Positions 1-64,000 of a DNA stretch of 64,000 nucleotides are shown here, piece by piece. The notes under the pieces are model-generated. The model was given only the letters and a program-made list of their open reading frames with translations, did no database searches and had not been told where the DNA came from. The stretch is from Pseudoruegeria sp. HB172150 (GTDB lineage Bacteria > Pseudomonadota > Alphaproteobacteria > Rhodobacterales > Rhodobacteraceae): contig NZ_JAATNG010000001.1 of assembly GCF_013184805.1 (NCBI RefSeq), positions 372,001 through 436,000 on the forward strand. The letters run 5' to 3'. The stretch's first letter is position 1. Each line of letters opens with the position of its first letter. The position numbers and the translations under genes are program-made.

Positions 1-821
1 TAATTCTCGGCGATCATCCCCAGGTACCGCCGGTCCGCCCCGTCGAGACCCAGGTGATCCACCCCCAGCCGCGTCAGCGCCCCGTCGGCCACGTCCCGCG
101 TCAGCCGCCCGTCCCCCTCGACCACGGCGAAGTCCACCACCCGCCGCAGCAGCCGCCCCGCGATCCGCGGCGTCCCCCGCGCCCGCTTGGCGATCTCGGT
201 GACGCCCGCCGGCTCCGCCTCCACCCCCAGCATCCGCGCCCCCCGCGCGACGATATCGGTCAGCTCCTCGGGCGAATAGAACTGCAGCCGCACCGGAATC
301 CCGAAACGGTCGCGAAGCGGAGTGGTCAGCAGGCCTAGCCGCGTAGTGGCGCCGACAAGGGTGAAGGGCTGCAGCTCGATCCGCACCGTCCGCGCGGCAG
401 GCCCCTCGCCGATCACAAGGTCCAGCTCGAAATCCTCCAGCGCCGGATACAGCACCTCTTCGACTACCGGGTTCAGGCGGTGGATCTCGTCGATGAAGAG
501 GACATCGCGCGCCTCGAGATTGGTCAGGATCGCAGCAAGGTCGCCCGCCTTGGCCAGCACCGGGCCGGAGGTCATCCGGAAGTTCACCCCGAGCTCGCGG
601 GCGATGATCTGAGCAAGGGTGGTCTTTCCCAGCCCCGGCGGGCCGTGGAACAGCGCGTGGTCCATCGCCTCGCTCCGCCGCCGGGCGCTTTCGATGAACA
701 CGCGCAGGTTTGCCCGCGCTTCGGCCTGGCCGATGAAGTCGTCCAGCATCTGCGGTCGCAGCGCGCGGTCGAAATCTTCCGGCTGGCGCTCCGGGCGCAG
801 GGTCGGATCGGGCTCGCTCAT
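1..821 (-). CDS. ruvB: Holliday junction branch-migration ATPase RuvB (3' part cut by window edge)
   Basis: RuvB is the hexameric AAA+ motor that, with RuvA, drives branch migration of Holliday junctions. The reading frame opens with [11 protein letters not shown] at 821 and runs off the left edge, so the C-terminal winged-helix part is missing. Visible motifs are Walker A ([10 protein letters not shown]), Walker B (FIDEIHRL) and the sensor/arginine-finger segment [12 protein letters not shown]. It begins only four bases after the ruvA stop, so it is the last visible gene of ruvC-ruvA-ruvB. The family assignment is certain. Confidence 0.97.
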
Positions 822-825
822 GCGG

Positions 826-1488
826 TCATCCCTTAGGCGCCAGCAGCTTCAGCGCCGCGCGGATCAGGGCAGAGGTTTCGGTTTCCGTCTGAGCCGCCTC
901 GGCGACAGCGCTGGCGGCTTCTCCCGGCCCGTAGCCGAGGTTGGTGAGGGCACTCAGAGCGTCGGCCTGAGCCACTACGGTGCCGGAGGTTCGGGGCGCG
1001 GCGGGGCGTGATGCCGGGCTTCCAGTCTCGATGACTTCGGCGGGCGAGGCGGTCTCCGTGGGAAACGCGCTGCCCATCGCCATAACCGTGGGCGCCTTGT
1101 CTTTCAGTTCGTTCACGACGCGCTGGGCGATCTTGGGGCCGACGCCGGGCGCGGCCTTGACCGCGTTCCAGTCGCCGAGCGAGATCGCCCGACTGACGCC
1201 ATCGGCGCTGAGTGTGCCAAGGATCGCCATCGACGCCTTGGCGCCGATGCCCTGGACCGACATCAAAAGACGGTGCCATTCCTTTTCGATCAGCGAGGTG
1301 AAGCCGAAGAGCTGCAACAGGTCCTCGCGTACGAGTAGGTCGGTGTAGAGTGCCACCGCTTCGCCGGGGCCGGGGAGAGCAGCGAGTGTGCGATCGGAAA
1401 CGTGGACGATGTACCCGACGCCGCCCACGTCGATCAGCACGTGATCCGCGCCGCGATAGTCGAGCCGGCCGGCAAGCCGCCCGATCAT
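826..1488 (-). CDS. ruvA: Holliday junction DNA-binding protein RuvA
   Basis: RuvA is the tetrameric protein that binds the four-way junction and loads RuvB. The 220 residues show the N-terminal OB-fold ([23 protein letters not shown]). The middle holds two helix-hairpin-helix motifs ([13 protein letters not shown] and [19 protein letters not shown]). A Pro/Ala/Ser linker leads to the C-terminal RuvB-contact domain ([19 protein letters not shown]). The length is a little above the usual 200 because of the linker. The start overlaps the ruvC stop by four bases, which implies translational coupling. Confidence 0.97.
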
Positions 1489-1991
1489 GCGGCGCCCCGG
1501 CGGATCGCGGCGCTCAGGCGGCCTGCGGATTGCACGTGGTGGGCGTGGCAGAGCGCGATCGCCAGCGCGTCGGCCGCGTCCGGTCCCGCGATTTTGGCGC
1601 CCGACAGCTGCAGGCGCACCATGTGGTCGATCTGCTGCTTTTCGGCGTGGCCGACACCGACAATGGTCTTCTTGACCGTGTTCGGGGCGTATTCGCCAAT
1701 GCTCAGCCCGGCCTGTGCCGGGACCAGCATCGCGATGCCGCGCGCCTGACCTAGTTTCAGCGTCCCGGCGCCGTCCTTGTTGACGAAGGTCTGTTCGACG
1801 GCGGCGGTGGCGGGAGCGTACTGTGCGACGATTTCGGTGAGCTGCGAGAATAGGCTGAGCAGGCGGACCGCGAGGTCGTCGCCCTCGGACCGGCAGACGC
1901 CGTTCGCAACATGCGCGATTCGACCGTTTTCAGCCTCGATCACGCCCCAGCCCATCATCCGGAGGCCGGGGTCGATCCCCAAAACGCGCAT
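1485..1991 (-). CDS. ruvC: Crossover junction endodeoxyribonuclease RuvC
   Basis: RuvC is the dimeric, metal-dependent resolvase that nicks Holliday junctions symmetrically. The RNase H-like fold is recognisable from [11 protein letters not shown] (first catalytic Asp), [10 protein letters not shown] (Glu) and the C-terminal [15 protein letters not shown] (paired Asp). The ATG at 1991 is chosen because an AGG lies about 8 bases upstream and the family normally starts [13 protein letters not shown] at 2000 would add three residues. It is first in the ruvCAB operon. Confidence 0.97.
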
Positions 1992-2322
1992 AAATGTCAC
2001 CTGCTCACGATTTTGTTTGCAAATCGTTTAGCACGAAACGCGAACATCCGCCAAGAGCGCTTGTCCTGGCACTTACTGACGGGCGCGCGCGGAAGTTGTG
2101 AAACCTGTTTGTTCGCGGCGTTTCCAAGTCTGAACGCGACAGATTCGGAGCCGGATGCTCGCTTCTGCCAATCGGGCGTTTCAAAACTGCTCAAGACATG
2201 CGCAAATCGCATAGATGACATGCAATTCGGTCCCTTGCTCGCGACTGAATTCGCTTCTAGCTGGCATCCGACGACGCAATGACCGCGCCGCTGTTGACAC
2301 GCCAATAGAAGGATAAATCCCA
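1992..2322. other. Intergenic region between ruvC and the DUF1127 gene
   Basis: About 330 bases separate the divergent ruvC and DUF1127 genes, so both promoters should lie here. No convincing ORF, structured RNA or repeat was seen. A TTGACA hexamer at 2294-2299 lies too close to the downstream start to serve as its -35 box. Confidence 0.5.
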
Positions 2323-2535
2323 ATGGCATCTTTTGACTCCGCCCGCCCCTCGGTCGACGGTCGCAGCACTGTGCGTCCGACCGGTTTCTTCGGCCAAATG
2401 GTCGGGATCTGCGCCGCATGGAACGATGCGCGCGTGACCCGCAATGCCCTGTCCCGTCTTTCGGACCACGAGCTCGACGACCTGGGTCTGAGCCGCGGTG
2501 ATGTCGACGCAATTACGCGTCGCACCAACTACTAA
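2323..2535 (+). CDS. DUF1127 family small protein
   Basis: This 70-residue protein ends in the DUF1127 signature, with LSRLSDHELDDLGLSRGDVDAI at about residues 44-65. Such short arginine-rich proteins are common in alphaproteobacteria. Some affect phosphate or carbon metabolism and RNA turnover through RNA binding, but the role of this one is unknown. An AAGGA lies about 8 bases before the ATG. It is a single-gene unit closed by a strong terminator. The family call is firm and the function open. Confidence 0.9.
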   Translation: MASFDSARPSVDGRSTVRPTGFFGQMVGICAAWNDARVTRNALSRLSDHELDDLGLSRGDVDAITRRTNY

Positions 2536-2558
2536 CACCGCTCACGATCTAAACGCCA

Positions 2559-2598
2559 AAAGGGCCGCGTTCCCCCCACGGAACGCGGCCCTTTCTTT
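2559..2598 (+). terminator. Rho-independent terminator of the DUF1127 gene
   Basis: A perfect 15-bp stem (2559-2573 with 2580-2594) closes a 6-base loop and runs into TTTCTTT. It lies 24 bases after the DUF1127 stop. With A residues on the left flank it could also act on minus-strand transcription. Confidence 0.9.
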
Positions 2599-2621
2599 GC
2601 ACCCCCACGTGCAACCCCACC

Positions 2622-2921
2622 CTAGCGAATTGACCGAGTCACTCCTTCCACGAGCAGCTCGGATACCGGATCCAGAACCATGACCTTTGCCGCGATGCGT
2701 TCAAAGGTACCGCCCTGGGAGAGCTCGGCCATCTTGCCGCCATAGGCGACCGGACCAAGCTGAAGAAACAAAAAGATCTTGAAGGCGAACACGGCCAGCA
2801 GGAACAGAGCGATCTGTCTGACCGGCAGGCTCCGCCGATGTTGCCGCCGCCTGGCGATCTCGATCCCGTCGTGCCGAAAGCTTTCGACCGACTGGGCCTT
2901 GCGGATCGTAAAATTGGTCAT
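2622..2921 (-). CDS. Small single-pass membrane protein of unknown function
   Basis: This frame encodes about 99 residues starting MTNFTIRKAQSVESF. A basic stretch (RRRQHRRSLPVRQ) precedes one transmembrane helix (ALFLLAVFAFKIFLFLQLG), followed by a soluble tail of about 45 residues. The positive-inside rule suggests a cytoplasmic N-terminus and periplasmic tail. An in-frame ATG at 2945 would add eight residues. Neither start has a strong ribosome binding site. I do not recognise the family. The clean topology and the normal length for a membrane-anchored protein support a real gene. Confidence 0.7.
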   Translation of the reverse strand: MTNFTIRKAQSVESFRHDGIEIARRRQHRRSLPVRQIALFLLAVFAFKIFLFLQLGPVAYGGKMAELSQGGTFERIAAKVMVLDPVSELLVEGVTRSIR

Positions 2922-3194
2922 CGGTAATGTCGTCAGGCTTGTCATTCTAATTCCGTTCGGCAGATCAGGCGGCGTCGAACGAGAGAGTTTTTCGGGTCGG
3001 AATGCGGCAGAAATGTGGCAATGAGCGCGATTTACCCCGTTTACGCCACATTCTGCGGGGAAGAGACGAAGTGACCCCAATAACTTGAAACAGTTGCATT
3101 ACAAGTTATAGATTGTTTCCGGAGAGTAACGGCTCGATGCTGCAAGTAAATGTTCCGGTGGCAGAATCTCGATACGACACAATTTATGCGTGTG

Positions 3195-3227
3195 AAAAGA
3201 AAAGAACCGCGTCGCAAGCGACGCGGT
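3195..3227 (-). terminator. Minus-strand Rho-independent terminator
   Basis: A 10-bp stem of ACCGCGTCGC (3206-3215) and its complement (3218-3227) is followed on the minus strand by TCTTTTCTTTT. It lies downstream of the small ORF at 3288-3398 and of prmA, so it ends one or both of those transcripts. Confidence 0.85.
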
Positions 3228-3287
3228 CCAGTTAGAACGAAGAAAAGGGTAGCTGAAATTCAGTCCGAAGACGCGGAAAAGCTTATA

Positions 3288-3398
3288 CTAGGAACCTTGT
3301 ACGAAAGAGTGGGCCATTTCAGGTGCCATCGCGCGCTGCCCGACGATGAACACCACGCCGAAGGTGGCCAGGAGAATTGGTACAGTGAAGAACATCAT
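3288..3398 (-). CDS. Candidate 36-residue membrane microprotein
   Basis: A short frame reads MMFFTVPILLATFGVVFIVG, then QRAMAPEMAHSFVQGS and TAG. That is one hydrophobic helix with a short polar tail, typical of bacterial membrane microproteins. A strong minus-strand terminator follows about 60 bases later, and prmA ends about 100 bases upstream. No clear Shine-Dalgarno precedes the tandem ATGs. It could therefore be a real small protein or chance hydrophobic coding in a 3' region. Confidence 0.4.
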   Translation of the reverse strand: MMFFTVPILLATFGVVFIVGQRAMAPEMAHSFVQGS

Positions 3399-3497
3399 TT
3401 ACAGATTAACCAGTCTTGGTTGCGTCTCAGCGATGCCAAGATTGAAGTGAAATGTGGCAAGAATGGGGCAGGCCGCCCCAATCTCCGGTAAACTCCG

Positions 3498-4379
3498 TTA
3501 ATTCCGGGTTACCCTCTGCAGAGTGAGCGTTGTCCAGTCGACAATCTCTTCGCGTGCCAAAAGATTGAACCCCGAGCGTGCATAAACCTCGATAACCTCA
3601 TCGGCCTGGGGATTGAGAATCCCCGACAGAATCGCTTTTCCGCCCGGCGTCGTGACCGACGCGATATCCGGTGCCAGTGCGATCAGAGGACCCTTGAGGA
3701 TGTTGGCGAAGACCAGACCGTAGGCAGCGGCCTGCTGCAGCGCCGGGTGATCGAGACCGGTAGCTTCGTGGCAGGCGACGCTGCCAGTCATGCCGTTCGC
3801 GGCAAAGTTCGCCTCGGCCACCTCTACCGCAACCGGGTCGATGTCGGAGGCGAGCACAGTGGTATCGGGCCAGATCTTCTTGGCGGCCATCGCCAGGACG
3901 GCAGTGCCGCAGCCAAGGTCGAGGACAGTTTCCGGCGCGTCACCCGCCTCGACCATGCGGTCGAGGGCACGCAGGCATCCGAGCGTTGTGCCGTGGTGGC
4001 CGGTGCCGAAGGCCATCGCCGCTTCGATCAGCAGAGCAATGGAACCTTCCGGCACCTTGTCGGCATCGTGGCTGCCGTAGACGAAGAAGCGGCCGGCAAC
4101 GACCGGCGCCAGTTCCCGGCGCACCTTGGCGACCCAGTCGGTTTCGGGAAGCTCGGAAACGACGAATTCCGCGGCACCGAAGGCGGCCGTGAGCAGGGCG
4201 AGCGCGGCCTCGTCTGGCGGGTCGGTGAAATAGCCGCCGACCTCCCAGAGACCGGAGCCGTCTTCTATCTCGAAGACGCCGACACCTGTCGGTTCCGGCT
4301 CCAGCCGTTCCATCGCTTCGCCAAGCGCCTCGGCGCGGTCTCTGCCCCTCAGGGTCGTCAGTGCTGTGAATGTGGTCAT
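3498..4379 (-). CDS. prmA: Ribosomal protein L11 methyltransferase PrmA
   Basis: PrmA is the SAM-dependent enzyme that methylates ribosomal protein L11. The 293-residue length is normal. Signature segments are AFGTGHHGTT (about 123-132), the SAM-binding motif I LDLGCGTAVLAMAA (about 153-166), SDIDPVAVEVAEAN and the catalytic-site NILKGPL motif. The N-terminal substrate-recognition domain matches the short alphaproteobacterial form. It is transcribed alone, with a terminator near 3200. Confidence 0.95.
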   Translation of the reverse strand: MTTFTALTTLRGRDRAEALGEAMERLEPEPTGVGVFEIEDGSGLWEVGGYFTDPPDEAALALLTAAFGAAEFVVSELPETDWVAKVRRELAPVVAGRFFVYGSHDADKVPEGSIALLIEAAMAFGTGHHGTTLGCLRALDRMVEAGDAPETVLDLGCGTAVLAMAAKKIWPDTTVLASDIDPVAVEVAEANFAANGMTGSVACHEATGLDHPALQQAAAYGLVFANILKGPLIALAPDIASVTTPGGKAILSGILNPQADEVIEVYARSGFNLLAREEIVDWTTLTLQRVTRN

Positions 4380-4426
4380 TGCGTTGCGCTATTGCGGGGC
4401 CGCGCCTCCGTCAAGCGCCTGTCGTG

Positions 4427-4975
4427 TCAACCGATGGGTCTGGCCGGTACGCCGGCGAGCTTCGCGCCAGGGGCGACATCGCGGGTGACGACGGCACCGG
4501 CGGCGATCAGAGCACCGTCGCCGACGGTCACGCCGGGCAAGATGACGGCGCGACCGCCGATCCAGACATCCTCGCCTATGGTGACAGGCAGGGCGCGTTC
4601 CAGCCCCTCGCGGCGCTGGGCTGGAACGTGGTGGTGGTCGGCGCAGTAGACGTGGACGCCGGGGCCAAGCATGGTGCGCGCGCCGATTTTAACCCGGGCG
4701 GTGTCGAGGATCACGCAGCCGGTGTTCAGGTACGCTGCTGCGCCGATATGCAGGTTGATGCCGTAGGCGCAGTGAAACGGCGCTTCGATCATCGCGGTAT
4801 CATCAATGGAACCGAGGACGTCGCGCAGTTGCGGCCCGCAGGTGCCGCGCTGAACCGGATGCATCGAGCCGTGCTCATGCACCGCCTCCCGCGCGGCACT
4901 GCGGAGCGCCTCGAGTTCGGGCGTCAGGCAGGAATACCATTCCCCGTCGCTGACGCCCGGCAGCGCGTTGGTCAA
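4427..4975 (-). CDS. Sugar O-acetyltransferase of the maltose/NodL type
   Basis: This left-handed beta-helix (hexapeptide repeat) acyltransferase uses acetyl-CoA to acetylate a sugar hydroxyl. The Mac N-terminal domain appears as [17 protein letters not shown]. The catalytic His lies in [14 protein letters not shown], and hexapeptide repeats run through [20 protein letters not shown] to the C-terminus. I choose the TTG at 4975, which overlaps the msrA stop as TTGA and gives 182 residues, the usual family length. An ATG at 5023 would add 16 unrelated residues inside msrA. The substrate cannot be told from sequence. Confidence 0.88.
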
Positions 4976-5622
4976 ACGGCCAGCCCGATGGAGCAGGTCA
5001 CGCCGGTCCCGCCAAGGCCGCAATACCCGGCCGGGTTTTTGGCTAGGTACTGCTGGTGGTAGTCTTCGCCGTAGTAGAACTCGGGTGCCGGTATGATCTC
5101 TGTGGTGACGTCACCGTAGCCGGCCTTTTTCAGGCGCGGGGCGAATTCGGCCTTGGTACGTTCGGCCGCTTCACGCTGTGCTTCGCTGTAATAGTAGATG
5201 CCGGAACGGTACTGCGTGCCCATATCGTTGCCCTGGCGCATGCCCTGCGTCGGGTCGTGGCCCTCCCAGAACAGCTTCAGCAGTTCCTCGTACGAGATTA
5301 CGGACGGATCGTAGACCACGTGAACCACTTCGTTGTGTCCGGTTCGACCAGTGCAGACCTCTTCATAGGTTGGGTTCGGGGTGAAGCCACCTGCATATCC
5401 CGCCGCGGTCATCCAGACGCCGTCGGTCTGCCAGAACTTTCGTTCCACGCCCCAGAAACAGCCCATGCCGAACATCGCCTGTTCCATGCCTTCCGGAATC
5501 GGCGCCTTCAGGTCGCGGTCGAACACGAAATGCGTCCTGGCGGTCGGGATCGGGTCGGGACGACCGGGCAGCGCGTCACCAGCGCCGACCATCTCCATCT
5601 TTTTCTGCTTGAGCATGAACAT
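4972..5622 (-). CDS. msrA: Peptide methionine sulfoxide reductase MsrA
   Basis: MsrA reduces the S-form of methionine sulfoxide in oxidised proteins. The catalytic motif GCFWGVE is present (nucleophile Cys55), as are [16 protein letters not shown] and the C-terminal EDYHQQYL. A resolving Cys is available in the tail ([12 protein letters not shown]). The 216 residues include an N-terminal extension of about 40 without an obvious signal peptide, so it is probably cytoplasmic. The acetyltransferase gene overlaps its stop codon. Confidence 0.96.
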
Positions 5623-5681
5623 CGCGTCTCTCCCTCTGTCTGGGGTCCGGTTCCTTATATAAGGTCGGGGCGTCTGGCTGG

Positions 5682-6914
5682 CTACTCCGCCGGGGTGGGC
5701 AGACCGCCGCTAAACACCGTCTCGTGACCGGGTTCAGGGTGCCGGGGGATCATCAGCGCCAGCATCAACGAAGTCACGGCCATCGCGGCGGCCAGCACGA
5801 AGACGCCGCCGGGCGAGACGATCCAGAGATATCCCAGCAGCGCCGGCAGGAAAACAGCGGCGATGTGGTTGATTGTAAAGGCGACGGCGGCGGTGGGGGC
5901 GATGTCGCCCGGATCGGCGATCTTCTGGAAGTAGGTCTTCAGCGCGAAAGCGAGGGTGAAGAAGATGTGGTCAATGATATATAGGCCGGCCGCCATCAGC
6001 ATGCCCCAGCCGAAATAGTAGATGCCGCCATAGGCGAGGAAGATAATGGCCAGTCCGCTGTATTCGAAGGTCAGTGCGCGGCGTTCGCCCCAGACCGCCA
6101 CCGCCTTGCCCATCAGCGGGGCGAACAGCATGTTGGCGAGGAAGTTGAACAGGAACAGAGCGGTGACCTCGTGCACTTCGAAGCCGAAGCGTTCCACCAT
6201 CATGAAGGCGGCGAAGACGACAAAAATCTGCCGTCGGGCACCAGACATGAACTGCAGCGCATAATAGAGCCAGTAGCGGCGGCGCAGGATCATCTTGCGG
6301 ACCTGCGGATGCGGCGCCTCGAATTGCGGGTAGGCAATCATGCAGAAGACGGCGATCAGCGCCGTGGCCCCGCCGGAGACGAGGTAGACGAAGTTGTAGG
6401 AAAGATCGAAGGTCTTCCATGTCACGACCAGCAGGCCGTAGGCCAGCAGCGAGGCGGCAGAGCCGACGCCGACGACCCAACCGAGGATCTGCGGAGCGCG
6501 GCTTTTCTCGATCCATTGAAGCTGTAGCGACTGGTTCACCGTTTCAAAGTAATGGAAGCCGATCGAACTGAGCATCGTGATGGTCAGGATCCCGGCGAGG
6601 CTCGGGAACCAGGCGGTGACGGCAGTGGAGACCCCAAGCAGCAGCAGGGCAATGGTGCCAAGGACCTGTTCGCGCATGAACATGATCAGGGCGATGACTC
6701 CGACGGCGAGGAAGCCGGGGATTTCTCGCACAGTGTGGAGCCAGCCGATCTCTACCCCAGTGAAACCGGCGACCTCGATGACGAAGTTGTTAAGTAGCGC
6801 CGACCATGTGGCGAAGGCGATGGGCATCGCGAAGGCCATCAGCAGCAGGAGCGACACCGGGCGCTGCCAGAGCGGCAGGTGGCGAGCGTCGTCGAGAGGC
6901 ATGATGCGCTTCAT
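5682..6914 (-). CDS. MFS-type transporter
   Basis: The 410-residue polytopic protein starts [19 protein letters not shown] and has about twelve hydrophobic helices split by a charged central loop ([19 protein letters not shown]). That is the layout of major facilitator superfamily carriers. The ATG at 6914 has GGGAAA upstream. An earlier in-frame start at 6989 would add an unlikely polar leader. No substrate signature is recognised. It stands alone between msrA and the thioesterase on the same strand. Confidence 0.85.
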
Positions 6915-7007
6915 GGATTTCCCATTAGGCCGATTGCAGGCGATTGGCGAGGGAGAAAGTCTGTGCGTCAGCGCACCGAGCTGTGCCAAAAGGCGCGTGC
7001 CTTCTTT

Positions 7008-7436
7008 TCAGGCGCGCACGGGGATCATCGTGCCCTGCAAGAGCGCGACCTGTTTGCTGGTGCCGCCGGCTTCGGCCCAGACCTCGGCGTTGACAACGAC
7101 GATACGCTTGCCAGGTCGGATGACTTTTCCTTTTGCGATCAGGGACGTGCCGGTGGCCGGGGAGAGGAGGTTGATCTTCATCTCGACAGTCAGGACCTCG
7201 TCTTCCTCCTCCATCAGGCTAAGCGCGGCATAGCCTGCAGCGGTGTCGCCAAGGGCGAAGCTGACGGCAGCATGGGCGTAGCCGTGCTGCTGCCGGGTGG
7301 TGTCGAGAACCGGGGCGGTGATCTCGACCTCTCCCGGCGAGACGGCGCTCAGCCGCGCGCCCAGAAGCGTCATCATCGCCTGCCGGTCGAAGCTGTCGTG
7401 CAGCTTCGCCTCGTATCCGGCGAAGCGCGGATTCAT
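7008..7436 (-). CDS. PaaI-like hotdog-fold thioesterase
   Basis: This 142-residue hotdog protein probably hydrolyses an acyl- or aryl-CoA. The active-site region QQHGYAHAAVSFALGDTAAGYAA matches the PaaI/YdiI pattern, with the catalytic acidic residue on the central helix. The central strands follow in EMKINLLSPATG and GKVIRPGKRIVVVNAEVW. Its start overlaps the pdeM stop, so it is translated with the DNA-repair pair upstream. No functional link to repair is evident. Confidence 0.85.
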   Translation of the reverse strand: MNPRFAGYEAKLHDSFDRQAMMTLLGARLSAVSPGEVEITAPVLDTTRQQHGYAHAAVSFALGDTAAGYAALSLMEEEDEVLTVEMKINLLSPATGTSLIAKGKVIRPGKRIVVVNAEVWAEAGGTSKQVALLQGTMIPVRA

Positions 7437-8143
7437 TGGGCGCGTCCCGGCATCGGGATCTCGACGGTGAATGGGCCGGTGAGGATCGCTAACGCCTCAG
7501 GCCGCATCAGTTCGGCCAGGGCGGGCATCGAGGACCGGAGGCCGCCGGTATAGGTGCCGAACGCGGGCAGGATCACCCGGTCAGCATCATAGAGGAAACA
7601 GGGGCGGGACACGTGCCGTCCGCGCGCGTTCAGGACCGCCTTGGGGTGGTAGTGGCCCGAAACTTCGCCACTAGCGCCGGTCTTGGCGATGTGCCGGAAG
7701 GTGAGAGGCGGTTTCTGCAATTCGGCCAGATGGGTGCCGCCGAGGTCGACGGGGCCGGGATCGTGGTTGCCCTGGATCCAGACCCAGCGACGACCGGCCA
7801 TCAGGCGGCTGACCCAGAGGCGCGTATCTTCGGACAGGCCCTCGACAGATGCATCGTCGTCGAAGCTGTCGCCGAGGCAGACAACGGTTCGCGGGTCGAG
7901 GCGGTCGATTTCAAGGTCGAGGCGAGCCAGTGTGTCGTCGGTTTCATACGGCGGCAGCAGGCTGCCACCTTTCCGGGCGATGCGTTCGGACTTGCCGAGA
8001 TGCAGGTCGGACACGGCCAGAAGCTTTGCATCCGGCCACCAGAGCGCGCCGGAACCGCGCGCTTCGAGCGTGGATCCGGCCAGCGGGAAGCGCGTGGCGT
8101 TCTCATAATGTTCCATGTCCATGGCCCTACATAGCAGCGCCAT
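7433..8143 (-). CDS. pdeM: Ligase-associated DNA damage response endonuclease PdeM
   Basis: PdeM is a calcineurin-like metallophosphoesterase nuclease. In many proteobacteria it is encoded with a DEXH helicase and often an ATP-dependent ligase and a beta-CASP exonuclease. Metal-binding blocks are visible in order: VSDLHLGKSERIA, CLGDSFDDD, IQGNHDPGP and SGHYHPKA. It directly follows the Lhr-like helicase with a gap of about 57 bases. The start is uncertain: ATGs at 8143, 8119 and 8113 are all in frame. The ligase and exonuclease partners are not in this window. Confidence 0.92.
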   Translation of the reverse strand: MALLCRAMDMEHYENATRFPLAGSTLEARGSGALWWPDAKLLAVSDLHLGKSERIARKGGSLLPPYETDDTLARLDLEIDRLDPRTVVCLGDSFDDDASVEGLSEDTRLWVSRLMAGRRWVWIQGNHDPGPVDLGGTHLAELQKPPLTFRHIAKTGASGEVSGHYHPKAVLNARGRHVSRPCFLYDADRVILPAFGTYTGGLRSSMPALAELMRPEALAILTGPFTVEIPMPGRAQ

Positions 8144-8200
8144 TCGCGTCCCATCAATAGGCGTGGGAGGAACAGGCGAAAAGATATGGCGGGTGCCGGA

Positions 8201-10615
8201 TCAGGCGAGTTGCCTGCCGTCGAGCCCAGCCTCCTGCATCAGGCGGGCCGCCTCTTCGGCTAGCAGGCGTTCCGTCGCCATGCCTTCCACCGGGACCTTG
8301 CCGACCTCGAGGAACAAGGGCGCGGCGAGCGGCGTTACTCTGTCCAGGGCTACGTGGTCGATGCGGCCGTGGGTGCGGGCCAGCATTTCCTCGATGCGGC
8401 CGAAATCGACAAGACCCTTCAGGGCTTCCTCGCGCGTGATGTCCATCAGCAGGTGGTCCGGATCGTAGCGACGCAGGGTGTCGTAGAGTATGTCCGACGA
8501 AAAGGTCGCTTGCCGGCCGGTTTTGCGCTGGCCGCCGGTGTTTCGGTCGATCAGCCCGGAGATCACGGCGACATTCTTGAAGGTGCGCTTCATCAGGGCG
8601 TTGCCCGCGAGCCAGGTCTCGAATGCCTCGCGCAGATCGCCACCCTGCAGCAGCGGCGCCGGGTCAGTCGGGCGGTCGAGCCCCCAGATCAGGACGGCAT
8701 AGTCAGTGGAGACGAAGCCCATCGGGTGCAGACCCAGCTTTTCCATTCGCTGCGTGAGGAGGAGGCCCAGGGTCTGCATGGCGTTGCGGCCGGCAAATCC
8801 GTAGACGCAGAGATGTTCGCGCCCGTCCCACGGGAAGGTCTCTACCAGCAGGCGGTCAGGCTCCGGCAGTTTCGACACGTAGCGCTGGTGCGCCAGCCAT
8901 TCGGCGGTGTGCGCGGGGAGTTCCGGCCAACGTTCCTGCTGGAACATGCGCAGGATGCGGTGCGAGAGCTGGGTGGAGGTGGCGAACTTGGTGCCGGAGA
9001 AGACGGCGATCTTTGGTTTGCGGTAGGGCGTGCGTGTGACCTCGACCACGGTTTCGCGCAAGCCCTCGTATTGCACGATCTTGCCGCCGATCAGGAATGT
9101 GTCGCCGCGGGTGAGGGACGCGGCGAAAGCTTCCTCGATCTCGCCCAGTGGCACGCCCTGGCCGCGCATGCGAACCTTCAGCAAGTCGCTGTCGATGATG
9201 GTGCCGAGGTTCATGCGGATCTGCCGCGCAGCACGGGGGTCGCGCAGTTCCCAAAGGCCGTCGTCGCGCTGCTTCAGGCGCTGCCAGCGGTCGTAGGCGC
9301 GCAGCGCATAGCCGCCGGTGGCGGCGAAATCGAGGCAGGCATCGAACTCGGCGCGAGTCAGGGCGGCATAGGCCCCGGCGGTGACGACCTCGGCATAAAG
9401 CTCATCAGCGTCGAAGGGACCGGCGCAGGCGGCGATCAGGATATGCTGGCAGAGCACGTCGCGCGGACCGGGGCCGCGCGGATCGCCGTCGAGATCGTGG
9501 GCCTTCGCTGCCTCCAGCGCGGCGACGCATTCAACCACCTCAAAGCGGTTGGCGGGCACGAGAAGCGCCTTGGAAGGGGCGTTGTAGCGGTGGTTGGCGC
9601 GACCGATGCGCTGGATCAGTCGCTTGACGTTCTTCGGCGCGCCGACCTGGATGATCAGATCGACATCGCCCCAGTCGATGCCGAGGTCCAGCGTGCCGGT
9701 GCAGACGATGGCGCGGAGCTTTCCGGCGACCATCGCCGCCTCGACCTTCAGGCGCTGCTCGCGGGCGAGGGAGCCGTGGTGGATGCCGATGGGCAGGTCA
9801 TCGTCGTTGGCGAGCCAGAGGTTGTGAAAGAAGATCTCTGCCTGGGCGCGGGTGTTGTGGAAGATCAGCGTGGTCCTGTGCTGCTTCACCTGCTCCAGCA
9901 CGGCGGGGATGGCATAGGCGCCACCGCCGCCTGCCCAGGGCGGGCGCTCCTCGGTTTCGAGCATGCGGATGTCGGCGTCGGGGCCGGGATCGGCCTGGAG
10001 GATCTCGCAGGGGTCGGGGTGTTTCGCGAGGAGCCTGGCCAGCGCGGGCGGGTCCTCGACCGTGGCAGAGAGGCCGACGCGGCGAAGGGTGGGGCAAAGG
10101 CTTTGCAGGCGGGCGAGGGCGAGCATGAGCTGGTCGCCTCGTTTCGACTCGGCCAGGGCGTGGATCTCGTCGACGATGACGCGCTGCAGGCCGGCGAACA
10201 TTCGGGGGGCGTCTTCGTAGGAGAGGAGCAGAGCGAGGCTTTCGGGGGTGGTCAGCAGGATGTGCGGCGGGTCGGCGCGCTGGCGCTTCTTCTGGGTGGC
10301 GGTGGTGTCGCCGGTGCGGTCCTCGATCCGGATGGGGAGGGCCATCTCGGCGACGGGAGTGGAGAGGTTGCGCCTGATGTCGGCGGCGAGGGCCTTGAGG
10401 GGGGAGACGTAGAGGGTGTGGAGGCCCTGGTGGGTGCCGGGGGCCAGCTCGGCGAGGGAGGGGAGGAAACCGGCCAGGGTCTTGCCGCCGCCGGTGGGGG
10501 CTATGAGGAGAAGGGCGGGGTCCTCTGCCCGGTCCAGCATGGCCTGCTGGTGGGGGTGGATGGACCAGCCGCGGGAGGCGAACCAGTCGGCGAAGAGGGG
10601 GAGCAGGACGGCCAT
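8201..10615 (-). CDS. Ligase-associated DEXH-box DNA helicase (Lhr family)
   Basis: This 804-residue superfamily 2 helicase has APTGGGKT (39-46) as Walker A, DEIH (149-152) as motif II and LSATVEDP as motif III. Motif VI reads QRIGRANHRYN, and the long C-terminal Lhr-type region includes the DUF4145-like winged part. Proteins of this subfamily are annotated as part of a ligase-associated repair set and probably unwind DNA-RNA or DNA-DNA ends for PdeM. No good Shine-Dalgarno precedes the ATG, and the N-terminus looks complete. Confidence 0.93.
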   Translation of the reverse strand: MAVLLPLFADWFASRGWSIHPHQQAMLDRAEDPALLLIAPTGGGKTLAGFLPSLAELAPGTHQGLHTLYVSPLKALAADIRRNLSTPVAEMALPIRIEDRTGDTTATQKKRQRADPPHILLTTPESLALLLSYEDAPRMFAGLQRVIVDEIHALAESKRGDQLMLALARLQSLCPTLRRVGLSATVEDPPALARLLAKHPDPCEILQADPGPDADIRMLETEERPPWAGGGGAYAIPAVLEQVKQHRTTLIFHNTRAQAEIFFHNLWLANDDDLPIGIHHGSLAREQRLKVEAAMVAGKLRAIVCTGTLDLGIDWGDVDLIIQVGAPKNVKRLIQRIGRANHRYNAPSKALLVPANRFEVVECVAALEAAKAHDLDGDPRGPGPRDVLCQHILIAACAGPFDADELYAEVVTAGAYAALTRAEFDACLDFAATGGYALRAYDRWQRLKQRDDGLWELRDPRAARQIRMNLGTIIDSDLLKVRMRGQGVPLGEIEEAFAASLTRGDTFLIGGKIVQYEGLRETVVEVTRTPYRKPKIAVFSGTKFATSTQLSHRILRMFQQERWPELPAHTAEWLAHQRYVSKLPEPDRLLVETFPWDGREHLCVYGFAGRNAMQTLGLLLTQRMEKLGLHPMGFVSTDYAVLIWGLDRPTDPAPLLQGGDLREAFETWLAGNALMKRTFKNVAVISGLIDRNTGGQRKTGRQATFSSDILYDTLRRYDPDHLLMDITREEALKGLVDFGRIEEMLARTHGRIDHVALDRVTPLAAPLFLEVGKVPVEGMATERLLAEEAARLMQEAGLDGRQLA

Positions 10616-10659
10616 GGGCAGAAGCTAGGGCAGAGGGACGGGAACGGGAAGGGCGAAGG

Positions 10660-10719
10660 GGGCGTCCCCATGGGGACGGGGGGTCAAGTCATTGATTTCA
10701 GGCATGTTAGCGCAAACGT
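10660..10719 (+). repeat. 60-bp dispersed repeat, copy 1
   Basis: This segment is identical over 60 bases to 30544-30603, in the same orientation. It begins with a 16-base perfect palindrome (CGTCCCCATGGGGACG) and continues through GGTCAAGTCATTGATTTCA. It lies upstream of the helicase gene, in an intergenic region of about 280 bases that holds no gene. Confidence 0.9.
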
Positions 10720-10897
10720 CGTGTGGGGACGGGTGCAGGTGGACAGCAATTGCCGTACTTACAGCGGCACGTCCGCTCCAGCAAAATCATGCGTCGCTTT
10801 GCGTATTTCCGGCGTCGGAACGCAATGAGACAACGCGCAAGATCAGGCGAGTGGCCGGACGGGCCCGAGATCGCAGGTTTCCGGGCGGACCCGCCGG

Positions 10898-11692
10898 CTA
10901 TTGGCTCAGAAGTTGCAGAATGCCGAACGAGGTCAGCAGGACGCCGGAACCAAGGCCGATCGCGCCGAGCAGCGGGGCGAGGCGACGCGGTGCGCGGCCG
11001 GAACTCGGATCGCGGAGCGCGTTCGGAGAGCGGCTGTACCGGGTGATCGGTTTTCCCCGATGCCGCGTGCGGGGCTGTTCCGGCGCGGCGGGGCACTCGG
11101 TCATCTCGCCCGCCCCTGTCCGGGCCACCGAATTTGCCGGCGGCCGGAGTGCCGCGATTTCCGGCGCCGGTTGCTCCGGTGCGGTGTTCCAGTATGCTGC
11201 CAGCCGTTCCTTTTCGGCCTCGACAAAGCGGGCCACCGGCGTTGGCGCAGCCTCGTCCTGCCTCGCATGCTCTTTCAGGCGTTTGCGGGCGTCCCTGATG
11301 ATGGGCGCGTAATCCGGTGGCAGGACCGCGGCGGATCTTACGATGTAACGCATCGAGTCGAGTCTGACCCGGCGCGCTGCTTCGGCATCCTCGATCCGCC
11401 CGAGCACAACGGACATGAAATAGAGGGTGAATTCCTCGGGCGTGGCGTCGGGCCGGTCGGCCTGCAGCCGGTCATAGGTCTCTTCCAGCCAGGCCACCGT
11501 CGGCCGGTCCGGTCCTGCCATCGGCGTCTCGCCAAAGCAGGGCGAGACCGTCCGAAGTGCCTCGCCGTAGTAGATTATCTTGCGCAAGCTTGTCGTTGAC
11601 TGAACGACATCGTCCAACTGGTCCGGGAGTGCGTTATCTGCCCCGCGTACAGTAACCTCCCAACCAGCGGACTGACGTGCTGGCTGCCCCAT
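10898..11692 (-). CDS. Hypothetical protein with C-terminal membrane anchor
   Basis: This frame gives 264 residues. An N-terminal helical domain of about 155 residues (through IIRDARKRLKEHARQDEA) is followed by a Pro/Arg-rich disordered stretch and one C-terminal helix (LGSGVLLTSFGILQLLSQ). That would anchor the protein in the membrane with its bulk in the cytoplasm. I do not recognise the family. Alternative starts downstream, for example MAGPDRPTVAWL at about 11521, cannot be excluded. Confidence 0.7.
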   Translation of the reverse strand: MGQPARQSAGWEVTVRGADNALPDQLDDVVQSTTSLRKIIYYGEALRTVSPCFGETPMAGPDRPTVAWLEETYDRLQADRPDATPEEFTLYFMSVVLGRIEDAEAARRVRLDSMRYIVRSAAVLPPDYAPIIRDARKRLKEHARQDEAAPTPVARFVEAEKERLAAYWNTAPEQPAPEIAALRPPANSVARTGAGEMTECPAAPEQPRTRHRGKPITRYSRSPNALRDPSSGRAPRRLAPLLGAIGLGSGVLLTSFGILQLLSQ

Positions 11693-12051
11693 TTAATCGC
11701 CCCGTTTGTAGACTGGTTACGTCTATCATCCCACTATACAAAGCCTCTCTTAAATCAGCATCTGGGTCAACGATGACGTCGCTGACAATATGTAGATGGG
11801 TCTTCTTCTATTGCGGCGGCGTCGGGACATCTCTGTCAGACGAGCAATCTGCCTTACGGTTGTGCGTTCCGCGAACATTCGCGTGCCGTCGGGGCAGGAC
11901 GCCGTGTTACCCCGCGAGAACTACAGGGAATGCTGCGAAGAAGGACTGTCCCTGAAAACCTATGGACGTGTTTGCGTTGCCTGACTACCGTTTAGGTCGA
12001 AATTCTTACGTTGAGTTACTTCGTTCCAGAGTGCCATTGGGAGGATTTGAT
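11693..12051. other. Intergenic region before the Tat-exported flavin oxidase
   Basis: About 360 bases of lower GC than the surroundings separate two divergent genes. It should contain both promoters. No gene, repeat or confident regulatory palindrome was found. Confidence 0.45.
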
Positions 12052-13722
12052 ATGGCCTTGCGTTCCCGTCCATTGACCCGCCGCGGATTTATCAGGGGCC
12101 TAGCCTCGCTTGGCGGGGCCGGTGCGGCCTATTCCGCCCTTGCGGCATTTGACCTGATGGGGCGCGGTGCGCTGGCCGCAGGCAATACCACAGCACCGCT
12201 GCCGAGCGGCAGCCTGCAAGGCAAGAGCGTTATCGTCATCGGCGCCGGGATCGCAGGGCTGTGCAGCGCGATGCGGCTGGCGCGGGCCGGGGGCGAGGTG
12301 ACGATCCTCGAAGCGACCGACCGGCCGGGCGGGCGCAGCCTGACCCTGCGCAATGGCGACAGTTTCCGCGAGTGGGACTGGAATTCGGATACGACAATGG
12401 TGTTCGAGCAGGTGGGTGACGTGCCGCCGGACGACCCCGACAACTACCTGAACGCCGGGCCGGGGCGGATCCCGCAGCACCATACGCGGGTGCTGGATTA
12501 TTGCCGCGAACTGGGCGTCGCGCTGCAGCCTTACCTTTACATGGACAAGGCGAACCTGATGCAGAACGACCACTGGAACGGCGGGCGCCCGGTACAGGTG
12601 CGGCGGTTGAAGAACGACCTGCGCGGAGCGCTGGCCGAGATGCTGGCGAAGGTCGCGGACCAGGGCGCGCTGGACATGCCGCTGAGCGCCGGCGACACCG
12701 AGGCGTTCCTGCAGATGCTGACCCATTTCGGGCAGCTCACCTATGACGGGGCGCAGCTTGTCTACGCGGGGGCCGAACTAAAGAGCGACTACGTGCGCGC
12801 CGGTTATTCCGTGGACCCGGGCGATGTGCGGACGCCCGGTCGCCCCTGGCCGACGCTGTCGCTGGACGAAGTCATGGCCTCGGACTTCTGGAACAGTGAG
12901 ATGTTCAATGACTTGGAGTATTTCTGGCAGACCTCGCTGATGCAGCCGGTCGACGGGATGGACATGATCTGGAAGGGTTTCCTGGAGGCGGAGGTCGCAG
13001 AAGGGCAGACCGTGGGCGATCTGATCGTGCTGGAACAGCCAGTACAGGCGATCGATCTGAATGACAGTGGGGCCACGGTGCGGACCGGCGACGGCATGAG
13101 CCACAGCGCAGATTTCGTTGTTGCGACTCTGTCGGCGCCACTGCTGGCGCGGCTGGGCGGAAACTTCATGGACGGGGTAACGCGGCAGATCCTGTCGGAG
13201 GTCTATATCACGCCGGCCTGCAAGGTCGGGTTCCAGGGACGGTCGCGGTTCTGGGAAGAGGAGGACCGCATTTATGGTGGGATCTCTTGGACCAAGGGGC
13301 CGATCAGCCAGATCTGGTATCCGAATTACAGCTTCAACTCGCCGACGGGCGTGCTGACCGGGGCCTATAACCGGGGCGAGGATGCCGCGGAGTTTCAGGC
13401 ACTGACGCGAGATGAGCGGATCGAGGCGGCGCTGGCGGGAGGTGAAAAGCTGCATCCCGGGTATCGCGACAAGGTCTTTGCCGGCAACGGCGTGTCGATT
13501 GCCTGGGCGAAGATCCCGTACCAGGCGGGCGGATGGGCCAACGAGACGGCATTTTCGCAGCCGGATGTCTTTGCCCGGATGGCGGCGGCGGACGCGATCG
13601 GGAACCGGGTGTTCATGGCGGGCGACTGGTTCAGCTACTGGCCGGGCTGGCAGGTGGGCGCGCTGGACTCGGCGCATCTGGCGACGGACCAGATCGCGCG
13701 GCGGGCGGTGTCCGGGGGCTGA
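12052..13722 (+). CDS. Tat-exported FAD-dependent amine oxidase-like protein
   Basis: The 556-residue protein starts MALRSRPLTRRGFIRGLASL, a twin-arginine signal, so it is exported folded with FAD. The dinucleotide fold follows as VIVIGAGIAGLCSAMRLARAG (about 60-80) with EATDRPGGRSLT, and the C-terminal FAD contact is FMAGDWFSYWPGWQVGA. This is the flavin monoamine oxidase/L-amino-acid oxidase architecture. The substrate is unknown. The ATG at 12052 follows GGGAGGATTTGAT, which fixes the start. Confidence 0.88.
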   Translation: MALRSRPLTRRGFIRGLASLGGAGAAYSALAAFDLMGRGALAAGNTTAPLPSGSLQGKSVIVIGAGIAGLCSAMRLARAGGEVTILEATDRPGGRSLTLRNGDSFREWDWNSDTTMVFEQVGDVPPDDPDNYLNAGPGRIPQHHTRVLDYCRELGVALQPYLYMDKANLMQNDHWNGGRPVQVRRLKNDLRGALAEMLAKVADQGALDMPLSAGDTEAFLQMLTHFGQLTYDGAQLVYAGAELKSDYVRAGYSVDPGDVRTPGRPWPTLSLDEVMASDFWNSEMFNDLEYFWQTSLMQPVDGMDMIWKGFLEAEVAEGQTVGDLIVLEQPVQAIDLNDSGATVRTGDGMSHSADFVVATLSAPLLARLGGNFMDGVTRQILSEVYITPACKVGFQGRSRFWEEEDRIYGGISWTKGPISQIWYPNYSFNSPTGVLTGAYNRGEDAAEFQALTRDERIEAALAGGEKLHPGYRDKVFAGNGVSIAWAKIPYQAGGWANETAFSQPDVFARMAAADAIGNRVFMAGDWFSYWPGWQVGALDSAHLATDQIARRAVSGG

Positions 13723-13733
13723 GCGGAGCGGCT

Positions 13734-13757
13734 ACCGGATGCCTCGCGGCATCCGGT
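13734..13757. terminator. Hairpin between convergent oxidase and MarR genes
   Basis: A 9-bp stem (ACCGGATGC at 13734-13742 with its complement at 13749-13757) fills the gap between the convergent stops. TTTA follows on the plus strand. It probably acts as a bidirectional terminator. Confidence 0.65.
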
Positions 13758-14432
13758 TTACGACGCGCATTTCCTTGCCAGCCGTTCGGCGATGGCGGCG
13801 ATTTCGTCAGGGAAGCGCTCCGGGCCGACGGATTGCGCCTCGTCCGCCCAGGCGACGAAGCGGGCCATCAGGGGGACGAAGGTCTGGCGTTCCACTTCGG
13901 TCCAGCCGGACAGGAATTCGCCCATTACCAGGAATTTGAACCGGCGCACCGCGTCGACGATGGCGGTGCCGCGGGCGGTGAGTTCGACGATGGTGCGGCG
14001 GGCGTCCTGCTGGCTGACGGCGCGGCGGGCGAGGCCCTTGCCGATCAGGTCGCTGACCAGGCGCGAGGCGCGCGAGGGGTCGATCCTGAGCCGGGCGGCG
14101 ACGGTGGAGACCATGGTTTCGGATTCGCGTTCCTCGCCGAATTCCAGCGCCGGCGCCGCGATGGCGACGAGAACGTCGAACTGCGCCTGGTCCAGCTCGT
14201 CATCGAGGCCGAAGGCGCGCAGGGCGGCCGTTGCAAGCTCGCGCTTGTTCACCCGGCGGCGCCATTGCTGGAGCACCGCGTCGATCTCGAAGGCGACCTG
14301 GCTTACCTGCCTGTCGATCCCCGCGGATTCGAGAAAATCCGCGATCTGCTTGTCCTGAGAGGCTATGTCCCCGTCCTCCGGCCCATCCGTTCGGCGCAGA
14401 TTACGCGAAAAGGGAGACTTTGACAAATACAT
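13758..14432 (-). CDS. MarR-family transcriptional regulator
   Basis: The winged-helix protein carries the MarR DNA-binding core (AARLRIDPSRASRLVSDLIGKGLARR) and the wing AVSQQDARRTIVELTARG. The N-terminal dimerisation helices begin around QIADFLESAGIDRQVSQ. The ATG at 14432 gives 224 residues. Longer starts would run through the promoter region of the divergent pump gene. The family usually represses a neighbouring transporter, and the divergent DHA2 pump is the obvious target. Confidence 0.88.
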   Translation of the reverse strand: MYLSKSPFSRNLRRTDGPEDGDIASQDKQIADFLESAGIDRQVSQVAFEIDAVLQQWRRRVNKRELATAALRAFGLDDELDQAQFDVLVAIAAPALEFGEERESETMVSTVAARLRIDPSRASRLVSDLIGKGLARRAVSQQDARRTIVELTARGTAIVDAVRRFKFLVMGEFLSGWTEVERQTFVPLMARFVAWADEAQSVGPERFPDEIAAIAERLARKCAS

Positions 14433-14547
14433 GCTATTGACATGCAATTGCCAATGGCACAAATAGGGAGAAACGATACGGACGCGCCGGCGACCGCAGT
14501 TTTGCTGGCCCTGCGATCCGGCAACGAAAGACTCAGGACGCCCCCAA
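14433..14547. promoter_or_regulatory. Divergent marR / DHA2 pump control region
   Basis: The 115-base gap carries two TTGACA hexamers (14420-14425 and 14437-14442) and the repeated motif CATGC/ATGCAATTG with imperfect dyad symmetry. This is the likely site of MarR binding and of both promoters. The exact operator cannot be fixed by eye. Confidence 0.4.
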
Positions 14548-16077
14548 TTGACGGATTTGACCGAAACGCATTCCATTGGTGTCGACAGGGCCAGAATTCG
14601 GCTGGTCTTTATCGCCGTGTGCTGTGTTCTGCTGCTGGCCTCGATGGGCCAGACGGTGGTGACGACGGCCCTGCCGATCATCGTCGGTGATCTCGGCGGG
14701 CTGGATCAGATCGCGCTTGTCATCACCGCCTACCTGCTGGCCGCGACGGTCGGGGCGCCGGTCTTCGGCAAGCTGGGCGATCTGTTCGGTCGGAAGAAGG
14801 TGCTGCAGGTCGGGATCGTGGTGTTCCTGATCGGCGCGCTGATCTGCGCCATGGCCCCGACGCTGTCGGTGCTGGTGGTCGGCCGTTTCGTGCAGGGGCT
14901 GGGCGGCGGCGGGCTGATCGTCGTTTCCATGGCCACTGTCGCCGATGTCGTCTCGCCGCGGGAGCGCGGCAAGTATCAGGGCTACCTGGGCGGCGTCTTC
15001 GGTTTTTCCACGGTTGTCGGCCCGCTGGCGGGCGGCTTCGTGGTGCAACATTTTCACTGGAGCTGGATGTTCCTTGCCAACGTGCCGCTGGCCTTGCTGG
15101 CCTTCGGCGTAATCGCCGCCGTACTGGAATCACATAGCGCCGACCGGAAGCCTTCCATCGACTATCCGGGTGCGGTGCTACTGACGGTTTCTCTCTCCCT
15201 GGCCGTCACGATCGCCAGTGTCGGCGGCGACCCCGTCCCCTGGACGAGCCCGATGATGATGGCCCTTGTCGCGGCGGTGTTCGTCGCGCTTGGCGCCTTC
15301 ATCTTCGCGGAGCGCCGGGCGGCGGAGCCGATCCTTCCGCTGGAGCTGTTCCGGATCAACAACTTCGTGGTGTCGAATACGGTGGGCGCGGTTACCGGGG
15401 TGGCGATGTTCGGCACCATCACCTTCATCCCGACCTTCATGCAGGTGGTGAAGGGGCTGGAGCCGTCCACCTCGGGGCTTTTCGTGTTCCCGATGATGCT
15501 GGGGATGATCGGAGGGTCGGCGATGGCGGGTCAGGTGATGTCGCGGACCGGGCGCTACAAGATGCTGCCGGTGTTCTCTACCATGCTGCTGACCGCGGCG
15601 ATGCTGTTCCTTGCCACGCTGAAGCCGGAGACCCCGAACTGGATGATCGCGGTGGCGGTGACGGCGGCGGGTCTGGGCATCGGGCCGGTGATGGGTGTCG
15701 GCGTGACGGCGATCCAGAACTCGGTGCCGGCGCGGATGGTTGGCGTGGGCACGGCGAGCGCCAACATGTTCCGCCTGATCGGCGGGTCGCTGGGCACGGC
15801 GATGTTCGGCGGGATCTTTGCCCATGGGCTGGCGCGCGAACTGGGCGACGCGGCCGAGACGCTGGGCGGGGCCAGCCCGCGGTCGCTGACCGCGCAGGCG
15901 ATTACACAGATGGATCCGGCGGTGCAGAGCCAGGTCACCCACGCAATCGCGGCCGCGCTGCATCCCTGTTTCTACATTGCGGCGATCCTGGCGGCCATTG
16001 CCTGCCTTGTGGCAATGCTGATGCACGAGGTTCCGCTGTCGGACCGGGTGCCGGCGGCACGGACGCCGGCGGAGTAG
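14548..16077 (+). CDS. DHA2-family multidrug efflux MFS transporter
   Basis: The 509-residue, 14-helix proton-coupled exporter shows the family's motif A (GKLGDLFGRKKVLQ). Motif C-like glycines (GFSTVVGPLAGGFVV) and MGQTVVTTALPIIVGDLGG in the first helix also fit EmrB/QacA-type pumps. The start is TTG at 14548 with AGGA about 9 bases upstream. The divergent MarR gene suggests drug- or solvent-inducible expression. Confidence 0.9.
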   Translation: MTDLTETHSIGVDRARIRLVFIAVCCVLLLASMGQTVVTTALPIIVGDLGGLDQIALVITAYLLAATVGAPVFGKLGDLFGRKKVLQVGIVVFLIGALICAMAPTLSVLVVGRFVQGLGGGGLIVVSMATVADVVSPRERGKYQGYLGGVFGFSTVVGPLAGGFVVQHFHWSWMFLANVPLALLAFGVIAAVLESHSADRKPSIDYPGAVLLTVSLSLAVTIASVGGDPVPWTSPMMMALVAAVFVALGAFIFAERRAAEPILPLELFRINNFVVSNTVGAVTGVAMFGTITFIPTFMQVVKGLEPSTSGLFVFPMMLGMIGGSAMAGQVMSRTGRYKMLPVFSTMLLTAAMLFLATLKPETPNWMIAVAVTAAGLGIGPVMGVGVTAIQNSVPARMVGVGTASANMFRLIGGSLGTAMFGGIFAHGLARELGDAAETLGGASPRSLTAQAITQMDPAVQSQVTHAIAAALHPCFYIAAILAAIACLVAMLMHEVPLSDRVPAARTPAE

Positions 16078-16115
16078 AGCCAGACGGTTTTTCGGAACAG
16101 TTGGTCCAAGAGTTG

Positions 16116-16154
16116 CGCCGCTTCGCCCGTGTCGGGCGAAGCGGCGTTTGCTTT
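16116..16154 (+). terminator. Terminator between the DHA2 pump and yiaA genes
   Basis: A perfect 14-bp stem (16116-16129 with 16133-16146) with a 3-base loop is followed by TTTGCTTTC. It lies between the convergent pump gene and the yiaA-like gene. Confidence 0.88.
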
Positions 16155-16186
16155 CATGTGCCGGATGCCCGGTGAACTGCGCGGCC

Positions 16187-16468
16187 TCAGTCGCCGGATT
16201 CGCGGAGGAGGCGGTTGGTACGGGCTTCCTCGATGGCGTTGTGCAGGCGTTTGGTCTCTTCCCGGTCGCGGACCGAATTGGTGATCGTGACGGCGGTCGA
16301 GACGAGCATGATCGCCGCCATGGCATAATAGCCTTTCGCCGTGAGCGTGGCCTGAAGGTTGTAAATGCCGGCCGCCATCATGAAGGCGGCGATTGCGAAT
16401 TGCAGGTAAGTGAAAAGTTCGTAGGCGTTGCTGCGCTGGGCGCGGGGTTTGGTGGTCTGGTCGCTCAT
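16187..16468 (-). CDS. YiaA/YiaB two-helix inner-membrane protein
   Basis: The 93 residues contain two transmembrane helices separated by a short loop: YLQFAIAAFMMAAGIYN, then KGYYAMAAIMLVSTAVTIT. They end NSVRDREETKR. This is the YiaAB domain pattern, including the conserved KGYYAM and VRD. It follows the pspA-like gene by about 40 bases and is probably co-transcribed with it under TetR control. A membrane-stress role is inferred from that neighbour. Confidence 0.85.
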   Translation of the reverse strand: MSDQTTKPRAQRSNAYELFTYLQFAIAAFMMAAGIYNLQATLTAKGYYAMAAIMLVSTAVTITNSVRDREETKRLHNAIEEARTNRLLRESGD

Positions 16469-16509
16469 GGGTCAGTCCTTTGGTCCGTCTGGTTTGAACA
16501 GGGGATGTG

Positions 16510-17202
16510 TCAGCAGGTCGTGGCGGTCTGACGCGCCCGGAGGCGGGCGATGACGGCGTCGGCGGTGACGCGCACCGGCGTGCCGAAGCCATGGTCGGCG
16601 AGGCGGTCTCGGACCGCATCGGCATTGCTTTCGGCGTCGAGTTCGACGAGGGCCGCCGCCGCGGCTTCGTCGGCCTCGAGACGTTCGCGGAGACAGGTCA
16701 GGGTTGCCTCGGCCTCTGACAGGGTCGATCGGCCGGCAGAGGCGGTGAAGCGGCTTGCCTGTCTTGCGGCGATGGTGGCGACGGCCAGCCGTTCGCCCCG
16801 TCGAAGTTCGCTGAGGCGGGCCTTTTGCTGGGCGACCATGGCGCGCAGCCGGGACTGTTCGCGGGAATAGATGGCGACCGTCCGGTGGACGCCGTCGAGT
16901 TCGGTTTCTATGTCGGCGATCGCGGCGGCCGCCTCGTGCGCGAGATCGTCGCTGCCGTGGTCGAGCGCGGCGAGGGCGCGGGTTTCGAGGTCGGCGAGGC
17001 GTTCGGCAAGCCGTTCCTCGGTTCTGCGTTCGGCGGCGCATTGCGCCGCGATGGTGGCGACGGCGCGGCGGCCGGCTTCGTGCGCCGCCACGCAGTCCCG
17101 GATCTGCTGGCGCAGGAGCGGTACGGTGTTGGCATCCACAACGTCTTGTGCCGCATCCTCGACGTGGCCGCGCAGTATGGTCGTCAGGCTCTTCAACAGC
17201 AT
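16510..17202 (-). CDS. pspA: PspA/IM30-family membrane-stress protein
   Basis: PspA-type proteins are coiled-coil ESCRT-III relatives that coat and protect the inner membrane. The 230 residues start MLLKSLTTILRGHVEDAAQD (membrane-inserting helix 1). Long Ala/Arg/Glu-rich coiled coils follow through YSREQSRLRAMVAQQKARL and LSEAEATLTCLRERLEADE. The ATG at 17202 has GAGGA about 7 bases upstream. A longer frame would run through the operator region. It is divergent from a TetR gene and followed by the yiaA-like gene. Confidence 0.85.
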   Translation of the reverse strand: MLLKSLTTILRGHVEDAAQDVVDANTVPLLRQQIRDCVAAHEAGRRAVATIAAQCAAERRTEERLAERLADLETRALAALDHGSDDLAHEAAAAIADIETELDGVHRTVAIYSREQSRLRAMVAQQKARLSELRRGERLAVATIAARQASRFTASAGRSTLSEAEATLTCLRERLEADEAAAAALVELDAESNADAVRDRLADHGFGTPVRVTADAVIARLRARQTATTC

Positions 17203-17223
17203 CTGGTCCTCTTTCAGCAATCT

Positions 17224-17238
17224 GTGAACAGTGTTCAC
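17224..17238. promoter_or_regulatory. TetR operator 1, GTGAAC-N3-GTTCAC
   Basis: A perfect 6+6 palindrome GTGAACAGTGTTCAC lies 22 bases upstream of the pspA start. It shares both arms with the palindrome at 17281-17295. Two identical dyads in a TetR divergent region are strong evidence that the TetR protein binds here. Confidence 0.8.
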
Positions 17239-17280
17239 TTTTTTACTGTGGACGCTGATTCCCATTCGTGCAAGAATTTT

Positions 17281-17295
17281 GTGAACACCGTTCAC
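17281..17295. promoter_or_regulatory. TetR operator 2, GTGAAC-N3-GTTCAC
   Basis: This is the second copy, GTGAACACCGTTCAC, centred 57 bases from the first. It lies just upstream of the preferred tetR start and would be inside the coding region if the longest frame were used. It implies autoregulation. Confidence 0.8.
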
Positions 17296-17312
17296 ATAAA
17301 TCGGACAAACCG

Positions 17313-17924
17313 TTGGTAACAGAAGAAAAAAAGTTGTCGCCAAAGCGCGCCGCCATGCGTGACCGGATCATCGAGGCGATTCTCGACCGTATCAAGACGC
17401 AGGGAATCGGCCAGCTGTCCGCCCGCGATGTCGCGAAGGCCGCGGGGTGTTCGGCGGCGGCGATCTACACCGTGTTCGAGGATTTCGACCACGCGATCTT
17501 TGCCGCGAACGCGCGCACGCTGGAGCGTATGGGCGCGGCGCTGGCGGCGGTCGAGGTGACGGCAGACGATCCCGGCGCCGGGATGCGGAAGCTGGCCCGC
17601 GCCTATGTCCGCTTTGCGCTGGAGAACGAAGTGTTCTGGTGGGCGGTGTTCAACCAGAACCCGGCGGAGACGACCGTCGTGCCGGATTGGTACCACGACC
17701 TGCATGCACGGCTGATCTCGCAGATATTCGAGCCGCTGAAGACGCTGCGCCCGGATCTTGACGAGGAGGGCCTGTCGCTGCGCGCCCGGACCTTGTTCAG
17801 TTCCGTGCACGGTGTCGTGCTGTTGTCGCTTGAGCGCCGGTTTGTCGGCGTTCCAGCGGATCGGCTGGAGGAAGAGGTCGACGCGCTGGTCGCGGCGATG
17901 ACCCGTGGGCTGGGAGAGAACTGA
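17313..17924 (+). CDS. TetR-family regulator divergent from pspA
   Basis: The N-terminal HTH (GQLSARDVAKAAGCSAAAIYTVFEDFDHA) and the helical ligand domain with the TetR_C-type pattern WWAVFNQNP are clear. I favour TTG at 17313 (about 203 residues) because the frame opening at 17268 contains operator 2. A TTG at 17334, preceded by AGAAG, is also possible. The gene probably represses itself and pspA-yiaA, releasing them on binding an envelope-active ligand. The ligand is unknown. Confidence 0.87.
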   Translation: MVTEEKKLSPKRAAMRDRIIEAILDRIKTQGIGQLSARDVAKAAGCSAAAIYTVFEDFDHAIFAANARTLERMGAALAAVEVTADDPGAGMRKLARAYVRFALENEVFWWAVFNQNPAETTVVPDWYHDLHARLISQIFEPLKTLRPDLDEEGLSLRARTLFSSVHGVVLLSLERRFVGVPADRLEEEVDALVAAMTRGLGEN

Positions 17925-17966
17925 GACAGCCTATGGCGCCCGGTGGGGCTGCCCCAGAAACGGAAA

Positions 17967-17984
17967 CGGAGCCCGTAGGCTCCG
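17967..17984 (-). terminator. Possible terminator of the AAA ATPase gene
   Basis: A 7-bp stem (CGGAGCC with GGCTCCG) and 4-base loop is followed on the minus strand by TTTCCGTTTCTG. It lies just beyond the stop of the ATPase gene. The T-tract is imperfect. Confidence 0.5.
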
Positions 17985-18010
17985 CCAATACGTCCGCTCG
18001 GGGACCGGGC

Positions 18011-19321
18011 TTACTTCACGATCACCTCGTCCTTGACGAACATGTTCGCCCAGGCGCGGTCGATCAGTTCCGGGGTCATCTGGTAGGGGATGCCTTCGAA
18101 CTCGCAGATCGCGATCATCTGGTCGATCAGGAAGATCGGCTGGTAGTTCGCGTAGATGTTGTTGATCGTCGGGTACTTGTTCTTGATCAGGTGCACCAGC
18201 GCGCCTTCGTCCAGCGGCATCTTCCGCTTCTTGGCGACCATGGCGAAGATCTTGAGGTAGTCCTGCTGCGACGGGCCGTCGATCTTGATCTTGAAGAAGA
18301 TCCGGCGAAGCGCCGCTTTGTCGAAGATCTCGTTCGGGTGGAAGTTGGTGGAGAAGATCACCAGCGTGTCGAAGGGAACCTCGAACTTTTCGCCCGATTG
18401 CAGGGCGAGGATGTCCTTGGATTCTTCGAGCGGGACGATCCAGCGGTTGATCAGGGCCTGCGGCGGTTCCTTCTGGCGGCCAAGGTCGTCGACGATGAAA
18501 ACTCCGCCGGTGGATTTGAGCTGCAGCGGCGCCTGATAGGTGCGGCTGGTGGCGTTGTAGACGAGGTCGAGCATGTCGAGCGACAATTCACCGCCGGTGA
18601 TCACGGTAGGACGTTCGCACAGCACGTAGCGGCGGTCGTAGCGGTTCGAGATCCGCCGCAGCTGGGTCGGGTCGTCTTCCAGTTCCTCGGCCACGGTGTG
18701 GACGATGGGGTCGTAGACGGTGATGACCTGGCCCGAGTAGAAGATCGCGCGTGGGACGAAGATATTGTCGCCAAGCGCGTCACGGATACCGTTCGAGATC
18801 GAGGATTTACCGTTGCCCGGCGGGCCGTACATAAGGATCGAGCGGCCGGCGCCGACCGCGGGGCCAAGCTGATCAAGCAGGTCGTCGGGCAGGATCAGGT
18901 GGCCCATCGAACCGGTCAGCTGATCGCGGGTGATCTGGATGTTGCGGATCGACTGGCGCTTGACCTGCTGGCCGTAATCCTCGAGCGGGACCGGCATGGC
19001 GCCGTAGTATTCCGACTGGGACAGCGCATCGAGGGCGCGGGCCTTGCCGCCATCGGATAGCTGGAAGCCCATCTCGCCACCGGAGTTGGCGTGGAGCGTA
19101 CCTGTCGCTTCGACAAGTTTCTGCGTGCGGCAGAGATCGACGAGTTCCTGCGTGACCTGCACCGGCAGCGCCAGGACCCTGGCCATATCGGTGACCATGT
19201 CGAGGTTCCGGCGGAACATCGTCTTCAGCAGGATGTCACGCATCACCACGGTCGGCAGGCCGGTTGCCTCGAGGCTTTTCGGGGCCGGCGGCGCCAGAAC
19301 CGGCGAAGACTCCATGTTCAT
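18011..19321 (-). CDS. AAA-family ATPase of unknown role
   Basis: The 436-residue protein has a central AAA module with Walker A MYGPPGNGKSS (164-174) and Walker B GGVFIVDDLG (272-281). A sensor region FSTNFHPNEIFDKAALRR follows. The N-terminal 130 residues are helical and may bind a partner. The arginine pair in the FDKAALRRIFFKI region fits an oligomeric motor. I recognise it as a conserved alphaproteobacterial ATPase but not its substrate. GGAGAG precedes the ATG at 19321, and the gene is divergent from the membrane protein at 19439. Confidence 0.85.
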   Translation of the reverse strand: MNMESSPVLAPPAPKSLEATGLPTVVMRDILLKTMFRRNLDMVTDMARVLALPVQVTQELVDLCRTQKLVEATGTLHANSGGEMGFQLSDGGKARALDALSQSEYYGAMPVPLEDYGQQVKRQSIRNIQITRDQLTGSMGHLILPDDLLDQLGPAVGAGRSILMYGPPGNGKSSISNGIRDALGDNIFVPRAIFYSGQVITVYDPIVHTVAEELEDDPTQLRRISNRYDRRYVLCERPTVITGGELSLDMLDLVYNATSRTYQAPLQLKSTGGVFIVDDLGRQKEPPQALINRWIVPLEESKDILALQSGEKFEVPFDTLVIFSTNFHPNEIFDKAALRRIFFKIKIDGPSQQDYLKIFAMVAKKRKMPLDEGALVHLIKNKYPTINNIYANYQPIFLIDQMIAICEFEGIPYQMTPELIDRAWANMFVKDEVIVK

Positions 19322-19438
19322 CTACTGCTCTCCATCGGTCGATTCTTCCCAAGCGGCCTTTTGGTAGAGGCACTTGACTTGGTCTGTCGCGTAGTCTTCT
19401 GACAGGTTACTGTGGCAAAAAATGGACGTGGCGAGGGC

Positions 19439-21073
19439 ATGAGCAGACCTAATCCCGCAGTCTACATCGCATTTCTGGTGGCTGTTATCGTGGTGCTGGG
19501 CACGGTGACGCTGGCGAAGGGCGGGTTCTATATCGCCAAGCACGAGGGCGATACTCTGCACCTTCTGCAGATCGTTTTCCGCATGGCGAGCGGGGAGTGG
19601 CCGCATATCGACTTCATGACGCCGATCGGGCTGATGGCGTTCGCGCCAATCGTGCTGTTCCTGAACATCGGCATCGGCGTCGGCAAGTCGATCCTGCTGA
19701 GCCAGGTGCTGCTGGCCTTTATCCTGCTGCCGGCGGTGTTCTGGACCGGCATGTCGCGGCTGCCGCGGCGGGCGGCTTATCTGTTTGGAATATCTGTCTT
19801 TATTCTGGTTCTCGGGCTGGTGCATGGCGAGACGGAGCGATCCGTCTCTATCTCGATGCACTACAACCGCTGGGCCTGGGCGGTGAGCTATGTCGTGATC
19901 GCGCTGGCGGCCCTGCCGCCGCGGGATTTCCGCAACGAGTCACTGGACGGGGTGATCATCGGGCTTGGGATGGCGTTCCTGGCACTGTGCAAGGTCACCT
20001 ATTTCGCGGCCTTCGCGATCCCGGTGGTGGTCGGGCTGGCGCTGAACGGCGGCATCCGGTCGCTGCGGCTGTCGGTCGTCAGCGGGCTGGCGGTGGCGCT
20101 GATCGTGTCGGTCTTTGCGACGCTGGATTTCTGGTTCGCCTATTACAACGACCTGCACACCGTTTTTGCTTCTTCCCTGCGGCCGCAGCCGGGGTTGAGC
20201 CTGCGCAGCCTGATCACGGCGCCGGCCTATCTGGGCAGCATCCTGGTGTTGGTCTTCTCGGTCATCCTGCTGCGGCAGGCGGGCGAGATGACGCTGGGCC
20301 TGCTGTTGCTGCTGCTGACGCCGGGCTTTGTCTATGTCACCTACCAGAATTTCGGCAACGATCCGCAGTGGCTGATGCTGCTGGCGGTGCTGCTGCTGGT
20401 GCCCGAGCCGCGGCCGGAACTGCGCAACCCTTTCGGCTGGCCGCTGAGCCAGGCGCTTGTGGTGGCGGCCTGTGTTGCCGGCGCTTTCGCGCTGCCATCG
20501 ATGCTGAACCTCGCCTACAGCCCGTTCCGGCATCTGGGCGCCAAGGCCGAGGATTACCAGCCGATGCTGGTGAGGACGCCGCAGCATCACGACCTGAAGA
20601 TCCCGATCGTACGGGCGAATATGGTCGACGGGCGCGTGGCGCTGGACGTGGCGGGGTCCGGGCTGGAGGATCGTGCGGCGCTGGCCGAGCGCGAGGAGAC
20701 ACGGGCGAGTTTCCAGGGGCAGGCATTGCCGCATTGCGAGCTGCAGTCGGGAGCCATCGCCTGGTTCGAAACCATTGTCGAGGATCTGGAGTCGAACGGG
20801 TTCGGTGGCGGCAGCGTGCTGTTCGTGGCGGATGTGCTGACGCCGTTCTGGCTGTTCGGCGACCTGCAGCGGCCGGAGCACGGCGCGCCGTGGTATTACG
20901 GCGGCCTGCCGGGGATCGAGAGCGCGGATTACCTGCTGGTGCCGCTTTGTCCGAACCTGCTGTCGGTGCGCAAGCAGATCCTCGACGACATCACCGAGGC
21001 CGGAATCCCGGTAACGGAACTGCGCCGCGCGCCGCTTTACATCCTTTACGGCCTCGACCGTCCGGCCGAGTAG
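19439..21073 (+). CDS. Polytopic membrane protein with large C-terminal domain
   Basis: About 544 residues show ten or so hydrophobic helices over the first 360 residues, then a soluble C-terminal domain of about 180. Conserved-looking loops such as YIAKHEGDTLHLLQIVFRM and EWPHIDFMTPIG resemble the periplasmic loop of lipid-linked sugar glycosyltransferases (GT-C/PMT-like). This is only a structural suggestion. ATG 19439 is preferred, and GTG 19412 with AGG upstream is a possible alternative. No sequence family is recognised with confidence. Confidence 0.75.
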   Translation: MSRPNPAVYIAFLVAVIVVLGTVTLAKGGFYIAKHEGDTLHLLQIVFRMASGEWPHIDFMTPIGLMAFAPIVLFLNIGIGVGKSILLSQVLLAFILLPAVFWTGMSRLPRRAAYLFGISVFILVLGLVHGETERSVSISMHYNRWAWAVSYVVIALAALPPRDFRNESLDGVIIGLGMAFLALCKVTYFAAFAIPVVVGLALNGGIRSLRLSVVSGLAVALIVSVFATLDFWFAYYNDLHTVFASSLRPQPGLSLRSLITAPAYLGSILVLVFSVILLRQAGEMTLGLLLLLLTPGFVYVTYQNFGNDPQWLMLLAVLLLVPEPRPELRNPFGWPLSQALVVAACVAGAFALPSMLNLAYSPFRHLGAKAEDYQPMLVRTPQHHDLKIPIVRANMVDGRVALDVAGSGLEDRAALAEREETRASFQGQALPHCELQSGAIAWFETIVEDLESNGFGGGSVLFVADVLTPFWLFGDLQRPEHGAPWYYGGLPGIESADYLLVPLCPNLLSVRKQILDDITEAGIPVTELRRAPLYILYGLDRPAE

Positions 21074-21131
21074 CGGAGGCGCGGCGCCCGCACCTGCCGG
21101 AGCGCCGTGCCGCCAGCCGTCCGGCAGGGTA

Positions 21132-22970
21132 TCAAGCGGCGTGGTAGCCGGAGAAGATCACGTGGTCGTCGTCTGAATAGAGCGTCAGTGCGAAGGCGTG
21201 GTGGTTGCGCAGCACTGCACGCTGGTTGACCGAACCCTTGTCCGTCACCTCGCCCTTGTCGAGATTCAGCGGCTCGGTCATCACCACCGCCTTGGGAACC
21301 CGCATCGAGCTGCCGGTGGCATGCTCGTTATAGGCGGCGAGCTTGTCGGCGATGGCGCGGCGCAGGGCGGGGTGATTGAACAGGGTGTCGTCATCCATGC
21401 CCGCGGCGCCCGGCACGATCTTTTCGATGGCGGGCCGGAACGGGATCAGGATGGCACCGAGGCTTTCGTGCCCTTCGCCGACGATCACCACATCGCGGGC
21501 CAGCCCCTCCAGCGCATCGGTGAGTTTCGCGCGCAGCGTGCCGACCGAGACCCATGTGCCGGTGGCGAGCTTGAAGTTCTCGGCCACGCGTCCGTCGAAG
21601 AAGAAGCCCTTTGACGGGTCGTCGGGATCGGCGAAGCGCAGGGCGTCGCCCAGCAGGTAGAAGCCTTCCTCGTCGAAATGCTCGGACGTCAGTTTCTCAT
21701 CGCGCCAGTAGCCGGGTGTGACCGAAGGGCTTTTGACGCGCGCTTCCCACTTGCCCTCGTTGGGAACGAGTTTCAGCAGAACTTCGCGCGACGGGATGCC
21801 GACATTGCCGGGCTTGTCCTGCGGCTCGGTGCAGAAAAAGGCGAAGGGCGCGGTTTCGGTGGAACCGAGGCCGGTGGTGAGGAACACGCGCTCTCCCGTG
21901 GTCTCGACAGCGAGACGGTCGAGATCGGCCCAGGTGTGTTCCGCCATGGCGGCGCCGGCATACATCATCAGCTTGAGGTCCTTGAAGTAGGACTTGCGCA
22001 GGTCGGCGTCCTCTTTCATCGCGTGGACCAGCATCTCGTAGCCGACGGGCACGTTGAAGTACCAGGTGGGCGAGATTTCCTTGAGGTTCTTGATGGTCAG
22101 GTCGATGGCGCCGGGGACGGGCTTGCCGCCGTCGATATAATAGCTGCCGCCGTTGTAGATGTTCATGTTGAACACCTTGTTGCCGCTGGCCACGTGGTTC
22201 CACGGCGCCCAGTCCAGAAGCACCGGCGGTTCCGTGCGGAAATAACGGAAGCAGTCGGCCACGATTTCCTGGTTGGAGCAGAGCATCCTTTGCGTCGTGA
22301 TGACCGCCTTGGGGTTGCCCGTCGTGCCGGAGGTAAACATGAACTTCGCCACCGTGTCGGGCCCGGTGGCGGCGTTAGCAATGTCGACGGCTTCGGTGGG
22401 GACGGTGGCGAGGAGGTCGTCCCATTCGATGGTCAGACCGGCGCCGCTGACGCCGAGGCGGGGCAGGCCGGAGAAGACATCGTCCATCGCGGGGGTGAAC
22501 TTGGTCGTGTTCTGGGTGAAGACAGCGCCGGGGGTGATCTGGTCGCGAACCGATTTCAGCTTTTCGTACCCGTCGGACACCAGCGAATAGGCCGGCGCGA
22601 TGGCGGCGGAGGGTACGCCGACATGCTGCGCGGCAAGCGCCACGAGCGCATGGGCGATGGAGTTTCCGGAGAGGATAATGAGTGGCTTTTCGGCGCTGAG
22701 CCCAAGGTCCAGCAGCGCCTGGCCGATGGCGCGGATATGTTCCAGAAGTTCCTTGTAGGTAACCGGTTGCCAGGCACCGTCGGGGCCGCGTTCTGCCATC
22801 CAGGTACGGTCGGGTGCCTCTTTGGCCCAATGGGTGATCCGGTCTGACATGCGGTCGGGGTAAGGGTTCAGCTTGCCCTTCTGCCAGACCAGAATGGATC
22901 CGTCGTCGCGTGTTTCCCACTCGACTTCGGCATCCCACAGTTCGACGCTCCGCAGGCGTGATTCGCTCAT
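21132..22970 (-). CDS. fcs: Feruloyl-CoA synthetase
   Basis: This ATP-dependent acyl-CoA ligase activates hydroxycinnamic acids such as ferulate and p-coumarate to their CoA thioesters. The 612-residue protein has the AMP-binding motif FTSGTTGNPKAV (212-223), GLGSTETAPF, and YLLGDALRFADPDDPSKGFFFDGR typical of feruloyl-CoA synthetases rather than acetyl-CoA synthetases. It is divergent from the crotonase-MarR-amidohydrolase-TRAP-ACAD unit. An inverted repeat between the two is the likely MarR operator. Confidence 0.9.
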   Translation of the reverse strand: MSESRLRSVELWDAEVEWETRDDGSILVWQKGKLNPYPDRMSDRITHWAKEAPDRTWMAERGPDGAWQPVTYKELLEHIRAIGQALLDLGLSAEKPLIILSGNSIAHALVALAAQHVGVPSAAIAPAYSLVSDGYEKLKSVRDQITPGAVFTQNTTKFTPAMDDVFSGLPRLGVSGAGLTIEWDDLLATVPTEAVDIANAATGPDTVAKFMFTSGTTGNPKAVITTQRMLCSNQEIVADCFRYFRTEPPVLLDWAPWNHVASGNKVFNMNIYNGGSYYIDGGKPVPGAIDLTIKNLKEISPTWYFNVPVGYEMLVHAMKEDADLRKSYFKDLKLMMYAGAAMAEHTWADLDRLAVETTGERVFLTTGLGSTETAPFAFFCTEPQDKPGNVGIPSREVLLKLVPNEGKWEARVKSPSVTPGYWRDEKLTSEHFDEEGFYLLGDALRFADPDDPSKGFFFDGRVAENFKLATGTWVSVGTLRAKLTDALEGLARDVVIVGEGHESLGAILIPFRPAIEKIVPGAAGMDDDTLFNHPALRRAIADKLAAYNEHATGSSMRVPKAVVMTEPLNLDKGEVTDKGSVNQRAVLRNHHAFALTLYSDDDHVIFSGYHAA

Positions 22971-22993
22971 CGGCTCCTCCCCAATCTCCTCTT

Positions 22994-23022
22994 GGAAAAC
23001 TGTTTACAACGAAATAGTTTCC
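22994..23022. promoter_or_regulatory. Candidate MarR operator between fcs and the crotonase gene
   Basis: GGAAAACTGTTT and AAATAGTTTCC flank ACAACG, forming an inverted repeat with one mismatch and one indel. It lies 24 bases from the fcs start and about 57 bases from the crotonase start, a position to control both directions. A MarR gene in the same cluster makes it the likely binding protein. Confidence 0.6.
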
Positions 23023-23078
23023 ATGGATAGTGAAATTGCGGTGACTCGCGAAATCGCCGCTGGGAGGATTGCTGGCTT

Positions 23079-23858
23079 ATGAAGTACCTGACTTTCGAGA
23101 TGCGGGGCGATGTCGCCTTGCTGGGCCTGAACCGGCCGGAAAAACGCAACGCGATCTCGGATGCTTTCGTTGAAGAGTTGGACGGTGCAATTTCCATGGC
23201 GAACGCGCAGGCCAAGGCTGGCGTGATCCATGGAGTCGGCCCGCATTTCTGCGCTGGCCTCGACCTGGCTGAACATGTCCAGAAAACGCCGTTCGAGGGC
23301 GTGCATGGCTCGCGCCGCTGGCACGAGGTGTTCGCGCGGATCGAGCGTGGCAAGCTGCCGTGGTTCTCTGCCCTGCATGGTGCGGTGGTTGGCGGCGGGC
23401 TTGAACTGGCCTCTTCCACCCATGTTCGCGTGGCGGATTCGACTGCGTTCTTCGCGCTGCCCGAGGGGCAGCGGGGAATCTACGTGGGCGGCGGCGCTTC
23501 TGTCCGGACGGCGCGGCTGATGGGTGTGGCGCGGATGACGGACCTGATGCTGACCGGCCGGTCGATCGACGCCGATACCGCCGAGCGCTGGAATGTCGTG
23601 CAATATGTCGTCGAGGAAGGCGCTGCGGTGGAAAAGGCGCTGGAGCTGGCCGCGAAGGCCGCGACGAACGCCGAATTCTCTAATTACGCGGTGATCAACG
23701 GGCTGCCGCGGATCCAGGACATGTCGTCGGATGACGGGCTGTTCGTGGAAAGTTTCATCGCTTCCTTCGCGGCGACCACGCCGGAGGCGGAGGCGCGGCT
23801 GCAGGCCTTCCTGCAGAAGAAGGCCGGGAAGGTGGGGCGCCCGGAGGACAAGAAATGA
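23079..23858 (+). CDS. Crotonase-family enoyl-CoA hydratase/lyase for the hydroxycinnamate pathway
   Basis: The 259-residue protein starts MKYLTFEMRGDVALLGLNRPEKRNAIS. It has crotonase oxyanion-hole segments GVGPHFCAGLDL and LHGAVVGGGLELASSTHVRVAD. Given its position opposite fcs, it probably hydrates or cleaves feruloyl-CoA or a later intermediate. Sequence does not decide between the vanillin-forming lyase and a plain hydratase. A GGGAGGA lies upstream of the start, and its stop overlaps the marR start. Confidence 0.87.
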   Translation: MKYLTFEMRGDVALLGLNRPEKRNAISDAFVEELDGAISMANAQAKAGVIHGVGPHFCAGLDLAEHVQKTPFEGVHGSRRWHEVFARIERGKLPWFSALHGAVVGGGLELASSTHVRVADSTAFFALPEGQRGIYVGGGASVRTARLMGVARMTDLMLTGRSIDADTAERWNVVQYVVEEGAAVEKALELAAKAATNAEFSNYAVINGLPRIQDMSSDDGLFVESFIASFAATTPEAEARLQAFLQKKAGKVGRPEDKK

Positions 23859-24331
23859 ACAGCCAGTCTGCCGATTTGATGGACGAAGAGCCCATCGAAC
23901 TCGGCGTGCTGGCGGAGTCGCTCGGCTTCATGCTGCGCATCGCGCAGGTCCACTGCTTCGAGATGTTCTTTGACCGCCTCGGACCGCAGGGGCTGAAGCC
24001 CGGGGAATTCACCATGCTTTGGGTGGTGCGGCTGAACCCGGATATCCGGCAGGGCACGCTGGCCCGCTGGCTGCGGATCAAGCCGGCGCACATGACCAAG
24101 CTGGTGCAGAAGATGGTGTCGGCGGGGCATTTGCAGCGCCGGGTGCCGGAGGACGACCGCCGTTCGGTCCACCTGTCGTTGACCGACGAGGGCGAGACCT
24201 ACGTGGCGAAGCATCGCGACGAGTTCCTGACCTTTCACGAGGCGGAACGTTCGATGCTGAACGAAGAGGAATGCGCGGAACTGGCCCGGCTTCTGGGAAA
24301 GATGACGGGGTTCCGCAGGGAGGCACTATGA
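23855..24331 (+). CDS. MarR-family regulator of the hydroxycinnamate genes
   Basis: The 158-residue winged-helix protein shows the HTH TLARWLRIKPAHMTKLVQKMVSAG and the wing RRVPEDDRRSVHLSLTDEG. Regulators of this type (CouR, FerR and similar) bind the CoA thioester of a hydroxycinnamate and release the promoter. Here it sits between crotonase and amidohydrolase, overlapping both by four bases. A CoA-thioester ligand is therefore a reasonable inference but not shown. Confidence 0.9.
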   Translation: MNSQSADLMDEEPIELGVLAESLGFMLRIAQVHCFEMFFDRLGPQGLKPGEFTMLWVVRLNPDIRQGTLARWLRIKPAHMTKLVQKMVSAGHLQRRVPEDDRRSVHLSLTDEGETYVAKHRDEFLTFHEAERSMLNEEECAELARLLGKMTGFRREAL

Positions 24332-25203
24332 ACATCGACGACCTGATCGCCATCGACATCCACACGCATGCGGAGGAACCGTGCTGCGGCCACCGCGACG
24401 ACGGGTACGACGAGTTCCAGGCCGGGATGGCGAATTATTTCAAGAATCCGGCCGGCAAGGACGGGATGCTGCCCTCGGTGCCCGAGACGGCGGCCTATTT
24501 CCGCGAGCGCAAGATCGGCGCGGTGATCTTTCCGGTGGACGCGGAGCGGAACACCGGGTTCCGCCGCTATTCCAACGAGGAAGTGGCCGAGATCTGCGCC
24601 GAGAACAGCGACATCCTGATCCCGTTCGCCTCTGTCGATCCGTGGAAGGGTAAAGCGGGCGTCCGCGAGATCCGGCGGCTGGTGCGGGACTTTGGCGTGA
24701 AGGGCTTCAAGTTCCACCCGACGATGCAGGGCTTCTGGGCCAACGATCCGCAGTTCTACCCGATCTACGAGGCGATCCAGGACGAGGGCGTGATCTCTCT
24801 GTTCCATACCGGGCAGACCGGTGTCGGGTCGGGGATGAAGGGCGGCATGGGGATGCGGCTGAAATATTCCAATCCGATGACGATCGACGACGTGGCCGCG
24901 GACTTCCCGGACATGCCGATCATCATGGCGCACCCGGCCTTTCCCTGGCAGGAAGAGGCGCTGGCCGTCTGCCAGCACAAGCCCAACGTTTACATCGACC
25001 TGAGCGGCTGGAGCCCGAAGTATTTCCCTGAGATCCTGGTGAAATACTGCAACTCGCTGATCAGGAAGAAAGTTCTTTTCGGTTCCGACTGGCCGGCGAT
25101 CACTCCCGACCGCTGGCTGAAGGATTTCGAAAACGCTCCGTTCCGGGATGAGGTTCGCCCGCTCATCCTGAAGGAAAACGCGGTGAGGTTGCTGAACCTC
25201 TGA
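24328..25203 (+). CDS. Amidohydrolase-2 family metal-dependent hydrolase
   Basis: The 291-residue TIM-barrel enzyme opens MNIDDLIAIDIHTHAEEPC, whose HTH is the first metal-binding pair. Further ligands are in FKFHPTMQGF, LFHTGQTG, IIMAHPAFPW and the Asp of LFGSDWPAITPD. The family includes decarboxylases and hydrolases of aromatic ring-cleavage products. In this cluster it probably acts on an aromatic acid or aldehyde intermediate, but the reaction is not determined. The ATG overlaps the marR stop as ATGA. Confidence 0.87.
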   Translation: MNIDDLIAIDIHTHAEEPCCGHRDDGYDEFQAGMANYFKNPAGKDGMLPSVPETAAYFRERKIGAVIFPVDAERNTGFRRYSNEEVAEICAENSDILIPFASVDPWKGKAGVREIRRLVRDFGVKGFKFHPTMQGFWANDPQFYPIYEAIQDEGVISLFHTGQTGVGSGMKGGMGMRLKYSNPMTIDDVAADFPDMPIIMAHPAFPWQEEALAVCQHKPNVYIDLSGWSPKYFPEILVKYCNSLIRKKVLFGSDWPAITPDRWLKDFENAPFRDEVRPLILKENAVRLLNL

Positions 25204-25230
25204 CCGGGCGCATCTCTTGGGAGGGATATC

Positions 25231-26358
25231 ATGATGCACTTCAAGACACTGACAGGACTGGCGCTGATGGCCTCGCTGGCAGCGTTTTCGGCCGAGGCGC
25301 GGGATCTGCGCCTGGCACCGGCGGCCCCGCCGGCGCACCCGGCCAACGGGGTAATGTACGTGAATTTTGCCAAGTACCTGCCGGAGGAATCCGACGGTCG
25401 GCTGACCGGCACGATCCTTGGCCCGGAAGTGGTGAACCTAGGCCAGATGAAGGACGCGCTGCAAAGCCAGGTGGCCGAGGTGGGCAACCTGCTGCCGCTG
25501 TATTTCCCGGCGGATTTCCCGAACATGGCGCTGACCGGCGAGCTGTCGCTGATGGGCACCAACAGCCAGGCGACGGCGGCTGCGGTCACCGAGTACACGG
25601 TGTTCTGCGAGCCCTGCCAGAAAGAGATGCGCGACAACGGGCTGGTGTTCCTGGGCTCGGGCGCGTCCGACCTGTACGAATTCATGACAACCAAGCCGGT
25701 GAAGACGGCCGATGACCTGAAAGGTCTGCGGCTGCGCTCTGGCGGTGCACCGTGGGGCCGCCTGGCCGAGAACTTCGGTGCGGTGCCGGCGCAGATGTCG
25801 GTCTTCGACCAGTTCGAGGCGGTGAGCCAGGGCGTGATCGACGGCACCATGGCCTCGGTTGCCGACCTGATCTCTTTCCGGATGGTCGAGGTGATCAAGT
25901 ACATCACCTATGTGCCGATCGGGATGTACGAATCCACATCGAACTTTGCGACGTCAACCATGACCTGGGACAGCTTGTCGCCCGAGGACCGCGCCGCAAT
26001 GGTACGTGCGGCGAACCGCGCGAACACCGACTTCACCCACCGCTGGTCGGCCGAGATGCCGGCGGAGGCCGAAGCCGCGGCCGCCGAGGCAGGGATCGAA
26101 GTGGTCGAGCCCGATGCGTCTCTGGTGGAAGCGATCCAGGAGTTCGTGTCGACCGAGCCGGCAACGGCGGCAGAACTGGCGAAATCCAACTTCGGCATCG
26201 AGGACGGGTCTGCCCGGATCGACGAGTTCCTGAAGCTGGTCGACAAGTGGACGGCCATTGCCGAGGAAGTCGACAATGACCCGGTCGCGATGGCCGAGAA
26301 GATCCAGGCCGAGGTCTGGGACAAGGTCGACTACGCGACCTACGGCACCGCGATGTAA
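25231..26358 (+). CDS. dctP: TRAP transporter solute-binding protein (DctP family)
   Basis: This periplasmic receptor delivers an organic acid to the DctQM membrane components. A signal peptide (MMHFKTLTGLALMASLAAFSAEA) precedes a DctP-fold protein. The conserved arginine loop GLRLRSGGAPWG supplies the carboxylate-binding Arg, and FDQFEAVSQGVIDGTMAS matches the helix bearing ligand contacts. GGGAGGGATATC precedes the ATG. Its location in a hydroxycinnamate cluster suggests uptake of ferulate- or coumarate-like acids, by inference only. Confidence 0.9.
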   Translation: MMHFKTLTGLALMASLAAFSAEARDLRLAPAAPPAHPANGVMYVNFAKYLPEESDGRLTGTILGPEVVNLGQMKDALQSQVAEVGNLLPLYFPADFPNMALTGELSLMGTNSQATAAAVTEYTVFCEPCQKEMRDNGLVFLGSGASDLYEFMTTKPVKTADDLKGLRLRSGGAPWGRLAENFGAVPAQMSVFDQFEAVSQGVIDGTMASVADLISFRMVEVIKYITYVPIGMYESTSNFATSTMTWDSLSPEDRAAMVRAANRANTDFTHRWSAEMPAEAEAAAAEAGIEVVEPDASLVEAIQEFVSTEPATAAELAKSNFGIEDGSARIDEFLKLVDKWTAIAEEVDNDPVAMAEKIQAEVWDKVDYATYGTAM

Positions 26359-26367
26359 GAGTGCTTG

Positions 26368-26393
26368 GCCCGGGCGTCCGAGGCGCCCGGGCA
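26368..26393 (+). promoter_or_regulatory. Intercistronic hairpin between dctP and dctQ
   Basis: A 9-bp GC stem (26368-26376 with 26384-26392) and 7-base loop sits between dctP and dctQ, followed by ATTTC. Such hairpins can stabilise the upstream message or partly terminate, giving more receptor than permease. It is followed by dctQ without a long gap. Confidence 0.6.
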
Positions 26394-26418
26394 TTTCAAG
26401 GGATGGGGCGATCCTGAA

Positions 26419-26907
26419 ATGCAGCAGATGATACGGGTGCGCGATGCGCTGCTCTCGGCACTGGCGGTGCTGGGGGCGATCGCAATCGTCGCGCTGATGG
26501 TGCATGTGGTGGCGGATGTGGCGATGCGGAACCTGGCGAACAGCCCGATCCCCGCGACCTACGAGATCGTCACCGAGTATTACATGATCGCGCTGGCCTT
26601 CATCCCGCTGGCCTGGGTCGAACGGCGTGGCGGCATGGTGCAGGTCGAGGTGCTGGAAGGACTGCTGGGACCGAACGGCAAGAAGGTGTCGGACTGGATC
26701 GTGGCGCTGCTGTCCACGATCATTTACGGCACGCTTTGCTGGGTCACGCTAAGGACCGCGCTGCAGAACTTCAACACCGGCACCTTCGTGATGTCGCAAA
26801 GCACGCGGCTGGTGGTCTGGCCCGCGTCCTTCCTTCTGCCAATCGGGTTCGCTTTGGCCGCTCTGGTGACGGCGATCCGGCTGATCCTGCCGGAGGAACC
26901 GAAATGA
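26419..26907 (+). CDS. dctQ: TRAP transporter small permease (DctQ family)
   Basis: The 162-residue protein starts MQQMIRVRDALLSALAVL and has four transmembrane helices, the DctQ pattern, with the characteristic EIVTEYYMIALAFIPLAW. It pairs with DctM to form the sodium- or proton-coupled translocator. The ATG at 26419 is the best start, though GGGG lies somewhat far upstream. A longer start near 26365 would include the hairpin. The stop overlaps the dctM start. Confidence 0.87.
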   Translation: MQQMIRVRDALLSALAVLGAIAIVALMVHVVADVAMRNLANSPIPATYEIVTEYYMIALAFIPLAWVERRGGMVQVEVLEGLLGPNGKKVSDWIVALLSTIIYGTLCWVTLRTALQNFNTGTFVMSQSTRLVVWPASFLLPIGFALAALVTAIRLILPEEPK

Positions 26908-28205
26908 GCATCGAGACAGGTTTCATGGGCGTCGGCGTCCTGTTCCTGCTACTGGCGCTGCGGGTGCCGGTGGCGCTGGCTCTGGTTGCGGTATCGTTCG
27001 GCGGTACAGCGTCGATGCTGGGGCTGACGCCGGCGATGGGCATCCTGTCGAACACGCCGCATTCCTTCGTCGCGAACTGGACGCTGTCGGCGGTGCCGAT
27101 GTTCCTGCTGATGGGGTTCATCGCCTTCCATGCCGGGCTGACCGCCGGGCTGTTCGAGGCGGCGAAGGCGGTCCTGCGGCGGATACCGGGGGCGCTGGCG
27201 ATCTCTTCGATCTTTGCCTGTTCGGGCTTTGCCGCCGTCTGCGGCTCGTCGCTGGCGACCGCCGCTGCGATGGGGCGGATCGCGATCCCCGAGATGGTGA
27301 AATCAGGCTATTCGGCCAGCTTTGCCACCGGGTCCATCGCCGCGGGCGGGACCATCGGGGCGCTGATCCCGCCGTCGATCCTGATGATCGTCTACGGGGT
27401 CTTTGCCGAGACATCGGTGACCAAGGTCTTTATCGGCGGCGTCACCATCGGGATCATGACGGCGCTGTTCTATTCCGGCGTCGTGCTGTTGACCTGCTGG
27501 CTGCGGCCGGACGTGGCGCCGCCGCGCCCGCTGGATGCGCAGGACATCGACACCAGGCGCGCTGTGCTGAAGATCTGGCCGGTGCTGCTGCTGATGCTGG
27601 TGGTGTTCGGTGGCCTGTTCTCTGGCATCTTCACCGCGACCGAGGCGGGGGCCGTGGGTGCGATGGGCTCCATCCTGATCTCGCTGGCCATGGGGCGGTT
27701 GAACTTCGCCATCTTCCGGACGGCGATGATCGAGACGCTGATGACGGCGGCGTCGCTGTTCATCATCGGCGTCGGCGCGGCGATGTTCACGCGGTTTCTC
27801 GGTCTGTCGGGGCTGACCAGTTTCATCTCGTCAGCCGTCAGCGGCGCCGAGCTTGGCTATGTCCAGCTGATGGTGATCGTGGTGGTGCTGTACCTGATCC
27901 TCGGCATGTTCATGGAGCCGTTCGGCGCGATGCTGGTGACGCTGCCGGTGCTGCTGCCGATCTTTCGGGCAGAGGGCATCGACCTGATCTGGTTCGGCGT
28001 GCTGGCGGTCAAGCTGCTGGAGATCGGGATGATCACACCGCCTGTGGGCCTGAACGTCTTCGTCATCCGAAACGTGGCCAGCGAATACGCCTCGGTCATG
28101 CAGATCTTCAAGGGCGTGATCCCGTTCCTGATCGCCGACATCTTCGTGGTGATCGTCGTCATCGCCTTCCCCGCGCTGATCCTGTTCCTGCCGAGTATGT
28201 TATGA
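26904..28205 (+). CDS. dctM: TRAP transporter large permease (DctM family)
   Basis: The 433-residue polytopic protein has about twelve hydrophobic helices and the DctM hallmarks: CGSSLATAAAMGRIAIPEM, GGTIGALIPPSILMIVYG and TPPVGLNVFVIRNVAS. It forms the translocation path with DctQ and receives substrate from DctP. The ATG at 26904 overlaps the dctQ stop. Its stop overlaps the acyl-CoA dehydrogenase start, so the whole set is coupled. Confidence 0.93.
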   Translation: MSIETGFMGVGVLFLLLALRVPVALALVAVSFGGTASMLGLTPAMGILSNTPHSFVANWTLSAVPMFLLMGFIAFHAGLTAGLFEAAKAVLRRIPGALAISSIFACSGFAAVCGSSLATAAAMGRIAIPEMVKSGYSASFATGSIAAGGTIGALIPPSILMIVYGVFAETSVTKVFIGGVTIGIMTALFYSGVVLLTCWLRPDVAPPRPLDAQDIDTRRAVLKIWPVLLLMLVVFGGLFSGIFTATEAGAVGAMGSILISLAMGRLNFAIFRTAMIETLMTAASLFIIGVGAAMFTRFLGLSGLTSFISSAVSGAELGYVQLMVIVVVLYLILGMFMEPFGAMLVTLPVLLPIFRAEGIDLIWFGVLAVKLLEIGMITPPVGLNVFVIRNVASEYASVMQIFKGVIPFLIADIFVVIVVIAFPALILFLPSML

Positions 28206-29770
28206 CCTATTCCGAGAATGCCGACGCGATGCTGGACGCCCTGTCCCGCACGCCGAATTTCGCACGCGTGGCGGGCGATGTGCTGGATGCCGAAACCCTG
28301 AATGCAATCCTTGGCGAGGCGGCCAAGGTGGCCGAGAGCGCGGTGGCGCCGGTGGGCCCGATTTCCGATCGGGTCGGCGCGCGGTTTGCGGATGGCAGGG
28401 TGACGCTGCCATCAGAGTATGGCCCGGCCTGGGATGCCTTGGCCGAGGGCGGCTGGCTGGGTCTGGAGCACGAGGAGCGGTTCGGCGGCATGGGAATGCC
28501 GCTGAGCGTCTTCGCGGCGGTGAACCCGCTGTTCGAACGCGCCTGTGCGCCTTTCATGATGTGCGCGGGCGGGTCGCGGTCTGCGGCGCTGTTGCTGTCT
28601 GCCTGGGCCGATGCGGAACTGCGCGACGACTGGGTGCCGGCGCTGGTGGCGGGCGAACGCTGTGCCACGATCTGCATCTCCGAACCCGAGGCCGGGTCGG
28701 ATGTTGGCCGTATCCGGACACGGGCCGAGAAGGGCCCGGACGGCTGGCAGGTTTCCGGGCAGAAGATCTGGATTTCCTTCGGCGATCACGACCTGCGAGA
28801 CCGGATCGGCCATTGCATGTTGGCGCGGACCGGCGATGCGCCGGGCACCCGCGGGCTGTCGCTGTTCTTCGTCGAGCGCGGGCCCGGAGTGATCTGCGAA
28901 CGGATCGAGGAGAAGATGGGCCTCCACGGTTCGCCGACCTGCGCCCTGCGGTTCGAGGACGCGCCCGCCGTGCTGATCGGCGAAGAGGGGCGCGGGCTGC
29001 CGCAGCTTTTCACCATGATCCGGCATATGCGGCTGAGCGTGGCGACCCAGGGGTTGGGGATCGCGCTGGGCTCCTACGACGTGGCGCGGGAGCATGCTGA
29101 AAGCCGTCGACAGGGCGGTGATCCGAAGGCGCCGGCGGTGCCGATTATCCAGCACGCGGACGTGCAGCGGCAGCTGATGGCGATGAAGTCGCGGATCGAC
29201 CTGTTCCGGCTGGCCCTGGTCGAGGCTGCCTGTGCGGCGGACCTGTCGGGCGACGATCCCGACATGGCGCGGCTTTGCAGCTGGTTGCTGCCGCTGATCA
29301 AGAATTTCGGCGCCGAGATGGGGTTCGATTGCGCCCATGCAGCGATCCAGGTGCTGGGCGGCGCCGGGTTCACCAAGGACTACCCGGTGGAACAGTACCT
29401 GCGCGATGCGCGGGTATTCACGATCTACGAAGGCACGACGGGTATGCAGGGCCAGGACTTTCTGCTGCGGCAGACCCTGGCCGAGGATGGAGCAGCGGTG
29501 AAAGTCTTCCTGAAGATCGCTGCAGCCGAATGCGCCGAACACACCGGGGCGCTGGCCGTGGTGGAACGGTTCGGCGCCTTCGCGGAGGAAGTGACGGACG
29601 CCGACAAGGCGCGGCTGCCGGGTATGGCCGATGCGTTCCTGCGGGCCGGATGGGTCGCGGTGCAGGCATGGCTGTCGGTGCGGATCGCGGAAACCGGTGA
29701 GGCCGCGTTCTTTCGTGCGACGGCGGCGGCGGAACTGGAATTGCGGATCGCCGCGGCGCGCGCGGCATAG
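28202..29770 (+). CDS. Acyl-CoA dehydrogenase
   Basis: The 522-residue flavoenzyme has the N-terminal helical domain (EHEERFGGMGMP) and the FAD/substrate loop ICISEPEAGSDVGRIRTRA. VSGQKIWISFGDHD and VLGGAGFTKDYPVEQYLRDAR follow, and the catalytic-base region is IYEGTTGMQGQDFL. The length and a C-terminal domain match long acyl-CoA dehydrogenases with an added DUF. In this cluster it may oxidise a phenylpropanoyl-CoA, for example dihydroferuloyl-CoA, to the cinnamoyl-CoA. That substrate is inferred from context. It is the last gene of the operon. Confidence 0.9.
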   Translation: MTYSENADAMLDALSRTPNFARVAGDVLDAETLNAILGEAAKVAESAVAPVGPISDRVGARFADGRVTLPSEYGPAWDALAEGGWLGLEHEERFGGMGMPLSVFAAVNPLFERACAPFMMCAGGSRSAALLLSAWADAELRDDWVPALVAGERCATICISEPEAGSDVGRIRTRAEKGPDGWQVSGQKIWISFGDHDLRDRIGHCMLARTGDAPGTRGLSLFFVERGPGVICERIEEKMGLHGSPTCALRFEDAPAVLIGEEGRGLPQLFTMIRHMRLSVATQGLGIALGSYDVAREHAESRRQGGDPKAPAVPIIQHADVQRQLMAMKSRIDLFRLALVEAACAADLSGDDPDMARLCSWLLPLIKNFGAEMGFDCAHAAIQVLGGAGFTKDYPVEQYLRDARVFTIYEGTTGMQGQDFLLRQTLAEDGAAVKVFLKIAAAECAEHTGALAVVERFGAFAEEVTDADKARLPGMADAFLRAGWVAVQAWLSVRIAETGEAAFFRATAAAELELRIAAARAA

Positions 29771-29881
29771 GTTTGCTGGGTCGGGTGTGCCCGGCGCTAC
29801 ATCATACATCCGTCATATATGCTAGATCTGTGGGCGCTGCAGAGATCTTGTAGATAAGTGATCAACGCTGTGGATATCTAG

Positions 29882-29986
29882 TTGATCTTTGCCCGGGCCC
29901 ACGCTATGTGTGCCTCACAGGTGCATAGACGCGGTATGCAGAACTGACGTCAAGGGCCCGGTTGCCTTGGGTGGCCGGGCCTTTTT
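29882..29986 (+). ncRNA. Possible short transcript upstream of an orphan terminator
   Basis: A TTGATC/CTATGT promoter-like pair (29882-29887 and 29904-29909, spacing 16) lies about 45 bases before a terminator. A short frame at 29906-29947 reads MCASQVHRRGMQN. The terminator is about 180 bases downstream of the acyl-CoA dehydrogenase stop and has no other gene to serve. A small RNA or leader peptide is possible, but simple termination of the operon is an equally good reading. Confidence 0.3.
29952..29986 (+). terminator. Rho-independent terminator downstream of the hydroxycinnamate operon
   Basis: A 7-bp GC stem (GGCCCGG with CCGGGCC at 29955-29961 and 29975-29981) is followed by five T residues. 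It is the first strong terminator after the acyl-CoA dehydrogenase gene. Confidence 0.8.
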
Positions 29987-30543
29987 CGTGGCTGGATTTT
30001 CTGGAATCGGAAAAGGCGCCAGGTGCTCAGACGCGGTCCTTGCAGCGTGCCTTGCGGCACTCCCTGACGCCTTCCCGAAGCACCTCGTCCGAGGGGACGG
30101 GATGTCCGGCTGGCTCCGGCCCCGAGGGACCTTCGCCACACGACCTGCCCGAAGACCTGCCGTGGGTGCCTTCCGCCCTCCGAAGAGGACATCCGGCGCG
30201 CTCCAGCCCTTGGCAGCCAGGGCCGCGCCCTGGGTTCGGTGAACCCGTCGGGCTGCGGTCCAGCTCCGGTTCCGTCACGGGCGGGCGCGGTCAGACCGTC
30301 CCTTCCGCGCCGGGCCCGGGAGAGCCTTGCGCCCCGCGCCGGTTCCGGAGAACCCTTGCGGTAATGAAACTGTTACAAGGGGCATCGGGGTTCTCAAGAA
30401 AATAGCAGTGCAGCATGGAATTTTCCTGGGGATGAAATCGTTGACATGTATGGGGAAAGGCCGGTTTTCGGGGCGCGGGCCGGGGGGTTGGCGGGCTGGG
30501 GATTATCCGGGCCGGACAGGGGCCCCTGCTGCGGCTGCGAAAA

Positions 30544-30603
30544 GGGCGTCCCCATGGGGACGGGGGGTCAAGTCATTGATTTCAGGCATGTTAGCGCAAA
30601 CGT
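30544..30603 (+). repeat. 60-bp dispersed repeat, copy 2
   Basis: Identical to 10660-10719 over 60 bases and in direct orientation, 19,884 bases away. It has the same 16-base palindrome at its left end. It lies 75 bases upstream of the entericidin-like gene, so it could carry a promoter or be a small mobile or repetitive element. Confidence 0.9.
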
Positions 30604-30677
30604 ACGGTGAGGACGCTTCGCGCCGGGAACCGAATAGGCGATTCGCGGGTTGGTCGGGAAATGACATGGAGACGACA

Positions 30678-30809
30678 ATGACACGCATCGTGATTCTGCT
30701 GACCGCCCTGGCGGCGCTTGCCGCCTGCGAGACCGTCGAGGGCTTTGGCCAGGACGTGGAGAACGCCGGCGAAGAGCTGCAGGAAGAGTCGAACCGGGCC
30801 CAGTACTGA
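30678..30809 (+). CDS. Entericidin-like small lipoprotein
   Basis: The 43-residue protein MTRIVILLTALAALAAC has a lipoprotein signal with lipobox LAAC. ETVEGFGQDVENAGEELQEE follows, the entericidin A/B family pattern. Mature entericidins are tiny membrane lipoproteins linked to osmotic or stationary-phase stress. The ATG at 30678 has GGAG 6 bases upstream. An ATG at 30666 would bring that site inside the gene. A strong terminator follows. Confidence 0.9.
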   Translation: MTRIVILLTALAALAACETVEGFGQDVENAGEELQEESNRAQY

Positions 30810-30839
30810 AACAGGACCGGGCCACAGGTTCAGGAACAA

Positions 30840-30867
30840 GGGGAGGCGCCGGGCGCCTCCCCTTTTT
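30840..30867 (+). terminator. Terminator of the entericidin-like gene
   Basis: A perfect 10-bp stem (GGGGAGGCGC at 30840-30849 with its complement at 30853-30862) and a 3-base loop are followed by five T residues. Confidence 0.93.
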
Positions 30868-30871
30868 CGTG

Positions 30872-31243
30872 TCAGTGGTGGCTGGCGGTTTCGAGATTGA
30901 CCGGAAGGCAGTTGATCGCGATGAGCGTCATGCCGAGATCGGCCTTGCCGTCACAGTCGAACGCATCCTCGACGCCTTCCGGAGAGTCGACGGCAACCTC
31001 GGCATGGCCCGGATCGTGCTCTGGTTCGCTCATGCGGAGCGTGCTGACGCCATCGTCGCAGGTCACTTCCCCGCCGTCCCGGAACAGCTCCATCGGAAGG
31101 ATGAAGACGTGCTGGTTGGACCGGTCGGCGGCGCAGAAGGCGGCGGCGAAGTCATCTGCCGAGCGGGTGTCGCTGACGAGATTGTCCTGGGCGAGGGCGG
31201 GGCTGGCAAGCAAGGCGAAGGCGGTTACGGTGGTTCGAAACAT
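30872..31243 (-). CDS. Small periplasmic protein of unknown function
   Basis: The 123-residue frame starts MFRTTVTAFALLASPALAQ, a clear Sec signal with cleavage after ALA. The mature part contains four Cys, for example in AAFCAADR, VTCDDG, FDCDGK and INCLPVN, so disulfides are likely. GGGAGA lies 5 bases upstream of the ATG at 31243. I do not recognise the family. Confidence 0.75.
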   Translation of the reverse strand: MFRTTVTAFALLASPALAQDNLVSDTRSADDFAAAFCAADRSNQHVFILPMELFRDGGEVTCDDGVSTLRMSEPEHDPGHAEVAVDSPEGVEDAFDCDGKADLGMTLIAINCLPVNLETASHH

Positions 31244-31360
31244 GATGGTCTCCCTGTAAATCATCTGTTCGGTGCAGAATGCAGGAAGGGGATGCTGTAG
31301 GGGAAAGTACGCCGCAACTACGGCGTGTCACGGAGCGAGACAGGACTTCCCTTGATTGTT

Positions 31361-31666
31361 TCAGCCGCCGGGCCGGACCTGTTTCCGCATCGGGCCTTCC
31401 GGGCGGTAGCGGTCCATCACGGTATCCAGCGATGCGTTGGTGATGGCGGGATTTGCCGCCTGCAGGTAGGGCAGGAGGACGGCCTTGTTGGCGTGCTGGC
31501 GCGCGCCGGAGGGGGTGTGGTCCGGATCGGGGCGGACGTTGGCGAAGCAGTCGATGAAGGCCTGTTCCGGGATGCCGAGATCGGCGGCGATCAGGTCGGT
31601 GGGCCGGTCGCCGGGGGCGGCGAGGGCGGGGGCCGCGGTCAGCAGCAGGACGGCCAGGGCGCGCAT
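31361..31666 (-). CDS. Small secreted protein of unknown function
   Basis: The 101-residue protein starts MRALAVLLLTAAPALAAPGD, a Sec signal peptide. A compact mature domain contains DLGIPEQAFIDCFANVRP and LLPYLQAANPAITNASLDTVMDRYRPEGP. An AGGAGG ribosome binding site precedes the start. The mature region has one Cys and looks helical. Function is unknown. Confidence 0.78.
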   Translation of the reverse strand: MRALAVLLLTAAPALAAPGDRPTDLIAADLGIPEQAFIDCFANVRPDPDHTPSGARQHANKAVLLPYLQAANPAITNASLDTVMDRYRPEGPMRKQVRPGG

Positions 31667-31729
31667 CGGTGTCTCCTCCTTGCAATGCGTGGAGGTTCTA
31701 CGCCCGGCGCGCCCGGTTCCGTCGCGGCG

Positions 31730-31939
31730 CTATTCCTCCAACCGGAAGCCGAGTTTCACGCCAACCTGGAAATGCTTGACCTCGCCACCCTCGACATGGC
31801 CGCGGATCTGCGTGACCTCGATCCATTCGATGTGATTGATCGATTTCGACGCGGTGGACACGGCGTTGCGGATGGCGTCGTCGATGGTGGTTTCGGACGA
31901 GCCGTAGACCTCGGTGACGGGATAGACGTGGTTGGACAT
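31730..31939 (-). CDS. Dodecin family flavin-binding protein
   Basis: Dodecins form hollow dodecamers that store flavin or related cofactors. The 69 residues MSNHVYPVTEVYGSSETTID, DAIRNAVSTASKSINHIEWIE and VKHFQVGVKLGFRLEE match the family strand-helix-strand-strand layout. The flavin-stacking Trp is present in IEWIEV. AGGAGG lies upstream of the ATG at 31939. The length is exactly typical. Confidence 0.93.
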   Translation of the reverse strand: MSNHVYPVTEVYGSSETTIDDAIRNAVSTASKSINHIEWIEVTQIRGHVEGGEVKHFQVGVKLGFRLEE

Positions 31940-32014
31940 GAGCGGGCCTCCTTTTGCGGAAGGAGGGTAGGGTGTGGGGGGAGGGAGGCAAGGAGGGGGG
32001 GCGGTTGGCCGGGT

Positions 32015-32038
32015 GGTGGGCAGATTGCCCACCCTACG
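32015..32038 (+). repeat. REP-like hairpin with CCCACCCTACGG tail, copy A
   Basis: GGTGGGCA and TGCCCACC pair across a 3-base loop (32015-32033), and the right arm continues into CTACGG. The same tail follows a longer hairpin at 36293-36338. Short elements with GTAGGGTGGG are dispersed in many proteobacterial genomes. Confidence 0.6.
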
Positions 32039-32146
32039 GTTGCTAAATTACGTCAATGCGCTGGTCGTATTTATGACTAATTTAACTACTATTGGAACGA
32101 TGCAGGGCGGGGTGCTCTGCAAGTAAAAACAATTGGAGGGGTGATA

Positions 32147-32455
32147 GTGAGGAAAGCTGTCCTTTTCGTCGTTTGCCTGATTGCCGTGGCTGGATGTGAA
32201 GCGCAAAAGACACCTGTTCCCACGGGTGGAAGCAGATCAGATGCACTTGTGGAAATGTCATTCGATGTCTCGGCATTGGAGATCCCAGTCGTGGATTGGG
32301 AAACGGCTGCGAAGTCGGCGACCAAACGCTGCAATGCGTGGGGTTATCGGCACGCTGATCCATTTGAAGGCACCAAGACGCAATGCCAATCAACTGACAT
32401 TTACGGTGGTTGCAACTACGCGACCGTGACCCGCGTCTATCAGTGTATCAACTAG
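32147..32455 (+). CDS. YecR-like lipoprotein
   Basis: The 102-residue protein starts (GTG at 32147) MRKAVLFVVCLIAVAGC, with lipobox AVAGC. The C-terminal part KSATKRCNAWGYRHADPFEG, TQCQSTDIYGGCNY and VYQCIN matches the YecR-like family, which has conserved Cys pairs and RC-AWG. GGAGG lies 7 bases upstream of GTG 32147. A GTG at 32141 is too close to it. The function of YecR proteins is unclear. Confidence 0.85.
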   Translation: MRKAVLFVVCLIAVAGCEAQKTPVPTGGSRSDALVEMSFDVSALEIPVVDWETAAKSATKRCNAWGYRHADPFEGTKTQCQSTDIYGGCNYATVTRVYQCIN

Positions 32456-32462
32456 ATGTCTG

Positions 32463-32490
32463 GTAAGGTGCGCATGAATGCGCACCTTAC
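32463..32490. terminator. Perfect 13-bp hairpin after the YecR-like gene
   Basis: GTAAGGTGCGCAT (32463-32475) and its complement (32478-32490) are separated by two bases. It starts 8 bases after the lipoprotein stop and is probably its terminator. The T-tract is weak, so it might work in both directions. Confidence 0.65.
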
Positions 32491-32626
32491 GCTTTCCAAT
32501 TGGCAGTAATCTTCGATCCACCGGGAAATTCGCAAGGGCCGAATGACCCGGAATTCACGGATCAGGCGGTCGAAGGCAGTTTCAGCGAACCGCAGGGCGT
32601 ATGACTGCGCACCCATCGCTTGCTTT

Positions 32627-33400
32627 CTATCTTAATGAACTTAGGACGATTTCCCCGTCGCCATTGAGAAGAACAAACAGCAGATCGCTATCTGGTTCTT
32701 CTGATTCCTCCCGAGTGGCAAAAATGATACCTGCGCTTGTCACAGCAAATATAACGCCAACCTTGGAAATTACCGTTGCCTCAATTTTCTCGCCCGCAAG
32801 AATCCTTTCGGCTCTGGATTTTCCAAGTTCGTGTGAGAAATGGAGTAAGAGAAAAATCGCAACCGGCAGTGTCGCTTTATATAGAAGCTTCAAAAAATCT
32901 TCGAAGTTGACTTTATCAGCAGCTCGATCCAGCAATCCGAAGAAACTTATCCCACTCCCCTCTGAAGCATTGGCATTAACAATTATTGCTACGAAAAATA
33001 TTATTACAAAATATTCCAAATACAAAATGAAATTCCATATTACATTGAACCCAGAAAAGATTATGCAAAACGCCAAAACTGCGCATGCAATTTGCAGAAC
33101 TCTCTGACGCACATCGCCTAGGAATGACAGGGAAAATAGATCTCCGATCCTACCTATGATATGATCTTTCTGCCGGGCAGACGCTTTTTCTAATGCGATG
33201 AGAAAAAGGTTCACTAAATCACCGAATTGCCAGCCGATCAGAGAAGACGCAGCGATAGCCATAGTGAACTGAAAATAATAGTTAAAAACGAAACCCGGAT
33301 CCAGAGCTGGATAGAACCCGCTCGGTAGCACCGACAAGTATCCGTAGATATTTATTGTTCCGATTGATGTAATGGAAGCCAACGCGAGTGCTAGCGTCAC
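32627..33400 (-). CDS. AT-rich polytopic membrane protein of unknown function
   Basis: The frame encodes 257 residues from GTG at 33400. Four or five hydrophobic helices are clear, for example CAVLAFCIIFSGFNVIWNFI, YFVIIFFVAIIVNA, ATLPVAIFLLLHFS and VISKVGVIFAVTSAGIIFA. They alternate with charged loops. Its A+T content and codon use (many AAA, ATT and TTA) differ sharply from neighbouring genes, a sign of recent acquisition. It lies immediately downstream of the lepA fragment. The start is uncertain because no other good site lies upstream. Family unknown. Confidence 0.65.
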   Translation of the reverse strand: MTLALALASITSIGTINIYGYLSVLPSGFYPALDPGFVFNYYFQFTMAIAASSLIGWQFGDLVNLFLIALEKASARQKDHIIGRIGDLFSLSFLGDVRQRVLQIACAVLAFCIIFSGFNVIWNFILYLEYFVIIFFVAIIVNANASEGSGISFFGLLDRAADKVNFEDFLKLLYKATLPVAIFLLLHFSHELGKSRAERILAGEKIEATVISKVGVIFAVTSAGIIFATREESEEPDSDLLFVLLNGDGEIVLSSLR

Positions 33401-33436
33401 CCACCTTTTCTGAATTAACTGGAATATTCTTCGCGA

Positions 33437-33688
33437 CCTTCACCCATCCATCTTCAAGGCATTAATAAACGTCTCCTGTGGAATATCAACCTTCCCGAAC
33501 TGGCGCATCTTCTTCTTGCTGGCCTTCTGCTTTTCCGGAAGCTTCTTTTTCCAGGTGGCGTCGCCGCCGTAGCATTTCGCCGTCACGTGCTTGCGCAGCG
33601 CAGCAAGGGTCTCGCGCGCGATGACCTTGCCGCCGATGGCCGCGTGGACGGGGATCCTGAACATGTGGCGGGGATCGGCTGTTTCAGA
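33437..33688 (-). pseudogene. lepA: 5'-truncated duplicate of the lepA 3' end
   Basis: The 74-residue frame at 33440-33664 matches the C-terminus of the intact lepA at 34222 with 66 of 74 residues identical, counted by eye. The match continues in nucleotides past the stop (CACCCATCC) and upstream to about 33688, where a one-base deletion breaks the frame and similarity ends. All GTPase domains are absent, so it cannot be functional LepA. Its divergence argues against a very recent tandem duplication. Confidence 0.9.
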
Positions 33689-33764
33689 CGCGCAGGGTGC
33701 TCGTTCCAGCGCGCCGGGACGTGGTGGTGCGCATGCATGCGCGTTCCTCGGTTGCTCCCCAAAG

Positions 33765-33792
33765 TTGTTTTTCGCTCAATTTATGGTAGAAT
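33765..33792 (+). promoter_or_regulatory. Candidate promoter of the cysteine-rich secreted protein gene
   Basis: TTGTTT (33765-33770) and TAGAAT (33787-33792) are separated by 16 bases and lie about 40 bases upstream of the ATG at 33831. The AT-rich surroundings fit a sigma-70 promoter. Confidence 0.5.
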
Positions 33793-33830
33793 GAAGGTCT
33801 TCACACTTGATTCCCAAAAAGGATATTGTC

Positions 33831-34130
33831 ATGCGGTTTTTCGCACTCTCTTTTCTGTTGTCTGTCTTCCTGGCCACGGGTGCCACGGCTCAGAACCAAC
33901 CCCCGGCAAATGCCCAGCAGATGTCCGATCTCACGCAGGCGATCGGGAACCTCACGGTGCTTCTGAACAACATCAATCGGGGCGCTGCGCCGGCCGGATT
34001 GACCAGCCCGGGCGGGACATCCATGACCTGCACGAAGTTCTGCAAGGACTGCCAGAGCTGCGAGTCCTATTGCTGCGAAGCGACCGATCCCGATGACCTC
34101 GATCTGGTCATCATAACCGACGACGAGTGA
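33831..34130 (+). CDS. Secreted cysteine-rich small protein of unknown function
   Basis: The 99-residue protein has a Sec signal (MRFFALSFLLSVFLATGATAQ) and a helical, Gln/Asn-rich segment (ANAQQMSDLTQAIGNLTVLL). A Cys cluster CTKFCKDCQSCESYCC holds six Cys in 16 residues, followed by an acidic tail ending DDE. The Cys cluster could hold disulfides or a metal. AAGGA precedes the ATG by about 7 bases. It lies between the two lepA copies on the opposite strand. I do not recognise a family. Confidence 0.75.
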   Translation: MRFFALSFLLSVFLATGATAQNQPPANAQQMSDLTQAIGNLTVLLNNINRGAAPAGLTSPGGTSMTCTKFCKDCQSCESYCCEATDPDDLDLVIITDDE

Positions 34131-34192
34131 GGCCCGCCGCGCCTAGCGGATCAAGACCGCACCGGGCGCGGCCGGTGAAACCGTCTTCGATC

Positions 34193-34225
34193 GTGATCCC
34201 CGATGCCCGCGCGATCGGGGATCAC
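34193..34225. terminator. 12-bp hairpin at the lepA stop / small-gene boundary
   Basis: GTGATCCCCGAT (34193-34204) and ATCGGGGATCAC (34214-34225) pair around a 9-base loop. The right arm includes the lepA stop codon. There is no T-tract, so it may protect a 3' end or separate the two convergent transcripts. Confidence 0.5.
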
Positions 34226-36021
34226 CCATCCATCTTCAGCGCATTGATGAACGCTTCCTGCGGGATGTCGACCTTGCCGAACTGGCGCATCTTCTTCTTG
34301 CCGGCCTTCTGCTTTTCCAGAAGCTTCTTCTTCCGGGTGGCGTCGCCGCCGTAGCATTTCGCGGTCACGTCCTTGCGCAGCGCAGCCAGGGTCTCGCGCG
34401 CGATGACCTTGCCGCCGATGGCCGCCTGGATCGGGATCTTGAACATGTGGCGGGGGATCAGCTCTTTCAGCTTCTCGACCATGGCGCGGCCGCGCATTTC
34501 GGCGCGGTCGCGGTGGACCATGATGGAGAGCGCGTCGACCGGCTCCTCGTTCACGAGGATCGACATCTTGACGAGGTTGTCCTGCCGGTAGCCGGTGAGC
34601 TGGTAGTCGAAGCTGGCATAGCCCTTGGTGACCGATTTCAGCCGGTCGTAGAAGTCGAAGACCACCTCGTTCAGCGGCAGGTCGTAGACCACCATGGCGC
34701 GGGTGCCGGCATAGGTCAGATCCTCCTGAATGCCGCGGCGGTCCTGGCAGAGTTTCAGGACGTCGCCGAGATATTCGTCGGGGACGAGGATCGTCGCCTT
34801 GATGCGCGGTTCCTCGATATGGGCGATGGTGGTGATGTCGGGCATGTCGGCGGGATTGTGCAGCTCGCGCGTGGTGCCGTCCTTCATGTGGATGTGGTAG
34901 ATCACGCTGGGCGCGGTGGTGATCAGGTCGATGTCGTATTCGCGTTCGAGCCGGTCGCGGACGACTTCGAGGTGCAGGAGGCCGAGGAAGCCGCAGCGGA
35001 AGCCGAAGCCGAGGGCGGCGGAGGTTTCCATCTCGAAGGTAAAGGAGGCGTCGTTGAGGGCGAGCTTTTCTATCGCGACGCGCAGGTCCTCGAAATCGGC
35101 GGCGTCGACGGGGAAGAGGCCGCAGAAGACCACCGGGACCGAGGGCTTGAAGCCGGGGAGCGGTTTGTCGGTGCCCTTCTTCTCGAGGGTGATGGTGTCG
35201 CCGACCTTGGTGTCGCGGACCTGCTTGATCGAGCCGGTCCAGATGCCGATCTCGCCGGGGCCAAGCTCGGGGATGTCGACCATCGCGGGTTTCAGCACAG
35301 CGAGCTTGTCGACGCCATAGACGGCGCCGGTCTGCATCATCCTGATGCGGTCGCCCTTGCGGATGACGCCGTCCATGACGCGGATCAGGACGACGACGCC
35401 GAGATAGGGGTCGTACCAGCTGTCCACGAGCATAGCCTTGAGGGGCGCGTTGCGGTCGCCCTTGGGGGCGGGGAGGCGCTGGACGATGGCTTCCAGCACG
35501 TCGGGGATGCCGAGGCCGGTCTTGGCGGAGATCTCGATGGCGTCGTGGGCCTCGATGCCGATGACGTCCTCGATCTGTTCCTTCACCCGCTCCGGTTCGG
35601 CGGCGGGGAGGTCGATCTTGTTGAGGACCGGCACGATCTCGTGATCCGCCTCGATGGCCTGGTAGACGTTGGCGAGCGTCTGGGCCTCGACCCCCTGCGT
35701 GGCGTCGACGACCAGCAGCGAGCCCTCGACGGCGCGCATGCTGCGGCTGACCTCGTAGGCGAAGTCGACATGGCCGGGCGTGTCGATGAGGTTGAGCGTG
35801 TAGGTGTGGCCGTCCTGCGCCGGATAGTCGATCCGGACGGTATTGGCCTTGATGGTGATCCCGCGCTCGCGCTCGATGTCCATGGCATCGAGGAGCTGTT
35901 CCTTCATGTCGCGTTCGGCCACGGTGCCGGTGAGCTGGATCAGCCGGTCGGCAAGGGTGGATTTCCCGTGGTCGATATGGGCGACGATGGAGAAATTGCG
36001 GATGTAAGCGAGGTCGGTCAT
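34222..36021 (-). CDS. lepA: Elongation factor 4 (LepA)
   Basis: LepA is the ribosome-associated GTPase that remodels stalled or mistranslocated ribosomes. The 599 residues start [22 protein letters not shown] (G1 P-loop AHIDHGKST). DTPGHVDF (G3) and [12 protein letters not shown] (G4) follow, and the C-terminus has the LepA-specific [21 protein letters not shown]. The start at 36021 gives the usual family length. Its 3' end has the second, truncated copy 500 bases downstream. Confidence 0.96.
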
Positions 36022-36106
36022 TGCGGTGATATGCTGGCGAAACGGTGCGCCGTCAATGGGGCGCGAGGGGCTTGCGACGCAGGGGAGCGGGGCTAGGTGG
36101 TTCGGC

Positions 36107-36250
36107 ATGAACATGGGTGTGGCAATCGCAATCGGGATCGCCATCGGCACCGGGATCGGCGTGGCGATGGGGAACATCGGCGCCGGGATCGCGGCTGGGG
36201 CCGGGATCGGGGCCGCACTTGGAGTAATCGCGGGCCGGGGCAAGAAGTAG
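36107..36250 (+). CDS. Glycine-zipper small protein
   Basis: The 47-residue protein is almost entirely Gly/Ala/Ile ([22 protein letters not shown], then [20 protein letters not shown]) and ends RGKK. That is a glycine-zipper pattern fit for helix packing in membranes. AGGTGG lies 6 bases before the ATG. It is divergent from lepA with an 85-base gap. Function is unknown. Confidence 0.7.
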
Positions 36251-36292
36251 AGTGGTTCAGCCCGGCGTATGCTTCGGCTGGGTGGCACGAAT

Positions 36293-36338
36293 GGTGGGTG
36301 AACCCGCGCCGTGCGGCGCGGGACCACCCACCCTACGG
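36293..36338 (+). repeat. REP-like hairpin with CCCACCCTACGG tail, copy B
   Basis: An outer stem GGTGGGT/ACCCACC (36293-36299 with 36326-36332) encloses an inner 9-bp stem CCCGCGCCG/CGGCGCGGG. The 3' side continues CTACGG, as at 32033-32038. Both copies have the same orientation on the plus strand and lie in non-coding sequence. Confidence 0.65.
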
Positions 36339-36441
36339 CGCGGGACTGGTGTTGGGAGAGGCGCGCGGGGCGCGATCTGTGGAAAATGAACCGGGGGTGC
36401 GGTAGTGGGGAGGTGCTCGACTATCTCAGGGACAAGTGATC

Positions 36442-36717
36442 ATGGCTGACATTGCCCTCCGCGTCCGCGTGACCGGCCGGGTTCAGGGGGTCTGGTTCCG
36501 GGGCTGGACGCAGGCGGAGGCTTCGGCTCTGGGCCTGTCTGGCTGGGTCCGGAACGAGGCGGACGGGTCGGTGTCGGCGCTGATAACGGGGCCGGAGGAT
36601 AAGGTCGCGCAGATGGTGCGGGCGCTGCACCGGGGGCCGGAGCTGGCGCGGGTTGCGGCAGTCGAGTCCGAAGAGGTCGCGGAGCGGGCGGAGGGGCCGT
36701 TCCGGGTGCTGCGCTAG
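36442..36717 (+). CDS. acyP: Acylphosphatase
   Basis: This small enzyme hydrolyses acyl phosphates. The 91 residues start MADIALRVRVTGRVQGVWFRG, which includes the conserved VQGVWFR phosphate-binding loop. The catalytic Asn/Trp segment WVRNEADGSVSALITGPEDKV follows. The length is exactly that of the family. AGGGA lies 9 bases upstream of ATG 36442. Confidence 0.94.
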   Translation: MADIALRVRVTGRVQGVWFRGWTQAEASALGLSGWVRNEADGSVSALITGPEDKVAQMVRALHRGPELARVAAVESEEVAERAEGPFRVLR

Positions 36718-36812
36718 GGCGTTTCGGGAACGCCTGCACTGGCGATGCCATATAGCCCCGCCTGCGCCTGGTTCATTGACGGCGATTGTGGGACAGGAGT
36801 TTCCGGCGCGGC

Positions 36813-37457
36813 CTAGTTCTTCTTCTTGCCCTTGCCGCCGGAGTTCTTGGTCTTGCCGGCACTGCCGCTGCTGCCGCCCGCGGCGGGGCTGCCGCTGCTG
36901 ACCTCGCCCGGGGGCGTGACGGCGGGACCGGGGCGCATGTCGTGCGGGGCGAACCAGTTGGCGGAGGCGCGGTGGCAGGCCTCTACCTCGTCCCAGGCGC
37001 GTCGGGAGCCGTTCAGTTTCAGCCGGTCCTGATTGCCGTTGTCATAAGAGATCTCCATGACCAGCGCGCGCTGGAATTCGCGGATGAAATTCATCTTGTT
37101 GCTTTGGGCGAAGAGGAAGACCGGCTCTCCGGGTTCGAACTGGTAGCCGGTGGCAGACACGTCCCAGACCGGGTGGCTGTCGAACTGGATCTGCAGCGTG
37201 TAGTCGTGGCCGTCGCGCAGGCTGGACCAGTTCTCGTTTGAGATCATCACGTAGAAATTGTCGTGCACCGGATTGCGGCCGACACGGATCCCGGTGCCGC
37301 TGTTCCACGAGACGGTGGCGTAACAGCCGTTGTCCATGCGGGGTTCGAGCTGGACGTCCCAGTTGCCGGTCTTGGTCCAGTAGGCGCCGTCTTCGGCTGC
37401 TGCCGATGCGGCGGCGAGGGCGAGGGCAAGAATATGGCCCAAGTGGCGGATCTGCAT
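36813..37457 (-). CDS. Secreted protein with basic disordered tail
   Basis: The 214-residue protein starts (37457) MQIRHLGHILALALAAASAAAED, a Sec signal. A beta-rich domain of about 140 residues (WNSGTGIRVGRNPVHDNFYVMIS, GYQFEPGEPVFLFAQ) is followed by a Ser/Gly-rich linker and the basic end KTKNSGGKGKKKN. GGAGG lies 5 bases upstream. I do not recognise the family. The basic tail may bind a membrane or polyanion. Confidence 0.75.
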   Translation of the reverse strand: MQIRHLGHILALALAAASAAAEDGAYWTKTGNWDVQLEPRMDNGCYATVSWNSGTGIRVGRNPVHDNFYVMISNENWSSLRDGHDYTLQIQFDSHPVWDVSATGYQFEPGEPVFLFAQSNKMNFIREFQRALVMEISYDNGNQDRLKLNGSRRAWDEVEACHRASANWFAPHDMRPGPAVTPPGEVSSGSPAAGGSSGSAGKTKNSGGKGKKKN

Positions 37458-37621
37458 GATGCCTCCGGAAAATGCTGTTTTGCCCGGAGTTTGCCACGGG
37501 CCGGTCCGGGCAGGCAAGCGTGGCGGGGCGGAATGACGGGGCTCGTGTTGATCTGGCACAAGGAATGCATGCGGATATTGGAATATGTGAGGCGCAGGTT
37601 TTCCGGTTGGAGGAAGTCTCG

Positions 37622-37798
37622 ATGGTACGGCTGGCGATGACGCTGTTTTCGGTGATTGCGACGACGCTGATGGGCACGTTCGTGATCGTGGCGCTGGTGG
37701 CGGGGTATGTCACCCTTGTGCCGATCCTGGTGGCGGCCGGTCTGGGGTTCGTCGCGGCGGTGCCGGTGTCCTGGTTCGTGGCGCGCGCGATTTCTTAG
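37622..37798 (+). CDS. Small membrane protein (CTP-synthetase-like gene track unknown)
   Basis: The 58 residues are two hydrophobic helices (MTLFSVIATTLMGTFVIVALVAG and LVPILVAAGLGFVAAVPVSWF). GGAGG precedes the ATG at 37622. The stop overlaps the convergent esterase stop by four bases. It is a small inner-membrane protein of unknown function. No link to CTP synthetase is evident in the sequence, despite similar names sometimes used for such proteins. Confidence 0.7.
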   Translation: MVRLAMTLFSVIATTLMGTFVIVALVAGYVTLVPILVAAGLGFVAAVPVSWFVARAIS

Positions 37799-38553
37799 GC
37801 GTCGAGCCAGGTCCTCAGGGCCGCCTCGAATTCGCGGGGCTTGTCGGCGTGGAGCCAGTGACCGGCGCCGGGGATCTTGGCGAAGCGGGCCTGCGGGAAC
37901 AGCGCCTTGATGCGGTCGCGGTGTTCGGGCCGGACGTAGTGGCTCTCGGCGCCCGAGAGGAACAGCGTGGGCGTGTCGGTGCTGGCGTCGATGTCGGGGA
38001 AACCGGTGATGCCGTCCATTTCCCTGTCCAGCACGTCGAGGTTCAGGCGCCAGCGGTGCTCCTTTCGGTCGAGGGACTGGAGGAGGAAGGCGCGGGTGCC
38101 GTCTTCGGGAACTGAATCCTTCAGCTGGGCGTCGGCGTCGCTGCGGGTTTCGACGCTGGTGAGGTCGACGCCGCGCATGGCCACGATCAGCGGGCGCTGG
38201 TCGTGGTCATAGGCGGTGGGGGCGATGTCGGCGACGGTCAGGCGGCGGATCAGGTCGGGGCGGGTGAGGGCGAGGACCATCGCGGCCTTGCCGCCCATCG
38301 AGTGGCCGACGACATCCATAGGCGCGCCATGATGCTCGATGACCTCGGCGAGGTCGCCGGCCATGTCGTCGTAGCTGTTGGTGTCGTGCCACGGGCTCTG
38401 GCCGTGGTTGCGCATGTCGACGGCGAGGACCTGGCCGCGGTCCGAGAGCCGCTTGGAGATCACGCCCCAGTTGCGGGCGGAGCCGAAGAGGCCGTGGACG
38501 ATAAGGACGGCGGGTTTGGCAGTGGGCTCGCCGGTGACGATGGTGTTCAGCAT
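37795..38553 (-). CDS. Alpha/beta-hydrolase esterase (YbfF-like)
   Basis: The 252-residue hydrolase shows VLIVHGLFGSARNWGVISKRL (oxyanion HG) and the nucleophile elbow VGHSMGGKAAM. The acid region TPTLFLSGAESHYV and catalytic His in IPGAGHWLHADKP complete the triad. This is the layout of YbfF-type acyl-CoA and palmitoyl esterases. The substrate is unknown. No signal peptide is present, so it is cytoplasmic. Confidence 0.92.
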   Translation of the reverse strand: MLNTIVTGEPTAKPAVLIVHGLFGSARNWGVISKRLSDRGQVLAVDMRNHGQSPWHDTNSYDDMAGDLAEVIEHHGAPMDVVGHSMGGKAAMVLALTRPDLIRRLTVADIAPTAYDHDQRPLIVAMRGVDLTSVETRSDADAQLKDSVPEDGTRAFLLQSLDRKEHRWRLNLDVLDREMDGITGFPDIDASTDTPTLFLSGAESHYVRPEHRDRIKALFPQARFAKIPGAGHWLHADKPREFEAALRTWLDA

Positions 38554-38640
38554 GGCGCTGGCATAGCGCGGGGCGTTGGGGCTTTCCAGAGGGCGCGCGG
38601 GCGGTTAGGATCGAATGTCTGCGAAACCGGGGGGTTATGC

Positions 38641-39015
38641 ATGGGGACGGTCCGAGGGCCGGAGGCGCTGGCAGCGTCTCTGGCGGATGTTTTCGAGAAG
38701 AAGCTGAAGCTGAAGGGCGACGGGCTGGAGGCGAAACTGGCCGGCGGCGGCGCGAAGCTGCCTGAGTGGGTGCAGGCCGAGGCCGGCGCGATCGCCGAGG
38801 CGGCGGCGCTGGCGCATCATCCGAAGCTGTGGATGCGGGTGGATGAGGGGGCGCTTGAGGCGGGCTACAAGCGCTGCGTGCGCTGGGCGAAGGGCGTGGA
38901 CCTGAAGGCGGAGCGGCGCGGCAAGGTGCTGGACTGGGCTGCCGGGACGGCGTTCAACCTGCTCATCGTGATCGCGGCGTTCATCGGCTACCTGGTGTGG
39001 TCGGGGCACGTCTGA
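38641..39015 (+). CDS. Hypothetical protein with C-terminal helix
   Basis: The frame encodes 124 residues. The first 95 are charged and helical (DVFEKKLKLKGDGLEAKLAGG, LWMRVDEGALEAGYKRCVRWAKG) and end in one transmembrane helix (NLLIVIAAFIGYLVWSG). G-rich sequence precedes ATG 38641. A tail-anchored topology is likely. Function is unknown. Confidence 0.7.
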   Translation: MGTVRGPEALAASLADVFEKKLKLKGDGLEAKLAGGGAKLPEWVQAEAGAIAEAAALAHHPKLWMRVDEGALEAGYKRCVRWAKGVDLKAERRGKVLDWAAGTAFNLLIVIAAFIGYLVWSGHV

Positions 39016-39036
39016 GGGACGCGCCCCTGGCCGGTT

Positions 39037-40935
39037 TCAGGCGGCGACCAGCGGGTAGCCGAGCTTGCCGACCGCTTCACGGATTTCGTCGAGGATCGCC
39101 GGGTCGTCGATGGTGGCGGGCATCTTGAAGTCCTGGCCGTCGGCGATCTTGACCATGGTGGCGCGGAGGATCTTGCCGGAGCGCGTTTTCGGCAGGCGGT
39201 CGACCACGGCGACGAGTTTGAAGGCGGCGACGGGGCCGATCTGGTCGCGGACCAGTTTCACGCATTCCTTCGCGATTTCCTCGTGCGGGCGGTTCACGCC
39301 CGTGGTGAGGCAGACGAAGCCCATGGGAAGCTGGCCCTTCAGCTCGTCCGAGACGCCGATCACCGCGCATTCGGCGACGTCGGGGTGGGAGGCGAGGACC
39401 TCTTCCATGCCGCCGGTGGACAGGCGGTGGCCGGCGACGTTGATGACGTCGTCGGTGCGGGCCATGATCCAGAGATAGCCGTCCTCGTCCTTCATGCCGG
39501 CGTCGCCGGTTTCGTAGTAGCCGGGGAAGTGGTCGAGGTAGGATTTCTTGAACCGCTCGGGTGCGTTCCAGAGGGTGGGCAGCGTGCCCGGCGGCAGCGG
39601 CAGCTTCACCGCGATGGCGCCGAGGGTGCCGGGGGGCACCTCGTGCCCCGCCTCGTCGAGGATGTGGATGTCGTAGCCGGGCATGGCGACGGTGGGAGAG
39701 CCGATCTTGATTGGCAGGAGTTCGACCCCGGCTGGGTTGCCGGCGATGGTCCAGCCGGTTTCCGTCTGCCACCAGTGGTCGATGACCGGAACGCCCAGCA
39801 GGTCCCTGGCCCAGTTGATCGTGTCGGGGTCGGCGCGTTCGCCCGCGAGGTAGAGTGCGCGCAGGCCGGAGATATCGTATTTCTTCAGGAACTCGCCCTT
39901 GGGGTCCTGCCGCTTGATGGCGCGGAAGGCGGTGGGGGCGGTGAAGAAGCTTTTCACGTTATGCTCGGAGATCACGCGCCAGAAGGTGCCGGCGTCGGGG
40001 GTGCCGATCGGCTTGCCCTCGAACACGATGGTGGTGTTGCCGTGGATCAGGGGGGCGTAGCAGATGTAGCTGTGGCCCACGACCCAGCCGACATCCGACG
40101 CGGCCCAGAACACCTCTCCCGGGTCGACGTTGTAGATGTTCTTCATCGACCAGTTCAGCGCCACGAGGTGGCCGGCGGTTGGGCGGACGACGCCCTTCGG
40201 CTGGCCCGTCGTGCCGGAGGTGTAGAGGATGTAGGCGGGGTGGTTGCCTTCGACGGGAACGCATTCCGCCGGTTCGACGCCGAACTGGATGCCGTGCCAG
40301 TTGTAGTCGCGGCCTTCCTCGAGATGCGCGACCTCCTGTTCGCGCTGGAAGATCACGCAGAAGTCGGGCTTGTGCGTGGACTGTTCCAGCGCGCCGTCGA
40401 GGAGCGGTTTGTAATGAACGATGCGGCCCGGCTCGATCCCGCAGGAGGCGGCGATGATGCATTTCGGCTTGGCGTCGTCGATGCGGACGGCGAGTTCATG
40501 GGCGGCGAAGCCGCCGAAAACCACGGAATGGATCGCGCCGAGGCGGGCGCAGGCGAGCATCGCTTCCAGCGCCTCGGGGATCATCGGCATGTAGATGATG
40601 ACGCGGTCACCCTTTTCCACGCCCTTGGCGCGAAGCGCGCCTGCGAGCTGAGCGACGCGGTTCCGGAGGTTCACGTAGGTGATGCGGCGGGTGACGCCGG
40701 AGACGGGGCTGTCATGGATGATCGCGACCTGATCGCCGCGCCCGGCCTCGACATGGCGGTCGACCGCGTTCCAGCAGGTGTTGACCTTTGCGTCGGCGAA
40801 CCATTCGTAAATGTGGTCGCCGCGGTCGTAGAGCGCCTGTTTCGGCGGTTCGACCCAGTCTATCGCTTTCGATTGTTCCAGCCAGAAGCCTTCCGGATCG
40901 TTTTTCCAGGCTTCGTAGACGTCTGCGTATGCCAT
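39037..40935 (-). CDS. prpE: Propionyl-CoA synthetase PrpE
   Basis: This ANL-family ligase activates propionate (and acetate) as acyl-AMP and then acyl-CoA. The 632 residues include ILYTSGTTGQPKGVV (236-250) as the AMP loop, DHWWQTETGW and YYETGDAGMKDEDGYLWIMAR. The C-terminal Lys that is acylated for control lies in LPKTRSGKILR (K588). The start MAYADVYEAWKNDPEGFW and the length match PrpE rather than Acs. It is a single gene, read toward the small protein gene at 38641. Confidence 0.94.
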   Translation of the reverse strand: MAYADVYEAWKNDPEGFWLEQSKAIDWVEPPKQALYDRGDHIYEWFADAKVNTCWNAVDRHVEAGRGDQVAIIHDSPVSGVTRRITYVNLRNRVAQLAGALRAKGVEKGDRVIIYMPMIPEALEAMLACARLGAIHSVVFGGFAAHELAVRIDDAKPKCIIAASCGIEPGRIVHYKPLLDGALEQSTHKPDFCVIFQREQEVAHLEEGRDYNWHGIQFGVEPAECVPVEGNHPAYILYTSGTTGQPKGVVRPTAGHLVALNWSMKNIYNVDPGEVFWAASDVGWVVGHSYICYAPLIHGNTTIVFEGKPIGTPDAGTFWRVISEHNVKSFFTAPTAFRAIKRQDPKGEFLKKYDISGLRALYLAGERADPDTINWARDLLGVPVIDHWWQTETGWTIAGNPAGVELLPIKIGSPTVAMPGYDIHILDEAGHEVPPGTLGAIAVKLPLPPGTLPTLWNAPERFKKSYLDHFPGYYETGDAGMKDEDGYLWIMARTDDVINVAGHRLSTGGMEEVLASHPDVAECAVIGVSDELKGQLPMGFVCLTTGVNRPHEEIAKECVKLVRDQIGPVAAFKLVAVVDRLPKTRSGKILRATMVKIADGQDFKMPATIDDPAILDEIREAVGKLGYPLVAA

Positions 40936-41096
40936 GGTATGCCCTCCTCGCTCCCGTGATCTGCTTTAGCCTTGACCCTGCGTCCGGGCAAGCGGGGCAG
41001 GCTGCGGTATCCGGTCACTGTTCGCGTTAACGGGGGGATGCGCGGGCTGTCGGAATGCGGTTAGGGTGGCAGCGATATGCTTGGGGGATGACGGTG

Positions 41097-42074
41097 ATGC
41101 GGGGAATACTGCTTTGTTTGGTGCTGGTGCTGACGAGTTCCGGGGCGGAGGCGCAGGGGCGCTGGCGGAGTTATGACGGCGGGTCGCGGGAGATCATCGC
41201 GGGCGCGAGCGTCTGCCCGATGGATGACGCGGTAACAGCGAATTACTTTTGCTTCGGCCTGTCCTGCAGCGCCGAACGGCCGCTGTCCTTCGAGGTGCTG
41301 TTCGCCGGGGGCGAGATGGCCGACGAGGTGACCGGCGTTCTGGAGGTCGACGGACTGGAGGTCGCACGTTTGCCGATGGCGCGGGTGCGGCCGCCTGAGG
41401 GGGAGTCGGTGTATTACGCGGCCTATGACCCGGCGGCGCACGGGGCCGCAGTGGAGGCGCTGAAAGGCGGGACCCGGGCGACGGTCTCGCTGGTCTCGCC
41501 GGTGTTCACGCTGCGCCACGAGATGGGGCTGCGCTGGTCCGCGCGGATGATCGAGGAGGCAATGGCGGCCTGCGGGAGCGAGATGGCGGCGCCCGTCGCG
41601 CCGGTGGCGGAACCGGCGCCTGTGGCGGAAGGCGCGACGCTGCCGGTGATCGCGATCCCGACGGTTCCGGCCCCGGCGCCCGCGCCGGACCTGCCTGCCC
41701 CGGCGCTGGAGGTTCTGGCGGAGGTGCGCGATGCGTGCATCGACGGGACGGTGACTGTTCAGGAGGGCTTCGTCACCGAGACGGACCTGGACCTGGACGG
41801 GGTGCCGGACCTGGTGGTGGATTACGGCGGGGCGGCCTGTTCGTCGATGGGGACGCTGTTCTGCGGGTCGGCGGGATGCCTGCAGGCGCTTTACCGGCAG
41901 CTGCCGGGCGGCGGGTACGACCTGGTCTACAGGGCCAACATCTACGGGTTCGAGACCAATCAGGTGACCGTCACCGAGATGAGCACACACGGGTCCTATT
42001 GCGGGCGCGTGGGGGCCGAGGGATGCACGCTGCGTTTCGTCTGGGAAGACGGAAAGCTGGTGCCGCTGGAGTAG
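41097..42074 (+). CDS. Secreted two-domain protein of unknown function
   Basis: The 325-residue protein has a signal peptide (MRGILLCLVLVLTSSGAEAQ). An N-terminal domain with Cys pairs (VCPMDDAVTANYFCFGLSCSAE) is joined by a Pro/Ala-rich linker of about 40 residues to a C-terminal domain. That domain carries DLDLDGVPDLVVDYGGAACSS, a calcium-binding-like DxDxDxxxD loop. GGGGGA precedes the ATG at 41097. I do not recognise the family. Confidence 0.78.
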   Translation: MRGILLCLVLVLTSSGAEAQGRWRSYDGGSREIIAGASVCPMDDAVTANYFCFGLSCSAERPLSFEVLFAGGEMADEVTGVLEVDGLEVARLPMARVRPPEGESVYYAAYDPAAHGAAVEALKGGTRATVSLVSPVFTLRHEMGLRWSARMIEEAMAACGSEMAAPVAPVAEPAPVAEGATLPVIAIPTVPAPAPAPDLPAPALEVLAEVRDACIDGTVTVQEGFVTETDLDLDGVPDLVVDYGGAACSSMGTLFCGSAGCLQALYRQLPGGGYDLVYRANIYGFETNQVTVTEMSTHGSYCGRVGAEGCTLRFVWEDGKLVPLE

Positions 42075-42088
42075 CGTTCGGGCGCCGA

Positions 42089-42117
42089 TCACATCTGCTG
42101 TAACAGATGAAATGTGA
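42089..42117. promoter_or_regulatory. Palindromic site upstream of the 17-residue ORF
   Basis: TCACAT (42089-42094) and ATGTGA (42112-42117) enclose CATCTG/CAGATG around a 6-base centre. The site is a nested dyad, possibly a regulator-binding site or a small hairpin. No protein can be assigned to it. Confidence 0.35.
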
Positions 42118-42156
42118 GTTGCCGGATCGCGGAAATCGGCGCTGAGATTTCTGTCA

Positions 42157-42180
42157 GGCCGGGGCAATTACGCCCCGGCC
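42157..42180 (+). terminator. GC hairpin before the 17-residue ORF
   Basis: GGCCGGGGC (42157-42165) and GCCCCGGCC (42172-42180) close a 6-base loop. It may terminate the 41097 gene or form the 5' leader of the small ORF that starts 20 bases later. No T-tract follows. Confidence 0.5.
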
Positions 42181-42200
42181 GATTCAGAGGACGAACGCCC

Positions 42201-42254
42201 ATGGGCGACAAGAAAGCCGCGCCGAAGAAGGCCGGCGGACCGAAACCAAAGTAA
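42201..42254 (+). CDS. Candidate 17-residue basic peptide
   Basis: The frame reads MGDKKAAPKKAGGPKPK then TAA. AGAGGA lies about 10 bases upstream and a terminator-like hairpin about 14 bases downstream. The sequence is lysine/alanine/proline-rich, typical of disordered nucleic-acid-binding tails, and could be a real microprotein. With no comparison available I keep confidence low. Confidence 0.4.
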   Translation: MGDKKAAPKKAGGPKPK

Positions 42255-42268
42255 CGTAAGGCACGGGG

Positions 42269-42303
42269 GCCGCGCCGCTCAGCCCTTTCGGTCGGCGCGG
42301 CTT
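42269..42303 (+). terminator. Terminator-like hairpin after the 17-residue ORF
   Basis: GCCGCGCCG (42269-42277) pairs with CGGCGCGGC (42293-42301) across a 15-base loop and runs into TT. It would close a short transcript covering the peptide frame. Confidence 0.55.
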
Positions 42304-42415
42304 CCAGGGTGAGTGACTTGCGTTCCGTCCCCGGGAATTCATTGCCAGATCATTGGATGACGCGCCGCTCCGGGTGAGGCGACAACCTTGCCCGGACCAT
42401 TGCTGTGCCGGGCCG

Positions 42416-44197
42416 TCAGAGCGGCCAGAACAGCGGGATCAGCGCAGAGGCGAGAAGGCCGATGGACAGGTTGAGCGGGATGCCGACCTTGAGGAAATCG
42501 GAGAAGCGGTAGCCGCCGGGGCCGTAGACCATCATGTTGGTCTGGTAGCCGATGGGGGTGGCGAAGCTGGCCGAGGCGGCGACCATGACGGCGACGACCA
42601 GCGGGCGCGGGTCGATGCCGATGGCTTCTGCCAGGCCGATGGCGATGGGGGTGACGACGACGGCGACTGCGTTGTTGGATACAAGTTCCGTCAGTATCGA
42701 GGTCAGCAGGTAGATCGCCCAGACGATCAGGAACGGCGGCAGGTCGGTGAGGGCCGGGGCAATGGTTTCGGCTATCAGCATCACCGCGCCGGAGGATTCC
42801 AGCGCGGCGCCTATCGCGAGCATCGAGAAGATCAGGGCGAGGAGGCGGCCTTCGACGAAGGACAACGCCTCGTCCGCGTCGATGCAGCGGGTGAGCAGGA
42901 CCACGGCGACGGCGATGACGGCGAGATAGAGGATCGGGGCGACGCCGAGGCCGGCCAGCGCGACGATGCCGAACAGCGCGGCGAGCGCGATGGGGGCGTG
43001 GCTGCGGCGGTAGGCGCGGGCGGTGGGCTGGTTGACGTTCACCAACTCCATCTCGGCGGCGAGGCGCTGGATATCCTCTGGCGCACCTTCGAGCAGGAGG
43101 GTGTCGCCGACGCGGACGACAAGCTGGTCGATCTGCTGGCCGATGTTCTGGTCGCGGCGGTGGACGGCGAGGGTGTAGACGCCGTAGCGGCGGCGCAGAC
43201 GCAGGTTGCCGAGGGCGCGGCCGACCATGCGGCAGCCGGGGGTGATCAGGACCTCGACGGTCTTGGTTTCCACGGCGGAGACCTGATCGACGCGTTTGAG
43301 CGACTTGTCGCGCTGCAGGCTGAGCAACTCGGACATCTGGGTGCGCAGAACGACGCGGTCGCCGACCTGCAACTCGACGCCTTCAAGGTTGCGGCGCAGC
43401 GATTCATCGCCGCGGATCACGTCGATCAGGCGCACGCCCTCGCGCTGGAACAGCTGGACGCTGAGGACCTCGCGGCCGACGAGGTTGGATTCGGGGGGGA
43501 TCACCGCCTCGGTGAAGAATTTCATCTTCGAGCGGTTGGTCGATAGCAGGTCGGCCATGCTGGTGCGGTCGGGCAGCAGGCGAGGGCCGACGAGATAGAG
43601 ATAGACCGCGCCCCAGGCGACGAGGATCAGGGCCATCGGCGTGACCTCGAAGATCGAGAAGGGGGCGAGGCCGCCGGCGCGGGCGACGCCGTCGACGAGC
43701 AGGTTGGTGGAGGTGCCGATCAGCGTCGTGGTGCCGCCGAGGATCGCGGCATAAGAGAGTGGGATCAGCAGTTTGCTGGCTGAGGCGCCGATGCGCGAGG
43801 CGAGCTGGACGAAAACCGGGATCATCACCAGCACGACGGGGGTGTTGTTGACGAAGGCCGAGGAGACGATGACCAGCGCCATCAGCGCACCGACTGCGAA
43901 GGCGGGGCTGGTATCGGCGCGCGACTGGGCGATCTGCGTGAACCATTCCAGCGCGCCGGTCCGGACCAGCGCGCCCATGACGACGAACATCGCGACGATG
44001 GTCCAGGGCGCCGGGTTGGACAGGACCGCGAGGCCCGCGTCATAGGGCAGGACGCCAAGGAGCAGCAGCAGCGCGACGCCGGATATGGCCGTGACCTCGG
44101 GCGGATAGACCTCTTTCACGAAGAGGACGAACATGAGGGCGACCACGGCGAGGGTCACGAACGCTTCGCCGTTGTCGGAAAGTAGTCCTTGGATCAT
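42416..44197 (-). CDS. SLC13-type anion transporter with two RCK_C domains
   Basis: The 593-residue protein has two membrane halves separated by a soluble region that carries two TrkA/RCK_C-like domains. The first holds REVLSVQLFQREGVRLIDVIRG and the second CRMVGRALGNLRLRRRYGV. The conserved transporter loops SAFVNNTPVVLVMIPVFVQL and ELVSNNAVAVVVTPIAIGLA place it in the divalent-anion sodium symporter group, possibly carrying sulfate or a dicarboxylate. The ATG at 44197 is preferred. Longer starts add a polar leader. Confidence 0.88.
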   Translation of the reverse strand: MIQGLLSDNGEAFVTLAVVALMFVLFVKEVYPPEVTAISGVALLLLLGVLPYDAGLAVLSNPAPWTIVAMFVVMGALVRTGALEWFTQIAQSRADTSPAFAVGALMALVIVSSAFVNNTPVVLVMIPVFVQLASRIGASASKLLIPLSYAAILGGTTTLIGTSTNLLVDGVARAGGLAPFSIFEVTPMALILVAWGAVYLYLVGPRLLPDRTSMADLLSTNRSKMKFFTEAVIPPESNLVGREVLSVQLFQREGVRLIDVIRGDESLRRNLEGVELQVGDRVVLRTQMSELLSLQRDKSLKRVDQVSAVETKTVEVLITPGCRMVGRALGNLRLRRRYGVYTLAVHRRDQNIGQQIDQLVVRVGDTLLLEGAPEDIQRLAAEMELVNVNQPTARAYRRSHAPIALAALFGIVALAGLGVAPILYLAVIAVAVVLLTRCIDADEALSFVEGRLLALIFSMLAIGAALESSGAVMLIAETIAPALTDLPPFLIVWAIYLLTSILTELVSNNAVAVVVTPIAIGLAEAIGIDPRPLVVAVMVAASASFATPIGYQTNMMVYGPGGYRFSDFLKVGIPLNLSIGLLASALIPLFWPL

Positions 44198-44309
44198 TCG
44201 ATGTGCTGCCGCCTGGAACCGGGGGGTATCCTTACCCGATGCCGCGCCCTGCACAAGCGCGGCATTCCGCTGCGGATGGAGTGTGGTGCCCGTGCGTCAT
44301 TTTGGTGCG

Positions 44310-45221
44310 TCATGTCGGCGTGGGGTCGGGCGGCAGCGGCTCCGCCTGCCGCGGCTGGACCAGCAGGATGCCGGCGAGCATCAGTGCCATCGCGGCCCAG
44401 ACGATGGGCGGATAACGTTCGGACAGCAGCAGTATCGACCAGATCACGCCGCCGCCGGTGATCAGGTAGGCGACCTGCGCGGCGAAGACCGCTCCGGCGC
44501 GGCGCACCAGCCAGACATAGGCGGAATAGGCCAAGATGCTGATCAGGGATGAGAGCAGCACCGCGAGATCCGGCGGGCCCCAGGGCGGGCGCGGGTCGAT
44601 GAACTGCCCGGTGGCCAGCGCCAGCGGCAGCGCGATGACGGCGCCGATCCAGCAGGAAGCACAGAGAAGCTGTACCGGGTCGAGGCCGGCTGTGCCGAAC
44701 TTGTCGACCATGTTGCCTTCGAGCGCATAGAAGAACGGGGCAATCATCGCGACGAGAACCCAGGCCGAAAGCGACGGATCGGGCAGCGCCGCGTCGGGGG
44801 CGGCGAGCAGCAGCACCGCTAGGGCTCCCAGCAGCAGGCCGGCGAGGCGGGTGCCTGCGAATTTCTCGGTCCCGAGCGCCAGCGCCATCGGGAAGGAGAA
44901 CATCGGCACCAGCGAGACCAGCAGTGCGACGATGCCCGCGGGCAGGTGCGCGGCGCTCTGGTAGAAGGCGATGCCGGGGAAAATATTCCCGGCCAATGCG
45001 ACGGTCAGGCAGATCGGCAACTGGCGCCAGCCGATGCGGGGCAGGCGCCCACGGGCGGCACAGACCAGCGTGATTGCAGTACCCGCGATCGCGGTTTGCC
45101 AGAAGATCAGGCCGAAATGCCGGTAGCCGTCGGAGACGGCGATGCTTGCGAGAGGCACCGACAGGCCCCAGAAGACGCCGCAGACGATCAGAATTGCGAT
45201 GAAAGGTGTGCGGCCGGTCAT
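44310..45221 (-). CDS. EamA/DMT-family transporter 2
   Basis: The 303-residue protein has ten transmembrane helices in two EamA repeats (IFWQTAIAGTAITLVCAARG and the second starting SLSAWVLVAMIAPFFYALE). It is a drug/metabolite transporter and probably exports a small metabolite or amino acid. ATG 45221 overlaps the stop of the upstream paralogue. It and transporter 1 (45218) are adjacent paralogues, sharing patterns such as LPAGI and YPPIVWAAMALMLAGILLVQPR. Confidence 0.9.
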   Translation of the reverse strand: MTGRTPFIAILIVCGVFWGLSVPLASIAVSDGYRHFGLIFWQTAIAGTAITLVCAARGRLPRIGWRQLPICLTVALAGNIFPGIAFYQSAAHLPAGIVALLVSLVPMFSFPMALALGTEKFAGTRLAGLLLGALAVLLLAAPDAALPDPSLSAWVLVAMIAPFFYALEGNMVDKFGTAGLDPVQLLCASCWIGAVIALPLALATGQFIDPRPPWGPPDLAVLLSSLISILAYSAYVWLVRRAGAVFAAQVAYLITGGGVIWSILLLSERYPPIVWAAMALMLAGILLVQPRQAEPLPPDPTPT

Positions 45222-46147
45222 TGAACGGGTTCCGTGACCGGGGCGCTTCTGGCGCGGCGTGGCTGCACCAGGAACAGGCCGCCGAGCATCAGCAGCAGCG
45301 CCGCCCAGACCAGTGGCGGATAGCGCTCGGCCAGGATCAGCATCGACCAGAGCATGCCGAAGCCGGTGATGAAATAGGTGATCTGCGAGGTGAAAACGGG
45401 TCCGGCGCGGCCGATCAGCCAGAGGTTTCCGATATAGACGCAGGTGTGGATCAACGCGACGGCGATCATTGCAAGGTCCGCAGTCGGCGGCGGCATCGCG
45501 ATGGCGCGGAACTGGCCGGTCGCGAGAGCCAGCGGCAGGGCGACGGGTATCGCGATCAGCGCCGAGCCGAGCATCACCTGCACCGGATCGAGCCCGGCGC
45601 GACCATACCTGGCGAGCAGGTTGCCGTTCAGTGCGTAGCAGCAGGGGGCGATCAGCGCGATCAGCACGTAGAAGCCCTGCACCGGCGCGCCGCCCTCGCT
45701 GGGCCGCGACAGGATGATCAGGCAGACGGCGGTCAGGCCCGACAGCAGGCCGGCGATGCGGCGGGCCGACAGGCGGTCGTTGCCGAAAGCGACCGCCATC
45801 GGCATCGAGACGATGGGAACGGTGGAGAGCACCACTGACATCACTCCCGCCGGCAGGTGAGCGACGGCGGTGTAGGTGGCGAAATGCGGGATCATGGTGC
45901 CCAGTACCGCAACGCCGGCGCAGGTTCGCCACTGGGCCATGGTGCGCGGCAGGCTTTTGCCGCGCAGACGGCAGATGCCGAAGGCCATGACGCTGCTGAT
46001 GATGCCCTGCCAGAAGATGATGGCATACGGCTGCCACCCGCCGGACACGGCGATCTTGTTGAATGGCTGCCCGAGGCCCCAGCCCGCGCCGAACAGGAGC
46101 ACCGCGCCGAAGAGCAGCGCCCGGTTCTCGGCCGGGGCGGCGGTCAT
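45218..46147 (-). CDS. EamA/DMT-family transporter 1
   Basis: The 309-residue protein is the closely related tandem paralogue: FWQGIISSVMAFGICRLRG, HLPAGVMSVVLSTVPIVSMP, LPLALATGQF, YPPLVWAALLLMLGGLFLVQP. It again has ten helices in two repeats. Its start overlaps the ymdB stop and its stop overlaps the next permease start, so the three genes form one coupled unit. The substrate is unknown. Two copies suggest a paired or heteromeric export function, or subfunctionalisation. Confidence 0.9.
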   Translation of the reverse strand: MTAAPAENRALLFGAVLLFGAGWGLGQPFNKIAVSGGWQPYAIIFWQGIISSVMAFGICRLRGKSLPRTMAQWRTCAGVAVLGTMIPHFATYTAVAHLPAGVMSVVLSTVPIVSMPMAVAFGNDRLSARRIAGLLSGLTAVCLIILSRPSEGGAPVQGFYVLIALIAPCCYALNGNLLARYGRAGLDPVQVMLGSALIAIPVALPLALATGQFRAIAMPPPTADLAMIAVALIHTCVYIGNLWLIGRAGPVFTSQITYFITGFGMLWSMLILAERYPPLVWAALLLMLGGLFLVQPRRARSAPVTEPVQ

Positions 46148-46956
46148 GGGCAGGCGGGCGCGAGGCGTCCGCCGTCGCGGATCATCGCGACCTTGATGGC
46201 CTTGCCGGTCCTGTCGTCTGTCTCTACGTAGAGGCCGGAGAGTGTGGCTTCGCCCGAGGCGGGCTTGAATCGGCCGCCGGGCATGCCGGTGATGAAGCGG
46301 CGGAGCGGCTCGGATTTCTCCATGCCGATCACCGAGTTGTAGTCGCCGCACATGCCGGCGTCGGTCTGGTAGGCGGTGCCGCCGGGCAGGATCATCGCGT
46401 CCGCCGTGGCGACATGGGTATGGGTGCCGACGACGACGGAGGCGCGGCCGTCGCACCAGTGGCCCATCGCCATCTTCTCGGACGTCGCCTCGCAATGCAT
46501 GTCGACGAGGATCGCCTGCGCCTGGCCGCCAAGGGGATGGGTCTTTAGCACCTGTTCGACGGCGGAGAACGGATCGTCGAAGGCGCGCTTCATGAAGACC
46601 TGGCCAAGGGCCTGGGTGACGAGGATCTTGCGGCCGCGCGTCGCCTCGAACAGGCGGGCGCCGCGGCCGGGGGCGGACTTGGCGTAGTTCAGCGGGCGGA
46701 TGATCCGCGGTTCGGCCTCGATGAACTGCAGCATGTCGCGCTGGTCGAAGGCGTGGTCGCCGAGCGTCAGGCAATCGGCGCCGGCGTCGAGCAGGTCCTT
46801 GGCGTGGGCGGCGGAGAGGCCGGCGCCGTTTGTGGCGTTCTCTCCGTTGACGGTGACGAAGTCGAGCCGCCACTCCTCGCGCAGAGGTTTCAGGCGGGCT
46901 GTGACCGCGTCGCGGCCCGACCGGCCAACGACATCGCCGAGGAAAAGCAGTCTCAT
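46144..46956 (-). CDS. ymdB: YmdB-type cyclic-nucleotide metallophosphoesterase
   Basis: The 270-residue metallophosphoesterase starts MRLLFLGDVVGRSGRDAV. It has VTVNGENATNGAGLSAAHAK, LTLGDHAFDQRDM and VDMHCEATSEK, with the later metal residues in VVGTHTHVATADA. YmdB/TIGR00282 proteins hydrolyse 2',3'-cyclic mononucleotides. The third block reads GDHAFD, whereas the Gram-positive YmdB consensus there is GNHxWD. It is first of three coupled genes. The link to the EamA permeases is unexplained. Confidence 0.9.
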   Translation of the reverse strand: MRLLFLGDVVGRSGRDAVTARLKPLREEWRLDFVTVNGENATNGAGLSAAHAKDLLDAGADCLTLGDHAFDQRDMLQFIEAEPRIIRPLNYAKSAPGRGARLFEATRGRKILVTQALGQVFMKRAFDDPFSAVEQVLKTHPLGGQAQAILVDMHCEATSEKMAMGHWCDGRASVVVGTHTHVATADAMILPGGTAYQTDAGMCGDYNSVIGMEKSEPLRRFITGMPGGRFKPASGEATLSGLYVETDDRTGKAIKVAMIRDGGRLAPACP

Positions 46957-47046
46957 ATCAGAGCGGGCTTAGGCGCCTTGAAGACGCGCGGCAAGGACAA
47001 ACGCGCCGGTATTTGGCAAAAGCTGGGGATCGTCTATTCAGATGGC

Positions 47047-48093
47047 ATGAGATATGCGCTGATCCTCGTTTTGCTTGCCAATCCCGCACTTGGCCACTCC
47101 ATCGAGGAGCATATCGCCGACTGTGCCTGCAATTCCGCCTGTTACACAGACGAAGTCGAAGGGCTGTCCTGCAATTCGCGCGAGATTTCGTTTCGGGGCC
47201 ACGGGTTTCCGGACGAATCGGATGTGCTGATGCGCGGGATCACCGGATCGAACCAGCAGTTTCCGCGGCCGCATGATTACCGTTTCCGGATCACGCGGAC
47301 GCCGCACATGGCAGCACACCCGACCGCGACGGTGCCGGGCGCCATCGGGGTGGCGGTGAACGGCATTCCGATCTTCGATCCGTCGACGCAAGGACCAGTA
47401 CGGCCGTCGACCGGCAAGCCCGTCAGCGCCGCCGCGGCGGGAGAGCTGGACATCTGCGGCGGACATGCCGGGCGGGGTGACGACTATCACTATCACCGGG
47501 CGCCCAACTGCCTGATCGAGGAACTTGGCCGCGGATTCGTCGACGAGGCACGGCGGCCCATCGGCTGGGCGGCGGACGGGTTTCCGATCCTCGCGCTCGG
47601 CTGGTTCGACCGTGGGAACGACATCGAGGACAAGCTGGACGCGTGCCGCGGAGCGACCGATGGCTCGGGGCGGTATTTCTACAATGTCGAGACCCGCGGC
47701 GATTATGCGGTGCTCGACTGCTATTCCGGGGTGCCGCAGGGGTTTACCAGAGACACCTGGGAGCACCGCCGCGATGCTTCGGGGAAGGAGATCATCGGCA
47801 TCCCGATCCGGTTCACGGTCGGGACGTTTCAGAACATCCCGGCGGGGCGCGATCTGTGCTCTGTCATGACCGGGGTGCTGAATGGCGTCGACGTGCTGCG
47901 TGGCGGGCGGGTCGAGAAGGTGCGCGGCGTCGAGGGGACGCTTTATTACTGCAATTCCGGCTGCTACGGGCATTTCGAAGAGGTTAAGGGCGCCGGGCGC
48001 GGCCGGGTCGTGGCTTTCGCAACGGCGACGGACCGGTGCCCGGGCAGCTTTACGCCAGCGGTGGATAACGGGTTTTCCCGCTACGAGCGGTAA
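47047..48093 (+). CDS. YHYH-domain secreted protein
   Basis: The 348-residue protein has a signal peptide (MRYALILVLLANPALG) and a YHYH domain with CGGHAGRGDDYHYHRAPNCL and GWAADGFPILALGW. Many paired Cys (CACNSACYTDEVEGLSC and the C-terminal YYCNSGCYG) indicate a disulfide-rich periplasmic or extracellular protein. The biochemical role of YHYH proteins is unknown. The ATG at 47047 lacks a strong Shine-Dalgarno, but the signal peptide fixes the N-terminus. Confidence 0.85.
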   Translation: MRYALILVLLANPALGHSIEEHIADCACNSACYTDEVEGLSCNSREISFRGHGFPDESDVLMRGITGSNQQFPRPHDYRFRITRTPHMAAHPTATVPGAIGVAVNGIPIFDPSTQGPVRPSTGKPVSAAAAGELDICGGHAGRGDDYHYHRAPNCLIEELGRGFVDEARRPIGWAADGFPILALGWFDRGNDIEDKLDACRGATDGSGRYFYNVETRGDYAVLDCYSGVPQGFTRDTWEHRRDASGKEIIGIPIRFTVGTFQNIPAGRDLCSVMTGVLNGVDVLRGGRVEKVRGVEGTLYYCNSGCYGHFEEVKGAGRGRVVAFATATDRCPGSFTPAVDNGFSRYER

Positions 48094-48168
48094 TTTGGGG
48101 CGCGGTCGGCGGCGTATCAAAGTCTTCGGTGGCAGGGACGGCCTGTGCGGCCGGCCCTAGGGGCTTGG

Positions 48169-49032
48169 TCAGCGGCCCAGTCTTTCGGCGATCAGCGAGC
48201 GCATGGAGATCGGCGGGCGGTCGATCAGGTTGGCGAGTGTCGGATCGGTGGTTGCGAATTCGCCGTTGCGGCTGGCGATATGCATGCCGAGCGCGATCTT
48301 TGCTGCGTGTTCGGGCACGCCACGGGCCACGATCCTTGCGTGGAAGCCCTCGTCGGAGAGGGTTTCGCGCCGGATCGCGCGGCCGAGATCTGTGGCGATG
48401 GCGGCGAGGTCGGTAAAGCTCAGGGCCTCGGATCCGGTGAGCGGCGGGGTGGGGCCGTCGAAGCGGCCTTCTTCCACCAGGATCGTGGCGGCGGCTTCGG
48501 CGAGGTCGGCATGGGCTGTCCAGGAGATCGTGCCGTCCTGGGGCGCCTCGAGGTGGCCGGTGTCGAATGCCTCTGCCATCACCGTGAGGCTGCTGGCCGC
48601 GTAGAAACCGTTGCGCAGAGCGGTCCAGGCGAGGCCGGAGTCGCGCAGCATCTCTTCAGTGGCGTGGTGGTCGTGCATCGGCGGGAAGGCGGAGCTGGCA
48701 CTGGCGCCCATGTGGCTGGTGTAGACGATGCGCCGGACCTTGGCGGCGCGGGCGGCCTCTATCGCGGTGCGGTGATGGGCCAGCGGGTCGCCGCCCCGTG
48801 CGGCGGCGTTGGAGGAGACGAGGAGAACCTGTTCGGCACCGTCGAAGGCGCGGCGGAGGCTTTCGGGATCGTCGTAATCTGCCTGGCGGACCTGGATGCC
48901 CGTTGCGGTGAGGTCTTCGGCCTTGCCGGGATCGCGGCAGCTTGCGGTGATCGCGGTGGTCGGGAGGCGGGTGGCGAGCGCTTCGACGATGGCGCGGCCG
49001 AGTTGGCCGGTGGCGCCGGTGACGGTGATCAT
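48169..49032 (-). CDS. NmrA/QorB-like NAD(P)H-binding oxidoreductase
   Basis: The 287-residue Rossmann protein starts MITVTGATGQLGRAIVEALA, the atypical SDR nucleotide motif. It continues through VLLVSSNAAARG, RIVYTSHMGAS and LRNGFYAASSL. The group includes quinone reductase QorB and redox-sensing NmrA proteins. It is divergent from a TetR gene across three similar palindromes, so it is probably that regulator's target and induced by quinones or other electrophiles. Confidence 0.87.
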   Translation of the reverse strand: MITVTGATGQLGRAIVEALATRLPTTAITASCRDPGKAEDLTATGIQVRQADYDDPESLRRAFDGAEQVLLVSSNAAARGGDPLAHHRTAIEAARAAKVRRIVYTSHMGASASSAFPPMHDHHATEEMLRDSGLAWTALRNGFYAASSLTVMAEAFDTGHLEAPQDGTISWTAHADLAEAAATILVEEGRFDGPTPPLTGSEALSFTDLAAIATDLGRAIRRETLSDEGFHARIVARGVPEHAAKIALGMHIASRNGEFATTDPTLANLIDRPPISMRSLIAERLGR

Positions 49033-49059
49033 GGGCGGCTCCTGTGATCGGGGTTCGCT

Positions 49060-49074
49060 GTTATCGGTGATAAC
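49060..49074. promoter_or_regulatory. TetR operator A, GTTATC-N3-GATAAC
   Basis: A perfect dyad GTTATCGGTGATAAC, 28 bases upstream of the NmrA-like gene start. It is the strongest of three related sites. Confidence 0.8.
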
Positions 49075-49092
49075 GGCTTTTCGATATCAGTG

Positions 49093-49107
49093 ATTATCAT
49101 CGATAAC
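49093..49107. promoter_or_regulatory. TetR operator B, ATTATC-N3-GATAAC
   Basis: ATTATCATCGATAAC matches operator A at 11 of 12 arm positions, centred 33 bases away. Confidence 0.7.
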
Positions 49108-49115
49108 AAGAGGGC

Positions 49116-49130
49116 GCTATCAGCGGTAAC
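49116..49130. promoter_or_regulatory. TetR operator C, degenerate GCTATC-N3-GGTAAC
   Basis: GCTATCAGCGGTAAC keeps the same spacing with one change in each arm and lies 23 bases upstream of the tetR start. It is a weaker site in the same array. Confidence 0.5.
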
Positions 49131-49152
49131 GGATCGGCGTTAGGGTGGCGGC

Positions 49153-49881
49153 ATGGGTGAGACGGACGAGACTGTGAGTGAAGCGCCTTCGGGCGACGTG
49201 CGGGGCCGGATACTGGCGGCCGCGGCGGAGCTGATCGCAGCGGGCGGGCCGGATGCGGCGACCACGCGGGCGGTGGCCGGGGCCGCCGACGTGCAGGCGC
49301 CGACGATCTATCGGTTGTTCGGCGACAAGCGCGGGCTGCTGGACGCGGTCGCGGCGGAGGTTCTGGGGCGCTATGTCGCCGGAAAGGCGGCGCGGGAACC
49401 GCATGCCGACCCGGTGCAGGACCTGCGGGACGGGTGGGACATGCATGTGGAATTCGGCCTGACCCATCCGGGGCTGTTCGCGATCATGAGCGGCGGCACG
49501 CCCGGGGCCGCCTCGCCCGCCGTGGCGGCGGGGATGGAGGTGCTGCGGGCGCGGATCAGAAAGATCGCGGAAGCGGGGCGCCTGCAGGTCAGCGAGGCGC
49601 GGGCGGTGGGGCTGACGCAGGCGGCCGGCGTGGGTACGGTGCTGACGCTGCTGGGCCAGCCGGAGGGCGCCCGCGACCTGGCGCTGTCGGAGACGGCGCG
49701 GGAGGCGGTGATCGCGGCGATCACCCGTGTTGCGCCGGCTGTGGCCGGGGACGGTGCGCGCGGGGCGGCGGCGGCGCTGCGTGCATCGTTGGGGGATACC
49801 TCGGTTCTGTCGGGCGGGGAGCGGTTATTGCTTGAAGAATTGCTGGACCGGATCGCGAATGGCGAGGCGCGGCGGGAGTAG
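49153..49881 (+). CDS. TetR-family regulator
   Basis: The 242-residue protein shows the TetR HTH ([31 protein letters not shown]) and a helical C-terminal ligand domain. AGGGTGG precedes ATG 49153. It is divergent from the NmrA-like oxidoreductase across the GTTATC/GATAAC array. Self-repression and repression of that gene are the simplest model. The inducer is unknown. Confidence 0.9.
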
Positions 49882-49901
49882 GTGTCACGGTCCCGTCCGG
49901 G

Positions 49902-50465
49902 TCAGGCGAAGGTGAGCGTTTCCGCTTCGGTCACGATCATGTCGAGGCGCTGGTCGGTGGGTTCGAGAGGAAGGGCTTCCGCCTCCTGCGCGGCCCAGGC
50001 GAAGCCTATGGCGATGGTCGGGCGCTGGGCGCGGAGCTGTTCGAGGGTGCGGTCGTAGAAGCCGCCGCCGTAGCCAAGGCGGTTGCCGGCGCGGTCGAAG
50101 GCGACGAGGGGGACAATCAGGACCTCCGGGGTCATCCCGGCGGCGGTGACGGGGACGCGGGCGCCGAAGGGACCGTCCTTCATCTCCGTCTCCGGCGTCC
50201 AGCTGTGAAAGATCAGCGGCAAGCCGCGGCGGATCGTGATCGGCACGCCGACGGGGGCGGTGGTGGCGTGGGCGGCCATGGCGGGGAGCGGATCGATTTC
50301 GGTGCGCATCGGCATGTAGCCGGAGAGGGGACGGCCCCTGTACGGAGCGAGGGCTTCCAGAAGGCGGGCGGCGCCGGCGGCGCGGTCGCCGGTGTGGTAG
50401 GCGGTCTGGCGGCGGGCGAAGGCGGCGTCGCGGGCGGCGGCCTTGACGGCGGTGAGATCGGTCAC
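49902..50465 (-). CDS. 5-formyltetrahydrofolate cyclo-ligase
   Basis: The enzyme converts 5-formyl-THF to 5,10-methenyl-THF with ATP. The 187 residues include the nucleotide/folate loop RLGYGGGFYDRTLEQ and the N-terminal KAAARDAAFARRQ. The GTG at 50465 overlaps the mgtE stop as GTGA and gives normal length. A longer upstream frame runs inside mgtE and is not used. It is the second gene of an mgtE operon. Confidence 0.93.
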   Translation of the reverse strand: MTDLTAVKAAARDAAFARRQTAYHTGDRAAGAARLLEALAPYRGRPLSGYMPMRTEIDPLPAMAAHATTAPVGVPITIRRGLPLIFHSWTPETEMKDGPFGARVPVTAAGMTPEVLIVPLVAFDRAGNRLGYGGGFYDRTLEQLRAQRPTIAIGFAWAAQEAEALPLEPTDQRLDMIVTEAETLTFA

Positions 50466-51847
50466 AGCAGGAAGGCCGCGGCGAGGCCGAGGAAGGCGAG
50501 GAAGCCGACCACGTCGGTGACCGTGGTGACGAAGGCGCCGGAAGCGAGCGCGGGGTCGACCTTGATCTTCTCCAGCAGGACCGGGATGGCGGTGCCGGCG
50601 AGGCCCGCCACGACGAGGTTGATGATCATCGCGGCGCCGATGACCGCGCCGAGCATCGGCGACTTGAACCAGATCATGCCGAGCACGCCCATGCAGACGG
50701 CGAAGGCGACGCCGTTGATCAGGCCGACGAGGATTTCCCGCCGGATGACCCGCCAGACGTTCGAGCCGGTGAGGTCCTTGGTGGCGATGGCGCGCACGGC
50801 AACAGTCAGCGACTGGGTGCCGGCGTTGCCGCCCATCGAGGCGACGATGGGCATCAGCACCGCCAGCGCCACATATTGCGCGATGGTATCGTCGAAGAGC
50901 GCGATGACCATTGAGGCGACGATGGCGGTGACGAGGTTCACCGCAAGCCACGGGAAGCGGCGCTTGGTGGTGGCGATGACCTTGTCCGAGAGCGAGCTTT
51001 CGTCGCCGACACCTGCGAGGCGCAGGATGTCCTCCTCGTGCTCCTCGTCCAGAACGATCATCGCGTCGTCGATCGTGATCACACCGACGAGCTTGCCGTC
51101 CTCGTCCACCACGGGCGCCGAGATCAGGTGGTACTGGTTGAAGGCATAGGCGACGTTGCCTTCCTTCTCGGTGGCCTCGATGGTGCGGAAGGTTTCCTCG
51201 GCGATGTCCTTCAGCTTCACGTCGCGGCGATGGCCGAGGATCTTGCCCAGGGTGACGTTGGCGACCGGGTGATAACGCGGGTCCACCAGGGTCATGTGGT
51301 AGAAGTCTTCCGGCAGATCCTCGCGCGAGCGGAGGTAGTCGATGGCCTCGCCCACGGTCCAGTATTCGGGGCCCGCCACCACCTCGCGCTGCATCAGGCG
51401 GCCGGCGGAGTATTCGGGATAGGTCAGGGCCTGTTCGACGGCGAGGCGGTCGTTGTCCTCGAGCGCGCCGAGAATGGCCTGCTGCTGCTCGTCCTCAAGA
51501 TCCTCGAGCAGGTCGACGACGTCATCCGATTCCAGCTCGCGGACCGCGTCGGTCAGGACTGAGGGCGACAGGAGGTCGAACACCTCCTCGCGGATGGATT
51601 CGTCGAGTTCCGACAGGATCTCGCCGTCGATCTCGGGTTCGTAGACTTTCAGGATCGCGACGCGGTCGTCGTAGTCGACCTGTTCCAGAAGGTCGGCGAT
51701 GTCGGCGGCGTGGAGCGGCTCCATCAGCTCGGTCACGCGTTCGGCGTCGCCTTCGTGGGCGGCCTCGGTGATCGCAAGGACCCGGTCGCGATCAAGTTCG
51801 TAGCGGACGTCTTCGCGGGGTTCTTCGAGCGTTTCTTCTTCCGCCAT
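50462..51847 (-). CDS. mgtE: Magnesium transporter MgtE
   Basis: MgtE is a magnesium-gated channel. The 461 residues have the acidic N-domain (LEQVDYDDRVAILKVYEPE) and paired CBS domains (YHMTLVDPRYHPVANVTLGK and NQYHLISAPVVDEDGKLVGVITIDDAM). A five-helix pore domain follows with MPIVASMGGNAGTQSLTVAVRA. All family parts are present. No M-box riboswitch is visible in the short upstream gap. Confidence 0.95.
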   Translation of the reverse strand: MAEEETLEEPREDVRYELDRDRVLAITEAAHEGDAERVTELMEPLHAADIADLLEQVDYDDRVAILKVYEPEIDGEILSELDESIREEVFDLLSPSVLTDAVRELESDDVVDLLEDLEDEQQQAILGALEDNDRLAVEQALTYPEYSAGRLMQREVVAGPEYWTVGEAIDYLRSREDLPEDFYHMTLVDPRYHPVANVTLGKILGHRRDVKLKDIAEETFRTIEATEKEGNVAYAFNQYHLISAPVVDEDGKLVGVITIDDAMIVLDEEHEEDILRLAGVGDESSLSDKVIATTKRRFPWLAVNLVTAIVASMVIALFDDTIAQYVALAVLMPIVASMGGNAGTQSLTVAVRAIATKDLTGSNVWRVIRREILVGLINGVAFAVCMGVLGMIWFKSPMLGAVIGAAMIINLVVAGLAGTAIPVLLEKIKVDPALASGAFVTTVTDVVGFLAFLGLAAAFLL

Positions 51848-51970
51848 GGACTGCCTCTTTTCCGGTCGCCTTCAGGCTAGTGAAGATGGGGCCGTGGCGA
51901 CAGGGGTCCAGTGGATTTACCCGCCGTGCGGCGCCGCCTATTCTGCGCCGGTCTAAAGAGGGGTACGCGC

Positions 51971-53257
51971 ATGGGCAAGGTGCTGATCTGCGGTCAGGTG
52001 CTGGGATTTACGGAGAATCCGTTCGATGTGCCGGTGGAGGACGCGGCGCGGTACGAGCGGCGCGGGGCGGTGCTGGTCGGGGACGGGCGGATCGCGGCGG
52101 TGGGGACGGCGGAGGATCTGCGGGCGGCGCATCCCGGGGTCGAGGCGGTGGACTATGGCGACGGGCTGGTCACGGCGGGGTTCGTCGATGCGCATGCGCA
52201 TTATCCGCAGACGGCGATGATCGCGAGCTGGGGCAAGCGGCTGATCGACTGGCTGAACACCTACACCTTTCCGGAGGAGATGGCGTTCGGGGATGCGGAA
52301 TATGCCGCCGAAATCGCGGCGCGGTATTTCGACCTGACGCTGGCGAACGGGACGACGACAGTCTGTTCCTATTGCACAATTCATCCAGAGAGCGTGGAGG
52401 CGTTCTTTGCGGAGGCGCAGCGGCGTGGGGTGAGGACGGTGGCCGGCAAGACATGCATGGACCGGAACGCGCCGGAGCGGCTGCGGGATACGGCCGCACG
52501 GGCCTATGACGAGAGCAAGGCGCTGCTGGAGCGGTGGCACGGGGTGGACCGGCTGAGCTATGCGATCACGCCGCGGTTCTCGCCCACGTCGACACCGAAG
52601 CAGCTGGAGGCGCTGGGGGCGTTGTGGGCGGAGTTCCCGGATTGCCCGATGCAGACGCACCTGTCTGAGCAGACCGACGAGATCGAATGGGTGCTGGGGC
52701 TGTACCCGGAGGCGCGGGACTACCTGGATACCTACGAGCGGTTCGGGCTGCTGGGGGCCGGCGGCCTATACGGCCACGCAATCCATCTGGAGGCGCGCGA
52801 GAAGGACCGGCTGCGGGAGGTGGATGCGTCCCTGATCCATTGTCCGACCTCGAATACGTTCATCGGGTCGGGACTGTTCGACATGGCCGGGCTGACGGCG
52901 GCGGGGCACCGGGTAGGGCTGGCCACGGATACCGGGGGCGGATCTTCGTTTTCCATGCTGCGGACGATGGCCGCGGCCTACGAGGTGGGGCAGCTGAACG
53001 GGTCGGCCCTGCACCCTGCGCAGCTTTACTGGTTGGCGACGACCGGGTCGGCGCGGGCGCTGCGGATGGATGACCGGATCGGGAACGTCGCGCCGGGGAT
53101 GGAGGCGGACCTGGTGGTGCTGGACCTCACCTCGACGCCGGGGATCGCGCAGCGGGCGGCGCGGGCCGGGGATATCTGGGAGGCGCTGTTCCCGACGATC
53201 ATGATGGGCGACGACCGGGCCGTGCGGGACGTCTGGGTCGGCGGTGTGCGGGTCTGA
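51971..53257 (+). CDS. guaD: Guanine deaminase
   Basis: This zinc amidohydrolase converts guanine to xanthine. The 428 residues include FVDAHAHYPQTAMIASWG (metal-binding HAH), GTTTVCSYCTIHPESVE and MQTHLSEQTDEI. LIHCPTSNTFIGSGLF and LATDTGGGSSFSML provide the remaining metal Asp. The protein clearly belongs to guanine deaminases rather than the 8-oxoguanine enzymes. AGAGGGG precedes the ATG at 51971. Confidence 0.93.
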   Translation: MGKVLICGQVLGFTENPFDVPVEDAARYERRGAVLVGDGRIAAVGTAEDLRAAHPGVEAVDYGDGLVTAGFVDAHAHYPQTAMIASWGKRLIDWLNTYTFPEEMAFGDAEYAAEIAARYFDLTLANGTTTVCSYCTIHPESVEAFFAEAQRRGVRTVAGKTCMDRNAPERLRDTAARAYDESKALLERWHGVDRLSYAITPRFSPTSTPKQLEALGALWAEFPDCPMQTHLSEQTDEIEWVLGLYPEARDYLDTYERFGLLGAGGLYGHAIHLEAREKDRLREVDASLIHCPTSNTFIGSGLFDMAGLTAAGHRVGLATDTGGGSSFSMLRTMAAAYEVGQLNGSALHPAQLYWLATTGSARALRMDDRIGNVAPGMEADLVVLDLTSTPGIAQRAARAGDIWEALFPTIMMGDDRAVRDVWVGGVRV

Positions 53258-53305
53258 AGGTCCGGGCGGCGGCTGACCGCCACCCGGTGTTTCGCTGTCG
53301 CCCGG

Positions 53306-55210
53306 TCAGCCGATTTCGGCGCCGTCCTGACGCCATACGGCGATGACGGACGAGCGCGGCTTTCCTTCGCCGTCGGGCCAGGAACCGCCGGGGTGCTGGA
53401 TGCCGACGAAGGCAACCTTGCGGTCCGGCGACCAGGTCAGGCCGGTCACTTCGGATCCGTAGGGCCCGGTGAGGAAGCGCGCGATTTCGCCGGTTTCCGG
53501 ATTGCCGACCAGCATCTGGTTGTTGCCCTGGCCCGCGAACTCTCCTTCGTTGCTGTAGTCGCCATCGGTCTGGATCCAGAGCAAACCGTCGGACGAGAAA
53601 GCCATGCCGTCGGGCGAGTTGAACATGTTGCCCGGCGTGACGTTTTCAGACCCGGCATAGGCGTCGTCGTGGACGTCGGGGTTGCCGGCCATCACGTAGA
53701 GATCCCAGGTGAAGCCGGTGGCGCCGTGGTCCTCGCCTTCCGGGCGCCAGCGGACGATCTGGCCGTACTCGTTGGTCTGGCGTGGGTTCGGACCGCCGAC
53801 CGGGGTTTCATCGCCACCGGCATTCGGTTTTACGCCACGGTTGGAGTTGTTGGTGAGGGCGCAATAGGCCTCGGCCCGCAGAGGGTTTGTGGTGATCCAT
53901 TCGGGACGATCCATGGTGGTGGCGCCGACCTTCGACCCGGCCATGCGCGCGAAGACCAGGATTTCCTCCAGCGGCATGCCGGTGGTTTCCGGGGTCAGCG
54001 GCAGCCATTCACCGGTCATGTCGTCGTTGAACTTCGCCACGTAGAGCGTGCCATCGGAGAGCAGCCCGTCAGTCGGCTGACCTCCGGCCCAGGTGCCGTT
54101 CGAGACGTACTTGTAGATGAACTCGCCACGTTCGTCGTCGCCCATGTAGACGACGATGCGTCCGTCGGCGGCCTGAACCATCTCGGCATTCTCGTGCTTG
54201 AAACGGCCGAGGGCGGTGTGCTTGACCGGGGTGCTGGTCGGATCGGACGGGTCGATCTCTGTCACCCAGCCGTGGCGGTTGGGTTCGTTCGGCTCGTTCG
54301 AGAAGTCGTAGCGCGGATCGAATGTCTCGTAGGCATAGCGGCCTTCGGCGCCGATGCCGTAGCGGTCGAAGCCGAAGGGCAGGACGAGCGGCTTCTGGTC
54401 CTGGCTGGTTTCGGTGGAGCCGAAGTAGCCGTTGAAGTTTTCCTCGCAGGTCAGGTACGTGCCCCAGAGTGTCTTTCCCGAGCCGCAGTTGTTCATCGTG
54501 CCCTTGGGCGACGTGCCGTCGGGGTCGGCATTGGTCTTGACCAGTTCCGCCCCGGCAACCGGGCCGTCCATGGTCATCCGGGTTTCGTGGGTGATGCGGC
54601 GGTTATAAGGGCTGTCGACGACGACTTCCCAGCCGTTACCGTTATCGGCGATCTCCAGCACCGTGACGCCCTGCATGTTCTTCAGCAGCGTGACCTCGTC
54701 GGCGTTCTTCGGCATGCCTTCGGAGTCGGCGGGCAGGTTGATCTTGGGGTTCACATATTCAGAGTTGATCGCCAACAGCACGTGGCCGTCATGGGTGAAG
54801 GTTTCCATGCCGTCGGTGTTCTCGCCGAACACCTTGTCGGACATCTCGACCGGGACGCCGGTTTCGGGCGTATAGGCGCCTTCGGCTTCCGAGAACAGGG
54901 CCTGCCCCCATTTCACCAAGGGCTTCCATTCGTAGCCTTCGGGAACGTGGATGTCGAAATCGGTGGCGATGCCGATCGGGGTGAAATTGAAGGCTGCGGC
55001 CTGGGCGCGGGCCGAGGTGGCAGAGCCGAGCACGCCCGAGCCGAAGACGGCGGCTGCCGAGCCGAAGCTCAGCGCGCCGCCCAGGAAACCGCGGCGGGAG
55101 ATGGCTCGTTCGACGACGGCGTCGAAGTCATTCGTTGCGGGGCGCGGGTCGCGGAGTTCGTCGAACTCGTCCCAGGACAGATCAACCGTTTTCCGGATAT
55201 CCATTGTCAT
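53306..55210 (-). CDS. phoX: Tat-exported PhoX-family alkaline phosphatase
   Basis: The 634-residue protein carries a long Tat signal whose twin arginines lie in ISRRGFLGGALSFG (about 38-51), followed by a DUF839/PhoX beta-propeller. The calcium- and iron-binding segments TMNNCGSGKTLWGTYLTCEENFNG and EYVNPKINLP are present. PhoX hydrolyses phosphomonoesters outside the cell. No convincing Pho box was found upstream. AGAGGAAG precedes the ATG at 55210. Confidence 0.92.
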   Translation of the reverse strand: MTMDIRKTVDLSWDEFDELRDPRPATNDFDAVVERAISRRGFLGGALSFGSAAAVFGSGVLGSATSARAQAAAFNFTPIGIATDFDIHVPEGYEWKPLVKWGQALFSEAEGAYTPETGVPVEMSDKVFGENTDGMETFTHDGHVLLAINSEYVNPKINLPADSEGMPKNADEVTLLKNMQGVTVLEIADNGNGWEVVVDSPYNRRITHETRMTMDGPVAGAELVKTNADPDGTSPKGTMNNCGSGKTLWGTYLTCEENFNGYFGSTETSQDQKPLVLPFGFDRYGIGAEGRYAYETFDPRYDFSNEPNEPNRHGWVTEIDPSDPTSTPVKHTALGRFKHENAEMVQAADGRIVVYMGDDERGEFIYKYVSNGTWAGGQPTDGLLSDGTLYVAKFNDDMTGEWLPLTPETTGMPLEEILVFARMAGSKVGATTMDRPEWITTNPLRAEAYCALTNNSNRGVKPNAGGDETPVGGPNPRQTNEYGQIVRWRPEGEDHGATGFTWDLYVMAGNPDVHDDAYAGSENVTPGNMFNSPDGMAFSSDGLLWIQTDGDYSNEGEFAGQGNNQMLVGNPETGEIARFLTGPYGSEVTGLTWSPDRKVAFVGIQHPGGSWPDGEGKPRSSVIAVWRQDGAEIG

Positions 55211-55451
55211 TCTTCCTCTGGCTTTTTCGCTGGATCTCGTCCGCCTGATGGGCGAACGCCCCTGCCAGCTTTCATGCCGGGATGTCGGATACGTAACGGG
55301 CTTATGTCGCTCAGGTGAATTCTGAGATGTTATCACATTACTTTGAAGTATCACGTGGACCTGCAGAGGTCTCATTTCCCGCCAATTGGTAGAACCGGCT
55401 CGCGCGCGTCGGTTGCGATACATTGGAGGTGGTCGAAATTTATATAATTAC

Positions 55452-55470
55452 TTCAGTTTGATATACTGAA
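55452..55470 (-). terminator. Possible terminator of the lacI gene
   Basis: TTCAGT and ACTGAA pair around a 7-base AT-rich loop about 34 bases downstream of the lacI stop. On the minus strand an AT-rich stretch (GTAATTATATAAATTT) follows. The stem is short, so this is tentative. Confidence 0.4.
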
Positions 55471-55503
55471 CTGCCCCTTACCGGTTGCAGCCGTTTCACA
55501 GCA

Positions 55504-56574
55504 TTACCGGCGCGGCGGTGCCGTGGAATTCCGGACTACCAACTCGACAGGGAGGACTTTGCGCAGGACGCCGTCCTGCGGGTCGAGGATCGCGTCGACC
55601 GCGTGGCGCGCGATATCCTTCAGCGGCTGGCGGATCGTGGTGAGGGGCGGTGTGGAGACGGCGGCCTCTGGGATGTCGTCGAAGCCGATCAGGGACACGT
55701 CACCGGGCACCGAAATGCCGCGCTCTGTCAGCCAGTCCAGCGCGTAGAGTGCGATGGCGTCCGACTGGGCGACGAAGGCGGTGGGCGGTTCGGACGCGGC
55801 AAAGATCCGTTCCAGCGCCTCGGCGACGGTATCTGCGTCGGTGAGGGTTTCGTGGATCGGGACCGAGGTGCGGGGGATGCCCGCCTCCTCCAGCGTGTCG
55901 AGGGTGCCGATGGCGCGGCCGGAGGTGGCCGAGTAGAAGGCGGTGTCGACAGTTTCGAGCGTGACCGGGCCGCTGCTGCCGGCGGTGAATTCCATGGCGA
56001 GGATGGCGAAGCGGCGGTGACCAAGGTCGAGCAGGTGCTGCGTCGCGAGGCGGGCGGCGGCGGCTTCGTCGATGCCGACGGCGGGGATGCCGGTTTCGCG
56101 CCTGTCGACGTAGAGCGCGACATAAGGCAAGTGCCGGTCCCGCGCTTCGTCGATCAGGTCGCGGGCTTCTTCGAGGCAGTAGAGCAGGAAGCCGTCAACC
56201 ACCGCGTTGCGAAGGTTCCAGGCGAGCTGTTCGTGGTTGGCGGAGGAGACCAGCGACAGGCCAGTGCCGCTGTCGTCGCAGGCGCGGGCGATGGAGGTCA
56301 TCAGTTCGCGCGCAAAGCTGTCCTCGAAGAAGTAGGAGAGCGGTTCGACCGTGGCGACGCCGATGGCACCGACCTTGCCGGTGCCTAGGACGCGGGCGCG
56401 GGGGTCCGGTCCGGCATAGCCGATCTGGCGGGCGGTTTCGAGGACACGGTCGCGCAGCTCTTTGCGGACGATGCCGGGGCGGTTGAAGACGTTGGAAGCG
56501 GTCGCCTTGGAGACGCCGGCGGCCTCGGCCACGTCGGCGAGGCGGGCGGGTTTCCGGGTTGGGGTGTCTGTCAT
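55504..56574 (-). CDS. LacI-family regulator
   Basis: The 356-residue protein has the LacI HTH (LADVAEAAGVSKATASNVFNRPGIVRKELRD) and a sugar-binding-like effector domain (VDGFLLYCLEEARDLI, TAFVAQSDAIALYALDWL, GDVSLIGFDDIPEA). Three identical 14-base palindromes lie immediately upstream, toward the small gene at 56739. It therefore probably controls itself and that gene. The effector is unknown. Confidence 0.92.
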   Translation of the reverse strand: MTDTPTRKPARLADVAEAAGVSKATASNVFNRPGIVRKELRDRVLETARQIGYAGPDPRARVLGTGKVGAIGVATVEPLSYFFEDSFARELMTSIARACDDSGTGLSLVSSANHEQLAWNLRNAVVDGFLLYCLEEARDLIDEARDRHLPYVALYVDRRETGIPAVGIDEAAAARLATQHLLDLGHRRFAILAMEFTAGSSGPVTLETVDTAFYSATSGRAIGTLDTLEEAGIPRTSVPIHETLTDADTVAEALERIFAASEPPTAFVAQSDAIALYALDWLTERGISVPGDVSLIGFDDIPEAAVSTPPLTTIRQPLKDIARHAVDAILDPQDGVLRKVLPVELVVRNSTAPPRR

Positions 56575-56608
56575 GTGCGGTGTCCTCGCCCTCGGCTTAG
56601 CCGGGTTC

Positions 56609-56622
56609 TTGAACCGGTTCAA
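56609..56622. promoter_or_regulatory. LacI operator 1, TTGAACCGGTTCAA
   Basis: Perfect 14-base palindrome typical of LacI-family operators (central CG). It lies 35 bases upstream of lacI and just upstream of the candidate -35 box of the small gene. Confidence 0.88.
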
Positions 56623-56629
56623 TATTTGC

Positions 56630-56658
56630 TTGACCGGGGGTGGTTGGGAGCGGTATCT
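56630..56658 (+). promoter_or_regulatory. Candidate promoter of the orphan small gene
   Basis: TTGACC (56630-56635) and GTATCT (56653-56658) are 17 bases apart and lie between operators 1 and 2, so a bound LacI dimer on either side would block RNA polymerase. Confidence 0.6.
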
Positions 56659-56672
56659 TTGAACCGGTTCAA
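56659..56672. promoter_or_regulatory. LacI operator 2, TTGAACCGGTTCAA
   Basis: Identical to operator 1, centred 50 bases away and next to the -10 box at 56653-56658. Confidence 0.88.
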
Positions 56673-56692
56673 GGGCGCGCTGCGAGTCGCGC

Positions 56693-56706
56693 TTGAACCG
56701 GTTCAA
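56693..56706. promoter_or_regulatory. LacI operator 3, TTGAACCGGTTCAA
   Basis: Third identical copy, 34 bases beyond operator 2 and 33 bases before the small-gene start. Three exact copies allow DNA looping. Confidence 0.88.
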
Positions 56707-56738
56707 ACCTCGACGGAAACCCAACAGGATCGATTGCG

Positions 56739-57023
56739 ATGACTGCGCTCGACATGCCGCGTCCGATGACACTCCGCCCGTTCTGGAGCGACGTTGGTTT
56801 TGCCTTTGCCGTCTACTTGCGCCGCCGCCGGAGGGTTGCGGAGCACAGGCGCGCGCTGAAAATGCTGGGGCGCCATTCGCCGCGGCTGATCGCGGATGCG
56901 GGGTTTTCACCCGACGAGGTCTATGCGCTCGCGGGCGGCTGGGACGAAGTGTTGCGGGAAGGCGCGCGGGAGAGGGACGGGTTCATCCGGTTGGATGGCG
57001 CAAGGCGGGCGACACGGCATTGA
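56739..57023 (+). CDS. Orphan small protein under LacI operators
   Basis: The 94-residue protein starts MTALDMPRPMTLRPFW. It has a basic helix (YLRRRRRVAEHRRALKMLGR) and the C-terminal segment SPRLIADAGFSPDEVYALAG, loosely like the DUF1127 helix pair LxxLGLxxxDI. That similarity is only suggestive. AGGA lies about 10 bases before the ATG. It is the gene controlled by the three LacI operators. Function is unknown, possibly a small regulator of carbon metabolism. Confidence 0.75.
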   Translation: MTALDMPRPMTLRPFWSDVGFAFAVYLRRRRRVAEHRRALKMLGRHSPRLIADAGFSPDEVYALAGGWDEVLREGARERDGFIRLDGARRATRH

Positions 57024-57032
57024 AAGCGATGT

Positions 57033-57338
57033 TTAAGTGCCTTCTATGCGATCCGCGAATTCGAGCGCCGCGAGATTCCGGCGTTCGTGGATTATGGCGA
57101 CGATGACCGGGTGGTCGTCTTCGAGGATGTAGAAAGCCAAATACCCTCGGTAGCGGATCGAGCGCAGGCCATCGAAGAAGACGGATCGGGGCCTGCCAAT
57201 GTGCGGGTGGGCGTCGAGTTCTTCCAGCTTTTCTATCAAGCCTTCGAGGAAATCCCTCGCTCGGGCCGGTCCCCAGTGATCCTCGCCCCAGGCTCGGATC
57301 GCCAGCAGATCCGCTCGGGCCCTTGGCTTGAGGCGCAT
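57033..57338 (-). CDS. parE: RelE/ParE-family toxin
   Basis: The 101-residue protein MRLKPRARADLLAIRAWGED has the ParE fold pattern FLEGLIEKLEELDAHPHIGRPR, GLRSIRYRGYLAFYILE and IVAIIHERRNL. It starts two bases after the antitoxin stop. ParE toxins inhibit DNA gyrase, whereas RelE cuts mRNA. The lack of conserved RelE catalytic residues favours ParE, but this is not decisive. Confidence 0.85.
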   Translation of the reverse strand: MRLKPRARADLLAIRAWGEDHWGPARARDFLEGLIEKLEELDAHPHIGRPRSVFFDGLRSIRYRGYLAFYILEDDHPVIVAIIHERRNLAALEFADRIEGT

Positions 57339-57339
57339 G

Positions 57340-57564
57340 TTATTCGGAGTCGAGCAGTAGTTTCCGCAGGTCGACGTCTTCGGTCGGTTCGCCGGCGGCT
57401 TCCCTCAGGTCCCGCTGCAGCAGATAGAAGGCCGTCGCGCCATCCTCTTCCATCAGTTTGCGCAGCCCGGCGCGGACGACTTCGGAGAGATTTGCGTAGA
57501 CGCCAGCCTCTACCTGTCTTTCGGCGTAGTCCTGCATGGCTTCTGGAAGGGAGATGTTCGGCAT
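57340..57564 (-). CDS. parD: ParD-family antitoxin
   Basis: The 74-residue protein MPNISLPEAMQDYAERQVEA has the ribbon-helix-helix N-terminus with GVYANLSEVVRAGLRKLMEE. An extended, acidic C-terminus (TEDVDLRKLLLDSE) normally binds the toxin. AGG lies 7 bases before ATG 57564. An upstream ATG at 57576 is less likely. With the toxin it forms a type II ParDE module and should autorepress. Confidence 0.86.
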   Translation of the reverse strand: MPNISLPEAMQDYAERQVEAGVYANLSEVVRAGLRKLMEEDGATAFYLLQRDLREAAGEPTEDVDLRKLLLDSE

Positions 57565-57623
57565 AGCAGACCTCATGCTCACTTCAGCCAATATATGGCC
57601 AATCTGGCCATGCGGCAAGCGTA

Positions 57624-58961
57624 TCAGCCAGTCACAAGCGCCTTCGCCAGACGGGTCTGGGTCTCGATGACGCCGGGCAGGTCGATGGTGGTCAGATCGC
57701 CGTCGCGGACGACCTGGCGGCCCTCGACGAAGAGGTGGCGCACCTTCGTGGGGCCAGCGAGGAGGAGGGCGGCTGGGTCCCAGCTGCCGGCGCTTTCGAC
57801 GCCAGACGTGTCCCAGAGGGCGAGGTCTGCGCGGTAGCCGGGTTCGATGCGGCCGCAGTCGTCGCGGCCAAGCACCTCGGCGCCGCCGCGGGTGGCGATT
57901 TCGAGGGCTTCGCGGGCGCTCATCGCGTCGGCGCCGTTGGCGACACGTTGCAGCAGCATGGCGGTGCGGGCCTCTGCCGCGAGATTGCCGCTGTCGTTGG
58001 ATGCGGAGCCGTCGACGCCGAGGCCGACGTGCACGCCCGCGTCGCGCATCTGCCGGACCGGAGCGATGCCTGAACCGAGGCGGCAGTTGGAGCAGGGGCA
58101 GTGGGCGACGCCGGTGCGGCTGCGGGCGAAGAGGTCGATTTCCTGTCCGTCGAGCTTTACGCAATGGGCATGCCAGACGTCGGGACCGGTCCAGCCGAGA
58201 TCCTCGGCATACTGGCCAGGTCGGCAGCCGAAGTTTTCCTGCGAATAGGCGATGTCCTCGTCATTCTCGGCAAGGTGGGTGTGGAGCATCACGTGCTTTT
58301 CGCGCGCTAGGATGGCGGTATCGCGCATCAGTTCGCGGCTGACAGAAAAGGGTGAGCAGGGGGCGAGGCCGACGCGGATCATCGCGCCGGGGGCAGGATC
58401 GTGGAAGGCGTCGACGACGCGGACCATGTCGGCGAGGATATTGGGTTCTGGCTCGACAAGGCTGTCGGGCGGCAGGCCGCCAAGGCTTTCGCCGATGGAC
58501 ATGGCGCCGCGGGTGGCGTGGAAGCGGAGGCCGATATCGCGCGCAGCGTCGATGGTGTCGTCGAGGCGGGCGCCGTTGGGGAAGAGATAGAGGTGGTCGG
58601 AGGTCAGTGTGCAGCCGGAGAGCGCCAGTTCGGCGAGGCCGATCAGGGCGGAGGCGCGGATTTCCTCGGGACCGAAGCGGGACCAGATCGGATAGAGGGT
58701 TTTCAGCCAGCCGAAAAGCAGCGCATCCTGACCGCCCGGGACGGCGCGGGTGAGGGTCTGGAACAGGTGGTGGTGGGTGTTCACGAGGCCGGGGGTGACG
58801 ATGCAGCCCTCGGCGTTCACGACCTCGCCGGTAGAGGTGAGGTTCTGCCCGATGGCGCCGATCTCGCCGCCGCGGATCAGGATATCGCAATCGGCGTATT
58901 CGTGGCGGCTGTCGTCCATGGTCAGGACGCGGCGGGCATTGCGGATGAGGATTTCGGCCAT
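57624..58961 (-). CDS. 8-oxoguanine deaminase
   Basis: This zinc amidohydrolase converts 8-oxoguanine to uric acid. The 445 residues show VNTHHHLFQTLTRAVPG, SDHLYLFPNG, LHTHLAENDEDI and the zinc Asp in LGVDGSASNDSGN. CGRIEPGYRADLALWD is the usual amidohydrolase end-cap. The ATZ/TRZ family also includes chlorohydrolases, but the overall pattern and marine setting favour the 8-oxoguanine enzyme. It is separated from the aldo/keto reductase by an 11-bp hairpin. Confidence 0.87.
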   Translation of the reverse strand: MAEILIRNARRVLTMDDSRHEYADCDILIRGGEIGAIGQNLTSTGEVVNAEGCIVTPGLVNTHHHLFQTLTRAVPGGQDALLFGWLKTLYPIWSRFGPEEIRASALIGLAELALSGCTLTSDHLYLFPNGARLDDTIDAARDIGLRFHATRGAMSIGESLGGLPPDSLVEPEPNILADMVRVVDAFHDPAPGAMIRVGLAPCSPFSVSRELMRDTAILAREKHVMLHTHLAENDEDIAYSQENFGCRPGQYAEDLGWTGPDVWHAHCVKLDGQEIDLFARSRTGVAHCPCSNCRLGSGIAPVRQMRDAGVHVGLGVDGSASNDSGNLAAEARTAMLLQRVANGADAMSAREALEIATRGGAEVLGRDDCGRIEPGYRADLALWDTSGVESAGSWDPAALLLAGPTKVRHLFVEGRQVVRDGDLTTIDLPGVIETQTRLAKALVTG

Positions 58962-59016
58962 GAGACGCTCCGGGCTGGTTAGTTCGAAGCTAGGCCAGTT
59001 GCGCGCGCGGGCAAAG

Positions 59017-59043
59017 GGCCGGGGCGGGCGGACCGCCCCGGCC
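59017..59043 (-). terminator. Terminator of the aldo/keto reductase gene
   Basis: GGCCGGGGCGG and its perfect complement form an 11-bp stem with a 5-base loop just after the AKR stop. A TTT follows on the minus strand. The U-tract is short. Confidence 0.7.
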
Positions 59044-59049
59044 GGATGA

Positions 59050-60003
59050 TCAGTGCATCGCCCCGGTGAGCCGGGTCATCTCGTCTTCGGTCAGGGTCAG
59101 CGCGGCTGCACTTGCGAAGGTTTCGACCTGGGACGTGCTGGTGGCGCTGGCGATGGGGGCGGTGACGCCCTCGCGCCCGATCAGCCAGGCCAGCGAGACC
59201 TCGGCCGGGGTGGCGCCATGCGCCTCGGCCACGGTGTCGATCACGCCGAGCAGGTTCAGGCCCTTTTCATTGAGGTACTTTTCGACCGAGCTGCCGCGGG
59301 CGCGGCCCTGAAGGTCGTCCTTGGAGCGGTACTTGCCGGTCAGGAACCCGGCGGCGAGAGCGAAGTAGGACACGACTCCGATGTTCTTTTCGATACAGAG
59401 ATCGCGCAGCGGGCCCTCGAAGCTGTCGCGCTTGTAGAGATTGTATTCGGGCTGCAGCACCTGATAGGCGGGCAGGCTGTTGTCCTCGGCCACTTTCAGG
59501 GCTTCGGTGAGTTGCGCCGCGTCGAGGTTGGAGGCGCCTACGGCACGGATCTTGCCGGCCTTCAGCAGCTTGTCATAGGCGCCGAGGGTTTCGGCGTACC
59601 CGGTCTCGGGGTCCGGCCAGTGCGAGAAATAGAGGTCGATGACATCGGTCTGCAGCCGTGCGAGCGAGCGGTCGACGGCCTTGAGAATCCAGTCCTCGGA
59701 CAGGCCTTTTTCGCCCGGGCCGCCCATGTCGGAGCCGACCTTGGTGAAGATCGTGACCTTGTCGCGCATGCCGGGACGTGCCGCGAGCCAGTTGCCGATC
59801 ACGGTTTCGGATTCGCCGCCCGTATGTCCCTCACCCCAGCGGGAATAGACATCGGCGGTGTCGATGGCGTTGAACCCGTGGTCGATGAAGGCATCGAGGA
59901 TGCGGAAGCTTTCGGGCTCGTCGGCGGTCCAGCCCAGGACGTTGCCGCCGAAGACAATAGGGGCGGTCTCGAGCCCGGTGGGCCCCAGTTTGCGGGTTTC
60001 CAT
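59050..60003 (-). CDS. Aldo/keto reductase
   Basis: The 317-residue TIM-barrel NADPH oxidoreductase starts METRKLGPTGLETAPIVFGGN. It has NAIDTADVYSRWGEG (catalytic Asp/Tyr), TIFTKVGSDMG (catalytic Lys), IDLYFSHWPDP and the NADPH-binding tail IASATSTSQVETFASAAAL. AGGAG lies about 9 bases before ATG 60003. The substrate is not indicated. Confidence 0.93.
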   Translation of the reverse strand: METRKLGPTGLETAPIVFGGNVLGWTADEPESFRILDAFIDHGFNAIDTADVYSRWGEGHTGGESETVIGNWLAARPGMRDKVTIFTKVGSDMGGPGEKGLSEDWILKAVDRSLARLQTDVIDLYFSHWPDPETGYAETLGAYDKLLKAGKIRAVGASNLDAAQLTEALKVAEDNSLPAYQVLQPEYNLYKRDSFEGPLRDLCIEKNIGVVSYFALAAGFLTGKYRSKDDLQGRARGSSVEKYLNEKGLNLLGVIDTVAEAHGATPAEVSLAWLIGREGVTAPIASATSTSQVETFASAAALTLTEDEMTRLTGAMH

Positions 60004-60125
60004 TTGGTGTAGCTCCTTCGAGATGCGGGCGGCGCGACATGCTGTGCGCTGCCCTTGCCGGCGATTACATAGCACCGGGCCGGAAGGATAAAGCCCGAAA
60101 TGCCGGCTGACCTGGCGTCGGCCGG

Positions 60126-60941
60126 TTAGTCGTTGGGGGCGGTGCCGCGCAGGATTTCCAGTGCCTCGGCGTGGATCCGGGTATTGGCGGCCGCGAGGAC
60201 GCGGCCGCCCATCGGGCAGGGGTGGCCTTCCCAGTCGGTGACGACGCCGCCCGCCGCCTCGATCACGGCGAGGGGGGCCTGGATGTCGTAGGCGAAAAGC
60301 CCGGCCTCGACCACGAGGTCGACCTGGCCCGCGGCGAGGAGGGCGTAGCCGTAGCAATCCATGCCGTAGCGGGTGAGGTTGGCGTTGGCCGAGAGGCGGT
60401 GGAAGGCGGCGCCTTCCTGATCGGTGCCGACTTCGGGAAAGGTGGTCAGGATGGTGGCCTGAGACAGCGCGCGCGGTGCCCGGGTGCGGAGCGGGGCGTT
60501 GCCCATGGGGCCGTCGAGTTCGGCGATACCGAGGCCGCCGACGAAACGTTCGCCGATGTAAGGCTGGTCGATGACGCCAAGGATCGGGCCGTCTTCGGGC
60601 CCTACGGCGATCAGTACGCCCCAGGTGGGCGTGCCCGAAATGAAGCCACGGGTGCCGTCAATCGGGTCGAGGACCCATGTCAGGCCGGTGGTTCCGGTTT
60701 TCGCACCGTATTCCTCGCCAAGGATGCCATCCTCGGGGCGGCGCTCTGCCAGGATATCGCGCATGATCGCCTCGGCGGCGCGGTCGGCGGCGGTTACCGG
60801 GTCGAAACCGATGCCGGCCTTGTTCTCGGCGGCGAGGCCGACGGCGCGGAAATGCGGCAGGATTGCAGAACGGGCGGCATCGGCCAGGGCGTTGGCCGTG
60901 TCGAGAAGCTCGGCTTTCAGGCTGTCGCTGATCGGGTCCAT
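60126..60941 (-). CDS. hisN: Histidinol-phosphatase HisN (inositol-monophosphatase family)
   Basis: This enzyme removes phosphate from histidinol phosphate in histidine biosynthesis. The 271 residues have the magnesium ligands in FDPVTAADRAAE, ILGEEYGAK and WVLDPIDGTRGF. The substrate-side motif AYDIQAPLAVIEAAGGVVTDW places it with HisN-type phosphatases. Unusually, no Shine-Dalgarno precedes the ATG. The T-tract of the hairpin at 60949-60980 runs directly into the start codon. Translation may be leaderless or depend on an internal start. Confidence 0.88.
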   Translation of the reverse strand: MDPISDSLKAELLDTANALADAARSAILPHFRAVGLAAENKAGIGFDPVTAADRAAEAIMRDILAERRPEDGILGEEYGAKTGTTGLTWVLDPIDGTRGFISGTPTWGVLIAVGPEDGPILGVIDQPYIGERFVGGLGIAELDGPMGNAPLRTRAPRALSQATILTTFPEVGTDQEGAAFHRLSANANLTRYGMDCYGYALLAAGQVDLVVEAGLFAYDIQAPLAVIEAAGGVVTDWEGHPCPMGGRVLAAANTRIHAEALEILRGTAPND

Positions 60942-60948
60942 AAAAACA

Positions 60949-60980
60949 CTTACCGCGCGGGAGGGTTCCCGCGCGGTAAG
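60949..60980 (-). terminator. Strong hairpin between the XRE gene and hisN
   Basis: A perfect 14-bp stem (60949-60962 with 60967-60980) and 4-base loop is followed on the minus strand by GTTTTT, which abuts the hisN ATG. It should terminate the XRE transcript before hisN. Confidence 0.9.
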
Positions 60981-61021
60981 CGTTCACCACCGGGCCGTCA
61001 AGCCCGGCATGCAAGCGTTTC

Positions 61022-61396
61022 TTAGGCGACGTCGCTCATGACGCGGGCCAGTTCGAACAGGCGGCGACGCTGGTTTTCCGGCATCGCGTAGTAGGAGCGA
61101 ACCAGTTCCAGGGCCTCTTTGTCCGCCAGGATGTCGCCGGGAACGTTCGCCTTCTCGGTGGCGCCGGCGTCGACGCTTTCGTCGATCCCTTCGAAAAAGA
61201 AGCGCACGTCAACATTGAGCGCCTCGGCAATATCCCACAGGCGGGACGCGCTGATGCGGTTCATGCCCGTTTCGTACTTTTGAATTTGTTGAAATTTGAT
61301 GCCGACCTTGCTGGCGAGCTGCTGCTGGGTCATCCCAACCATCCAGCGACGGTGCCGCACCCGCTTACCGACATGTACATCCACCGGATGCTTCAT
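61022..61396 (-). CDS. XRE-family transcriptional regulator
   Basis: The 124-residue protein has a Cro/C1-type HTH (MTQQQLASKVGIKFQQIQKYETG) and a C-terminal helix pair of about 60 residues (EALELVRSYYAMPENQRRRLF). Such regulators are common in alphaproteobacteria, some controlling cell cycle or stress, but the targets here are unknown. A strong terminator ends its transcript. Confidence 0.9.
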   Translation of the reverse strand: MKHPVDVHVGKRVRHRRWMVGMTQQQLASKVGIKFQQIQKYETGMNRISASRLWDIAEALNVDVRFFFEGIDESVDAGATEKANVPGDILADKEALELVRSYYAMPENQRRRLFELARVMSDVA

Positions 61397-61707
61397 CTTC
61401 AGGTTTCCTTACAACTCTCAAACGTAGAGCTAGTGATCACGTAGGACGGGAATCGCTCAACCTGTCTTTTTGGATAGTTTGTCCCCGAAAGGTTAATAAT
61501 TGCTGGGGAAACCCGGGCGTAATGCCGAAATTTGCGCCAGATATTGCAGGTTTGAAACGCAATGTCAGGTTGCAGCGCTCTTTCGAATCTGAAAATTGAA
61601 TTCGTCCACAGGTTGATTGACCCAACGTAAATCGGCGTTCGATTCGTCGTAATTCTCGCCAGATCCGGCATCGTCGGCTATGCCTGAACGAACGAGGAGG
61701 AGGGGGC
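61397..61707. other. Divergent gap between the XRE regulator and quinone reductase
   Basis: About 310 bases of intermediate GC that should hold both promoters. No ORF, dyad or repeat was identified with confidence. Confidence 0.5.
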
Positions 61708-62667
61708 ATGCGGGTATTCGGAATCGAGGAATACGGACAGGCGCCGGGCTTTCGCGAGATGCCGGTTCCTGATCCGGGGCCGGGAGAGGTGCGGGTCCGG
61801 ATCGCAGCCTGCGGCCTGAACTTCGCAGATCTGCTGATGATCGAGGGCCGGTACCAGGTGCGGCCGGAGCCGCCGGTGATCCTGGGCAAGGAACTGGCGG
61901 GAACGGTGGAGGCGGTCGGCGCGGGTGTGACGTCGCCGGCGGTGGGTGCGCGCGTGTCGGTCTTTGCCGAGACCGGCGGGCTGGCCGAGGCGGGCTGTTT
62001 TCCGGCGGAGCGCTGCGTGGTGCTGCCGGACGCGATGGAGTTCGACGTGGCGGCGGGATTCCAGATTGCTTATGGCACCAGCCATCTGGCGCTGGACCAC
62101 CGCGCGCGGCTGAAGCCTGGGGAAACCCTGCTGGTACTGGGCGCGGCGGGGGGCGTCGGGCTGACGGCGGTGGAGATCGGCAAGGCTATGGGCGCCCGCG
62201 TGATTGCCTGCGCGCGGGGAGCGGAGCGGCTGGAAGTGGTCAGGGCGGCTGGCGCGGATCACCTGATCGACAGCGAGACAGAGGACCTGCGCGAGGCGGT
62301 GATCGCGCTGGGGCGCGCGGACGTCGTTTACGACCCGGTCGGCGGCGATCAGTTCCGCGCAGCGCTGCGCGCGGTGAAGCCAGAGGCGCGGATGCTGGTG
62401 ATCGGATTTGCCAGCGGTGACGTGCCGCAAATCCCGGCTAACGTGGTGCTGGTGAAGAACGTGACCGTGATCGGCCTGTACTGGGGCGGTTACACTGGAT
62501 TCGCGCCCGAAGTTCTGACCGGGAGCCTGGAGACGCTGATGGGCTGGTATGCCAATGGGAGGTTGCACCCGCATATCGGCCGCAAGCTGCCGTTCGACGC
62601 TGCGGGCGAGGGCCTGGAGCTGCTGCGGCGGAGAGAGGTGGCCGGAAAGCTCGTGATCGAAATGTGA
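61708..62667 (+). CDS. Zinc-free MDR-family NADPH:quinone reductase
   Basis: The 319-residue protein starts MRVFGIEEYGQAPGFREMPV. It has the quinone-reductase groups CGLNFADLLMIEGRYQ and LGKELAGTVEAVG, and the nucleotide fold LVLGAAGGVGLTAVEIGKAMG. It lacks the structural zinc Cys cluster, as usual in quinone oxidoreductases. A GGAGGAGGGGG site precedes the ATG. It probably reduces quinones or enones and may belong to electrophile defence. Confidence 0.92.
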   Translation: MRVFGIEEYGQAPGFREMPVPDPGPGEVRVRIAACGLNFADLLMIEGRYQVRPEPPVILGKELAGTVEAVGAGVTSPAVGARVSVFAETGGLAEAGCFPAERCVVLPDAMEFDVAAGFQIAYGTSHLALDHRARLKPGETLLVLGAAGGVGLTAVEIGKAMGARVIACARGAERLEVVRAAGADHLIDSETEDLREAVIALGRADVVYDPVGGDQFRAALRAVKPEARMLVIGFASGDVPQIPANVVLVKNVTVIGLYWGGYTGFAPEVLTGSLETLMGWYANGRLHPHIGRKLPFDAAGEGLELLRRREVAGKLVIEM

Positions 62668-62748
62668 AGCTGTTTCACGTTCCGGTTATACACTGCCGGT
62701 GGCGCAGCGCGTTAACCCATCTTTAAGCCTCTTGTGCGACAATATGTC

Positions 62749-62904
62749 ATGTCAGGAGACAGCCGACATATCCCGTTTTTGTCGCGGCCGCTTCGCGATG
62801 ACGTTGTCACGGCGTTGGCTGTGGTGGGAATCGGGCTCTACTTTTACCTGGTAATCCGCTTGTACGTGTGGCTGGCCGCCTCAGTCGTTTCGCTTCTGTT
62901 CTGA
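62749..62904 (+). CDS. Small 51-residue membrane protein
   Basis: The frame reads MSGDSRHIPFLSRPLRDDVV, then TALAVVGIGLYFYLVIRLYVW and LAASVVSLLF. It has one long or two short hydrophobic segments and a polar N-terminus. It lies between the quinone reductase and the convergent LysR gene, 80 bases after the former. No good Shine-Dalgarno is visible, but the hydrophobic profile is convincing. Family unknown. Confidence 0.55.
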   Translation: MSGDSRHIPFLSRPLRDDVVTALAVVGIGLYFYLVIRLYVWLAASVVSLLF

Positions 62905-62937
62905 GGCGCGGGCGCGCAGTCTCCACTGAGACTGCAA

Positions 62938-63789
62938 CTACATCGCCCGGTAGCCCTGGCGGATCATCTCTTTCAAATGGCCCGTCACGTCGCCATTCGC
63001 AGAGGTGCCGCCGTAGAGGTTGATCTTCTGCACACCGAGGTCAGGCAGGTGGTTGCCGGCCGAGATCTGCCGAAGGTGCTGCGGCTCTGTGCCTTCCAGC
63101 ATGACGGTGACGGCGAGATCGGCGGCGACGGTGGCCTCGATCGTGCGGTCGTTGTCGGATTCGACTGCTTGCTGCCAGCCGATCTGTGCCAGGTCGAGAC
63201 GCTCCTGCGCGCCGGTGCGGAAGGAACAGTTGCGGCAATGAGCCAACGGCAGCGGCGTCTGTTTCCAGGCGGAGCCTTCAGGGGCGCCGATCCAGCGCAG
63301 CGGGAGTTCCTTGAGCGTCTCGCCACCTTCGCCGAGCTCCGGCTCCGTCGTCAGGATCAGGTCACATTCGCCGCGCTGAAACATCCGCTTCAGTTCCGAC
63401 GTGTAGAGAGAGTTCAGCAGCACGCGGACGCGGGGGTATTCGGTGTTGAAGCGCTGCAGGACGCGCGGGATCACCGGATAAACGATGTCATGCGGGACGC
63501 CGAGCGTGATCTCGCCTTCGAAGGCGTGGTCCGTGAGGCGCGAGAACATCTCGTCATTCATTTCGACCATGCGGCGGGCGTAGCCGAGCAGCTGCTCACC
63601 GGCCGGGGTCAGGGAGATCTTGCGGTTGGAGCGGTCGAGCAGATCCTGACCCATCAGCTCTTCCAGCCGCTTGAGCTGCATCGAGACCGCAGATTGCGTC
63701 AGGTTCAGAAAGCCGGCTGCCCGGGTAACGCCACCGGTCTGGGCGACGGCGACGAAGGAGCGGAGCACGGAGATATCCAGATTGCGCAT
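62938..63789 (-). CDS. LysR-family transcriptional regulator
   Basis: The 283-residue protein has the LysR HTH (FVAVAQTGGVTRAAGFLNLTQSAVSMQLKRLEELMG) and a periplasmic-binding-like effector domain (EITLGVPHDIVYPVIPRVLQRF, GECDLILTTEPE). It is divergent from the truncated gene at 63914 and may regulate it. The effector is unknown. Confidence 0.93.
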   Translation of the reverse strand: MRNLDISVLRSFVAVAQTGGVTRAAGFLNLTQSAVSMQLKRLEELMGQDLLDRSNRKISLTPAGEQLLGYARRMVEMNDEMFSRLTDHAFEGEITLGVPHDIVYPVIPRVLQRFNTEYPRVRVLLNSLYTSELKRMFQRGECDLILTTEPELGEGGETLKELPLRWIGAPEGSAWKQTPLPLAHCRNCSFRTGAQERLDLAQIGWQQAVESDNDRTIEATVAADLAVTVMLEGTEPQHLRQISAGNHLPDLGVQKINLYGGTSANGDVTGHLKEMIRQGYRAM

Positions 63790-63913
63790 CCATCACATTC
63801 CTTGATCATTTGCTTCAAGAACATTCGTTTTCAATATCCATCACTGCATTGCATATATCAAGACATGAAATGCAAATACGCCCATCCATCACGAAATGAG
63901 AAGGAGACTGGAG

Positions 63914-64000
63914 ATGAGCACGCAAACCTTTTCCCACGGCGGTACGCGCTATGGCTCATACCGACGCCTGTCGCTGGCAGAGCGAATCCTGGCCGCTTTG
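63914..64000 (+). CDS. N-terminal part of a small protein cut by the window edge
   Basis: The frame starts MSTQTFSHGGTRYGSYRRLS and continues LAERILAAL to the edge. AAGGAG lies about 8 bases before the ATG, a strong start. Too little is present to name it. The short polar start and neighbouring LysR gene would fit a DUF1127-type protein, but this is not shown. Confidence 0.75.
   Translation, partial: MSTQTFSHGGTRYGSYRRLSLAERILAAL

Follow-up and report, generated by a model that had tools for sequence, protein, structure and literature searches.

We analysed a 64-kb window of the genome of Pseudoruegeria sp. HB172150 (G000; 5.06 Mb in 21 contigs), defined as G000:C1:372001-436000. In this window, an intact lepA gene is followed by a spacer with a small cysteine-rich open reading frame (ORF), a second, 5'-truncated lepA 3' end, and an AT-rich ORF (Table 1). 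Among the best 80 named relatives of the encoded LepA, nearly all were from Rhodobacteraceae or Rhodobacterales, with an unclassified Rhodobacteraceae MAG at the top (92%). Screening of the 64-kb window with ARAGORN detected no tRNA genes.

Table 1. Features at and around the lepA 3' end, in window coordinates (G001 to G004 are genomes used for comparison).
Feature	Position	Strand	Remarks
Dodecin gene	31730..32032	-	Directly behind lepA in congener G003
Perfect REP palindrome	32467..32486	.	Occurrences with <=2 mismatches: G002 24 places, G004 21, own genome 2, G001 1, G003 0
DNA remnant from the 3' end region of a transposase-like, REP-associated gene	32501..32625	+	Similarity E 1e-6 at the DNA level, but only E 0.06 at the protein level
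AT-rich cargo ORF encoding a probable membrane protein of 257 aa	32627..33400	-	Same orientation as lepA
lepA copy, end (last ~19 codons + stop): end haplotype B	33440..33499	-	Lower GC3; 10/11 differing codons synonymous; closest congener G001, 8/57 nt
lepA copy, 5' three quarters: own lepA	33500..33687	-	9 amino-acid changes, 4 synonymous, 1-bp deletion
Degenerate REP-like doublet adjoining the truncated edge of the lepA copy (suggestive)	33688..33756	.	3 mismatches in palindrome
Spacer separating the two lepA ends, 534 bp	33688..34221	.	Single occurrence in own genome
Small cysteine-rich ORF	33831..34130	+	N terminus resembles a signal peptide by eye; listed ORF starts at TTG 33807
Intact lepA, end (last ~19 codons + stop): end haplotype A	34222..34281	-	Difference to G004 2/57 nt, G003 3/57, G001 13/57
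Intact lepA (elongation factor 4, 599 aa)	34222..36021	-	Nearest LepA 96% aa identity among 60 other genomes searched

The second lepA end was confirmed as a real feature of the locus. Positions 33440-33687 align with the last 249 nt of lepA (34222-34470) at 90% nucleotide identity with one 1-bp deletion, and a 248-nt repeat at this identity is far above chance (E 3.6e-92). A preliminary description of the locus had reported that the lepA terminus recurs at 33440-33664, that the similarity ends near 33688, that the two copies are separated by sequence with a cysteine-rich ORF on the opposite strand, and that an AT-rich ORF lies beyond the second copy; it made no mention of the mosaic structure, the REP-like doublet, or the recurrence in other genera described below. 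All four observations were reproduced: the copy retains an ORF of 74 residues, 66 of which are identical to the C-terminal residues of LepA (counted by eye), the similarity stops at 33686 or 33687 in comparisons with 27 of 29 relatives (extending to 33700 against L028 and to 33757 against L004), and both ORFs are in place (Table 1). The same description had considered that relatives might all carry both copies, yet G000 is the only one of the five genomes from the genus with a second tail; the only other partial lepA tail listed among 61 relatives was at a contig end (G043). An assembly or contamination artefact is highly improbable, given that the locus lies on a single 2.44-Mb contig, that the decayed copy has a mosaic structure of its own, and that the same layout occurs in seven genera (see below).

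Neither ORF of the window has a detectable relative in the databases screened. Relatives of the AT-rich ORF product were not identified in 393 other genomes of the family, genome_contigs, plasmids, phages, or viral contigs, and its structure, modeled alone with AlphaFold, was too poor for use (pLDDT 41.9). Likewise, no relatives of the cysteine-rich protein turned up among plasmids, viral contigs, or the other 393 genomes of the family. Both ORFs lacked matches to PADLOC and PHROGs models.

Comparison of the two lepA ends shows that the copy is a mosaic. Across 33500-33687, the state of the copy is absent from all 29 relatives at nine of the 14 differing positions. This part has four of the five lepA bases that set G000 apart from all four congeners. 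Because these private bases are common to both copies, the 5' part of the copy is the genome's own lepA, which has decayed. The end has a different affiliation. When compared to the 50 of 109 tails that were parseable, including those of four congeners, it was closest to G001, a distance shared by three more distant loci. Synonymous codon differences between the copy and the intact gene number 4 in 63 codons of the 5' part versus 10 in 19 codons of the end (Fisher p 2.6e-5). Own, decayed lepA is combined in the copy with an end from another haplotype.

These patterns also bear on a plain tandem duplication in the chromosome, in which the second copy would have decayed and the AT-rich gene would have arrived separately. 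The four shared private bases agree with such an origin, as do changes in the 5' part that look neutral (nine amino-acid to four synonymous). However, ten synonymous differences accompanied by one amino-acid change in the last 19 codons are not the product of decay, the spacer occurs once, and AT-rich sequence likewise follows the copy in six other genera. We rejected the plain duplicate on account of the mosaic end and consider a history of this kind unlikely. The preliminary description had stated that clustering of the copy with the genome's own lepA, as a recent tandem duplicate, would refute an insertion; most of the copy does group with own lepA, but its end does not. Its preferred view, an insertion scar with cargo, is likelier than a recent plain duplicate, with the two lepA ends having different histories.

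Comparisons over 57 nt and four congeners mildly favor, with low confidence, the copy end as the older of the two and the end of the intact gene as imported. At four-fold sites, G001 is nearest to G000 (0.24 in the lepA body and 0.32 in prpE; 0.38-0.55 in the other three congeners); the copy end is G001-like, and the end of the intact gene is closer to G004 and G003. This is consistent with the earlier suggestion that the imported end sits on the intact gene and the old end on the copy. However, LepA protein identity to G000 ranks oppositely (96% for G004 and 90% for G001) and does not accord with that suggestion; our confidence in the polarity is low because amino-acid identity contradicts the four-fold-site signal.

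We then considered the region behind lepA in 109 loci from two genome collections that possibly overlap, 107 of which had a readable lepA end (two were removed by a filter). Cargo was called AT-rich if the longest nearby ORF had a GC content >0.08 below that of lepA, with ORFs being called mechanically. An AT-rich first ORF was identified behind lepA in 52 of the 100 loci with enough sequence and an ORF (the unscorable locus L093 was counted as negative), as compared to 7 of 103 in front of lepA in a mirror test. In largely the same genomes, AT-rich ORFs were present behind lepA in 15 of 27 cases versus 1 of 28 behind prpE, the one control gene, with the loci in these counts and in the correlations below not being phylogenetically independent. 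Relative to lepA, GC content was 0.050 lower in the 0-800 bp behind the gene, 0.009 higher in front of it, and 0.020 higher 1500-2300 bp behind it (71 loci). The 52 cargos together with the two window ORFs comprised 54 proteins, and these formed 49 blastp clusters. Most cargos (41 of 52) were oriented as lepA, and 11 of those start <=10 nt from the lepA stop codon. The preliminary description had called lepA an uncommon insertion target; judging from these frequencies, its 3' flank is a common one. The lepA 3' flank is a hotspot for diverse, mostly unrelated foreign genes, in that unrelated genes occupy one conserved position, are enriched there over controls, and adjoin a lepA end with signs of recombination.

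Some of these cargos may function in defense against viruses, since about three in ten match defense models. PADLOC (E <= 1e-5) matched 15 of the 52 and left 37 without a match. The models were RT_UG13a, PDC-S15, PDC-S25 (SIR2/ThsA-like), PDC-S31 (two cargos), PDC-S33, PDC-S42 (two), PDC-S59 (two), NsnA, NucC, PycTM, TIR, and SoFic, where PDC stands for 'phage defence candidate'. Three of the 52 cargos were scanned with PADLOC at 1e-3, and none matched. In the upstream control (103 genes), the 25 families listed out of 61 each matched with one member, in all cases to RtcR or methyltransferase models.

The end of lepA is linked to the composition of the cargo. We compared the GC3 of lepA codon windows, expressed relative to the gene body, with the GC content of the next 600 bp, after regressing out body GC3. 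The GC3 of the last 20 codons tracked downstream GC (rho 0.52, p 2e-8, n=102), and for windows of equal length that begin 5 and 10 codons away from the stop codon, the correlations were 0.41 and 0.23, respectively. Windows of 20 codons at least 15 codons from the stop had no significant positive correlation with downstream GC. In 5-codon bins, correlations were detected for codons 0-5 (rho 0.41), 5-10 (0.44), and 15-20 (0.34) and were absent for codons 10-15 (rho 0.11, p 0.27), 20-25, and 25-30. The signal was retained in codons 7-20, which are mostly clear of a ribosome-binding signal (rho 0.44), and after thinning to 78 diverged loci (rho 0.55 for the last 20 codons). When 85 genes were compared in pairs, the last 20 codons also showed the poorest agreement with the remainder of lepA (rho 0.19 versus 0.27-0.54 in 17 other windows).

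The limit of this linkage falls at the most conserved of the twenty 5-codon bins that make up the last 100 codons, which encodes KKKMR (96.2%; the runner-up, codons 70-75, is at 96.1%). A limit ~20 codons from the stop also matches the mosaic edge of the copy in the window. Homologous recombination anchored in the KKKMR stretch would be the simplest cause of the limit, and because the limit is sharp, sequence data by themselves would suffice to test how recombination occurs. In six pairs of genomes with related cargos, the lepA ends were not more alike, which counts against direct exchange among the sampled genomes.

A sharp limit ~20 codons from the stop might also be expected of a site-specific integrative element for which the lepA 3' end serves as attB and which brings along a replacement end, with the copy representing the old end at the far att site. 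A whole gene accompanied by its old 3' end does resemble the products of elements that integrate into gene ends. However, the window contains no match to the tyrosine integrase family PF00589 (the genome has seven, the nearest being ~20 kb to the left of the window), and att-like repeats showed no excess behind lepA in 74 loci, where the longest exact repeats shared by the lepA end and the region 0.3-4 kb behind it averaged 9.3 nt as compared to 9.8 nt for interior lepA controls. Moreover, the copy extends 189 nt upstream of the mosaic edge, where it is own lepA. Collectively, these observations make a site-specific element an improbable explanation. Pfam analysis of the 52 cargos (E 0.001) identified 17 families, none of which is an integrase. 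The circular element that the preliminary description had invoked was abandoned along with an integrase-borne element, on the basis of the missing PF00589 match in the window, the lack of excess repeats in the 74 loci, and the origin of the 5' part of the copy from own lepA.

The layout of the window recurs in other genera. A search with a 130-aa LepA tail in 394 genomes of the family yielded matches in 363, of which 12 had two matches. Five of the latter were left out: one with the second match on another contig (G076), one with a second match located far away (G393, 48%), one with a match split at a contig start (G147), and two with matches at contig ends (G068 and G217). The remaining seven (G000, G066, G129, G135, G258, G310, and G373), each from a different genus, comprise an intact lepA, a spacer, a truncated lepA tail, and an AT-rich ORF. 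The second tails are truncated, usually decayed, on the same strand as the intact lepA, and 64-583 bp behind it (with approximate left edges for G373 and G310). In each of the seven, the tail gives way to AT-rich sequence with a main ORF of 206-402 aa (GC 0.40-0.49) that starts 2-319 bp beyond the tail and is oriented as lepA in four genomes and against it in three (G135, G310, and G373). GC content recovers towards the host level ~0.9-1.5 kb further on. For the six such ORFs outside the window, Pfam assigned HARE-HTH, DUF4062, DUF3800, and a Tle1-like phospholipase domain to four, with no match for the other two, and PADLOC matched one of the six, to PDC-S60. A truncated lepA 3' end in front of what would be older cargo, as in a displacement scar, is present in 7 of the 363 lepA-bearing genomes.

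Evidence for a foreign end varied among these copies. In G373, the copy equals own lepA for ~40 nt and then has synonymous changes that are mostly towards A/T, much like the copy in the window. The copy in G258 has a C-terminal variant missing from its own lepA, and in G066, changes are concentrated in the final codons of the copy. No foreign-looking end was detected in G129, G135, or G310. A foreign-looking copy end is indicated by sequence for the window and G373, and less surely for G258 and G066.

In the other six scars, the segment adjoining lepA is a short spacer (GC 0.51-0.71) and not fresh AT-rich cargo. We evaluated whether such spacers reflect the return of an empty site. When each of the seven spacers was compared with the sequence past the cargo, its score did not exceed the highest among 20 shuffles, and blastn recovered only short, weak matches (best E 0.001, in G310). 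The return of an empty site is without support because no spacer is repeated beyond the cargo. The spacer in G310 also shows a REP-like palindrome.

We propose that cargo is exchanged behind lepA by homologous recombination in conserved lepA codons, and that an occasional one-sided illegitimate join strands the old tail together with the old cargo. We assign this reading a probability of about 0.62. Evidence against it includes the conflicting polarity signals, the lack of correlation at codons 10-15, the six pairs with related cargos but no closer lepA ends, the three scars with no foreign-looking end, the short spacers in place of fresh cargo in six scars, the three scar ORFs oriented against lepA, and the 37 cargos and two window ORFs that lack a PADLOC match. 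In this view, single cargo genes, most of them AT-rich, would be exchanged in the region behind lepA and would usually enter through homologous recombination, with the lepA-side crossover in or near KKKMRQFG, ~20 codons before the stop; the last ~20 lepA codons would therefore travel with the cargo. In G000, lepA may first have gained end B and the AT-rich membrane gene in this way. A second fragment, in which the same lepA region bore end A and preceded the short cysteine-rich gene and the REP doublet, would then have recombined homologously into lepA on one side, and its other side would have been joined non-homologously at a point upstream of the old tail. The intact gene would have received a new end, and the old tail would persist as a truncated, decaying copy still joined to the old cargo. 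The homologous side would correspond to the mosaic edge near 33500 and the other side to the abrupt end at 33687, with no pre-event donor sequence having been found. The donor was possibly conspecific, and transformation or a gene transfer agent may have been the vehicle. If this is right, truncated lepA tails record past swaps, and an odd half-gene becomes the marker of an exchange site.

Alternatively, the join could have been made by REP elements together with the transposase linked to them, through breakage at the doublet at 33688-33756 that led to the illegitimate junction. REP-like sequence adjoins the truncated edge, and the three top-scoring REP-like spots of the 64 kb, this doublet included, bracket the old cargo and the lepA copy. 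A gene matching the remnant at 32501..32625 sits behind lepA in G004 and G002 together with REP arrays, and the palindrome in the G310 spacer points in the same direction. However, the doublet is degenerate, with three mismatches in its palindrome, and the gene in G004 and G002, which we take to be a REP-associated transposase-like gene, had no Pfam match. We consider a REP-mediated join to be improbable.

The site behind lepA resembles several known systems. Some hotspots of horizontal gene transfer lack mobile elements and undergo recombination in the core genes beside them (Oliveira et al., 2017; PMC5635113). As at lepA, variable foreign genes lie beside a recombining core gene, with no integrase there and no PF00589 match in our window; in contrast to those hotspots, lepA mostly has one short gene behind it, which seems to travel with the final ~20 lepA codons. 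The core defense hotspots of Pseudomonas aeruginosa (PMC10250203) and the defense hotspots of Escherichia coli (PMC10121019) are likewise flanked by core genes and contain diverse anti-phage systems along with unknown genes, but these are islands within one species, whereas the occupants behind lepA are ~1 kb in length and spread across many genera. In the orphan immunity-gene arrays of the Vibrio cholerae type VI secretion system (T6SS), a new module beside a conserved gene pushes the old 3' end and old cargo downstream, and the shifted-back 3' ends were explained by a process resembling homology-facilitated illegitimate recombination, an event of the type that we propose here (Kirchberger et al.; PMC5361080). 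Those arrays involve T6SS effector and immunity genes, whereas the locus described here involves a housekeeping translation factor and unrelated cargo genes. Integrase-borne islands at the ends of protein-coding genes, such as the 5' end of dusA (PMC4482086), share the type of target but depend on an integrase, in contrast to the lack of PF00589 in our window and of excess att-like repeats behind lepA.

lepA is not mentioned in the main text of PMC5635113 or of the E. coli hotspot paper (PMC10121019), and we found no description of a lepA hotspot in the literature searched; those matches to 'lepa' that were checked, a part of the total, were the author names LePage and Lepanse. Apparently, the lepA 3' end is a new site, while core-gene hotspots without integrases and displacement scars were already known.

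A broader possibility, which we put forward tentatively, is that the lepA end acts as a portable homology handle. Rhodobacterales might share a cassette pool in which every cassette combines one gene with the last ~20 lepA codons and is swapped by transformation or gene transfer agents, with one-sided exchanges leaving an ordered archive of displaced tails and older cassettes. If cargo exchange at lepA is borne out, the gene behind lepA in Rhodobacterales is a short and easily found one-gene defense candidate, and a portable handle would make the site an untapped source of unknown one-gene defense systems, perhaps including the orphan genes of the window.

Copies of REP were found behind lepA in two congeners, G002 and G004, and are adjoined there by a transposase-like gene that we take to be of the REP-associated transposase type; in G002, the first REP starts immediately after the lepA stop codon. 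A separate palindromic repeat, in front of lepA in the window, has a counterpart in a further congener, G001 (80.6% over 62 bp).

The lepA end of G001 resembles the end of the window's truncated lepA copy. Directly behind lepA in this congener (locus L036, 1-649), GC is lower (0.52), and no ORF of 60 aa from ATG was found in this segment. GC is also lowered in the window sequence that holds a YecR-like lipoprotein gene, which is flanked by the dodecin gene on one side and the REP/transposase remnant on the other.

Coordinates of repeats and the lipoprotein gene
Feature	Position	Strand	Details
REP copies behind lepA, G002 and G004	L034 11041-12310; L033 8040-8330		
YecR-like lipoprotein gene	32141-32452	+	PF13992, E 7.5e-18
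Palindromic repeat in front of lepA	36288-36337		two 24-nt arms, 83% complementary

In the family genome G076, a second LepA-tail match (117 aa, 86%) lies on another contig (L198 1501-1851), within a 185-aa open frame.

In the inspected parts of the spacer behind lepA in G258 (L212), a different palindromic repeat, of the CCCCGCGAAAGCGGGG type, was observed; repeats close to the lepA end can therefore belong to different families.
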